Virus record (IMG/VR): IMGVR_UViG_3300032246_000075
Location: 1 to 34,362 of that record
Length of the DNA stretch: 34,362 nt
Strand: one strand, 5' to 3'
From: a virus
The position numbers were made by a program, and so were the translations under genes. Below the pieces are notes generated by a model. That model did not search any database and was not told the DNA's origin. It saw only the letters and a list, made by a program, of their open reading frames with translations. Below are positions 1 to 34,362 of this stretch, one piece after another. Position 1 is the first letter of the stretch. Each line of letters starts with the position of its first letter.

Positions 1-114
1 AATCTAGAATTCCATTGGTGACTGCTGGCGTGACCAAGGAAACAGTCGGAGAGTTTTGGCGTAATCAACCATTTGATTTGGAATTGCCAAACATCAATGG
101 CGTGACATATCACG
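1..114. repeat. Left copy of 114-bp exact terminal direct repeat
   Basis: Bases 1-114 are identical to bases 34249-34362. The repeat lies inside one open reading frame that stays in frame across the junction, so the molecule is best read as a circle or circular permutation of 34,248 bp. Because it interrupts a coding gene, an assembly overlap is more likely than a true physical packaged end. Confidence 0.95.
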
Positions 115-359
115 GCAATTGCGATCTTTGCTTTCTAAAGGGCGGCTCTCAAGTGCTTTCTCTAATTGCAGAAAAACCAGAGCGTGGTATATGGTGGGCA
201 AAAATGGAAGCATTGGCATTGGCATTGGCATCCAAACCAAGCGGTGCGATATTCCGTTCCGATCGCCCATCTTATGCATCAATGATTAAATTTGCCGCAG
301 AGCAAAAAGATATGTTTGATTCAAATGAAGAATCAATTGCTTGTTTTTGTGGAGATTAA
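1..359 (+). CDS. PAPS reductase-like (adenine nucleotide alpha-hydrolase fold) protein, C-terminal part
   Basis: This is the C-terminal half of a gene that starts with GTG at 33783 and continues across the circular junction, giving a 274-residue protein. The reading frame enters at base 3 (codon TCT) and the split codon AAA joins 34248 to bases 1-2. This half holds a CDLC motif (about residues 196-199) and a final CFC pair (about 270-272), suggesting a metal or Fe-S site. A three-fold CATTGG hexamer repeat at 211-228 encodes an Ala-Leu run. Phage members of this family are common in early operons, but their substrate is generally unknown. TAA at 357-359 touches the next ATG at 360. Confidence 0.85.
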   Translation, partial: SRIPLVTAGVTKETVGEFWRNQPFDLELPNINGVTYHGNCDLCFLKGGSQVLSLIAEKPERGIWWAKMEALALALASKPSGAIFRSDRPSYASMIKFAAEQKDMFDSNEESIACFCGD

Positions 360-689
360 ATGAAACCAGAAGAAGCCGCGCAAGCCATACGAGAAAAAGC
401 GCCTGCCTACGGTGAGGCCAAAGCCCAGCGGGTATATCTTGAAGAATTTCGTAAAAGCCAAAAGGCTTTGTTAATGAAAGATGCCCTAGAAATGGGCTTT
501 GAAGCGGCAAACGCACAAGAGCGGGAAGCCTACGCCGACCCTGTATATGCCAAACTGTTAAGGGGACTGGCTGCGGCAATTGAAAAAGAAGAAACGCTAA
601 AGTGGGAAATTGAGGCGGCAAGGCTTGATATAGAGATTTTTAGAACTAGAGAAGCAACCAACAGACTTCAAGACAGGTCACATCAGTGA
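360..689 (+). CDS. Conserved helical phage protein of unknown function
   Basis: A 109-residue, charged, almost wholly alpha-helical protein. The ATG at 360 follows directly after the upstream stop. The C-terminal half (LLRGLAAAIEKEETLKWEIEAARLDI in two helices) resembles small proteins seen in early recombination regions of many proteobacterial phages, which I recognise only as a hypothetical family. It sits in the rightward early operon between the PAPS-reductase-like gene and two zinc-binding proteins, with short overlaps that imply cotranscription and translational coupling. No catalytic motif is visible; a DNA- or protein-binding accessory role is inference only. Confidence 0.75.
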   Translation: MKPEEAAQAIREKAPAYGEAKAQRVYLEEFRKSQKALLMKDALEMGFEAANAQEREAYADPVYAKLLRGLAAAIEKEETLKWEIEAARLDIEIFRTREATNRLQDRSHQ

Positions 690-871
690 AATGCCCAGAA
701 TGCGGGACTTGGACAATAGTCAAAGAAACAAGAACATCCAACGGCAACACACGCAGGCGGCGGCTGGAATGCGCCAATGAACACCGATTCACCACACTGG
801 AGACAATAATTGTTTCAAAAACACGAGTACGTAAGGTCAAAAAAACTGCTGAAACTGGTGGCGGGGCTTGA
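686..871 (+). CDS. NrdR-like zinc-ribbon mini-protein
   Basis: A 61-residue protein beginning at GTG 686, overlapping the previous stop. It opens with a CPECG zinc knuckle and continues with an arginine-rich stretch (RRRR) and LECANEHRFTTLET, matching the layout of the N-terminal zinc ribbon of the NrdR ribonucleotide-reductase repressor. The ATP-cone domain of NrdR is absent, and the second knuckle has C-x-x-x-H rather than C-x-x-C. It may bind nucleic acid and could mimic or interfere with host NrdR, but no target can be read from the sequence. It overlaps the next gene by 62 nt in another frame. Confidence 0.7.
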   Translation: MKCPECGTWTIVKETRTSNGNTRRRRLECANEHRFTTLETIIVSKTRVRKVKKTAETGGGA

Positions 872-1163
872 ATGCCAATCCTGTGGTTCAGGCCATATGG
901 TGCAAGCGGCCCACAGCAATTGGGGCGGCGGCAAGGGTCGAGGCATTAAGGCTGACGACAATCTGGTGGCGGCATTGTGTTTAAAGTGCCATTACGACAT
1001 TGACCAAGGCAAAGATTTAAGCAAAGAAGAACGGCAAGAAAAATGGCAGCAAGCCCACATTGCTACGGTTGCAAAACTTTACAACCAAGGTTTGTGGCCT
1101 GTTGACGTACCCATTCCAGCGTTTACAATTGAGGCGCAGTTGTCTCCTTTGCAGGGGCTGTGA
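810..1163 (+). CDS. HNH/DUF1364-like zinc-binding nuclease-family protein
   Basis: A 117-residue protein with a TTG start at 810; GGAG at 799-802, seven bases upstream, supports it. The core has CQSCG, an AAHSN segment, GKGRGIKADDN and CLKCHYDIDQG. This pairs two zinc knuckles with conserved His residues in the arrangement of phage DUF1364/HNH-type treble-clef proteins of recombination regions. Nuclease activity is inferred from family resemblance only. It is the last gene before a strong intrinsic terminator; its stop codon lies in the terminator loop. Confidence 0.72.
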   Translation: MFQKHEYVRSKKLLKLVAGLECQSCGSGHMVQAAHSNWGGGKGRGIKADDNLVAALCLKCHYDIDQGKDLSKEERQEKWQQAHIATVAKLYNQGLWPVDVPIPAFTIEAQLSPLQGL

Positions 1164-1177
1164 CCCCTGCTTTTTTT
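1151..1177 (+). terminator. Intrinsic terminator closing the rightward early operon
   Basis: GCAGGGG (1151-1157) and CCCCTGC (1164-1170) form a perfect 7-bp GC-rich stem around a 6-base loop (CTGTGA), followed by seven Ts (1171-1177). The loop contains the TGA stop of the upstream gene. The AGGG ribosome site of the next gene (1178-1181) follows the T tract directly. Confidence 0.9.
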
Positions 1178-1186
1178 AGGGTAAAT

Positions 1187-1543
1187 ATGAAAAAAGACGT
1201 TGCCGACTTCATTTCAACGATGTTCCACAGCTCTACGGTGACGCACTTCATGCACCTAGCGACTGATTCGTTTTCTGTCCACATGGCGCTGGGGGCTTAT
1301 TACACCGAAATCATTGACTTAGCAGATCAGTTTGCCGAGGCTTACGCAGGGTGCTACGAAAAGATTAAGGATTTCCCTGAAAACTTTCACAACGCTAAAG
1401 ACCCTGTTAAGTACTTAACCAGCATCAAGGACTACGTTTACAAAAACCGTGAAGCCTTGCCAGACGATACCCAGCTCCAGAATATTGTGGACGAAATAGC
1501 GGCGCTGATTGACACAACCTTGTACAAGCTGACACTCAAATGA
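1187..1543 (+). CDS. Unknown alpha-helical phage protein
   Basis: A 118-residue protein from ATG 1187, chosen because AGGG at 1178-1181 lies five bases upstream; an in-frame GTG at 1160 would lie inside the terminator. The sequence is mainly helical (residues of the type FADQFAEAYAGCYEKIKDF), with no signal peptide, membrane segment or catalytic motif. I do not recognise it with certainty; the ferritin-like/Dps-like helical look is suggestive only. It overlaps the glycosyltransferase start by 4 nt (ATGA), implying coupling. It is the first gene after the early terminator, so it may open the late transcript. Confidence 0.7.
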   Translation: MKKDVADFISTMFHSSTVTHFMHLATDSFSVHMALGAYYTEIIDLADQFAEAYAGCYEKIKDFPENFHNAKDPVKYLTSIKDYVYKNREALPDDTQLQNIVDEIAALIDTTLYKLTLK

Positions 1544-2220
1544 TCAGGATATTCGCTGGTTATGACCCAAGGGAGGCTATTGGCTACCATGTGTTTTGCC
1601 AAAGCCTGATTGAGCGCACCAGCGAGGCCGTGGCTATTACGCCATTTTTTGGTAAGCAGCGGGACGGCACAAACGCATTTATCTACCAGCGGTTTCTAGT
1701 ACCTTACTTCACCAAGTTTACAGGCAGGGCCATATTTTTGGATGCCAGCGATATGCTGATGCTGTCCAACATTGATGACCTGAGTAAGCTATTTGACCCG
1801 ACCAAGGCTGTGCAGGTGGTCAAACATGAGTACCAGACCAAGCACCCAAGGAAATATATCGGTACACCGATGGAAGCGGCGAATCGGGACTATCCCCGAA
1901 AGAACTGGTCAAGTTTAATACTTTGGAATTGCGAACACCCCAGAAACAAGGTATTGACACCAGATTTTGTGGACGATCACAGTGGATCAGATTTGCATCG
2001 TTTCGGTTGGTTGCCTGATTCACTTATCGGTGAGCTACCAAAAGAATGGAACGTGCTGGTAGGTGAACAAGAAAACAAGAACGCCAGAATTGCCCATTAC
2101 ACGTTAGGCATTCCCGAGTTTGACCATTACCAAAACTGTGATTTCAGCAAGCAATGGTTCAATACCAAAAGCCGCATGATGAACGGCTTAATTAACATGA
2201 GGGAGCCAGTCGATGCCTAG
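1540..2220 (+). CDS. Glycosyltransferase (GT-A/GT8-like family)
   Basis: A 226-residue protein beginning IRIFAGYDPREAIGYHVF, typical of phage-encoded GT8-like transferases that move a sugar from a nucleotide-sugar donor. The hallmark acidic metal-binding segment is seen as FLDASDMLML near residues 67-76. Further conserved segments include DYPRKNWSSLILWNC, LHRFGWLPDSLIGELPKEW and a late ARIAHYTLG. It has no signal or membrane segment, so it should act in the cytoplasm, on DNA, a virion protein or a host precursor. The target is unknown. It is a second, unrelated sugar-transfer gene beside the 14.6-kb cassette. It overlaps the next start by 8 nt. Confidence 0.88.
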   Translation: MIRIFAGYDPREAIGYHVFCQSLIERTSEAVAITPFFGKQRDGTNAFIYQRFLVPYFTKFTGRAIFLDASDMLMLSNIDDLSKLFDPTKAVQVVKHEYQTKHPRKYIGTPMEAANRDYPRKNWSSLILWNCEHPRNKVLTPDFVDDHSGSDLHRFGWLPDSLIGELPKEWNVLVGEQENKNARIAHYTLGIPEFDHYQNCDFSKQWFNTKSRMMNGLINMREPVDA

Positions 2221-2368
2221 CCATTCTGCAAAACAAGCGGCTTTCATGAGAGCTGCGGCCCACAATCCTGAGTTTGCAAAAAAAGCAGACATTCCTGTCA
2301 AGGTTGCCCAAGACTATGCGGCGGCTGACAAAAAGATGGCGCTGGCGAAAGCCTTGGCGAAAAAATAA
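2213..2368 (+). CDS. Small conserved Lys/Ala-rich phage protein
   Basis: A 51-residue protein (MPSHSAKQAAFMRAAAHN at the start) from ATG 2213 to TAA 2368. It overlaps the end of the glycosyltransferase by 8 nt, and its stop overlaps the next ATG (2368) by one base. The AKQAAFM..AHNPEFAKK..IP..VAQDY.AADK pattern is that of a widespread small phage protein found near terminase genes; its function is unknown. It is basic and helical, so nucleic-acid or virion association is plausible but unproven. Confidence 0.8.
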   Translation: MPSHSAKQAAFMRAAAHNPEFAKKADIPVKVAQDYAAADKKMALAKALAKK

Positions 2369-4773
2369 TGGCTGATTACCGAGACTTAGCTGCGGCGCTT
2401 GGTGGTGGGTATGGTCAAGACACAGGCGGCATCACGCCTGACACATTGGCGGCATTAAAAAACAAAGCCAAAACATCTGATTTGCTTGGAATGTTGAAGG
2501 TTGTGGGGTCTGGGACTTTAAGCAATCTAGAATCTTTAGGGCGTGGCGGCTTATCGCAGTTTTTGGGTGCGCCTGTGGATACCGCAAATACTGTTAGAAC
2601 ACCTTACCCAATGGAAGTGTTTGGGGATGTGAATTACACCCCTGACAAACAACTGCCTGGTGGGTCTGCTGACATTTTGGGGATGATGCCAAGGGTAACA
2701 AAACCCAGACCAGAAACGGCTGGCATGGAAATTATGGGCGGGTTTATGGCCCCAGCCATTGCAAAGGTAATGAAACCTGCGGCAATGGCTGCTGGCAGAT
2801 TGGCGGGGCAAGAGATTAATGCCGCCATGACAGGCCAGCCCACACGGTCATTGTTGGGAGACATTACACCCAAACCATTGATGGCGGTTGAGCCGCAAAT
2901 GCAAATGGCGCAAGCTATTACAAAACCAAAAGCAGAAGTATCGCCACTAGGGTTTTATTCTGCGGTAGAACAGCAGGCTTTGAATATTCCTAGAAAGCAA
3001 GGCACAGGCGCATCATTTCTTAATGAGTTGGCAAAAGGTCAAGACGTTAAAAAGTATGAAATGGAGACTATGGGGCTGGATGAGTTTTTGAAAAATAAAC
3101 CCAACGTGACTCGCCAAGAAGTGCAAGACTACATTGCCAATAACCGTATTAATGTGCAAGAACGTCAATTAGGTGAAAACATTGCAGAAGACCCTATTGG
3201 AATTGCTCAGCGCAAAATTGTGTTTGATAAGTATGAGCCTGAAATACAAGGTTTGTACAATGAAATGCAACAATATGAAACAAACATAATTAATTCTAGA
3301 AATTTAGCAAGTAAAAATTATGCTGAAGCTCATGCGGCATTAAACAAGCCAGGCAATCCGCAACCAACACCTACCCCGCAAGATTGGGATAATTATTATG
3401 CAGCTAAAAAAGAATTGGAAAGAGTAAATCAAATTCCATTAGATTCTAGAGAATTTGCACGAAAATTAAATACTTTGCGGGATGCAAGGGATGCAGAAGC
3501 TAATGCGGCATACACAATACCAGAATCAGAGCCTACTAAATATGAAAAATATCAGTTGCCAGGCGGTGAAAATTACCGTGAAATACTGATGACTTTGCCA
3601 AACAAGCCAATGGACGCAAGCAAGGCAGCAGAAAACTATTACACACAATTTGTTAAGCGAGGCGGTGAGCCAGATTGGGGGCAGCTTAATCCTGCCAAAC
3701 AGCAAGAAATAATGAATTCCATGCCAGCGCAGGCTAAAAACGCATCAGCAGCTCCAGAATATAGGTCTAGTCATTGGGACGAGCCAAATGTTTTAGCCCA
3801 TATGAGAGTCAATGACCGTGTGGATACTGACGGCAAAAAAATGTTATTGATTGAGGAAATTCAATCAGATTGGCATCAAGCTGGTCGAGAAAAAGGATAT
3901 GCAAGCCCCGCTGATAAAAAAACATTAGAAAATGAATTGAACAATGTTGCTAATGAAAGAAAAAATTTGGTAGCGGAACTTTCCAATTACGAGCAACAAA
4001 ATGGCTTTTTATCTTTAGAAATGCAACAAAGATGGGATAAATTTAAAGAAAAAGAAGATTTGCTCAAACAAAAAAATAAAGATTTTTCAAGCCAGCCACC
4101 TGATGCGCCATTTAAAGAAACATGGTATCAACTTGCATTAAAAAGGGCGCTTAAAGAAGCTGTGGACAAAGGTTATGACAGGATTGGTCTGACTACTGGG
4201 TCACAACAAGCAGAACGATACAATCTTGCCAAACAGGTAGATGAAGTTATTGCCAAACGCAATCCTGACGGCTCTTTTAATTTAGATGCAACTTTGGTTA
4301 ATGGCGGCAAACAGGAAACCATTGGCAAAAACATTCCTGCAAACAAATTGTCCGAGTACGTTGGAAATGACTTGGCTAAGTCTATGCAAGCGCAAGAAGC
4401 TGGCACAGATGTTTACAGCGGCGATGCCCTAAAAGTTGGCGGCGAGGGTATGAAAAAATATTATGATGAGGTTTACCCTGCTTTTCTTGAAAAACAAGGT
4501 AAAAAGTACGGTGCAAAGATGGGCGAGACATATATCAACACAAATGCCAAAGCACAAACAAAAGATCAGTTAGCCGAACAAATTTATGGTCGTGGAGAAA
4601 CTTACAAAAATCTACCAAGTGAACAAAAGCGCAAAGTTGATGTAATGTTTTTAGACATGATTAAAGAAGAAAAAATACGCTATTTAGATATAACCCCTGA
4701 GATGCGTAAAGCAATTAAAGAGGGTCAACCTTTGGCATCAATACAAGATGAACTTGCTAAGGCTTTAGCATGA
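2368..4773 (+). CDS. Large polyvalent-type phage protein, probably ejected
   Basis: An 801-residue protein. Residues 1-190 are Gly/Ala/Pro/Met-rich with short hydrophobic stretches, like ejected virion proteins. From about 193 (LGFYSAVEQQALNIP) and about 465-520 (HWDEPNVLAHMRVNDR, IEEIQSDWHQAGREKGYAS) it carries segments I recognise from phage large polyvalent proteins. Later blocks include PPDAPFKETWYQLALKRAL, GLTTGSQQAERY and a C-terminal YLDITPEMRKAIKEGQP. Long charged linkers separate them. Polyvalent proteins are thought to enter the host with phage or plasmid DNA and counter host functions. The middle is visibly A/T-richer than its neighbours, suggesting a separate origin. No catalytic residue can be assigned. 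Confidence 0.75.
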   Translation: MADYRDLAAALGGGYGQDTGGITPDTLAALKNKAKTSDLLGMLKVVGSGTLSNLESLGRGGLSQFLGAPVDTANTVRTPYPMEVFGDVNYTPDKQLPGGSADILGMMPRVTKPRPETAGMEIMGGFMAPAIAKVMKPAAMAAGRLAGQEINAAMTGQPTRSLLGDITPKPLMAVEPQMQMAQAITKPKAEVSPLGFYSAVEQQALNIPRKQGTGASFLNELAKGQDVKKYEMETMGLDEFLKNKPNVTRQEVQDYIANNRINVQERQLGENIAEDPIGIAQRKIVFDKYEPEIQGLYNEMQQYETNIINSRNLASKNYAEAHAALNKPGNPQPTPTPQDWDNYYAAKKELERVNQIPLDSREFARKLNTLRDARDAEANAAYTIPESEPTKYEKYQLPGGENYREILMTLPNKPMDASKAAENYYTQFVKRGGEPDWGQLNPAKQQEIMNSMPAQAKNASAAPEYRSSHWDEPNVLAHMRVNDRVDTDGKKMLLIEEIQSDWHQAGREKGYASPADKKTLENELNNVANERKNLVAELSNYEQQNGFLSLEMQQRWDKFKEKEDLLKQKNKDFSSQPPDAPFKETWYQLALKRALKEAVDKGYDRIGLTTGSQQAERYNLAKQVDEVIAKRNPDGSFNLDATLVNGGKQETIGKNIPANKLSEYVGNDLAKSMQAQEAGTDVYSGDALKVGGEGMKKYYDEVYPAFLEKQGKKYGAKMGETYINTNAKAQTKDQLAEQIYGRGETYKNLPSEQKRKVDVMFLDMIKEEKIRYLDITPEMRKAIKEGQPLASIQDELAKALA

Positions 4774-5087
4774 CAACCGAAACTAAAGTAGTTAAAACTA
4801 GAAAGAAAGCAGGCGGTAGGTCTGCGGGTACGCCTAATAAGGTCACAGCGCAAGCTAGAGAGGCGATAGCGATGTTTGTGGATGGTAATGCCCACCGACT
4901 AACACAGTGGCTTGATGACGTTGCTAATGGCGTTCCCGAGGCTGACATAAAACCCAACCCAGCCAAAGCCTTTGAGCTATTCCAATCGGTGGTTGAGTAC
5001 CATGTACCCAAGCTGGCAAGGACAGAGATCACTGGCAAGGACGAAGGGCCAGTGGAAATGGTGGTGACATGGGGCGGCGTGAAGTAA
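4770..5087 (+). CDS. Probable terminase small subunit
   Basis: A 105-residue protein whose ATG overlaps the upstream stop (ATGA). A basic N-terminus with KKAGGRSAGTPNKVTAQAREAIAMF resembles small DNA-binding proteins that precede terminase large subunits. The position immediately upstream of, and overlapping by 19 nt, the ATPase/nuclease subunit supports recognition of packaging DNA. Small terminases are too divergent to be certain from sequence alone; the alternative is a DUF5681-like DNA-binding accessory. Confidence 0.75.
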   Translation: MTTETKVVKTRKKAGGRSAGTPNKVTAQAREAIAMFVDGNAHRLTQWLDDVANGVPEADIKPNPAKAFELFQSVVEYHVPKLARTEITGKDEGPVEMVVTWGGVK

Positions 5088-6388
5088 TCCTGCCCTACAA
5101 CCCAAGGGCGGCATTCATGCCATTCCATAACAGGACAGAGCGCTGGTCTTGTTTAGTGGCCCACCGCAGGGCGGGAAAGACCGTAGCGGCAATCAACGAC
5201 CTGATTAAACGAGCCATCACTGAGGGCAACAGATCAGCCCAATACGCCTACATTGCCCCATTCAGAAGCCAAGCCAAACGAGTAGCGTGGGATTACATTA
5301 AGTTCTACGCCGCACCAGTCACCAAAGCCACCAATGAATCTGACCTGTCTGTGGAGCTGGTCAACGGCGCCAAGATCATGCTGTTTGGCTCAGATAACGC
5401 AGACGCTATGCGGGGCATGGGCTTTAATGGGGTCTACCTTGACGAATACGGCGACTTTAAGCCCAGCGTATGGGGTAACGTCATTCGACCCACACTGTCA
5501 GACCGACTAGGATGGGCGGTGTTTGGTGGTACGCCAAAAGGCAAGAATCAGTTTCACGACATTTATCGGGTAAGCCAGACCGTCCCAGATTGGTTTCTGC
5601 TACGCCTGCCTGCTACGGTATCCAAGATACTGCCAGACTCAGAATTGCAAGCGGCTCGGGCGCAGTTAAGCCAAGACCAATACGACCAAGAGTATGAGTG
5701 CAGCTTTGATGCCGCCATCCTCGGTGCGTTCTATGGTCAAGAGATGCGATTGGCTGATGATGAGGGCAGGATTTGTGAGCTACCGTTTGAGCCTGAAGCG
5801 CCTGTCTACACGGCATGGGACTTAGGCTATCGAGACGACACAGCGATTTGGTGGTATCAGGTAGTTAGGGGCGAGATTAGGGTCATGGACTATCACGCTG
5901 TTTCTGGCGCCAGCATTGAGCAATTGGCTGATGTGGTTAACTCTAAGGGCTACCGATACACCCGCCACCACTTGCCCCATGACGCTAGGGCTAAGACTTT
6001 GGCCTCGGGCGGCAAATCCATTGTGGAGCAGTTGGCAGCACATTTGGGTGGGATGAGTAAGCTGGCAATCGTGCCTGAGATCGGGATTCAGGATGGCATA
6101 CAGGCAGTGCGGATGATCCTGCCCATCTGTTATTTCGACCCAAGCTGTGATGAGGGGCTGGAAGCGTTAAGGCAATATCAGCGGGAATACGATGAGGACA
6201 AGAAAACTTTTCGTCAAACTCCTCGCCATGACTGGTGTTCACACCCCGCAGATGCATTTAGAATGCTTGCAGTAGCCTATCGACAAGAGGCAAGGGATCA
6301 GTTACCGCCCAAGGGCAAGACCCTACAAACCATCACTCTTGATGAGCTGTGGGATTATGAGATGCAACACAGAGAGGAACGCATATGA
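5069..6388 (+). CDS. terL: Terminase large subunit (packaging ATPase/nuclease)
   Basis: A 439-residue motor protein. The Walker A variant AHRRAGKT spans residues 31-38; Walker B is GVYLDEYGD around 121-129 with catalytic acid pair D125/E126; GGTPKGKNQF follows as the coupling motif. The C-terminal RNase H-like nuclease is seen from YTAWDLGYRDDTAIWW (first Asp) to HDWCSHPADAFRML near the end (last Asp). It cuts concatemeric DNA and drives it into the prohead through the portal encoded downstream. ATG 5069 overlaps the small subunit; the length is normal for podophage TerL. Confidence 0.96.
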   Translation: MGRREVILPYNPRAAFMPFHNRTERWSCLVAHRRAGKTVAAINDLIKRAITEGNRSAQYAYIAPFRSQAKRVAWDYIKFYAAPVTKATNESDLSVELVNGAKIMLFGSDNADAMRGMGFNGVYLDEYGDFKPSVWGNVIRPTLSDRLGWAVFGGTPKGKNQFHDIYRVSQTVPDWFLLRLPATVSKILPDSELQAARAQLSQDQYDQEYECSFDAAILGAFYGQEMRLADDEGRICELPFEPEAPVYTAWDLGYRDDTAIWWYQVVRGEIRVMDYHAVSGASIEQLADVVNSKGYRYTRHHLPHDARAKTLASGGKSIVEQLAAHLGGMSKLAIVPEIGIQDGIQAVRMILPICYFDPSCDEGLEALRQYQREYDEDKKTFRQTPRHDWCSHPADAFRMLAVAYRQEARDQLPPKGKTLQTITLDELWDYEMQHREERI

Positions 6389-6663
6389 GCCAGCCAGTAG
6401 CAGAATGCGGTGGATATAAGAACATCACCGCCACAGGCGCAGTCAGCACAGGCCCATGCCAGTTGATTGGTTTCTACGTTAACAGCACAACCGCAGGCAC
6501 ATTGGTGCTCCGCAACGGCGGGGCAGGTGGCGAGGTCATGAGTGGCACGATCACCCCAGCCATTGGCTTTCACCGATTCCCTGCCAACGTGGGCGTTAGT
6601 CTGTACGCCACGATTGCAGGTAGCGCATTAGATGTGACATTCTTCTTTGCCGCAGGTAGTTAA
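6385..6663 (+). CDS. Small beta-rich putative virion protein
   Basis: A 92-residue protein whose ATG overlaps the terminase stop. It is rich in Thr, Gly, Val and Ala with alternating hydrophobics (GTLVLRNGGAGGEVMSGTITP) and ends in FFFAAGS, consistent with a compact beta-sandwich. It sits between terminase and portal, where small head-associated or decoration proteins often occur. There is no signal peptide or catalytic motif. A structural role is inference from composition and position. Confidence 0.72.
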   Translation: MSQPVAECGGYKNITATGAVSTGPCQLIGFYVNSTTAGTLVLRNGGAGGEVMSGTITPAIGFHRFPANVGVSLYATIAGSALDVTFFFAAGS

Positions 6664-6665
6664 TC

Positions 6666-8966
6666 ATGACTGAAAACGGCGCATACGAGGGCGAAGACCC
6701 TGGCCCATACTGGCACGACCAGATTGAGACTGCGATCAAGATATTTGATAAATGGGAAAAGCGCGGTCAAAAGGTTGTCAAACGCTATCGGGACGAGCGT
6801 GATGCAATAGAAATGCCAAGGATGAAGTTCAACATCCTGTGGTCAAACATTCAAGTTCTGTTTCCTGCCCTGTATGGCAGACAAGCCAAACCTGAAGTCT
6901 CACGCCGATACATGGATCAAGACCCTGTAGGTCGGCTGGCCTCCACGATGCTCGAGCGCGTCATGGAATACGAGACCACACAATTTGGCGACTTTGACTC
7001 AGCCATGCGTGGTGTGGTGGAAGACCGCTTACTGCCAGGCCGAGGCACAGCTTGGATTCGTTACGAGCCTGTCATTGTCAATGAGCGCCCCGAAATCGAA
7101 GGGCAGATGGAAGAATCAGACGAACCGCAGGTTTATGACACGGTGGAAGACCCCACCGAGCGCATTGACTCAGCTCATTCGCCTATTGATTACGTCCACT
7201 GGTCGGACTTCTTGCATTCACCAGCTCGAACATGGGATGAAGTGTGGTGGGTGGCTCGCGCTGTCTACATGACCAAGGATGAGGGCATTGAGCGCTTTGG
7301 TGACGTATTTAAAAACGTCAGCCTGACCAGCTCAAACACCGACATGGATGGCAAAAATCCATTGACCGCCAAGATGACCTACGACAAAAAGGCAATGGTC
7401 TATGAGATTTGGAACAAGCGCAGTGGTAAGGTTTGCTGGATTGCCAAAGGTTATCCACAGGCACTGGACGAGCGTGATGACCCACTAGAGTTGGAAGAAT
7501 TCTTTCCATGTCCCAAACCGCTGATGGCGACCACCACCACAGGGACAATGATCCCTGTCCCCGATTACTGCGAATATGAAGATCAGGCGCAGGAGCTAGA
7601 CAATTTAACCCAACGCATTTACTTGCTGACCAAAGCCTGTAAAGCCGTGGGTGTGTTTAACGCCGAGTTCAAAGAGCTGGCTCGGATGTTCAGTGAGGGC
7701 GTGGATAACAAGCTATTCCCTGTGACCGCATGGGCGGCGATGTCGGAAAAAGGCGGCTTAAAGGGCGCTATCGACATGATGGATACCTCGCAGATCATTG
7801 TGACCTTGCGAGAGCTATACACTGCCCGAGAGCAGGTTAAGCAGTCGATCTACGAAATCATGGGCATATCGGACATCTTGCGTGGATCGTCCAAAGCACA
7901 GGAAACTCTTGGCGCACAACAGCTCAAGGCCAACTTTGGCAGCTTGCGTTTGCGTAGCGCACAGGGTGATGTGGCTCGATTTGCAACTGACATCTTCAGG
8001 CTTAAAGCCCAAATCATTTGCAAGTTTTACCCACCTGAGTTGATCGTGGAGATGTCGGGCATCATGAACACGCCCGAGGGTCAGAATCAGCAAATGTTGC
8101 AGGCGGCTATACAAATGCTGTCCAACAGCACAATCCGCGACTTCCACATTGCGGTTGAGGCCGATAGCTTGGCCCAGATTGATGAACAGGCCGAGAAACA
8201 AGGCGCACAAGAAGCTATCCAAGCAATCGGTATGTTCTTGCGTGAGGCGATCCCCATGATCTCCCAAGCGCCTGAGACCCTGCCAATGGCCTCTGAGATG
8301 CTGTTGTTCTTGGTTCGCAGGTTCAGAGCTGGTCGAGGGTTGGAAAGCGCAGTTGAGCAAGCCATGAAAGCCCTGCAAGAGAAAGCGGCGGCGGCGGCAC
8401 AGCAACCACCACAGAATCCTGAGATGATGAAGTTACAAGCTGATCAACAGGCTGAACAGATGCGGATGCAAGCCCAAGCCCAGACCGATCAGATGAGGAT
8501 GCAAGCAGACGCACAAATGGCGCAGGCACAGGCTCAGTTAGATATGCAAATGCAACAGGCCAAGGTACAGGCTGAAATGCAGTTGGAGCAGATGAAAGCT
8601 GAATTTGAGACTGCGAAACAGAACAATGAACTTCAAATTAAAGCCAGAGAGATGGCTGGAAGGGAAGAATATGAGCGATGGAAAGCAGAACTTGATGCAG
8701 CAACTAAGATCATGGTGGCAAGGATTGGCAGCAACCCTGGTGTCGATTTACCAGTCATTGAAGCAGCGTCTTCGCAAATAACCAACGAGCTGGGTGCGCC
8801 GATTGTGGATGCGGTCAACAAGATGGTTGAGATGCACGATCAGATGGCTAATATGCACGGTCAGACTATGCAAAACATCGGCGAGGCCATCAAGAAACTT
8901 GGTGCGCCCAAGCGGGTAGTCAGGGGTGCTGATGGCATGGTGATCGGGGTGGAGGCTGTCCAATGA
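6666..8966 (+). CDS. Portal protein (P22-like head-tail connector)
   Basis: A 766-residue protein. The N-terminal region (WEKRGQKVVKRYRDERD, FNILWSNIQVLFPALYGRQAKPE) and the central SPIDYVHWSDFLHSPARTWDEVWWVAR are characteristic of long podophage portals. Residues about 575-660 form an extended Met/Gln/Ala-rich helical stretch (repeated QMRMQA, QAQ, MQMQQAKVQAEM), like the C-terminal helical barrel of P22 gp1. It forms the dodecameric DNA channel at one capsid vertex, docking terminase and then the tail. It follows terminase closely, and its stop overlaps the next ATG by 4 nt. Confidence 0.93.
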   Translation: MTENGAYEGEDPGPYWHDQIETAIKIFDKWEKRGQKVVKRYRDERDAIEMPRMKFNILWSNIQVLFPALYGRQAKPEVSRRYMDQDPVGRLASTMLERVMEYETTQFGDFDSAMRGVVEDRLLPGRGTAWIRYEPVIVNERPEIEGQMEESDEPQVYDTVEDPTERIDSAHSPIDYVHWSDFLHSPARTWDEVWWVARAVYMTKDEGIERFGDVFKNVSLTSSNTDMDGKNPLTAKMTYDKKAMVYEIWNKRSGKVCWIAKGYPQALDERDDPLELEEFFPCPKPLMATTTTGTMIPVPDYCEYEDQAQELDNLTQRIYLLTKACKAVGVFNAEFKELARMFSEGVDNKLFPVTAWAAMSEKGGLKGAIDMMDTSQIIVTLRELYTAREQVKQSIYEIMGISDILRGSSKAQETLGAQQLKANFGSLRLRSAQGDVARFATDIFRLKAQIICKFYPPELIVEMSGIMNTPEGQNQQMLQAAIQMLSNSTIRDFHIAVEADSLAQIDEQAEKQGAQEAIQAIGMFLREAIPMISQAPETLPMASEMLLFLVRRFRAGRGLESAVEQAMKALQEKAAAAAQQPPQNPEMMKLQADQQAEQMRMQAQAQTDQMRMQADAQMAQAQAQLDMQMQQAKVQAEMQLEQMKAEFETAKQNNELQIKAREMAGREEYERWKAELDAATKIMVARIGSNPGVDLPVIEAASSQITNELGAPIVDAVNKMVEMHDQMANMHGQTMQNIGEAIKKLGAPKRVVRGADGMVIGVEAVQ

Positions 8967-10909
8967 GCTTAGTTCTTGCCGATAGAGTTCGGGAGACAAC
9001 CCAAACGACTGGAACTGGAACTCTGACCCTTGATGGTGCGGTGCAAGGGTTTCAGCCGTTTAGCGTCATTGGCAACAACAACACGACCTATTACACAATC
9101 AACCGTGGATCGGAATGGGAAGTTGGGATTGGGACATATTACGGTGGAACGCTGTCTAGAGACACGGTTTTAGATTCGTCTAATGCCAAATCAAAAGTTA
9201 ACTTCAGCGCAGGCTCAAAAGACGTATTTGTCACTTATCCTGCGGAAAAGTCAGTTAATCAGGATGCAAACAATCGAGTATTGATTCCTTACACAAGTGG
9301 CACGACTAATGTTGGGTCTTTAAATGTAGGCAATGCTACTGTCCACACAGACTCGGGCGTGATCGCGGGTTTTACCGCAAGCGAACCGTTATATCTATAT
9401 ACAAGCCTGCAAAACACAAGCGCCAGCAACACCAGCTATGCAAGTTATGCGGTCAATGATGGTGGACATACCGCCTATGCTGAATTGGGGATAAATAACG
9501 CTAATTACAGTTATTCGGCTGCGGGGTTTCCTAATAATGGGTTTTCCACGCCATTGGCAAGTTTTGTGGAATCTTTTGGTGGCCCTTTAGTTTTAGGGTC
9601 ATGGGATAGTCAAAAAATCAGTTTTATTGTTAACGGCGCTGTAAATACCGCAGACGCAATGACAATTGAAACCACAGGCGCAGTAACAATTCCAACAGCG
9701 GCAATTACTGGCGGTGCAATCAATGGCGCAACAGTAGGCGCTACAACCCCTGCGGCTGGTACGTTTACCACGTTGATTGGTGGCGGTGGTTCTGCTAACT
9801 ACGAACAGATTACAGGTGGCGCAACTGGTAAGGCAGTTCAGTTTCAATCGCTTGGTAGTGATGCAAACGTATCTTTAGCTATTCAGAGCAAGAATACAGG
9901 CGCTATTGACCTTGCCGCTGGTTCAAGTGGTGTGAATATCAGCAATGGCGGTACTGTTACTGCGCTGACAAGAACTGCAAACGGCAGTGCTTACACAGGA
10001 TTTCCAAGCATTGCTATTTCAGTACCTACTACTGCTGGCGGCGTTCAAGCAACAGCAACTCCACAATTAGTTGCGGCAAATGGTACTGTTGTTTCTGGTG
10101 GTACAGGATATACATTAAACGATGTTTTAACAGTTACAACATCTGGCGGTAGTTCAGCAATTACTTTGACAGTTACTGGAGTAAGTGGAGGCGTAGTAAC
10201 AACTGCAACAGCCAATTCAAGTGCTTTAACTACCATTCCATCAGGAACAGTTAGCGTATCAGGTGGCACTGGTTCTGGCGCAACATTTAACTTGCTTTAT
10301 GTAATTGCCGCTACTTTCATCATCACAGCCGCTGGTTCAGGCTACGTTGAACAACCCACAGTCACATTCTCAGGTGGAGGTGGCTCTGGTGCGGCGGCTT
10401 ACGCTACTGTGGGTGGTGGTTCAATTATTCGTGCATTGGGTTTAACTGGCACACAGTCATTGGATTTTTATACTCCAGCAGGCATCAACACAGGCGTACC
10501 CAATTTTAGATTGCGTGACACAACTGGTGATTCATATTGGACTTCATCCAATCAATCGGTGGGTGCTGTTTTAACAGCTACTGGAAATGCAAATGCTATT
10601 GCTTTTATTAATGCAAATGGCACAGGTTATGTGACTTTACGCACTGGTGGCGGTAACCAATATGAGCAATTGCGGGTATCAAACACCACATCTTCTGTTG
10701 ATTACGTACAAATAACTGGCGCAACAACAGCAAGTAAAGTGGTTGCCATTTCTGCTCAAGGGTCAGACACAGATGTTACTTTGTCATTAGCTCCTAAAGG
10801 CGCAGGAACAATCAGATTTGGCACATACACAGCAAGTGTATTAACCCCAACAGGCTATATCACTATTACTGATAGTGGTGGAACATCTCGCAGACTTTTA
10901 GTAGGATAA
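8963..10909 (+). CDS. Tail fibre / fibre-like protein with conserved phage N-terminus
   Basis: A 648-residue protein. Its first about 95 residues (LADRVRETTQTTGTGTLTLDGAVQGF, GNNNTTYYTINRG) match a fibre N-terminal module common in phages. The rest is Gly/Thr/Ser/Ala-rich beta structure with repeated blocks such as VVSGGTGYTLND and ITAAGSGYVEQPTVTFSGGGGSGAAA. The end, YITITDSGGTSRRLLVG, is a common fibre terminus. It probably binds a receptor or decorates the head-tail vertex. The location between portal and scaffold genes is unusual, since fibres normally lie after tail genes; the second fibre at 25145 is in the usual place. Confidence 0.82.
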   Translation: MSLVLADRVRETTQTTGTGTLTLDGAVQGFQPFSVIGNNNTTYYTINRGSEWEVGIGTYYGGTLSRDTVLDSSNAKSKVNFSAGSKDVFVTYPAEKSVNQDANNRVLIPYTSGTTNVGSLNVGNATVHTDSGVIAGFTASEPLYLYTSLQNTSASNTSYASYAVNDGGHTAYAELGINNANYSYSAAGFPNNGFSTPLASFVESFGGPLVLGSWDSQKISFIVNGAVNTADAMTIETTGAVTIPTAAITGGAINGATVGATTPAAGTFTTLIGGGGSANYEQITGGATGKAVQFQSLGSDANVSLAIQSKNTGAIDLAAGSSGVNISNGGTVTALTRTANGSAYTGFPSIAISVPTTAGGVQATATPQLVAANGTVVSGGTGYTLNDVLTVTTSGGSSAITLTVTGVSGGVVTTATANSSALTTIPSGTVSVSGGTGSGATFNLLYVIAATFIITAAGSGYVEQPTVTFSGGGGSGAAAYATVGGGSIIRALGLTGTQSLDFYTPAGINTGVPNFRLRDTTGDSYWTSSNQSVGAVLTATGNANAIAFINANGTGYVTLRTGGGNQYEQLRVSNTTSSVDYVQITGATTASKVVAISAQGSDTDVTLSLAPKGAGTIRFGTYTASVLTPTGYITITDSGGTSRRLLVG

Positions 10910-10911
10910 AC

Positions 10912-11181
10912 ATGGCACTCATCAAATCAATCATGACAGACTACGGCGTTCCAGCTTCATATTGGAACATCGGCGCAGTACAAGAAGACTTCAAAGGCCA
11001 AGGCACAGAAGTGACCTTTTACGGCTACGCATCCAAAGAAGCTCGTGATGCTGGCAAACAACCTTTGAGTGCTGGCAAAGTTCAGATTGCTGGTAGCGAA
11101 TACGTGGTTGGTGCAGACCGTGCCGCCTTATACGCCATCATCAAGCAAAAGTCCGAGTTTGAAGGCGCGGAGGACGCTTAA
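10912..11181 (+). CDS. Small fibre-associated protein, function unknown
   Basis: An 89-residue protein starting two bases after the fibre stop, with AGGA upstream. The fold looks compact and beta-rich (YGVPASYWNIGAVQEDFKGQGTEVTFYGYAS). Similar small proteins follow this fibre N-terminal type in other phages. A role as fibre cap, chaperone or head protein is inference; no motif proves it. The stop overlaps the ATG of the next gene at 11181. Confidence 0.72.
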   Translation: MALIKSIMTDYGVPASYWNIGAVQEDFKGQGTEVTFYGYASKEARDAGKQPLSAGKVQIAGSEYVVGADRAALYAIIKQKSEFEGAEDA

Positions 11182-11537
11182 TGTTTGGATATGGGGCATT
11201 TGCTGAATTACCGTTTGCTACGGTTGAAAGCACAATTACCCCTGTCCCACCAGAAATATTACTTGGTGGACATTTTGGATTTGATGAGCGTGATAAGCGG
11301 TGGGAACAAGAAAAAAAGCTAGAAGCCCAGCGCAAGAAAAAGCTACATGAGGCCATTTTTGGTTTGCCGCCTGAAGTCAGGGAGGAAATAACCTCCGCAC
11401 CAGAGCAGACCATAGAGATTGCGGCTAGAAACACAATTGATTATGATGCGCTTATGCAGCGGGTAAAAGAACTTGACAGACGCATCAAGTTTGAACGCGA
11501 TGAGCAAGATATTTCACGATTATTGGAGTTCCTTTGA
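11181..11537 (+). CDS. Unknown phage protein with charged coiled-coil region
   Basis: A 118-residue protein. The N-terminus (MFGYGAFAELPFATVE) is hydrophobic and short, like proteins that follow fibre genes; the rest is highly charged (RDKRWEQEKKLEAQRKKKLHEAIF, VKELDRRIKFERDEQDISRLLEFL), likely helical or coiled coil. It lies in the tight fibre-to-scaffold cluster, and its stop overlaps the next gene's TTG start. Function not recognised; a head-assembly or fibre-attachment role would fit the position. Confidence 0.7.
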   Translation: MFGYGAFAELPFATVESTITPVPPEILLGGHFGFDERDKRWEQEKKLEAQRKKKLHEAIFGLPPEVREEITSAPEQTIEIAARNTIDYDALMQRVKELDRRIKFERDEQDISRLLEFL

Positions 11538-11962
11538 AACGCACTTGGGTTTATCCATCTGATGGCAGTCCAGCCTATGAGGTCACGCCAGACCGTTATT
11601 TCAGCGGTTCAATTACCTCAGTTCGGGGCGACATTGAGCCGTTTCGGTCACCAGATGGGGTAATGATTGAGGGCCGTAAACAATGGCGAGAACACCTTAA
11701 GCGCACCGATTCAATCGAGATGGGGCATTCAGATGTTAAGTATGCTCAAGCTGAGTGGAATAAGAAGAAACAGGCGCACAATGACCGATTGCGTGGTCAG
11801 GTGGCTATGGTGCAAGAGTTTGACCGACCAGGCGCACCCATTGCCCCTGTTAAGATGTCTAATCTCAACGTAGAGATGGCAAACAGATTGCACAACCGTC
11901 CCATGCCCGAGCGCAAGGAGATGATCAAAATGACCCTTGAACAGATGAAAAGGATGAAGTGA
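11534..11962 (+). CDS. Conserved hypothetical protein upstream of scaffold
   Basis: A 142-residue protein from TTG 11534, supported by GGAG at 11525-11528. The visible blocks KRTWVYPSDGSPAYEV, SVRGDIEPFRSPDGVMIEGRKQWREHLKRT and NRPMPERKEMIKMTLEQM resemble a family seen before scaffold genes in phages with P22-like portals. No catalytic motif is visible. The basic, helical C-terminus could bind DNA or the scaffold. Its TGA overlaps the start region of the next gene. Confidence 0.75.
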   Translation: MKRTWVYPSDGSPAYEVTPDRYFSGSITSVRGDIEPFRSPDGVMIEGRKQWREHLKRTDSIEMGHSDVKYAQAEWNKKKQAHNDRLRGQVAMVQEFDRPGAPIAPVKMSNLNVEMANRLHNRPMPERKEMIKMTLEQMKRMK

Positions 11963-13014
11963 TGGAAAACGAAGTTGTCGCACCCGACACAGTAGAAACA
12001 CCAGCACCCGAAACCCCAGCGGTAGAAGCGCCCCAAGCAGAGCCGCAAAGCAGAGCCGATACGATTCGTGAGGCACTGACCAAGACCCCAAACAACCGTG
12101 GCAAACACGCCGCCACCCAACCCCGAGAGGGCGGTAAATTCGCCCCTAAATTCCCCACAGCAGAGACCGAAGCGCCTCAGATGGCTGAAAAGCCTCGGGC
12201 CGAGATGCCCAAAAGCCTGCGGTTGGAGCTGAAAGAACATTGGGAAAAAGCCCCTGCTGAACTCCAGCAAGCCTTTGCCCAGCGGGATGCCGACTACGAA
12301 AAGGGCATCAGCCAGTACAAAACTCGGGACGCAGAGGCTCGGGCCATTACTGAGCAATTTGCGCCCTACGAGTGGATTTTGCGGAACGAGGGAAGCACCC
12401 CAGCGCAGGCCATTGGCCCATTGCTTCAGACTGCGGCGCTGTTACGCACTGGCACACCACAGCAAAAGTCGCAGGCCGTGGCCCAGATGATTCAGCAATT
12501 TCAGATTCCATTGGATCAGGTGGCGGCATATTTTGGCGGTGAGACACCCCAACAACCAGTTGATTCACATTACAATCAATTAGCGCAACAAGTACAACAG
12601 CTCACGCAGCACATCACGCAGAGCCAGTATGAGGCGCAGAAACAGAATGAAAGCAGAGCACTCTCTGTAATCCAGCAGTTTGCGAGCGACCCCGCAAACG
12701 CGCACTTTGAGGTAGTCCAAGACCGTATGCTGTCGCTTCTCCAAGCGCCGCAGGTACTAGGTGACACAAGTCATATGTCCGAGCGCGAGAAATTGCAACT
12801 GGCTTATGACACAGCAGTGAGGCTTGATCCCTCGATCTCGCAACAGTTATATGCTCAACAGCAACAGACTTTGGCGGCTCAGAATCAACTTCAAAAAGCA
12901 AAGCAAGCAGCCGTTCAGGTTCGCGGCGCACCAGGCGCGGCAATCAGCGGCTCAATCAGTCAGACAGACCGCCGAGCTGTTATCGCAAATGCGTTACGGC
13001 AGGCAAATTTTTAA
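11962..13014 (+). CDS. Scaffold protein
   Basis: A 350-residue acidic protein. ATG 11962 is chosen because AGGA at 11951-11954 gives good spacing; a GTG three bases earlier is possible. The N-terminus is Pro/Glu/Ala-rich and disordered (PDTVETPAPETPAVEAP), and the middle is Gln-rich helical coiled coil (QQVQQLTQHITQSQ). The basic end (VIANALRQANF) is like scaffold segments that grip the coat protein. Lying immediately before the major capsid gene, this is the classic scaffold profile. It would guide procapsid assembly and then leave or be cleaved. Confidence 0.85.
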   Translation: MENEVVAPDTVETPAPETPAVEAPQAEPQSRADTIREALTKTPNNRGKHAATQPREGGKFAPKFPTAETEAPQMAEKPRAEMPKSLRLELKEHWEKAPAELQQAFAQRDADYEKGISQYKTRDAEARAITEQFAPYEWILRNEGSTPAQAIGPLLQTAALLRTGTPQQKSQAVAQMIQQFQIPLDQVAAYFGGETPQQPVDSHYNQLAQQVQQLTQHITQSQYEAQKQNESRALSVIQQFASDPANAHFEVVQDRMLSLLQAPQVLGDTSHMSEREKLQLAYDTAVRLDPSISQQLYAQQQQTLAAQNQLQKAKQAAVQVRGAPGAAISGSISQTDRRAVIANALRQANF

Positions 13015-13025
13015 AGGAGTAAATC

Positions 13026-14006
13026 ATGGCATACGCCAATAGTAATTACTCAGACGTTTTGGCAACCACCATTGAATCACGTTCAGGCATCGTTGCCGAT
13101 AACGTGACCAAAAACAATGCGTTGCTGACTCGCCTGCGCGAGAAAGGCCGTTACAAGCCTTTCACAGGTGGTTCGACAATTTTGCAAGAATTGTCATTCC
13201 AAGCAAACTCAACCGCCATGTACTACTCTGGCGCTGAAGTGTTGAACATCTCCCCAGCGGATGTGATCAGCGCGGCTCAGTTCCCGATTAAACAGGCAGC
13301 AGTTGCAGTGACCATCAATGGTTTGGAAATGTTGCAAAACAGTGGCGAAGAACAGATCATCGACTTGTTCGATGCACGTTTGGACGTAGCTGAAGCATCA
13401 ATCGAAAACTTGATCTCCACTGGTATCTACTCAGACGGTACTGGCAACAACGGCAAGCAAATCACTGGTTTGCAAGCTATGGTTGTCGCATCGCCCTCCA
13501 CTGGTGTGGTTGGTGGTATTGACCGCGCCACTTGGTCATTCTGGCAAAACCAGACTTTCGACTTCTCTAGCGATTTGGGTGTTTCTGCATCCAGCTCCAA
13601 CATTCAAACTGGTTTCAACCGTTTGTATGCAAAGACAAGTCGCGGCTCTGATGTTGTCGATTTGATCTTGTTGGATAACAACCTGTGGGGCTTCTTCATG
13701 TCCTCACTGCAAAACATTCAACGTTTCCCTGGCTCTAGCAAGATGGCTGAACTCGGCTTTGTTGCTTCCAAGTACATGAATGCTGACGTTGTTCTTGACG
13801 GTGGTATTGGCGGCAACATCCCCGCAAGTACTGGCTACTTCTTGAACACCAAGTACATTTTCTTCCGTCCTCACGCTAATCGGAACTTCGTTCCTATCGG
13901 TGATGAGCGTATGTCTACCAACCAAGATGCCATCGTGCGCTTGATTGGCTGGGCTGGTAATATGACTGCCTCGGGACTCCAGTTCCAAGGCATCATGACT
14001 GAATAA
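13026..14006 (+). CDS. Major capsid protein (HK97-fold)
   Basis: A 326-residue protein with a very strong ribosome site (AAAGGAGT at about 13012-13019). It has the N-terminal arm and E-loop type segments (ATTIESRSGIVADNVTKNNALLTRL, YKPFTGGSTILQEL), then a P-domain and a glycine-rich end. It forms the icosahedral shell. The position after scaffold and before a decoration-like protein is canonical. Codon use is cleaner and the GC pattern steadier than flanking genes, as expected for a highly expressed gene. Confidence 0.92.
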   Translation: MAYANSNYSDVLATTIESRSGIVADNVTKNNALLTRLREKGRYKPFTGGSTILQELSFQANSTAMYYSGAEVLNISPADVISAAQFPIKQAAVAVTINGLEMLQNSGEEQIIDLFDARLDVAEASIENLISTGIYSDGTGNNGKQITGLQAMVVASPSTGVVGGIDRATWSFWQNQTFDFSSDLGVSASSSNIQTGFNRLYAKTSRGSDVVDLILLDNNLWGFFMSSLQNIQRFPGSSKMAELGFVASKYMNADVVLDGGIGGNIPASTGYFLNTKYIFFRPHANRNFVPIGDERMSTNQDAIVRLIGWAGNMTASGLQFQGIMTE

Positions 14007-14017
14007 GGAGCACAAAA

Positions 14018-14551
14018 ATGGCTGATTACGTCACCGATGGCAAAATTGGTATTGATTTGACCGCTACTTATGCGTCCACATCTGCCGGTTCAACTTCACT
14101 GTTCCCTGTTACCCCTGGTAGCAGAGTTACAACTTCAAATAACGGCGTGTACATTTTTGCTCGCGCCGAATCCGATATTGCAGCCTATGACGCTGTGATC
14201 ATGAGCACATACAGCGATTCAGCGAGCCAAACTCCTGTACTTCGCGCTGTGCCTGTGACCACCGCTAATGCCGCTGCATTGGGTTACAACATGGTGGGCT
14301 TTGCCCAAAATGCCATCACTTCCAGCTACTACGGCTGGATTGGTATTAACGGTGTGTTGAAGGTTAACTTGCTGGTTGCTTGCAATCCTAAAGTGCCTTT
14401 GTACACCACTTCAACCGCTGGTAAGCTGGATGACACTACTGTGTCAGCCGGTTACATTCAAGGTATCGTTGCCAACACTTCTGCGACAAGTGCATCCGCA
14501 CCTTATTGCGTGGTCAACAACGCTGGCTTGATGACTTCTAACCCAGTTTAA
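14018..14551 (+). CDS. Putative head decoration protein
   Basis: A 177-residue protein with a strong AAGGAG site 7-8 bases upstream. It is small-residue-rich and beta-rich (YASTSAGSTSLFPVTPGSRVTTSNNG, YYGWIGINGVLKVNLLVACNPKVPLYTTSTAGKLDD). Proteins of this size and style directly after the major capsid gene often stabilise or decorate the shell. The function is inferred from position and composition. A hairpin terminator follows at once. Confidence 0.78.
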   Translation: MADYVTDGKIGIDLTATYASTSAGSTSLFPVTPGSRVTTSNNGVYIFARAESDIAAYDAVIMSTYSDSASQTPVLRAVPVTTANAAALGYNMVGFAQNAITSSYYGWIGINGVLKVNLLVACNPKVPLYTTSTAGKLDDTTVSAGYIQGIVANTSATSASAPYCVVNNAGLMTSNPV

Positions 14552-14558
14552 AGTGGAT

Positions 14559-14588
14559 GCCTCCTCCTCACAAGGGAGGGGGCTTTTT
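14559..14588 (+). terminator. Intrinsic terminator after head genes; holds next ribosome site
   Basis: GCCTCCTCC at 14559-14567 pairs with the GGGAGGGGGC segment at 14574-14583 (one internal T-G wobble), followed by five Ts at 14584-14588. The G-rich 3' arm also acts as the Shine-Dalgarno site for ATG 14590. It is likely a partial terminator that reduces transcription into the glycan cassette. Confidence 0.85.
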
Positions 14589-14589
14589 A

Positions 14590-16224
14590 ATGGCATTTGT
14601 TCCCCTAAAAATCATTGGTAAATGTGTCGCAGATGACGAGACACTGTTTGCAAACATGGATGCCGCCATTGCTCGGGGTTATCCGCAAATCACCAAATCT
14701 GGTGATCCAAAAGAAGATGTGATTGCGCTGGTGGCCTCTGGGCCAAGCGTAGCGGGGCAGATAGATACCATTAAAAAGATGCAAAAGTCTGGCACAAAGA
14801 TTGTTGCCATTAAAGACGCGCACGATTGGCTGATTAGCCAAGGATTGATTCCAGACTATGCGCTGGCGATTGACCCACAAGAACACCGTTGGAATTGCTT
14901 TAAAACGCCGCACAAGGGCGTTCAATACATGATTGCAAGCCAATGCCACCAGTCAATGTTTGAGCACCTTGAAGGCCAGAATATTACGATCTGGCATCCA
15001 TACATTACCAAAGGCCAAAACCGTCCAAAGAATTCCATGTTGATTGGCGGCGGCACAACTTCTGGCCTCAGAGCCATTTCCCTGTACTACGTCCTTGGCT
15101 GGCGCCACTTTGCCTTGTTTGGATTTGATTCTTGCAATGATGGCGACAAGCTCAGAGTTAACGGCGACCCGATTAAAGAGGCCGACAAGCTCAATGAGGT
15201 CAGGATTGACCCAAATGGCGAAACGTTTTACTGCAATGCTTCTATGGCGCTTCAGGCCGAGCATTTCCAGACCTATTACGATTACTTGCCAGACGCAAGG
15301 TTTTACCCATTTGGGCATGGCTTGATTCAGGCCATTATCAAAAAGCGGGAAGAGAATGCGGTTGAGTTGCAAGCACTGATTGACGCAGGCCAACAAAACA
15401 ATGAGCGCACTTCATTCATTCATTGGGGTAATGAGAGTGCAGCAAGCTGGCGCTATCGGGCCAACATACCTGCGGGGGATTGGGCAAGCCTAAACGACCT
15501 GACCGCAGATACCTTGATATTTGCCAAGCCGCAGGCTAATGAGCTGATGGACATGGCCCGAGCCAAAGCCCGAGGTGCTTGGGTGGTGGTGGACTTTTGT
15601 GATGATCATTTTGATTGGCCTCACTACCAAGAAGCGCTACGCCTTGCCGATGCAGTGACCTGCGCCACCACCGAAATGGAAAAAAGAATTAAAGAGTTGG
15701 GCAAAGATGCAACTGTCATTGCCGACCCTTATGAGTACCCCGAGATGCCACCGCACTGCAATGGGGTTAATTTGCTATGGTATGGGCATCATGTCAACCG
15801 TGACAGCCTGCAACGCATACTGCCTGACCTTAAGGGTTATCCCTTGCGGGTTGTATCTAACTTTGATGGGGCAATCCCTTGGTCTAAAGAGACCATGCTG
15901 GAAGAATTTGCCCGAGCCGATATAGTGGTGATCCCTGCCACAGCTCCTTACAAGAGCGCAAACAGGGCAATTGAGGCGATTCGACAGGGTTGTTTTGTGG
16001 TGGCAGAGCCGCACCCAGCACTGGAGGGTTTCCCGATCTACATCGGCAACATCAAAGAGGGAATCGAATGGACAAAACAACAGGACATGACCGCGCTAAT
16101 TACCAAGGCGCAGAAGTTCGTGATGGCAGAATTCACGCCTCAAACACTGATCGACAAGTGGAAGACCGCTACGAAACGGCCTATAACCTTGGATGCGGAA
16201 GCAAAAAATGGGACGGTTGGATAA
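14590..16224 (+). CDS. DUF115 (MptE/Maf-like) domain fused to GT-B glycosyltransferase
   Basis: A 544-residue protein from ATG 14590; an ATG at 14557 lies inside the terminator and is rejected. Residues about 50-210 are a DUF115 domain: ALVASGPSV, PDYALAIDPQEH, YMIASQCHQ, IGGGTTSGLRA and FALFGFDSC. This superfamily includes MptE and the Maf flagellin glycosylation proteins. Residues about 285-530 look like a GT-B glycosyltransferase (AWVVVDFCDDHFDW, LLWYGHHVN, DIVVIPATAPYKSANRAIEAIRQGCFVVAEP). A sugar acceptor on virion or host surface is likely but unseen. It is paired with a methyltransferase and a second DUF115 gene. Confidence 0.85.
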   Translation: MAFVPLKIIGKCVADDETLFANMDAAIARGYPQITKSGDPKEDVIALVASGPSVAGQIDTIKKMQKSGTKIVAIKDAHDWLISQGLIPDYALAIDPQEHRWNCFKTPHKGVQYMIASQCHQSMFEHLEGQNITIWHPYITKGQNRPKNSMLIGGGTTSGLRAISLYYVLGWRHFALFGFDSCNDGDKLRVNGDPIKEADKLNEVRIDPNGETFYCNASMALQAEHFQTYYDYLPDARFYPFGHGLIQAIIKKREENAVELQALIDAGQQNNERTSFIHWGNESAASWRYRANIPAGDWASLNDLTADTLIFAKPQANELMDMARAKARGAWVVVDFCDDHFDWPHYQEALRLADAVTCATTEMEKRIKELGKDATVIADPYEYPEMPPHCNGVNLLWYGHHVNRDSLQRILPDLKGYPLRVVSNFDGAIPWSKETMLEEFARADIVVIPATAPYKSANRAIEAIRQGCFVVAEPHPALEGFPIYIGNIKEGIEWTKQQDMTALITKAQKFVMAEFTPQTLIDKWKTATKRPITLDAEAKNGTVG

Positions 16225-16670
16225 ACGTTGACTTGCACTCAGACATTGCAGATATTCAATGTGATCTGAGAAAGCTGGAGCTGGCAAGCAATTCTGCTGA
16301 TGCTGTGGCGGCAATTCACGTTCTAGAGCACTTTTACGAGTGGGAGGTCTATGACCTGCTGACCGAGTGGAAACGGGTGCTAAAGCCAGGCGGCAAGATG
16401 ATCCTAGAGCTTCCCTGCATGGACAAGGTGTTTGCCTACGTCACCAACTGCGTGATCAACAAAGAGCCGTTACAGCCATTTATGACCCTGAATGCGCTAT
16501 ATGGAGACCCCAAGTACAAGAATGAAGCCATGTGCCACCATTGGGGCTGGTTTCAGCGTCCATTGCGGGATATGCTAGAAACCGTGGGGATGCAGGATAT
16601 TACATTTTCTGAGCCTCGCTACCATTTCCCATTTCGTGACATGAGGGTGGAATGCTTAAAGGGGTCTTAA
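16068..16670 (+). CDS. Class I SAM-dependent methyltransferase
   Basis: A 200-residue protein from ATG 16068 with AGAGGGA upstream. Motif I is NLGCGSKKWDGWINVD from residue 40; the rest of the Rossmann methyltransferase core is VLEHFYEWEVYDLL and EWKRVLKPGGKMILELPCMDK. It resembles small-molecule/glycan-type methyltransferases rather than DNA methylases: no DPPY or target-recognition domain. It overlaps the upstream glycosyltransferase by 157 nt, and even motif I is inside the overlap. A GTG at 16158 is a possible shorter start. Methylation of a sugar made by its neighbours is the simplest inference. Confidence 0.87.
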   Translation: MDKTTGHDRANYQGAEVRDGRIHASNTDRQVEDRYETAYNLGCGSKKWDGWINVDLHSDIADIQCDLRKLELASNSADAVAAIHVLEHFYEWEVYDLLTEWKRVLKPGGKMILELPCMDKVFAYVTNCVINKEPLQPFMTLNALYGDPKYKNEAMCHHWGWFQRPLRDMLETVGMQDITFSEPRYHFPFRDMRVECLKGS

Positions 16671-17389
16671 CTAACGCACAGCGCCATGACCAGATGGCGG
16701 CGGCGCTTCACCTGCCTTTGCTGAAAAAAAAGGGCAAGTTCAATGACCGCAGGATGTCTATCGTTTGCTATGGGCCAAGCCTTGAAGATACATGGAAGCA
16801 GATTAGGCGGCCCATGATGACGGTATCGGGGGCGCATGATTTCATGGTGGAAAGGGGCATCGTGCCTGATTTTCATGTGGACTGTGACCCCAGAGCGCAC
16901 AAGGCGCAGATGTTGAAAAAACCTCAAAAGGAAACCAAATACCTGATGGCCTCAGTGTGTCACCCAGACTTTTGGGCGGTGCTTAAAGGCCAAAATGTTA
17001 AGGTATGGCATTTGGTGAATGGGGATGATTTGGAAACGGTGGCTTGGGTTGCCCAACACCACCCAGAGGGGATGGAAAGCCTGATTGGAGGCGGTTCTAG
17101 TGTAGGAATGAGAGCCATGAACGTGTCTGCTGCCTTGGGGTTTCGTAGATTCGATATTTATGGCATGGATTGTTCCTTTACAAAAAACCGTCACGCAGGC
17201 ACTCACACTGGCAAGGAACAGACTAAAATTCTGGTCAGAGTTGGTTTGAGAACTTTCCAGACGACACAGCAGATGCTCCAAGCGGCAATAGAAATGGAGA
17301 AATTTCTGGAAACGCAGGATGCTGAAGTTGTTTTTTACGGCGATGGATTAATGCAGGAAACTGCTTTCAAACTCAAGGAATTAGCATGA
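16652..17389 (+). CDS. Stand-alone DUF115 (MptE/Maf-like) protein
   Basis: A 245-residue protein from ATG 16652. It repeats the DUF115 motifs of the first cassette gene: IVCYGPSLEDTW, PDFHVDCDPRAHK, YLMASVCHP, IGGGSSVGMRAMNVSAALG and FDIYGMDCSF. It is thus a divergent paralogue without the glycosyltransferase half. It overlaps the methyltransferase by 19 nt and the following gene by 4 nt. The domain is related to Maf-type glycan transferases; the donor and acceptor cannot be read from the sequence. An A8 run early in the gene is slip-prone but the frame is intact. Confidence 0.85.
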   Translation: MLKGVLTNAQRHDQMAAALHLPLLKKKGKFNDRRMSIVCYGPSLEDTWKQIRRPMMTVSGAHDFMVERGIVPDFHVDCDPRAHKAQMLKKPQKETKYLMASVCHPDFWAVLKGQNVKVWHLVNGDDLETVAWVAQHHPEGMESLIGGGSSVGMRAMNVSAALGFRRFDIYGMDCSFTKNRHAGTHTGKEQTKILVRVGLRTFQTTQQMLQAAIEMEKFLETQDAEVVFYGDGLMQETAFKLKELA

Positions 17390-17976
17390 AAAATGAAGTA
17401 GCTGGCTGGACAAACGAGAGCTGGATGGAAGACAACCGAGGCAAGATGGCTGTTTTTTTCCATGCCAAGCAAGTACAAAACGCATTCAAGACCGCACAAG
17501 AAAACCGCCCAATTTTTGAGGAAAAGGTGTTTATCAAGAAACTTGTGCCAGGCGATTCCACTCTGATTGTTGACCGCCCAATGCGTCCTGCTGACGTTGA
17601 AGAGTTTCCCATTGAGTGGGCTCGATACGAGCAAAAGAAAGAAAACCGTGTAGCTGGTACGCCATTGGATGCGTGGCCTGTGCTGAGTGAAACCCAAAAG
17701 GCTGAATTTAGGGCGCTTAACATTTTTACCGTTGACCAGTTTGCACAACTTCCCGACTCGGTGGGCAACAAGATCATGGGCTTTAATGACCTGCGTGACA
17801 AGGCTCGCACGTTTATTTTGGCGGCTAAAGATTCGGTAATGATGGATAACGTCAGAGCCGAAACAGAGAAAATTATGCAGACTCAGGCTGCTGAATTAGC
17901 TGAACTTCGTGCGATGATTGGGGAGCTGACAGCTAAGAAAGCTGGTCGGCCTAAGAAAGAAACCGTAGAGGAATGA
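17386..17976 (+). CDS. Conserved phage protein with AT-hook-like C-terminus
   Basis: A 196-residue protein. It has RPMRPADVEEFPIEWARYEQ, GTPLDAWPVL and TVDQFAQLPDSVG blocks, a pattern I recall in podophage proteins of unknown function near tail genes. A coiled coil follows (about 155-185), then KKAGRPKKE, an AT-hook-like basic end. It may be a head-completion or DNA-associated virion protein; this is inference. It links the glycan cassette to the tail cluster by a 4-nt overlap upstream and a one-base gap downstream. Confidence 0.78.
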   Translation: MKNEVAGWTNESWMEDNRGKMAVFFHAKQVQNAFKTAQENRPIFEEKVFIKKLVPGDSTLIVDRPMRPADVEEFPIEWARYEQKKENRVAGTPLDAWPVLSETQKAEFRALNIFTVDQFAQLPDSVGNKIMGFNDLRDKARTFILAAKDSVMMDNVRAETEKIMQTQAAELAELRAMIGELTAKKAGRPKKETVEE

Positions 17977-17977
17977 T

Positions 17978-18895
17978 ATGAGCTACACACTGTTGCAGTT
18001 GGTCGATCAAATGTCGGCAGAGCTGGGTTTGTCCCAACCAGCGACAGTGATTGGCTCATCTAACAATCAAACCGTTCAAATTCTCGCCTTGGCTAATCGG
18101 CTGGGCAAGGATTTGGTCAGGGACTACGAATGGCAACGTTTGGTGCAAGCGTACATCTGGCAAACCCAGAATGCTGTGAGCACCACAGGCAACATTACTG
18201 CAAACTCTAAAGTCATCACCAATATTCCTGACACTTCTGGGTTGCAAGTGGGCAATGTGGTGACTGGCACAGGGCAGACCCCTTACGCTGAGATTTTGAC
18301 GATTGATAGCGCCACACAGGTGACTTTAAACGCGCCTGTGACCACTTCCACAGCCTCGGTTTCAATGACCTTTGCCAAGCAAGATTACGATCTGCCAAGC
18401 GGATATGACCGCATGATTTCCGATACCAATTGGGACAGGACAGACCACTGGCGCAATCTGGGTACGAAATCCAGTCAAGACTGGCAGTTCTTACAAGGCG
18501 GGATTATTTCGATTGGCCCAAGAGAGCGTTATCGGATTTACAACAATAAATTCCGCATCTTTCAAGCCTTGACCACTGTTTACAACTTTTCTTTTGAATA
18601 TGTTTCTAACTGGTGGGTTTGTGCCACAGGCTCAGATCAAGGGACAAAATCTGCGTTTACGGCAGATACAGATACTTGTGTGTTTCCTGATGATTTGATG
18701 TTGGCTGGCTTGAAGTTCTATTTCCTGAAAGCCAAGAAGCTGGATTATTCGATTGAGCTGGGTGAGTTTATGCGTACCTTGTCATATTGCAAAGCGCAGG
18801 ATGTTCCAGTATCTGCAATGTCTTTGGCTCCAGTTGGCATGAATCAATTGGTTGGGCCTTGGAGCGTACAGGACGGCAACTGGCCGAGCGTCTGA
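17978..18895 (+). CDS. Head-completion / tail accessory protein (P22 gp4-like)
   Basis: A 305-residue protein with GAGG before ATG 17978. The N-terminus (SYTLLQLVDQMSAELGL, ALANRLGKDLVRDYEWQRL) and central YDLPSGYDRMISDTNWDR are typical of podophage adaptors that bind below the portal and help hold packaged DNA. A Thr/Val-rich insert at about 70-130 looks like a small beta domain. It probably forms the first ring of the short tail. The stop TGA overlaps the next ATG (18895). Confidence 0.85.
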   Translation: MSYTLLQLVDQMSAELGLSQPATVIGSSNNQTVQILALANRLGKDLVRDYEWQRLVQAYIWQTQNAVSTTGNITANSKVITNIPDTSGLQVGNVVTGTGQTPYAEILTIDSATQVTLNAPVTTSTASVSMTFAKQDYDLPSGYDRMISDTNWDRTDHWRNLGTKSSQDWQFLQGGIISIGPRERYRIYNNKFRIFQALTTVYNFSFEYVSNWWVCATGSDQGTKSAFTADTDTCVFPDDLMLAGLKFYFLKAKKLDYSIELGEFMRTLSYCKAQDVPVSAMSLAPVGMNQLVGPWSVQDGNWPSV

Positions 18896-20442
18896 TGTTA
18901 AGTTCATTTGCCCGAATCCCCAAACAGCAAGCCTCCCAAACAATCACCGTTGCCGCCCCTATTGGGGGTTGGAACGCCAGAGATGCATTGGGCGCTATGG
19001 ACCCTCTGGATGCGGTCACATTGACAAATTTCTGGCCTGGCACTAACTCGGTCATCCTGCGAAACGGTTACACCAAGCACGCTACTGGCTTGCCTGGCGT
19101 TGTTCAGACGCTGATGGCTTACAGTTCAGGCACATCAAACAAGCTATTTGCGGCCTGTGTTGACAGTATTTACGATGTCACCAACACTGGCGCTGTGGGT
19201 GCGGCTGATGTAACAAGTCTCTCAAACGCCAAATTCCAATACATCAATATGACCACCACTGGCGGGTCTTACCTGATGTGCGTTAATGGTGCAGACAAAC
19301 TACGCTATTACGATGGATCGGCATGGCACAAAGATGGTGACGGTTCGCCCTACGCCATTACAGGGATTGACACTGCTACCTGCTCAAACATTACCTTGTT
19401 TAAGAATCGGGTATGGCTGATTGAAACTGGAACGCTAAAGGCATGGTATTTGCCAATTAACTCTATTGGCGGGGCGGCAACCAGTTTGGATATGTCAAGC
19501 CTTGTTCAGCAGGGTGGCTACATCATGGCGGGAATGACTTGGACGCTAGATGCTGGTTACGGCATGGACGATTATTTGGCGTTTATTACCTCTGTTGGTG
19601 AAGTGGTGGTATGGCGCTTAACTGACCCAACGACCCCATCTGGCATTTCCATGATTGGTGTTTATTCCATTGGCGCACCGATCGGACGCAGATGTTGGAC
19701 TAAATTTGGCGGGGACTTGTTGATCATTACGCAAGACGGTGTAGTGCCTATGTCTGGGTCACTGCAAAGCTCACGGCTTGACCCGAGGGTGTCGATTACC
19801 AACAAAATCCAATACGCCATGAGCGTAGCCATATCAACGTATGGTGCTAATTTTGGGTGGCAATTGCTGTATTACCCAAAAGAAAATCAGTTAATCCTTA
19901 ACGTGCCAATCCAGACTGGACAAGAGCAGCAGTATGTGATGAACAACATTACCAAGAGCTGGTGCAACTTTACAGGCTGGTCAACAACGTGTTGGGAGTT
20001 GCATATTGATGATCCTTATTTTGGGGGTGATGGATTTGTGGCGCAGGCATGGGATGGCAACACTGATGATGTATCTGACATCAATGGATTTGGGCTTCAG
20101 AGCTTTCAAACCTACGGTACAGCGCTTCAAAAGCAATGCAAGATGATTCGTTATCACCTCCAGACTGATGGAACGCCATCTGTTTTTGGCAACGTGAACG
20201 TGGATTACAACTTGGCTGATGAATCGGCACAGCTTAACTTTTCCACGACTCAGTATGGGGTTTGGGGTGCAGGATTGTGGGGTTCAGCTTTGTGGGGCGG
20301 GTCTCTTGTCCCAAGTGCTGATTGGCAGGGTGCAACAAGTATTGGATATACCTTTGCTCCGCTGATCAAAACTGCAACGCAGGGCATACAATTACAGTGG
20401 GTCGCAACCGATCTATTGTTCGAGGCTGGCGGTGTGCTTTGA
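18895..20442 (+). CDS. Short-tail hub/nozzle protein (P22 gp10-like position)
   Basis: A 515-residue protein from ATG 18895, chosen because it overlaps the upstream stop; a longer start inside that gene is rejected. It contains PIGGWNARDALGAMDPLDAVTLTNFWPG near the start and repeated beta-rich blocks (LRYYDGSAWHKDGDG, GDLLIITQDGVVPM, WGAGLWGSALWGG) suggesting a beta-propeller-like fold. Its order after the gp4-like adaptor supports a tail nozzle/hub protein through which DNA exits. The exact family is uncertain, as it could be closer to a tubular tail B type. Confidence 0.83.
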   Translation: MLSSFARIPKQQASQTITVAAPIGGWNARDALGAMDPLDAVTLTNFWPGTNSVILRNGYTKHATGLPGVVQTLMAYSSGTSNKLFAACVDSIYDVTNTGAVGAADVTSLSNAKFQYINMTTTGGSYLMCVNGADKLRYYDGSAWHKDGDGSPYAITGIDTATCSNITLFKNRVWLIETGTLKAWYLPINSIGGAATSLDMSSLVQQGGYIMAGMTWTLDAGYGMDDYLAFITSVGEVVVWRLTDPTTPSGISMIGVYSIGAPIGRRCWTKFGGDLLIITQDGVVPMSGSLQSSRLDPRVSITNKIQYAMSVAISTYGANFGWQLLYYPKENQLILNVPIQTGQEQQYVMNNITKSWCNFTGWSTTCWELHIDDPYFGGDGFVAQAWDGNTDDVSDINGFGLQSFQTYGTALQKQCKMIRYHLQTDGTPSVFGNVNVDYNLADESAQLNFSTTQYGVWGAGLWGSALWGGSLVPSADWQGATSIGYTFAPLIKTATQGIQLQWVATDLLFEAGGVL

Positions 20443-20875
20443 AATAACCTCGGATCATGCGGCTGGTCATTGGACTGCCGAGCAGATCGAAGGTGGGTAT
20501 TACGAAGCAAGAAGTCGGGCTATCGGATTAAAAAAAAACGGCGAGTTTGTTGCTGGTGTGATTTACGAGAATTGGAATAGGCGGTCAATTACCTGTCATA
20601 TTGCAATTACTGGTCGATTGACACCAAGCTACTTGGCGGCGATTTTTGACTATCCATACATGGTTTGCGATGTCCAAAAAATCATTGTTCCAGTAGATGC
20701 AACAAACTTAAAGAGTATTGTCTTGGTTGAAAAAATGGGCTTCACTGAAGAGGCCAGAATCAAAGACGGTATGGCTGATGGGGATTTAATCCTGTACACA
20801 TTGGCAAAAGAAGATTGCAAATATTTAGGGGAACGATATGGGAAAAAAAGCACCCGCCGCACCAGCAGCACCTGA
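20432..20875 (+). CDS. GNAT-type acetyltransferase-like protein
   Basis: A 147-residue protein from GTG 20432, overlapping the hub protein by 11 nt. KIIVPVDATNLKSIVLVEKMGFTEEARIKDG is the standard GNAT C-terminal pattern (beta strand, N-x-x-S helix, MGF, then R). Similar GNAT proteins sit among tail or internal-virion genes of podophages. It may modify a host protein or be a virion component; the substrate is unknown. An A9 run at 20530-20538 is a possible slippage site. Its C-terminus overlaps the next gene by 38 nt. Confidence 0.85.
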   Translation: MCFEITSDHAAGHWTAEQIEGGYYEARSRAIGLKKNGEFVAGVIYENWNRRSITCHIAITGRLTPSYLAAIFDYPYMVCDVQKIIVPVDATNLKSIVLVEKMGFTEEARIKDGMADGDLILYTLAKEDCKYLGERYGKKSTRRTSST

Positions 20876-21725
20876 TTACGCAGGAGCCGCAGTAGCGCAA
20901 GGCGCAGCAAACTTGGAAGCCGCAAGAGCCACGGCTCGACTGTCAAACCCCAATATGTATACGCCTTATGGCACTCAAACAGTGACCTATGAGGGTGACA
21001 CGCCAACAGTTCGACAGACCCTTACCCCTACCGCACAAAAGACGTTAGAAGCCCAGCAGGGTGTAGATTTGTCTTTGGCTAACCTTGGACAAAAAGGCGC
21101 AGGGATTGCTAGTAACGTGCTGGACAAGCCATTTACCTTTGGTGGCCCTGCTGTACAGACTTCATTGGACACCAGCAATATTGCAAAGATGCCAGTTAAT
21201 GCTGGCACGACAGGTCAAGAGGCAATCATGGCTCGGCTTGAGCCGCAATTGGCTAAACAGCGGGTGAGCACTGAAACTAACTTGATTAATCAAGGATTAC
21301 GGCCTGGCACTGAGGCATACAACAATGCCGCCCAAATCCTTGGACAACAAGAAAACGATGCTCGGACGCAAGCTGTTTTGCAGGGTCTCAATCTTGATAT
21401 TGGTGCAAATGCACAAGGTTTTAACCAAGCATTGCAAGGCGGTCAGTTTGGCAACACTGCTCAACAACAAGCGCTTGCAGAGGCCATCCAACAACGTCAG
21501 ATGCCATTGAACGAGATCAATGCGCTGATGAGTAGCTCGCAAATTCAAAACCCGCAGTTTGGTGCTTATTCTGGCGCTAACGTGCAGGCTGCTCCAGTTG
21601 CACAAGCGGCATCACAAAAAGGTGCATACGATGCAAACGCATACAACCAACAGGTTGCTGCACAAAATGCCAATACCGCTGGTTTGTTTTCGTTGGGTGG
21701 TGCAGCTATGAAATTCTTGGCGTAA
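20838..21725 (+). CDS. Internal virion / DNA-ejection protein, small
   Basis: A 295-residue Ala/Gln/Asn-rich protein with a GGGGAA site just before ATG 20838. The start KKAPAAPAAPDYAGAAVAQGAANLEAARATA, then TPYGTQTVTYEG and repeated NQALQGGQFGN, AEAIQQRQMPLNEINALMSSSQ blocks match the low-complexity helical proteins that podophages store in the head and eject. There is no signal peptide. It is the first of three consecutive ejection-type proteins (with 21736 and 23334), comparable in layout to P22 gp7/gp20/gp16 or T7 gp14/15/16. Confidence 0.8.
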   Translation: MGKKAPAAPAAPDYAGAAVAQGAANLEAARATARLSNPNMYTPYGTQTVTYEGDTPTVRQTLTPTAQKTLEAQQGVDLSLANLGQKGAGIASNVLDKPFTFGGPAVQTSLDTSNIAKMPVNAGTTGQEAIMARLEPQLAKQRVSTETNLINQGLRPGTEAYNNAAQILGQQENDARTQAVLQGLNLDIGANAQGFNQALQGGQFGNTAQQQALAEAIQQRQMPLNEINALMSSSQIQNPQFGAYSGANVQAAPVAQAASQKGAYDANAYNQQVAAQNANTAGLFSLGGAAMKFLA

Positions 21726-21735
21726 GGAGATTTAG

Positions 21736-23334
21736 ATGCCAGATATTAATTTAAGTCCCTACACAGCCGAACAGCAGGCAATTGATCGCCGCCGCAAAAT
21801 GGCTGAGTTGTTGCAACAACAATCGTCTGCGCCAATTGAAATGCCAACGGTGGCAGGCGTGCGAGTTAGCCCATATGCTGGCCTTGCAAAACTATTGCAA
21901 AGCTACGGCGCTGAAAGAGACATCAAAAAAGTTGAGCAAGAGCAAAAAGCATTAGGTGAAAAATATCAAGGCGAAAGAACAAGCCAATTTCAAGACTTAG
22001 CACGTTTGCTGAGTGCGCCAGGTCAAGCCGCGCAACCCGCTGTTGAGCCTGTATTTAATGAAGGCCAAAGCACCATCACTCAAGGCGGTCAAGAGGCCAA
22101 GCCTGCCCTGCCTGCTGGTTATCTGCCTGCCGAGGCGTTGTCTAAGTTTACAAATCCTGACATTCAGCAATTGGCAATGTCTCGAATCTTGTCTCAGATT
22201 GAGCCTAAAGCGCCGATTAAATTGGGTGCTGATGAATCTTTGTTGAATCCAAACAGCTATGAAGTTGTGGCAACAGGAAAGTCAAAAGAAACATATCACC
22301 CACCTGTAAATGAGTTTGATCCTAATTCTGGTCAAACTCTCAAAGTTGCATACAGTAATTTGGGAACTCGAAAAGTTATTGACACGGCTGGGGCTTATAC
22401 GCTTGACCAATGGAATGCTATTCCTGCTGAAGCTAAAGCAAAATTGTTGTTTGATCAATACAAGTTTGGTAATTTGAGCGCTGAACAATTGTTGCAAGCA
22501 GGTCAGAAAAATGCACAGCTTGGTCAAGAATTGATAAAACTGCAATTTGAGACTGGTAAAGGTGGCCCTGGCCCTGTGACTATTCCTACCAATGCGCCAA
22601 TGCCTAATCCTATGGCTGCCCCTGCTCCTGTCGCTGCTCCTGTGGCACAACCTGCTGTTGCGCCTGTAACAACCGCACAAGCCGCACCTAAAGCGAAGAA
22701 GCCTTATACGCAATTAAATGCACCAGCTCCAACACAACCTGAAGCTACACAAACTGATCAACCGCCTGCTGGATTAAGCCCTAAAGCACAGCAACAATGG
22801 ATTTTAGAAAACGCCAAAAATAAACCATTGACAGAATCACAAGGCAATGCCGCCGCATTTGGTTTGCGGATGAAAGAATCAAACAAAATTTTGAATGATT
22901 TGGAAAATCAGGGCGTTACAAACACAGGCGCAATTCGATCTGCGGTGGCTGGAACTGTTGGCTTAACACCATTTGTTGGTGAAAATCTTGCCGAAAAAAC
23001 ATCTGCTGCAATGAATGCATTGCCTAGCTTTATGGGTGGCCCAAGTGGTGAACAACAACAAGTTGATCAAGCTCGCAGAAACTTCATTACCGCTGTGCTT
23101 CGTAAAGAATCTGGTGCTTCAATCAGCCCAACAGAATTTTCTAATGAAGAAAAGAAATATTTTCCGCAAGCTGGAGACACTGACAAAGTAATTGCTCAAA
23201 AACGTGCGGCGCGTGATCTTGCTATCCAAGCAATGGATATTCAATCTGGAAATAATCGTCAAGCTGGTTCGCCAAGAAATCCTCAAGCTGGTGCAACAAG
23301 CAACAATGACCCATTGGGATTGAGGAAAAAATAA
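21736..23334 (+). CDS. Internal virion / ejection protein, middle
   Basis: A 532-residue protein with TAAGGAGA seven bases before ATG 21736. The N-terminal helical part (AEQQAIDRRRKMAELLQQQ) is followed by Gln/Lys-rich coiled coil, a Pro/Ala-rich linker at about 275-345 and a C-terminal helical domain near ALPSFMGGPSGEQQQVDQARR. There is no enzyme motif. Composition and position match the second ejected protein of short-tailed phages. The stop overlaps the ATG of the next gene by one base. Confidence 0.8.
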   Translation: MPDINLSPYTAEQQAIDRRRKMAELLQQQSSAPIEMPTVAGVRVSPYAGLAKLLQSYGAERDIKKVEQEQKALGEKYQGERTSQFQDLARLLSAPGQAAQPAVEPVFNEGQSTITQGGQEAKPALPAGYLPAEALSKFTNPDIQQLAMSRILSQIEPKAPIKLGADESLLNPNSYEVVATGKSKETYHPPVNEFDPNSGQTLKVAYSNLGTRKVIDTAGAYTLDQWNAIPAEAKAKLLFDQYKFGNLSAEQLLQAGQKNAQLGQELIKLQFETGKGGPGPVTIPTNAPMPNPMAAPAPVAAPVAQPAVAPVTTAQAAPKAKKPYTQLNAPAPTQPEATQTDQPPAGLSPKAQQQWILENAKNKPLTESQGNAAAFGLRMKESNKILNDLENQGVTNTGAIRSAVAGTVGLTPFVGENLAEKTSAAMNALPSFMGGPSGEQQQVDQARRNFITAVLRKESGASISPTEFSNEEKKYFPQAGDTDKVIAQKRAARDLAIQAMDIQSGNNRQAGSPRNPQAGATSNNDPLGLRKK

Positions 23335-25148
23335 TGGCAACACTTGTTGAATTTCGCAATCAAAACCCGCAATACAACGATATGCCAGACCTTGATCTGG
23401 CTAATGCGTTGCATGACAAGTTTTATGCCGATATTCCTAAAAGCCAGTTTTTTCAACAATTAGGCGTTTCTAGCGCACAAATACCTGGCGCAGAAAAGTC
23501 TGCCACATTGCCGCCTAAACAACCGTCTATGCAAGACAAGATTTTGGGTGCTGCTGAAGTACCTCTAACTCTTGGATCGGGATTGATTGCAGGCATGGTT
23601 TCGCCATTGGCGGGTATTTATGGGACGTTAGCAAGCGGCAAATATGGTACGCAAGAGGGCATTAAGGCTGGAGAAAAAACCGCCTCAAATCTTGCCCAAG
23701 CATTGACCTATCAGCCCAGAACAGAAACCGCGCAAAACACCTTGCAATCATTAGCTGGTGCAATTGGCGGCATTCCACCTGTTATTGGAGTTGGTAATGC
23801 TGGCATGGCATTGTTGCCGGAGGCAATTAGCCAAACAAGGCGAGCTGTTGCACCTGCGGTGGCATCTACTCAGCAACGCATGGCGGCGCTTTTACAGCCC
23901 AAACAAACCGCAATGATGGGCGGTGGTGCTGCGTCTACTGATGAGGCTTTACTGCGCCAGCAACGTGCAATGAGCCAGAATATTCCGCTGACTAAAGGCG
24001 AGCAATTGCAAGATTTTGGTCTTTTAAAACGTGAATCTGACATACCAAAAGAAAACCCAGAATTGGCAAAAGGTTTAATTGAATTTAAACAAGGTCAAAA
24101 ACAAAAGATTTTGCAACGTTTTGAAGATTTAGCCGAACAAACAGGAACAAAATCTGTGCCTGTCGACACTAATTTAAGAAGCGTTGGCACTATTGTTGAT
24201 AAAGAAATAGTAAAACAATTTGATGCCAAAAAAGCAAAGGTAGATCAGGCTTACCAAGCGGCCCGAGATGCTGGTGAAACCAAACAAGTAATTAACACTG
24301 CGCCGCTAGATCAGTTTCTTGCCGAAAAAGCGCCAGAAGCTATTTCAGTGCCTGAGATTAATTCGATCAAAGCTAAATTGGATGCACTTAAAACAGCTCG
24401 CAATGGACAAGTGACTATTGATGATGTTGAGAATTTATATCAGGCGGCAGGTCAACTCGGCAAAAAAGGCGATCCATCTGGTGTGTTTATGGGTCAAGTT
24501 AAAGATGTCATCAATGACATAACAGAAGGTAAAGGTGGAGATTTATACCGAGCCGCTAGAACGCAACGCAAAGAGCTTGGCAATGATTTTGAAAACACTT
24601 ATCGAGTGGCTAAATTGCTTGGCACAAAAGGCGGTTATGCAGATCGAGCCGTGGCGCTTGATGATGTGTTTTCTCATGTAGTGCTTGAAGGCAGTTTGGA
24701 AGAAATGCGAACTGTTACGCAATTACTTAAAAAAGGTGGGCCACAAGGTCAACAGGCTTATGCAGAGCTGCAAGGTCAGACTGTTCAGTATTTGAAAGAT
24801 CAACTAACCAAGAATGCAAGCGATGAATTGTCTTATGCAAAACTAAAAAATGCAATTAATAACTTAGATCAAGAAGAAAAATTAACATATATGTTTGGCA
24901 AGCAAGGGCGTGAAATTTTAATTGATTTAAGAGATACTTTAAAAGATGCTTTGGTTAAACCGCCTGGCACTGTTAACTATTCCAACACTGGTAGCGTAGT
25001 GCTTAGAGGATTGGAAAAATTAGCAGCTTTAAAATTTCCATTGGCAAAAGATGCGGTTAATATGGCTAAAAATATAGAAATCAAAAAACAAGTGGAAGAA
25101 TCTACAAAATACAACGCATTGGCTGATGCTTTGAAAGGTAAAAAATGA
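23334..25148 (+). CDS. Internal virion / ejection protein, large, membrane-active
   Basis: A 604-residue protein. Two Gly/Ala/Leu-rich hydrophobic stretches near residues 67-100 and 135-160 (VPLTLGSGLIAGMVSPLAGIYG, AIGGIPPVIGVGNAGMALLPEA) could cross the inner membrane during DNA entry. The rest is helical and charged. The first 40 residues (LVEFRNQNPQYNDMPDLDLANALHDKFY) form a small motif known from ejected polyvalent-type phage proteins. No lytic transglycosylase motif is seen. It likely helps form the DNA-entry channel. Confidence 0.8.
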   Translation: MATLVEFRNQNPQYNDMPDLDLANALHDKFYADIPKSQFFQQLGVSSAQIPGAEKSATLPPKQPSMQDKILGAAEVPLTLGSGLIAGMVSPLAGIYGTLASGKYGTQEGIKAGEKTASNLAQALTYQPRTETAQNTLQSLAGAIGGIPPVIGVGNAGMALLPEAISQTRRAVAPAVASTQQRMAALLQPKQTAMMGGGAASTDEALLRQQRAMSQNIPLTKGEQLQDFGLLKRESDIPKENPELAKGLIEFKQGQKQKILQRFEDLAEQTGTKSVPVDTNLRSVGTIVDKEIVKQFDAKKAKVDQAYQAARDAGETKQVINTAPLDQFLAEKAPEAISVPEINSIKAKLDALKTARNGQVTIDDVENLYQAAGQLGKKGDPSGVFMGQVKDVINDITEGKGGDLYRAARTQRKELGNDFENTYRVAKLLGTKGGYADRAVALDDVFSHVVLEGSLEEMRTVTQLLKKGGPQGQQAYAELQGQTVQYLKDQLTKNASDELSYAKLKNAINNLDQEEKLTYMFGKQGREILIDLRDTLKDALVKPPGTVNYSNTGSVVLRGLEKLAALKFPLAKDAVNMAKNIEIKKQVEESTKYNALADALKGKK

Positions 25149-26782
25149 GTTACAACGGCAGCGGTACATTTCAGATAAACACCACTGGACAGCCAGTAGT
25201 CACAGGCACAGTCATTTCGGCAACAACGTTTAATTCTTTGACTGCTGATTTGGCAACAGGCCTGTCTACTGCCATCACAAAGGATGGTCAAACCACCACC
25301 ACAGCGCGTATCCCATTTGCCGCTGGTATCACCTCAACATTAACGACTGATGCCACCAGCACTGGGTCTGGCTCAATTATTACGGCAGGTGGGGTTGGTA
25401 TAGCCAAGAATCTTTATGTTGGCGTGAATGCCAATATAGCGGGTACTTTGGGGGTTACTGGTGTTGCTACATTTAGCGCTACGCCCATTTACTCTAGCTT
25501 GACAGCTTCAAGTGCTGTGGCAACAGATGCGTCCAAAGCGCTTGTGAGCGTTACAAACACAGGCACAGGCAGTAATGTGTTGGCTACTAGCCCAACTTTG
25601 ATAACTCCTATTCTTGGTACGCCAACATCTGCAACATTGACGAATGCAACAGGATTACCTTTAACTACTGGTGTAACAGGTATTTTGCCAGAAGCAAATG
25701 GTGGTACTGGTTCATCTGCTGGTAATCAGATGTTCAAAAACCGCATCATCAACGGCGCAATGGTCATAGACCAAAGAAATGCGGGGGCAAGTGTTACACC
25801 TACAAATGACCAATATTTAACAGACCGCTTTACATACGTTGCGACACAAACATCAAAATTCACAGCGCAACAAAATGCTGGAAGTTTAAGCGCCGCCAAC
25901 AGGCCCGCTGGGTTTATAAATTATCTTGGCTTCACTTCATCATCTGCTTACAGTGTCTTGGCTGGCGACATTTTTGCTGTTCGTCAAAAGATTGAAGGAC
26001 TTAACGTAGCAGATTTAGGTTGGGGAACTGCGAATGCGTCAACAGTAACTTTATCGTTCTGGGTTCGAAGTTCTTTAACAGGAACATTTGCTGGCGCTTT
26101 GCTTAACGCTGACAACAGTCGTTCTTACCCATTTACTTTCACAATCAGCTCCGCAAGCACATGGGAGCAAAAAACCATCACTGTTGCTGGCGACACCTCT
26201 GGCACTTGGTTGACCACAAACGGCATAGGGTTACAGGTTGTTTTTAACCTTGGCACTGGAACAACAAGCAGTGGAACAGCTAATGCGTGGGCATCGGCTG
26301 CATATTTCTCAGCCACTGGCGCAACAAGCGTAGTCGGCACAAACGGCGCAACTTTTTACATCACAGGTGTCCAGCTTGAGAAAGGCTCAACAGCAACGAG
26401 CTTTGACTACAGGCCGTATGGCACTGAGTTGAGTCTGTGCCAGCGGTACTATTACCGTTGGATTCCATCGTCAAATGCAACAGATCAAATTGCAAATGGA
26501 TATGCTTATACAACATCGGCTTGTTTTGTAACTGTTCCCTTTCCAGTGACAATGAGAATTAGGCCAACAGCTTTAGAAACATCTGGAACAAGTAGCGACT
26601 ACAGGGTTGTGTACGGCAGTGGTTCTGTTGCGGTTTGCAATTCTGGGCCATCATTTTCAAATGCAAGTTATGCAAACGGGAATGTTCTTCCCGGCACTGC
26701 CGCTGTTTTAACAGCAAATGGTGGGATTGTTATGCAAAGCGCCACAGTCAACGGTTATCTTGGATGGAGTGCTGAACTATGA
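25145..26782 (+). CDS. Tail fibre / receptor-binding protein
   Basis: A 545-residue protein whose ATG overlaps the previous stop. Residues 1-195 are repetitive Thr/Ser/Gly/Ala beta structure, including GTPTSATLTNATGLPLTTGVTG and LPEANGGTGS, a common phage fibre shaft. The domain from about 198 (MFKNRIINGAMVIDQRNAG) to GVQLEKGSTATSFDYRPYGTELSLCQRYYYRW is a well-known fibre head module, probably a jelly-roll that binds a glycan. A hypervariable C-terminus is typical. It is located after ejection proteins, the normal fibre place. Confidence 0.88.
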   Translation: MSYNGSGTFQINTTGQPVVTGTVISATTFNSLTADLATGLSTAITKDGQTTTTARIPFAAGITSTLTTDATSTGSGSIITAGGVGIAKNLYVGVNANIAGTLGVTGVATFSATPIYSSLTASSAVATDASKALVSVTNTGTGSNVLATSPTLITPILGTPTSATLTNATGLPLTTGVTGILPEANGGTGSSAGNQMFKNRIINGAMVIDQRNAGASVTPTNDQYLTDRFTYVATQTSKFTAQQNAGSLSAANRPAGFINYLGFTSSSAYSVLAGDIFAVRQKIEGLNVADLGWGTANASTVTLSFWVRSSLTGTFAGALLNADNSRSYPFTFTISSASTWEQKTITVAGDTSGTWLTTNGIGLQVVFNLGTGTTSSGTANAWASAAYFSATGATSVVGTNGATFYITGVQLEKGSTATSFDYRPYGTELSLCQRYYYRWIPSSNATDQIANGYAYTTSACFVTVPFPVTMRIRPTALETSGTSSDYRVVYGSGSVAVCNSGPSFSNASYANGNVLPGTAAVLTANGGIVMQSATVNGYLGWSAEL

Positions 26783-26934
26783 TTTTCAAAATTCATTCAA
26801 CCAACATGGACGGTCAAGTCATCTATGCTCGCATTGACGATGATGGCTTGTGCCGCCTGACTTGCACAGAAGACTACCCAGAGTTCAAGGCTTGGGTGGC
26901 TGAAGGTAACACACCAGAGCCTAGCGATGATTGA
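26779..26934 (+). CDS. Small protein following tail fibre
   Basis: A 51-residue protein (MIFKIHSTNMDGQVIYARID at the start), ATG 26779 overlapping the fibre stop and TGA at 26932-26934 overlapping the next gene by 8 nt. It contains RLTCTEDYPEFKAWVAEGNTPEP, as in small proteins that follow fibre genes and may assist fibre assembly. It is not proven to be a chaperone; the function is unknown. Confidence 0.72.
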   Translation: MIFKIHSTNMDGQVIYARIDDDGLCRLTCTEDYPEFKAWVAEGNTPEPSDD

Positions 26935-27115
26935 GAAAGACTTCGCAGTGCATGAGGCAGTCTGCGCCCAACGCTACACAGCGATAGAGAAGTCGTTTGT
27001 AGAAGGCGACCGCCGCATGACGCGTATTGAGTACCTGCTCTACATCGTCATCGGCGCTGTGTTGCTGGGGCCAGGCTTTGCTGGCGAGCTGATCAAAAAA
27101 GTTTTGGGGCTGTAA
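26927..27115 (+). CDS. Small single-TM protein at start of lysis region
   Basis: A 62-residue protein with a cytoplasmic charged N-terminus (DFAVHEAVCAQRYTAIEKSF) and one membrane helix at about 41-60 (YIVIGAVLLGPGFAGELIKK). The family recurs beside lysis genes; it could be a pinholin-like or regulatory membrane protein. Single-TM holins exist, but the two-TM protein at 28123 is a better holin candidate. The stop at 27113-27115 abuts the next coding region. Confidence 0.72.
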   Translation: MIEKDFAVHEAVCAQRYTAIEKSFVEGDRRMTRIEYLLYIVIGAVLLGPGFAGELIKKVLGL

Positions 27116-27796
27116 ATTGACCCGATCACGATCCTCTTCGCCGCAAAAGCCTGTGTTAGTGCAATCCGCGAAGGAACCGAGCTTTATAAGCAAGCCAAAG
27201 AGTCTTTCTTGGAGGTTAAGTCCACTGTTGACCAAGCTATTGGTGTTGCCGTTGAGGTGCGAGGATTCTGGTCAAAGCTCTTCGGAGCAAAAACCAATGC
27301 GCCCAAGTCTGTGGCGAAAAAGAAGGAAAAGTATGTAGCTGTTGACGAAACCAAAGTGATGTCTGGAATTGTGGAACAGTTAACCACCTTTTTTAGACTT
27401 CAAGAACAGTTGGCGGCACACATTCGGGAAGAGGAAGAGAAAAGCAAAAACGTTTATGACCCCAATGCCAACTTGATGGAAGCGGCCCTGAAACGCATCA
27501 TGGCGCAAGACCAAATGGCGGCTTTGGAGGTTGAGATACGAGAGGCGATGGTGTACGGTGCGCCGCCCGAGATGGGGGCTTTGTACAGTCGAACGTTTGA
27601 GACAAGAGACATTATTGCGGCAGAGCAAGAGCAGGCAAGACTAAAGCAGGAGGCAAAAGAGAGGTACAAGGCATGGCAACGTCAGGAAGCAAAAAGAAAC
27701 TTCCAAGCAACGTCAGCGTACCTCGCGGCGACCTTAATCCTTATCGCATACCTGTGGATGTTTCTAGCAATCGTCAACAGGTGGGGGAAGACATAA
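27116..27796 (+). CDS. Unknown C-terminally membrane-anchored protein; likely ATT start
   Basis: A 226-residue protein if translation begins at ATT 27116, directly after the previous stop. The N-terminus then reads (M)DPITILFAAKACVSAIREG, the expected beginning for this phage family, with GGGG at 27106-27109 six bases upstream. The next standard start, TTG 27209, would lose 31 conserved-looking residues. The body is a charged helix (RLQEQLAAHIREEEEKSK), with one C-terminal membrane segment (about 199-219, AATLILIAYLWMFLAIV). The function is unknown; membrane location and place suggest a lysis or entry-exclusion role. Confidence 0.75.
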   Translation: MDPITILFAAKACVSAIREGTELYKQAKESFLEVKSTVDQAIGVAVEVRGFWSKLFGAKTNAPKSVAKKKEKYVAVDETKVMSGIVEQLTTFFRLQEQLAAHIREEEEKSKNVYDPNANLMEAALKRIMAQDQMAALEVEIREAMVYGAPPEMGALYSRTFETRDIIAAEQEQARLKQEAKERYKAWQRQEAKRNFQATSAYLAATLILIAYLWMFLAIVNRWGKT

Positions 27797-28041
27797 TGGG
27801 TTGGATTGCTTGCTGTGTTCTTGTCGCATTCTTGTTGCCAATGGGCGCTATGCTGTATTTGGACATTCTGGATGCCAAACATGAGGTCAAGGCACAAGCT
27901 GAAAAGATTGAACGGTTAAGACGCGAGATTGAAAGGAAAAAACGTGACAAAGAGCCTAGTAATATTTCTGACAATCCTGTGTATGACAGGGTGCGAAGAC
28001 CGATTTCGTTATCCATGCCAAGACCCGAAAAACTGGAGTAA
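27796..28041 (+). CDS. Small membrane protein with coiled coil
   Basis: An 81-residue protein from ATG 27796, which overlaps the upstream stop and has GGGGGAAG five bases before it; an upstream in-frame ATG at 27673 lies deep in the preceding gene and is less likely. One N-terminal membrane helix (WIACCVLVAFLLPMGAMLYLDIL) is followed by a charged coiled coil (VKAQAEKIERLRREIERKKRD). The topology resembles inner-membrane spanins, but the true Rz is downstream. A second gene is nested in its 3' half in another frame. Function unknown. Confidence 0.65.
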   Translation: MGWIACCVLVAFLLPMGAMLYLDILDAKHEVKAQAEKIERLRREIERKKRDKEPSNISDNPVYDRVRRPISLSMPRPEKLE

Positions 28042-28123
28042 TGCTGAGTGCAAGCCACCTGTTTGCACAGCCACAGGCACTTGCCCTGACCAACTTGTTA
28101 AACCTGAACAGGAGAAAAAGTAA
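27944..28123 (+). CDS. Small Cys-rich phage lipoprotein, overlapping frame
   Basis: A 59-residue protein from GTG 27944, with AAAGGA six bases upstream. The signal peptide SLVIFLTILCMTGC ends in a lipobox-like LCMTGC, so Cys near residue 17 may be lipidated. The mature part RFRYPCQDPKNWSNAECKPPVCTATGTCP has several cysteines and is recognisable in many phages, but its role is unknown. It overlaps the preceding gene for 98 nt, and its stop overlaps the next ATG. Periplasmic or outer-membrane location is expected. Confidence 0.75.
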   Translation: MTKSLVIFLTILCMTGCEDRFRYPCQDPKNWSNAECKPPVCTATGTCPDQLVKPEQEKK

Positions 28124-28425
28124 TGCCTACCATTGGACTTAAACAAAGCACCCGCATGACCGCAGAAGAAATTGAGGTTCGCATATGGGCTTGCGTTATT
28201 GTGGCCTTGGTGTTCATCCTGATCGGTTCTATGGGGATGTTCTTGTATTCGGTCACTTACGTCACCCAACCAATGGCTGGCATGGCTCCGATTGACAAGG
28301 TTTACACCACTCAAATCAGCACAATCATGGTGTTTGTGTCTGGCGTTTTAGGTGGTGTTGCTGGTCGATCTGGTGTGTCTGCTGTAGCTAAAGTCGCTGC
28401 CAAACCAGAGCCTGAAACCCCATGA
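28123..28425 (+). CDS. Probable holin (two-TM)
   Basis: A 100-residue protein with an AGGAG site upstream of ATG 28123. Two hydrophobic helices are visible: about 21-44 (WACVIVALVFILIGSMGMFLYSV) and about 67-86 (ISTIMVFVSGVLGGVAG), separated by a short polar loop (MAPIDKVYTTQ), with a charged C-terminus. It is placed just before Rz and endolysin, matching a class II holin. It would form membrane lesions that release or activate the endolysin. No direct proof exists from sequence alone. Confidence 0.72.
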   Translation: MPTIGLKQSTRMTAEEIEVRIWACVIVALVFILIGSMGMFLYSVTYVTQPMAGMAPIDKVYTTQISTIMVFVSGVLGGVAGRSGVSAVAKVAAKPEPETP

Positions 28426-28880
28426 AAGGGCTGTTATCTGGTCTTATAACCCTGCTTCTAACCTTTGGTGGGGGCTATTGGTACGGCAAGCACGTTGAAA
28501 TTAAAGCCCAGCAAACAGAGGTGAATCGTCTAAATGCTGAAGCTCGAGTTAAAGAAGAGGCGCTTGGTAACGCCTTGGTTGCCACTACAAACGCATTGAG
28601 GAAGACAAATGAAAAAGCAAAACTGGCTGTGCGTGAGCGTAATGCTGCTATTGACAGTGGTGCTCTCAAGTTGCGCGTCAAAACGACCTGCCCCATACCA
28701 GCCTCCACAGATACCGCCCTTGCCTCCAGAGATAGCATTCAAGCAGAATCCGAACTTGACCGAGAGACTGCTAAAGCTCTTGTCGCCATCACCGACCAAG
28801 GAGATGCCAACACCCACCAGCTCAACGCCTGCATCGATGCCTACAACGCCGCCTATCAAACCTTGAAAGGAAAACCATGA
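28422..28880 (+). CDS. Inner-membrane spanin (Rz-like)
   Basis: A 152-residue protein with one N-terminal membrane helix (SGLITLLLTFGGGYWYG) followed by a long periplasmic coiled coil (QQTEVNRLNAEARVKEEAL) and cysteines late (TTCPIP, NACIDAY), the standard Rz topology. It joins Rz1 to span the periplasm and fuse inner and outer membranes at the last lysis step. A complete Rz1 gene lies inside it in the +1 frame. Start ATG 28422 overlaps the holin stop; the stop overlaps the endolysin ATG. Confidence 0.9.
   Translation: MKGLLSGLITLLLTFGGGYWYGKHVEIKAQQTEVNRLNAEARVKEEALGNALVATTNALRKTNEKAKLAVRERNAAIDSGALKLRVKTTCPIPASTDTALASRDSIQAESELDRETAKALVAITDQGDANTHQLNACIDAYNAAYQTLKGKP
28609..28866 (+). CDS. 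Outer-membrane spanin lipoprotein (Rz1-like), nested in Rz
   Basis: An 85-residue protein wholly inside the Rz-like gene in another frame. AGGAAG lies just before ATG 28609. The signal peptide NWLCVSVMLLLTVVLSSC ends in an LSSC lipobox, and the mature part is strongly Pro-rich (PAPYQPPQIPPLPPE), as in lambda Rz1. It would be lipidated and held in the outer membrane, pairing with Rz. The embedded arrangement follows the lambda Rz/Rz1 pattern. Confidence 0.9.
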   Translation: MKKQNWLCVSVMLLLTVVLSSCASKRPAPYQPPQIPPLPPEIAFKQNPNLTERLLKLLSPSPTKEMPTPTSSTPASMPTTPPIKP

Positions 28881-29305
28881 ACTTAACCGAAAACTTTACC
28901 CTTGAAGAACTGACCCACACAGATCACCGTGAGTTTGACAACACCCCAAATGAAAACGAGCTGGCTAATCTTCAGCGCTTGGCTGAGTTTTTGGAACAAG
29001 TCAAAGAAGTTTTGGGCGGCAAACCCATCATGATTAACTCGGCTTTTCGCTGTGCAGAGGTTAACAAAGCCGTGGGATCGTCAGACAAATCACAACACCG
29101 ACTTGGGTGTGCGGCTGATATTCGTGTGCCAGGAATGACCCCTGATGAGGTTGTAAGCGCCATTATTGAATCTGGCTTGCCTTATGACCAAGTAATTCGC
29201 GAGTTTGACCGCTGGACGCACGTTTCAATCCCCAATACTGCGGTGACAACCCCTCGGGAAATGGCCTTAATCATTGACAAGCAGGGAACTCGGGTTTACG
29301 CCTAA
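28877..29305 (+). CDS. Endolysin, peptidase M15 family
   Basis: A 142-residue protein. NSAFRCAEVNKAVG and SQHRLGCAADI give the zinc ligands H74 and D81, and RWTHVSI gives H115, with acidic residues nearby (REFDRW). This is a phage M15-type L-Ala-D-Glu or D-Ala-D-Ala peptidase that cuts peptidoglycan stem peptides. No signal peptide is visible, so it depends on the holin. It is the last gene of the rightward late transcript and its TAA overlaps the stop of the convergent small ORF by 3 nt. Confidence 0.93.
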   Translation: MNLTENFTLEELTHTDHREFDNTPNENELANLQRLAEFLEQVKEVLGGKPIMINSAFRCAEVNKAVGSSDKSQHRLGCAADIRVPGMTPDEVVSAIIESGLPYDQVIREFDRWTHVSIPNTAVTTPREMALIIDKQGTRVYA

Positions 29306-29397
29306 TCGCTAAACAAATAGATTAGCAAAACTAGGCCACCCACACCGACTGCTGCGCCAATAAAAAGAACAAAAATGGTGGTGATTATTTCTCCCAT
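29302..29397 (-). CDS. Tiny membrane peptide (31 aa)
   Basis: The minus-strand frame begins at ATG 29397 and ends at TAG 29302-29304. It encodes 31 residues that are almost one hydrophobic helix (IITTIFVLFIGAAVGVGGLV). The ATG lies inside the end of the preceding minus gene (GAGAAATAA overlap), which suggests coupling. GGGAG lies about 11 bases upstream, which is far. Plausible small gene at the end of the leftward operon, but the reading could be chance. Confidence 0.5.
   Translation of the reverse strand: MGEIITTIFVLFIGAAVGVGGLVLLIYLFSD
29308..29326. terminator. Weak hairpin between convergent operons
   Basis: GCTAA (29308-29312) and TTAGC (29322-29326) make a 5-bp stem with a 9-base loop between the lysin and the leftward operon. 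Neither strand has a clear T-run after it, so it is at best a weak or Rho-aided stop. Confidence 0.25.
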
Positions 29398-29549
29398 CTG
29401 GCGCACATCTCCCTTACTGTTTTGGTCTTTCTGGGTTTCTTGCAAACTTTACTGATGGACTTCTGTCTGGCATTTTGAATCAATTCAGCGGCAGTTGGTG
29501 GACGAGGATGCCAACTCAACACAAATGCCAGCAAAATAATCCAAGGCAT
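29385..29549 (-). CDS. Small secreted or membrane-associated protein (54 aa)
   Basis: The minus-strand ATG at 29549 follows directly after the upstream TAA, with AGAGGA nine bases before it. The N-terminus WIILLAFVLSWHPRPP is a short signal or anchor; the rest is basic (KSISKVCKKPRKTKTVREMC) with two cysteines. It overlaps the 31-aa peptide by 13 nt. It is unknown but has good translation signals. Confidence 0.62.
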   Translation of the reverse strand: MPWIILLAFVLSWHPRPPTAAELIQNARQKSISKVCKKPRKTKTVREMCARWEK

Positions 29550-29870
29550 TTAGATTGATCCTCTTTTAAGCCGCCACTCACGTTCTAGCCTGTTGGCTTT
29601 TGATCTGGTCTTATTGCCTGTTAGCTCAATAAACCCCATCTTTTCCAATTCAGGCAAGCGCCGAGCTACCTGATTGCTGTCCAGCCCTGCCGCCGCAGCA
29701 ATACCGTCTTTGCCCATATTGCCATTTTTAAGCGCTTGCACAATGGCTTTATGGTGTTTGCTAACCAAGTCTGCAACCTGATCAGCGGCCTCAAATGAGG
29801 TTATTGGGTCTGTGGCCCTGACCCGAGGGAATTTCAGGTCAGGAAACCAGATGCGTCCTAGTAAGCTCAT
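29550..29870 (-). CDS. Winged-helix DNA-binding protein
   Basis: A 106-residue protein from ATG 29870; a TTG two codons earlier is possible. RATDPITSFEAADQV leads to a helix-turn-helix/winged-helix core: HHKAIVQALKNGNMGKDGIAAAAGLDSNQVARRLPELEKMGFIELTG, ending with basic residues (TRSKANRLEREWRLKRG). This is like MarR/LexA-fold phage proteins found beside SSB/YqaJ genes. It may regulate early genes or act in replication; the target is unknown. The upstream SSB-tail gene ends a few bases away. Confidence 0.8.
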   Translation of the reverse strand: MSLLGRIWFPDLKFPRVRATDPITSFEAADQVADLVSKHHKAIVQALKNGNMGKDGIAAAAGLDSNQVARRLPELEKMGFIELTGNKTRSKANRLEREWRLKRGSI

Positions 29871-29872
29871 GG

Positions 29873-30118
29873 TCAAAAGGGAATATTGTCAGGAAGATCG
29901 TCAAAACCACCTTTGCGAGGCTTTGCTTCTTCTAGGTCATAACAGTTGGCCCAACCGTTCCAGCCGCCCTCCACCAAAGGCACAGCGTCCATCTTGATTT
30001 TGAGGTTTTCATTGTCATCCAAGAATACTGAGCCAATGTTTTGATAGCGTTTCTTTTCAGCGCCATCTTTGTTGGTGTAAGTGCCAGTAACGACTACGAT
30101 GTTTTTAAATTTTTTCAT
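29873..30118 (-). CDS. Mini single-stranded-DNA-binding-like protein with SSB tail
   Basis: An 81-residue protein. The N-terminal two-thirds has alternating strand-like hydrophobics (NIVVVTGTYTNKDGAEKK, NLKIKMDAVPLVEGGWNGW), fitting a small OB-type fold. The C-terminal GGFDDLPDNIPF closely mimics the acidic DDDIPF tip of bacterial SSB, which binds many host repair proteins. It sits beside YqaJ and ERF, as phage SSBs do. It is shorter than the usual SSB (about 110-180 residues). I infer an SSB or SSB-mimic. It overlaps the YqaJ stop by 4 nt. Confidence 0.72.
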   Translation of the reverse strand: MKKFKNIVVVTGTYTNKDGAEKKRYQNIGSVFLDDNENLKIKMDAVPLVEGGWNGWANCYDLEEAKPRKGGFDDLPDNIPF

Positions 30119-30720
30119 GGGAGGCTTTCAAGTTGTTGAATTTTCAGGTCTACGTCACCCAAAAACTGGATGACTGAATTCTCAAGCAAATTAACCATGT
30201 CTGGGTCATAGTTAATGCGCTTTATGAATAGTTGGTATTTCTCACTAAGACGAGGATCGAAACTTACAAAATCGCACCAAGGGCGGTCTGCACAGGTCAT
30301 TTGCCACATCATCTGAATGACGTATTTCTCAGGCACTTTGCGGTCTAACAGGGTCTGAAGATGCGTGGCTGTATTTGGGCATTTGATCTCCACCATACCC
30401 TCCGCGGCTAGACCATCAGGGGACGCACCAGACATGGTGATCCAAGGGTGGTTGATAAACCCTACCTCAGTCACCAACAAGTCCATTCTGGCCTCATATG
30501 CGGCTCTGGCAAAGGGCTCGGTGTCTGTACCCCATTGCATTGCGGTATTGCTGTAAGACTCGGCAGGCTTGCCTGTTAACCGTTCACAGACCAGTTGGGC
30601 AAGGTAATTCTCGCGGCTGGCGCTTGGCCCTGTTTTGGTCTTGGCAATGATGTCTGCCACACGGCTGGCGGTGACCTTACCGCATCGAGCTGCAAACCAT
30701 TCTTCTGTACGCTGTTCCAT
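30115..30720 (-). CDS. YqaJ-family (lambda exonuclease-like) recombinase nuclease
   Basis: A 201-residue protein with the complete nuclease signature: RTEEWFAARCGKVTASRVADI at the start, then WGTDTEPFAR (E68), GASPDGL (D102) and VEIKCPN (E111-x-K113). This two-metal fold resects double-stranded DNA 5'-3' to expose single strands for the annealing protein next door. Length and residues are standard; no defect is visible. The start ATG at 30720 overlaps the ERF stop, implying coupled synthesis of nuclease and annealer. Confidence 0.93.
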   Translation of the reverse strand: MEQRTEEWFAARCGKVTASRVADIIAKTKTGPSASRENYLAQLVCERLTGKPAESYSNTAMQWGTDTEPFARAAYEARMDLLVTEVGFINHPWITMSGASPDGLAAEGMVEIKCPNTATHLQTLLDRKVPEKYVIQMMWQMTCADRPWCDFVSFDPRLSEKYQLFIKRINYDPDMVNLLENSVIQFLGDVDLKIQQLESLP

Positions 30721-31310
30721 TATTTGCCTTTCAGTTGTTTAGACAATGTGGTTTCCAATTGCGCCTTTTTAGCGTCTTTTTTGGCTATTACCTTGGTCTG
30801 CCATGCTTGCTCGCCATTTGTAGCCTTGTAAGCCTGTTTATAGGCTTCTTGAAGCTCTTTGATGGTGGTGACTTCATCCATTGCCGCTAACAAGTCAGCT
30901 ATCTTGTTTTCGTTGACCGTGGACTTGATTTCGGTGCGGCGGCTGGCGCTGTTGCCATCATCGTCTTCTGGCGCTATGCCACACGCCGCCATCAGGCTGT
31001 ATCGCCTGGCATACGTCAGGGCAGAACCGTAGCCCTGTGGGTCTTGTTTGCTGGCAGGAACGTGGAGAATGCCGCATTCCAGCATTTCACCCGATTCATG
31101 AATAAACATGGTTTCCACCATTACGCCATCGGTGCAGTCATAGCATTTCTGGATTAAGGCAATACCGTTGTCGTTTAGGCCAGCAATAACGGCTTCCACA
31201 CAGGCGGCAAGGTCTGCATAGCGGGACTTGAAATGCGGGTTGGTTGAGGATTTAAGGGCAGGGCCAAAGGCTTTTTGAGCTTTGACAAGGGCTGTGGCAA
31301 TTTGTTTCAT
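30720..31310 (-). CDS. erf: ERF-family single-strand annealing protein
   Basis: A 196-residue protein from ATG 31310, chosen for AAGGA at 31316-31320; a longer frame to 31331 lacks a better site. The ERF pattern is clear: IATALVKAQKAFGPALKSSTNPHFKSRYADL, GSALTYARRYSLMAACGIAPEDDDGN. ERF proteins from P22 and relatives anneal complementary strands and aid circularisation or recombination. The acidic/lysine-rich C-terminus is as usual. It partners the YqaJ nuclease and SSB-like gene. Confidence 0.93.
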   Translation of the reverse strand: MKQIATALVKAQKAFGPALKSSTNPHFKSRYADLAACVEAVIAGLNDNGIALIQKCYDCTDGVMVETMFIHESGEMLECGILHVPASKQDPQGYGSALTYARRYSLMAACGIAPEDDDGNSASRRTEIKSTVNENKIADLLAAMDEVTTIKELQEAYKQAYKATNGEQAWQTKVIAKKDAKKAQLETTLSKQLKGK

Positions 31311-31318
31311 GTTGTTCC

Positions 31319-31561
31319 TTAGTAATACCATTTGGGGCCACAGGTCACATCTACGATGGTCTCTGCGGTGTAGCCGTTAATCTTGCGTTTGCCAAATACT
31401 GTGATGGCTCGCAGGCCAGAGGTCTCGCACTGCTTAACAGCGTCAATAACCTCATTCCTACCCATTGCTTGAATTTGCTTATCCATGATGAGCTGTTGTT
31501 CGGTCATTTTGGGTTCGCTGGCGCAGCCGACCAGCGCCAAGAGCAAAAGTGAATATTTCAT
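31319..31561 (-). CDS. Small predicted lipoprotein
   Basis: An 80-residue protein with signal MKYSLLLLALVGC and a lipobox-like ALVGC, so Cys13 may be lipidated. The mature part is EPKMTEQQLIMDKQIQAMG and later VDVTCGPKWYY. The ATG directly follows the stop of the 38-aa gene, and GGAG is about seven bases upstream. It could be a superinfection-exclusion or host-envelope factor, but this is inference from early expression and envelope location. Confidence 0.8.
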   Translation of the reverse strand: MKYSLLLLALVGCASEPKMTEQQLIMDKQIQAMGRNEVIDAVKQCETSGLRAITVFGKRKINGYTAETIVDVTCGPKWYY

Positions 31562-31678
31562 TTAAGGTCTCCAAATAAACAAGTCAAGCAAGATCACCAC
31601 AATGGCGGCAACCGAAACAATCCAAAGGGCGACCTGCGCCCAATCGGTAGGTTTTTTGTAGGTTTCAATTTCAAACAT
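31562..31678 (-). CDS. Tiny single-TM early protein (38 aa)
   Basis: The minus ATG at 31678 has a strong AAGGAG site seven bases upstream and the TAA abuts the lipoprotein start. A short polar N-terminus (EIETYKKPTDWA) precedes a membrane helix (VALWIVSVAAIVVILLDLFIW). The role is unknown; paired with the lipoprotein it may form an early envelope module. Confidence 0.75.
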   Translation of the reverse strand: MFEIETYKKPTDWAQVALWIVSVAAIVVILLDLFIWRP

Positions 31679-31687
31679 GGTTACTCC

Positions 31688-31918
31688 TTACACGCACAAT
31701 GGCGCAAATTCACGTTCAAGGGATTCAATAACGGCGGCTGACAGCACGTTATAAAGCTCGGTAGTGCCAAGATAGCAGTGCCATAAATTGCCACTTACTG
31801 GGCAAAAATAACAATCAAAAGGAACAACCATGTCGTGGTGTTCAATTTGCATATGTTCAAGACCTTGGGCAATCATGCCCTTGGCATCTGAAAATGGTAA
31901 TGTTGCAATGTGACTCAT
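31688..31918 (-). CDS. First gene of leftward operon; unknown Cys/His protein
   Basis: A 76-residue protein from ATG 31918 with GGAGT upstream; a longer frame to 31966 lies inside the promoter and is rejected. It contains a possible metal-site pattern HHDMVVPFDCYFCPVSGNLWHCY (C-x-x-C, His). I do not recognise the family. It is the first gene transcribed leftward from the control region, so it is probably expressed very early. Confidence 0.68.
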   Translation of the reverse strand: MSHIATLPFSDAKGMIAQGLEHMQIEHHDMVVPFDCYFCPVSGNLWHCYLGTTELYNVLSAAVIESLEREFAPLCV

Positions 31919-31964
31919 ATTTACTCCTAAAAGACCCTGTGCGAAATTGCTGGGGCATGGGTGC

Positions 31965-31993
31965 ATTGTTAAGCCAACTTAACCACCAGTCAA
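31965..31993 (-). promoter_or_regulatory. Leftward early promoter
   Basis: On the minus strand, TTGACT (plus coordinates 31988-31993) and AACAAT (31965-31970) are separated by 17 bases. The first gene follows at 31918. The operator-like palindrome 31968-31983 lies in its spacer and over its -10, so a bound repressor would block it. Confidence 0.65.
31968..31983. promoter_or_regulatory. Operator-like palindrome 1
   Basis: GTTAAG-CCAA-CTTAAC is a perfect 6+4+6 inverted repeat in the leftward promoter. The same GTTAAG half occurs in the rightward promoter, pointing to a common dimeric regulator, most simply the adjacent Cro-like protein. Confidence 0.72.
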
Positions 31994-32003
31994 GACTTTT
32001 TTG

Positions 32004-32018
32004 TAGGGACAAACCCTA
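32004..32018. promoter_or_regulatory. Inverted repeat between the two promoters
   Basis: TAGGG-ACAAA-CCCTA is a perfect 5+5+5 inverted repeat between the divergent promoters. Its sequence is unlike the GTTAAG operators, so it may bind another factor (host or winged-helix) or be incidental. Confidence 0.4.
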
Positions 32019-32021
32019 GTG

Positions 32022-32049
32022 TTGCTATTTTGTTAAGTTTCCTTACAAT
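32022..32049 (+). promoter_or_regulatory. Rightward early promoter, probably leaderless
   Basis: TTGCTA (32022-32027) and TACAAT (32044-32049) are separated by 16 bases. The first A of the Cro-like ATG is seven bases after the -10, where transcription would normally begin, and no ribosome site precedes it. The mRNA may start directly at AUG. Confidence 0.7.
32032..32047. promoter_or_regulatory. Operator-like palindrome 2
   Basis: GTTAAG-TTTC-CTTACA matches palindrome 1 in half-site and spacing, with an imperfect right half. It overlaps the rightward -10, so one regulator could tune both promoters with different strength. Confidence 0.62.
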
Positions 32050-32055
32050 TACGCC

Positions 32056-32214
32056 ATGACCAAAACTGACCTTATCAAACTTGCAGGCTCGCAGAGTGAG
32101 CTTGCCAAGCTGTTAACCATTTCCAAATCGGCTGTTTGCCAGTGGAAAGAGCAGATTCCCGAGCTGAGAATGCGCCAGCTTAGAGACTTGCGGCCTGATT
32201 GGTTTGTGATGTAA
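32056..32214 (+). CDS. Cro-like helix-turn-helix repressor
   Basis: A 52-residue protein. GSQSELAKLLTISKSAVCQWKEQIP is a compact HTH of the Cro/YdaS type, and LRMRQLRDLRPDWFVM is the common short tail of phage Cro-like proteins. It is directly downstream of the rightward promoter with no Shine-Dalgarno site; it is probably translated from a leaderless message. It likely binds the GTTAAG operators as a dimer. No CI-like partner is found anywhere. Confidence 0.85.
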   Translation: MTKTDLIKLAGSQSELAKLLTISKSAVCQWKEQIPELRMRQLRDLRPDWFVM

Positions 32215-32222
32215 GATTGTTT

Positions 32223-32280
32223 GAAACGCGGCTAGGGTAGCTCCCGAAAAGACGATTCTTCACCGTCCTGCCGAAGTTTC
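32223..32280 (+). ncRNA. Structured leader upstream of replication gene
   Basis: GAAAC (32223-32227) pairs with GTTTC (32276-32280), and GGC (30-32) plus AGG (34-36) pair with GCC (70-72) and CCT (67-69), making a long bulged stem. Inside is at least one more small hairpin (ACG 52-54/CGT 64-66). It lies in the 99-base gap before the DUF1376-type gene. It could be a regulatory leader or RNA-processing site; no T-run supports a terminator. Confidence 0.45.
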
Positions 32281-32313
32281 TCATGTGAAGATGACCGATG
32301 AAGTAAGGTTTCT

Positions 32314-33057
32314 ATGCACTATTTTCAATTTCATATTGGCGACTACCGCGCCGCCACCGCACATTTATCTAATGATGAAGATTTGGCTTACCGCCGACTT
32401 CTGGATATGTATTACGACACCGAAAACCAAATCCCATTGGATACCCAGTGGGTTGCCAAGCGGTTGCGAATGGATTGCGATGTGGTTAAGGTTGTTTTGC
32501 AAGATATGTTTAAGTTAACTGAAACAGGTTGGCATCATGATCGATGCGAAACAGTTATAGAACAATATCACGCAATGGCTGAGAAAAATAGGGCTAATGG
32601 TCGCCTTGGTGGGCGTAAAAAGAACCCAGTGGCTACCGACTCGCAACCCATCGCTAAGGCAACCATAAACAATGAACCAATAACCAATAACCATATTAAA
32701 GAATCTAAAGATTCTTTGTCGGCAGGGTTGCCGACTTGCCCACATCAGGACATTTTGAATCTTTACAAAAAGCATTTGCCACAACTTGCCCAGCCAAGGG
32801 TTTGGGATGGTGTCAGGCAGACCAACCTACGGCAACGGTGGTTGCAAGCTGCCAAACCGTCAGAATTCAGCCCACAGGGGTACGCCAATCAATCCGATGG
32901 GTTGGCATGGTGGGATTCTTTTTTTGCCTACATTGCCAACGACACCAAGCTGGCGCAGGGGTTTGAAACCAAGGACAGGACATGGCGACCTGATCTTGTG
33001 TGGATTGTCAACGCAACCAATTTCGCCAAAATTATTGATGGGAAGTACCAAAAATGA
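32314..33057 (+). CDS. DUF1376/YdaU-like replication protein
   Basis: A 247-residue protein with an AAGG site before ATG 32314. The N-terminus FQFHIGDYRAATAHLSNDEDLAYRRLLDMYYDTE is the classic DUF1376 phage replication domain. The linker ENGRLGG-type is seen as RANGRLGGRKKN. The C-terminal part (NLRQRWLQAAKP, GLAWWDSFFAYIAND, WRPDLVWIVNATNFAKIIDGKY) is a common phage replication tail. It probably recruits host helicase or primase; the phage encodes neither. Confidence 0.87.
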   Translation: MHYFQFHIGDYRAATAHLSNDEDLAYRRLLDMYYDTENQIPLDTQWVAKRLRMDCDVVKVVLQDMFKLTETGWHHDRCETVIEQYHAMAEKNRANGRLGGRKKNPVATDSQPIAKATINNEPITNNHIKESKDSLSAGLPTCPHQDILNLYKKHLPQLAQPRVWDGVRQTNLRQRWLQAAKPSEFSPQGYANQSDGLAWWDSFFAYIANDTKLAQGFETKDRTWRPDLVWIVNATNFAKIIDGKYQK

Positions 33058-33254
33058 GCTTTGCCAAACCTGAAACCAAAAAAGAAGACAATTTCGATGC
33101 CATCCAAAAACTGATGTGCTCAGTGCCTGGCTGTCCCAATCGCTGGTCAGTTCACATGGATGGCGACAAGCCCAAGTGCTCAAAGCACCAGTGGCAAAAG
33201 ACAGAAAAAAAACCTGTTGCCAAAAGCTGGCATGAAGTGGGGGAGGAATTTTGA
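33054..33254 (+). CDS. Small zinc-finger phage protein
   Basis: A 66-residue protein overlapping the previous stop. C-x4-C (CSVPGC), then PKCSKH gives a CCCH zinc site around residues 22-44. It follows the replication gene, where similar small proteins occur. DNA or protein binding is likely, but the exact task is unknown. Its TGA overlaps the TTG start of the next gene. Confidence 0.78.
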   Translation: MSFAKPETKKEDNFDAIQKLMCSVPGCPNRWSVHMDGDKPKCSKHQWQKTEKKPVAKSWHEVGEEF

Positions 33255-33412
33255 TTGATGAATACAGAACACTTGCAAACCAGCTCCTCGACAAAGTTAA
33301 AGACGGCGAAGAATTTAGCCGACTTGACATTGACAGAGCGCTTAGAGATGCAGGAGACCTTGCGCCAGTGCGAAGCCAGGGAATGGATCAAGCGCTACCG
33401 CAAGAAGGTTAG
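33251..33412 (+). CDS. Small helical protein, TTG start
   Basis: A 53-residue protein in a frame separate from the longer overlapping ORF. TTG 33251 has GGGAGG five bases upstream, the best ribosome site in this area, and the stop is TAG 33410-33412. The peptide (LIDEYRTLANQLLDKVKDG, EEFSRLDIDRALRDAGDL) looks more protein-like than the same bases read in the 33255 frame. Function unknown. Confidence 0.65.
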   Translation: MIDEYRTLANQLLDKVKDGEEFSRLDIDRALRDAGDLAPVRSQGMDQALPQEG

Positions 33413-33533
33413 GGAAGAGGGGAAAGCCGAAGCATACGAGTGGTGGCTGAAAACCTGCTCAACCTTAGCCAAAAAACGTGGGCAAGCCGCCCTTGATGAC
33501 CTAAAAAAGCGGATGAACGATGAGACACGCTAA
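33348..33533 (+). CDS. Small conserved basic helical phage protein
   Basis: A 61-residue protein (QETLRQCEAREWIKRYRKK, EEGKAEAYEWWLKTCSTLAKKRG, LDDLKKRMND) with a pattern recurrent in early phage operons. The frame is open from 33255/33258 (92 residues), but its first 31 residues are Ser/Thr-rich and look like the shadow of the 53-aa gene. ATG 33348 is therefore preferred. Function unknown, possibly DNA-binding. It overlaps the next gene by 14 nt. Confidence 0.65.
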   Translation: MQETLRQCEAREWIKRYRKKVREEGKAEAYEWWLKTCSTLAKKRGQAALDDLKKRMNDETR

Positions 33534-33786
33534 ACGTGTGGACGCAAACCAAGACGCTATCGTTGCCACTTTGCGAGCTGCTGGCGCTTATGTTTGGATT
33601 ATTGGGTTGCCAGTCGATTTGCTGGTAGGGTTTGCAAACCACACATGGCTTGTTGAGATCAAACGTGACCATAAAGCGCGTTTAACAGCCCTACAAGCCG
33701 ACTTTTTTCAAAGTTGGACTGGAGGTACGTTGGCGAGGATTGACAGCCCTGAAGCGGCTTTGAGGATGATTGGAGTTTTGAAGTGA
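33520..33786 (+). CDS. VRR-NUC / restriction-fold small nuclease-like protein
   Basis: An 88-residue protein from ATG 33520. VDANQDAIVATLRAAGAYVW, LPVDLLVGF and WLVEIKRD present the PD-(D/E)xK pattern (Asp then E-x-K) of VRR-NUC/Holliday-junction-type small nucleases, and LTALQADFFQSWTG is the usual tail. It probably processes recombination or replication intermediates. A missing N-terminal or C-terminal partner is normal for the phage minimal form. The stop overlaps the GTG of the PAPS-reductase-like gene. Confidence 0.87.
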   Translation: MRHAKRVDANQDAIVATLRAAGAYVWIIGLPVDLLVGFANHTWLVEIKRDHKARLTALQADFFQSWTGGTLARIDSPEAALRMIGVLK

Positions 33787-34362
33787 ACCCATACAAAATC
33801 ATTGAGCCAACGTGCATCAGTTTTAGCGGTGGGCGCACAAGTGGTTATATGTTATATAAAGTATTAGAAGCTGGGGGGGGGCAACTGCCAACCGATGCCA
33901 TTGTTTGTTTTGCCAATACTGGCAAAGAAGATGAAGCAACCTTGAAATTTGTCCAAGCCTGTTCTGATAACTGGAATGTTGAGATTCACTGGATTGAATA
34001 TCAAAATGACGAGCCAGCTTTTGTGCGGGTTGACTTTCAGACCGCCAGCAGAAATGGCGAACCTTTTGAGGCGCTTATTCGCAAACGGCAGTATTTGCCC
34101 AATCCTGTGACTAGATTTTGCACATCAGAATTAAAAATTCGCACCATACATAAGTACCTTAAATCTTTAGGTTGGGAACACAATGAAACAATGGATTGGA
34201 TTGGGATGAGGGCAGATGAACAACGCAGAGCTGCCAAGATTGCCGACAAATCTAGAATTCCATTGGTGACTGCTGGCGTGACCAAGGAAACAGTCGGAGA
34301 GTTTTGGCGTAATCAACCATTTGATTTGGAATTGCCAAACATCAATGGCGTGACATATCACG
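33783..34362 (+). CDS. PAPS reductase-like protein, N-terminal part (continues at base 1)
   Basis: GTG 33783 overlaps the previous stop. The first residues contain the P-loop-like SFSGGRTSGYML (residues 13-24), the hallmark of PAPS-reductase/ATP-pyrophosphatase-type proteins, followed by IVCFANTGKEDEATLKFV and, later, RFCTSELKIRTIHKYL. The total protein across the junction is 274 residues and ends at base 359. It binds an adenylated substrate in known relatives; phage forms may serve DNA or RNA modification rather than sulfate assimilation. A G9 tract (33873-33881, three GGG codons) near residue 31 could allow on/off slippage. Confidence 0.87.
   Translation, partial: MNPYKIIEPTCISFSGGRTSGYMLYKVLEAGGGQLPTDAIVCFANTGKEDEATLKFVQACSDNWNVEIHWIEYQNDEPAFVRVDFQTASRNGEPFEALIRKRQYLPNPVTRFCTSELKIRTIHKYLKSLGWEHNETMDWIGMRADEQRRAAKIADKSRIPLVTAGVTKETVGEFWRNQPFDLELPNINGVTYH
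34249..34362. repeat. Right copy of 114-bp exact terminal direct repeat
   Basis: Identical to bases 1-114. It lies within the PAPS-reductase-like reading frame and joins the contig ends into a 34,248-bp circle. Confidence 0.95.

Follow-up and report, generated by a model that had tools for sequence, protein, structure and literature searches.

A cassette of three genes next to the capsid genes of the uncultured virus IMGVR_UViG_3300032246_000075 is probably expressed late in infection and glycosylates the phage particle. The window analysed here is the whole of that virus record (34,362 nt, 34.4 kb; positions 1 to 34,362). The cassette comprises a gene for a DUF115 domain fused to a GT-B glycosyltransferase, a gene for a SAM-dependent methyltransferase, and a stand-alone DUF115 gene, hereafter DUF115b. 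All three genes are intact and lie between the decoration gene and the head–tail genes.

By its gene order, the phage is classed as an Mx8-type podovirus. The terminase (5069–6388) and portal (6666–8966) genes are followed by the gene for the Mx8-type major capsid protein (13026–14006, plus strand), which matches phrog_9953 (E 1e-103) and is 51–58% identical to the capsid proteins of Mx8, BUCT555, and a Bradyrhizobium phage. Next comes the gene for a Ser/Thr-rich decoration or virion structural protein (14018–14551, plus strand; phrog_29386, E 3e-6). Both proteins are candidate acceptors of a glycan. On the 3' side of the cassette, a p50-like gene (17386–17976, plus strand) shares 4 nt with the stop codon of DUF115b (ATGA at 17386), and the gene for a head–tail adaptor or tail tubular protein (17978–18895, plus strand; phrog_6013, E 4e-43, with a weak SU10_adaptor match) forms the right border of the slot. 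The order is thus capsid, decoration protein, cassette, p50-like gene, adaptor or tail protein, and a stabilisation- or amidase-type protein.

Two further features of the genome deserve mention. A gene for a 648-aa protein that weakly resembles a PHROG of virion structural proteins is located between the portal and scaffold genes (8963–10909). A near full-length homologue (69%) occurs in only one of the compared loci, whereas the flanking genes are widely shared, and the position is possibly a second variable virion slot. At 32225–32291, a match to int-alpA RNA was detected (Rfam, 38.7 bits against a gathering threshold of 35.8); an integrase was not recognised in the genome.

The fusion gene (14590–16224, plus strand) encodes 544 aa, with the DUF115 domain at about 14713–15141 and the glycosyltransferase half at about 15400–16180. 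Its PF01973 score of 67.0–69.5 bits in two scans is well above the curated cut-off of 34.6. The GT-B half remains below its Pfam cut-off (17.2 against 25 bits). In the AF2 model, which is of low confidence (mean pLDDT 62), the C-terminal half matches the GT-B enzymes HepE, PimA, and TarM, and the top fold match of the protein is the phage HY126 glycosyltransferase, which heads a list of generic GT-B enzymes. These predicted fold matches agree with the preliminary description of the DNA, in which the first DUF115 domain had been read as fused to a GT-B enzyme. In a search for the host via genome contigs, the sole result was a weak GT-B match in L286, a contig from a Betaproteobacteria MAG. The matching stretch (3864–4658) is a relative of the GT-B half only and is 33% identical to it.

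The methyltransferase gene (16068–16670, plus strand) encodes 200 aa and belongs to the class I SAM methyltransferases, with a Methyltransf_11 score of 43.8 bits against a cut-off of 21.2. Its start codon at 16068 is conserved in relatives and creates a 157-nt overlap (16068–16224) with the fusion gene in another frame. The protein is 197–200 aa long in all 14 relatives compared, with the overlap retained wherever it was checked. Four-fold-site divergence of the first frame, that of the fusion gene, falls from 0.47 to 0.15 inside the overlap, a drop in synonymous change as expected if both frames are translated. With PF01973 present in both neighbours, the methyltransferase is indeed flanked by two DUF115 genes, as had been noticed earlier.

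DUF115b (16652–17389, plus strand) encodes 245 aa, the domain spans 16730–17185, and PF01973 scores 65.3–66.1 bits in two scans against the cut-off of 34.6. The PDB ranking obtained with its AF2 model (mean pLDDT 79.5, pTM 0.81) is led by the flagellin glycosyltransferase Maf (5mu5, E 1.9e-7), followed by the pterin kinase of M. jannaschii (8sd5, 1e-5) and the sialyltransferase CstII. The structure check that had been proposed for a Maf-like fold therefore points, at the level of a predicted model, to Maf as the best solved match. A PDB sequence search with the alignment of the window's DUF115b alone returned only noise. The wider profile, built from 13 viral DUF115 domains, succeeded and places Maf (5mu5, E 3.1e-12) far ahead of the M. 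jannaschii pterin kinase (1.5e-3).

Thirteen columns are invariant across the viral DUF115 domains, including the PS of GPS, an Asp, the Cys of the CH block, the His of the WH block, and G.GL. The blocks GPS, PD..D, AS.CH, IGGG(T/S)(T/S).G.RA, and G(F/M)D(S/C), listed in the preliminary description, were all found in both copies of the window. The two copies are 27% identical in the alignment and separated long ago. Their sisterhood in the tree has a support of 75/61, with which an origin by tandem duplication is neither shown nor rejected. Maf itself consists of a Rossmann-like N-terminal domain, a central Maf_flag10 domain, and a helical C-terminal domain (PMC11339370). DUF115b contains PF01973 only, and the fusion protein has a GT-B half instead; lacking the domains that flank the central one in Maf, the proteins of the window are Maf-like and not Maf proper.

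The first cassette gene is preceded by an intrinsic terminator (14559–14588, plus strand) with a 10-bp stem and a T-run, which leaves a single base between its end and the ATG at 14590. The likely Shine–Dalgarno sequence, GGAGG (14575–14579), sits within the 3' arm of the terminator. The hairpin (dG below -10) and the T-run are kept in 39 of 39 distinct upstream sequences of relatives, even as the stem sequence varies, and the terminator reported earlier behind the capsid and decoration genes is therefore real. The in-frame ATG at 14557 lacks conservation, and several relatives have a stop codon after it; the true start is hence 14590, as originally proposed. Terminators 3' of the capsid or decoration gene are also common in relatives that lack the cassette (23/54, against 2/54 in shuffled sequences), and the cassette thus probably arrived behind an existing terminator. 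The terminator and the buried ribosome-binding site may act as a combined throttle of transcription and translation. This arrangement, together with the overlap with the next virion gene, suggests that the cassette is expressed with the late virion genes but below the level of the capsid.

Within the clade of the window, the three genes are in place in every listed relative that has a 96–100% identical capsid protein and a downstream sequence of 4.5 kb or more, and two PF01973 copies were counted in each of the eight clade genomes tested. The median dN/dS is 0.107 for the fusion, 0.062 for the methyltransferase, and 0.052 for DUF115b, close to the values of virion genes, namely 0.040 for the capsid, 0.046 for the adaptor, and 0.092 for the decoration gene. 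Apparent stop codons in seven relatives were considered as signs of decay and discarded, as they fall either in a 5' part that had been extended too far or at the native 3' end. Decay or absence in close relatives, which had been named beforehand as an outcome that would speak against the earlier interpretation, was not seen among the relatives examined. Conserved in place and with low dN/dS values indicative of purifying selection, the cassette is a working part of the core gene set of these phages.

The comparison of the slot between capsid and adaptor genes covered up to 80 records per scan of at least 570 capsid relatives. In the isolated and metagenomic Mx8-type relatives Mx8, BUCT555, ppBjS10J-1, and ctMlz233, the same border genes enclose a slot that is short, empty, or otherwise filled. 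DUF115 is absent from 28 of the 31 records outside the clade, and the remaining three are those with DUF115 in the slot. In five divergent Mx8-type contigs or contig pairs (L219/L287, L288, L309, L325, and L326/L327), exactly this slot is taken by a DUF115::methyltransferase fusion, with a phrog_1962 glycosyltransferase next in line in L219 and L288. For L219, no similarity to the enzymes of the window was detectable in either the methyltransferase or the glycosyltransferase; its methyltransferase domain was accordingly rejected as a counterpart of the window's, and its glycosyltransferase as a member of the family of the gene at 1540. The set has thus been built differently, with the enzyme classes and the place kept. 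These recurrent sets are regarded as the strongest evidence that the enzymes act together on something linked to the particle, and they add support to the earlier view that the placement favours virion modification.

Other occupants of the slot are a protein with a laminin-G lectin domain (L232), tail-type proteins (L229, L275), and a BclA-like protein (L278), all of which suit a locus for the virion surface. In BUCT555, it holds lysis genes, and the slot is therefore not reserved for virion modification. Elsewhere in viruses, DUF115 genes were found beside terminase and portal genes (L315) and near tail genes (L306). A broader proposal, which is plausible but falls somewhat short of being probable, is that the slot serves Mx8-type podoviruses as an exchangeable locus for coating the virion. 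Maf-like enzymes of a single domain, released from their flagellar role, would tag particle proteins with sugars from host donors and a partner methyltransferase would cap them, while other lineages would have assembled their sets differently or substituted lectin- or fibre-like coat proteins.

A GT8-like glycosyltransferase gene at a distance from the cassette (1540–2220, plus strand) is probably a further step of the same pathway. Its own PF01501 match is weak (16.7 bits against a cut-off of 24.3), but a homologue in the podovirus ctDrO704, 41% identical, passes the cut-off with 36.6 bits. This homologue is located between capsid and adaptor genes and beside a methyltransferase gene, in a phage whose capsid belongs to an unrelated family, and its position in a head–tail slot supports the assignment of the gene at 1540 to the same kind of pathway. 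In the survey of co-occurrence, all 25 of the 25 cassette genomes have the gene and none of the 31 records outside the clade does, but the 25 form one clade and are hence non-independent; taken alone, this count is weak evidence. The link between this gene and the cassette, first suggested in the preliminary description, is strengthened by the ctDrO704 homologue. The ctDrO704 slot (L344, 5254–8687) also contains genes for a TPR protein and an HNH endonuclease next to the methyltransferase and GT8 genes. In the window, the gene directly 5' of the GT8-like gene (1160–1543) encodes a DUF5856 protein (PF19174, 78.8 bits) that matches phrog_858, a "starvation-inducible transcriptional regulator".

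In the proposed pathway, a Maf-like DUF115 protein (the stand-alone protein, the fusion half, or both) would transfer an activated sugar made by the host to Ser/Thr residues of a virion protein. The acceptor would be a newly made protein of the virion surface, and the decoration and capsid proteins, whose genes immediately precede the cassette, are the most plausible choices. Extension of the glycan would fall to the GT-B half of the fusion and to the separate GT8-like enzyme, and the methyltransferase would cap the glycan by O-methylation. We infer the sugar, the acceptor, and the enzyme activities from the sequences. The Ser and Thr content of the decoration protein reaches 22% in the clade of the window; this clade alone is set apart by its Ser/Thr content, the other cassette phages are not separated, and the measure gives no pointer to the acceptor.

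Maf acts on surface-exposed Ser/Thr residues without a known sequon and accepts several CMP-sugars, including KDO (PMC11339370). Given this broad acceptance, the phage could, by analogy, use whichever CMP-sugar its host makes. The preliminary description had named nonulosonic sugars, and this label did not stand. Genes for the synthesis of a sugar donor, NeuB and CMP-sugar synthetase included, were looked for in the record and not found, which makes "nonulosonic acid" only a guess, and the full three-domain architecture of Maf is absent from both proteins. The other parts of that interpretation were retained, namely the Maf-like fold, a glycan cassette as opposed to pterin metabolism, and a place in the virion operon behind a terminator.

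Sets of glycosyltransferases and methyltransferases often modify surface polysaccharides, and such a composition is also what would be expected if the cassette altered the LPS, capsule, flagellum, or pilus on the surface of the host cell, perhaps as a barrier to superinfection or to the re-adsorption of progeny to debris. The action of Maf on flagellin (PMC11339370) and the lysis genes in the same slot of BUCT555 would be compatible with this role. It is nevertheless unlikely, as the cassette lies within the virion operon behind the terminator on the capsid side and overlaps the next structural gene. From this position, late expression is expected, leaving little time for surface remodelling. 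Moreover, the cassette showed neither a membrane flippase nor a polymerase, and the recurrence beside capsid genes in divergent phages also speaks against a target on the host.

Loss of Maf blocks flagellar assembly, and the phage enzymes might by the same token glycosylate or methylate a protein that is not exposed on the surface, such as an ejection or tail protein, for the sake of assembly. The cassette borders the p50 and adaptor genes with a translational overlap, and the DUF115 genes that other viruses have near tail genes or next to those for terminase and portal would fit this possibility too. However, isolated relatives assemble particles without the cassette, which is therefore not generally needed for this head–tail architecture, and an assembly role is judged improbable. 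Modification of phage DNA or nucleotides is very unlikely, whether by glucosylation or hypermodification of bases or by a diphosphokinase reaction of the pterin type. In its favour, the name of PF01973 derives from the pterin kinase MptE, a pterin kinase is the second fold match of DUF115b, and the HY126 glycosyltransferase is the top fold match of the fusion. Against it, the DUF115 profile is far nearer to Maf, HY126 heads a list of generic GT-B enzymes, the window proteins that were scanned included no recognisable hydroxymethylase or other enzyme of base modification, and the genes belong to the late structural operon.

If glycosylation of the particle is the true function, environmental phages coat their particles by means of a cytosolic O-glycosylation enzyme of the Maf type, a type known until now for flagellin. 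The DUF115 family of uncultured Caudovirales would then gain a clear function. Such proteins are present in structure libraries under the labels "MptE-like" or "pterin kinase-like". A full-text literature search for DUF115 or MptE-like proteins together with phages gave no functional account, and searches of annotated phages with the DUF115 and methyltransferase proteins of the window gave no match. The recurrent slot would also make it possible to predict modified virions from nothing but a genome sequence. As single-domain proteins, the Maf-like enzymes would represent compact tools for protein glycosylation.

Several known systems resemble the cassette in part. Mx8, BUCT555, ppBjS10J-1, and ctMlz233 share the order of capsid, p50, adaptor, and stabilisation genes with the window but, unlike it, are without any DUF115 gene. 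Maf (5mu5) has the Maf_flag10/DUF115 (PF01973) domain in common with the phage proteins and is their best match by profile and by predicted fold. The phage proteins, in contrast, consist of this central domain only, alone or fused to GT-B, and their genes adjoin those of the capsid, not of flagellin. The archaeal 6-HMP diphosphokinase MptE (8sd5) belongs to the same Pfam family and has the same core fold, but its profile match is much weaker, and the phage genes lack a pterin context and are fused to glycosyltransferase or methyltransferase domains. The fold similarity of DUF115b to the GT42 sialyltransferase CstII is distant, with marginal scores only; the DUF115 homologue of L219 matches a PHROG named alpha-2,3-sialyltransferase.

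A functional parallel comes from mycobacteriophages, which are described as carrying glycans on capsid proteins (Freeman et al. 2023, as cited in excerpts of PMC11256854 and PMC12619734). According to the excerpt of PMC11256854, Che8 and Rita have capsid-protein glycans and phage-encoded glycosyltransferases, an arrangement like the one proposed here from genes alone. They represent a different phage lineage, and that excerpt does not mention a DUF115 or Maf enzyme. Glycans on phage capsids are thus already known, and a version made by Maf-like DUF115 proteins would be a new variant of this modification.
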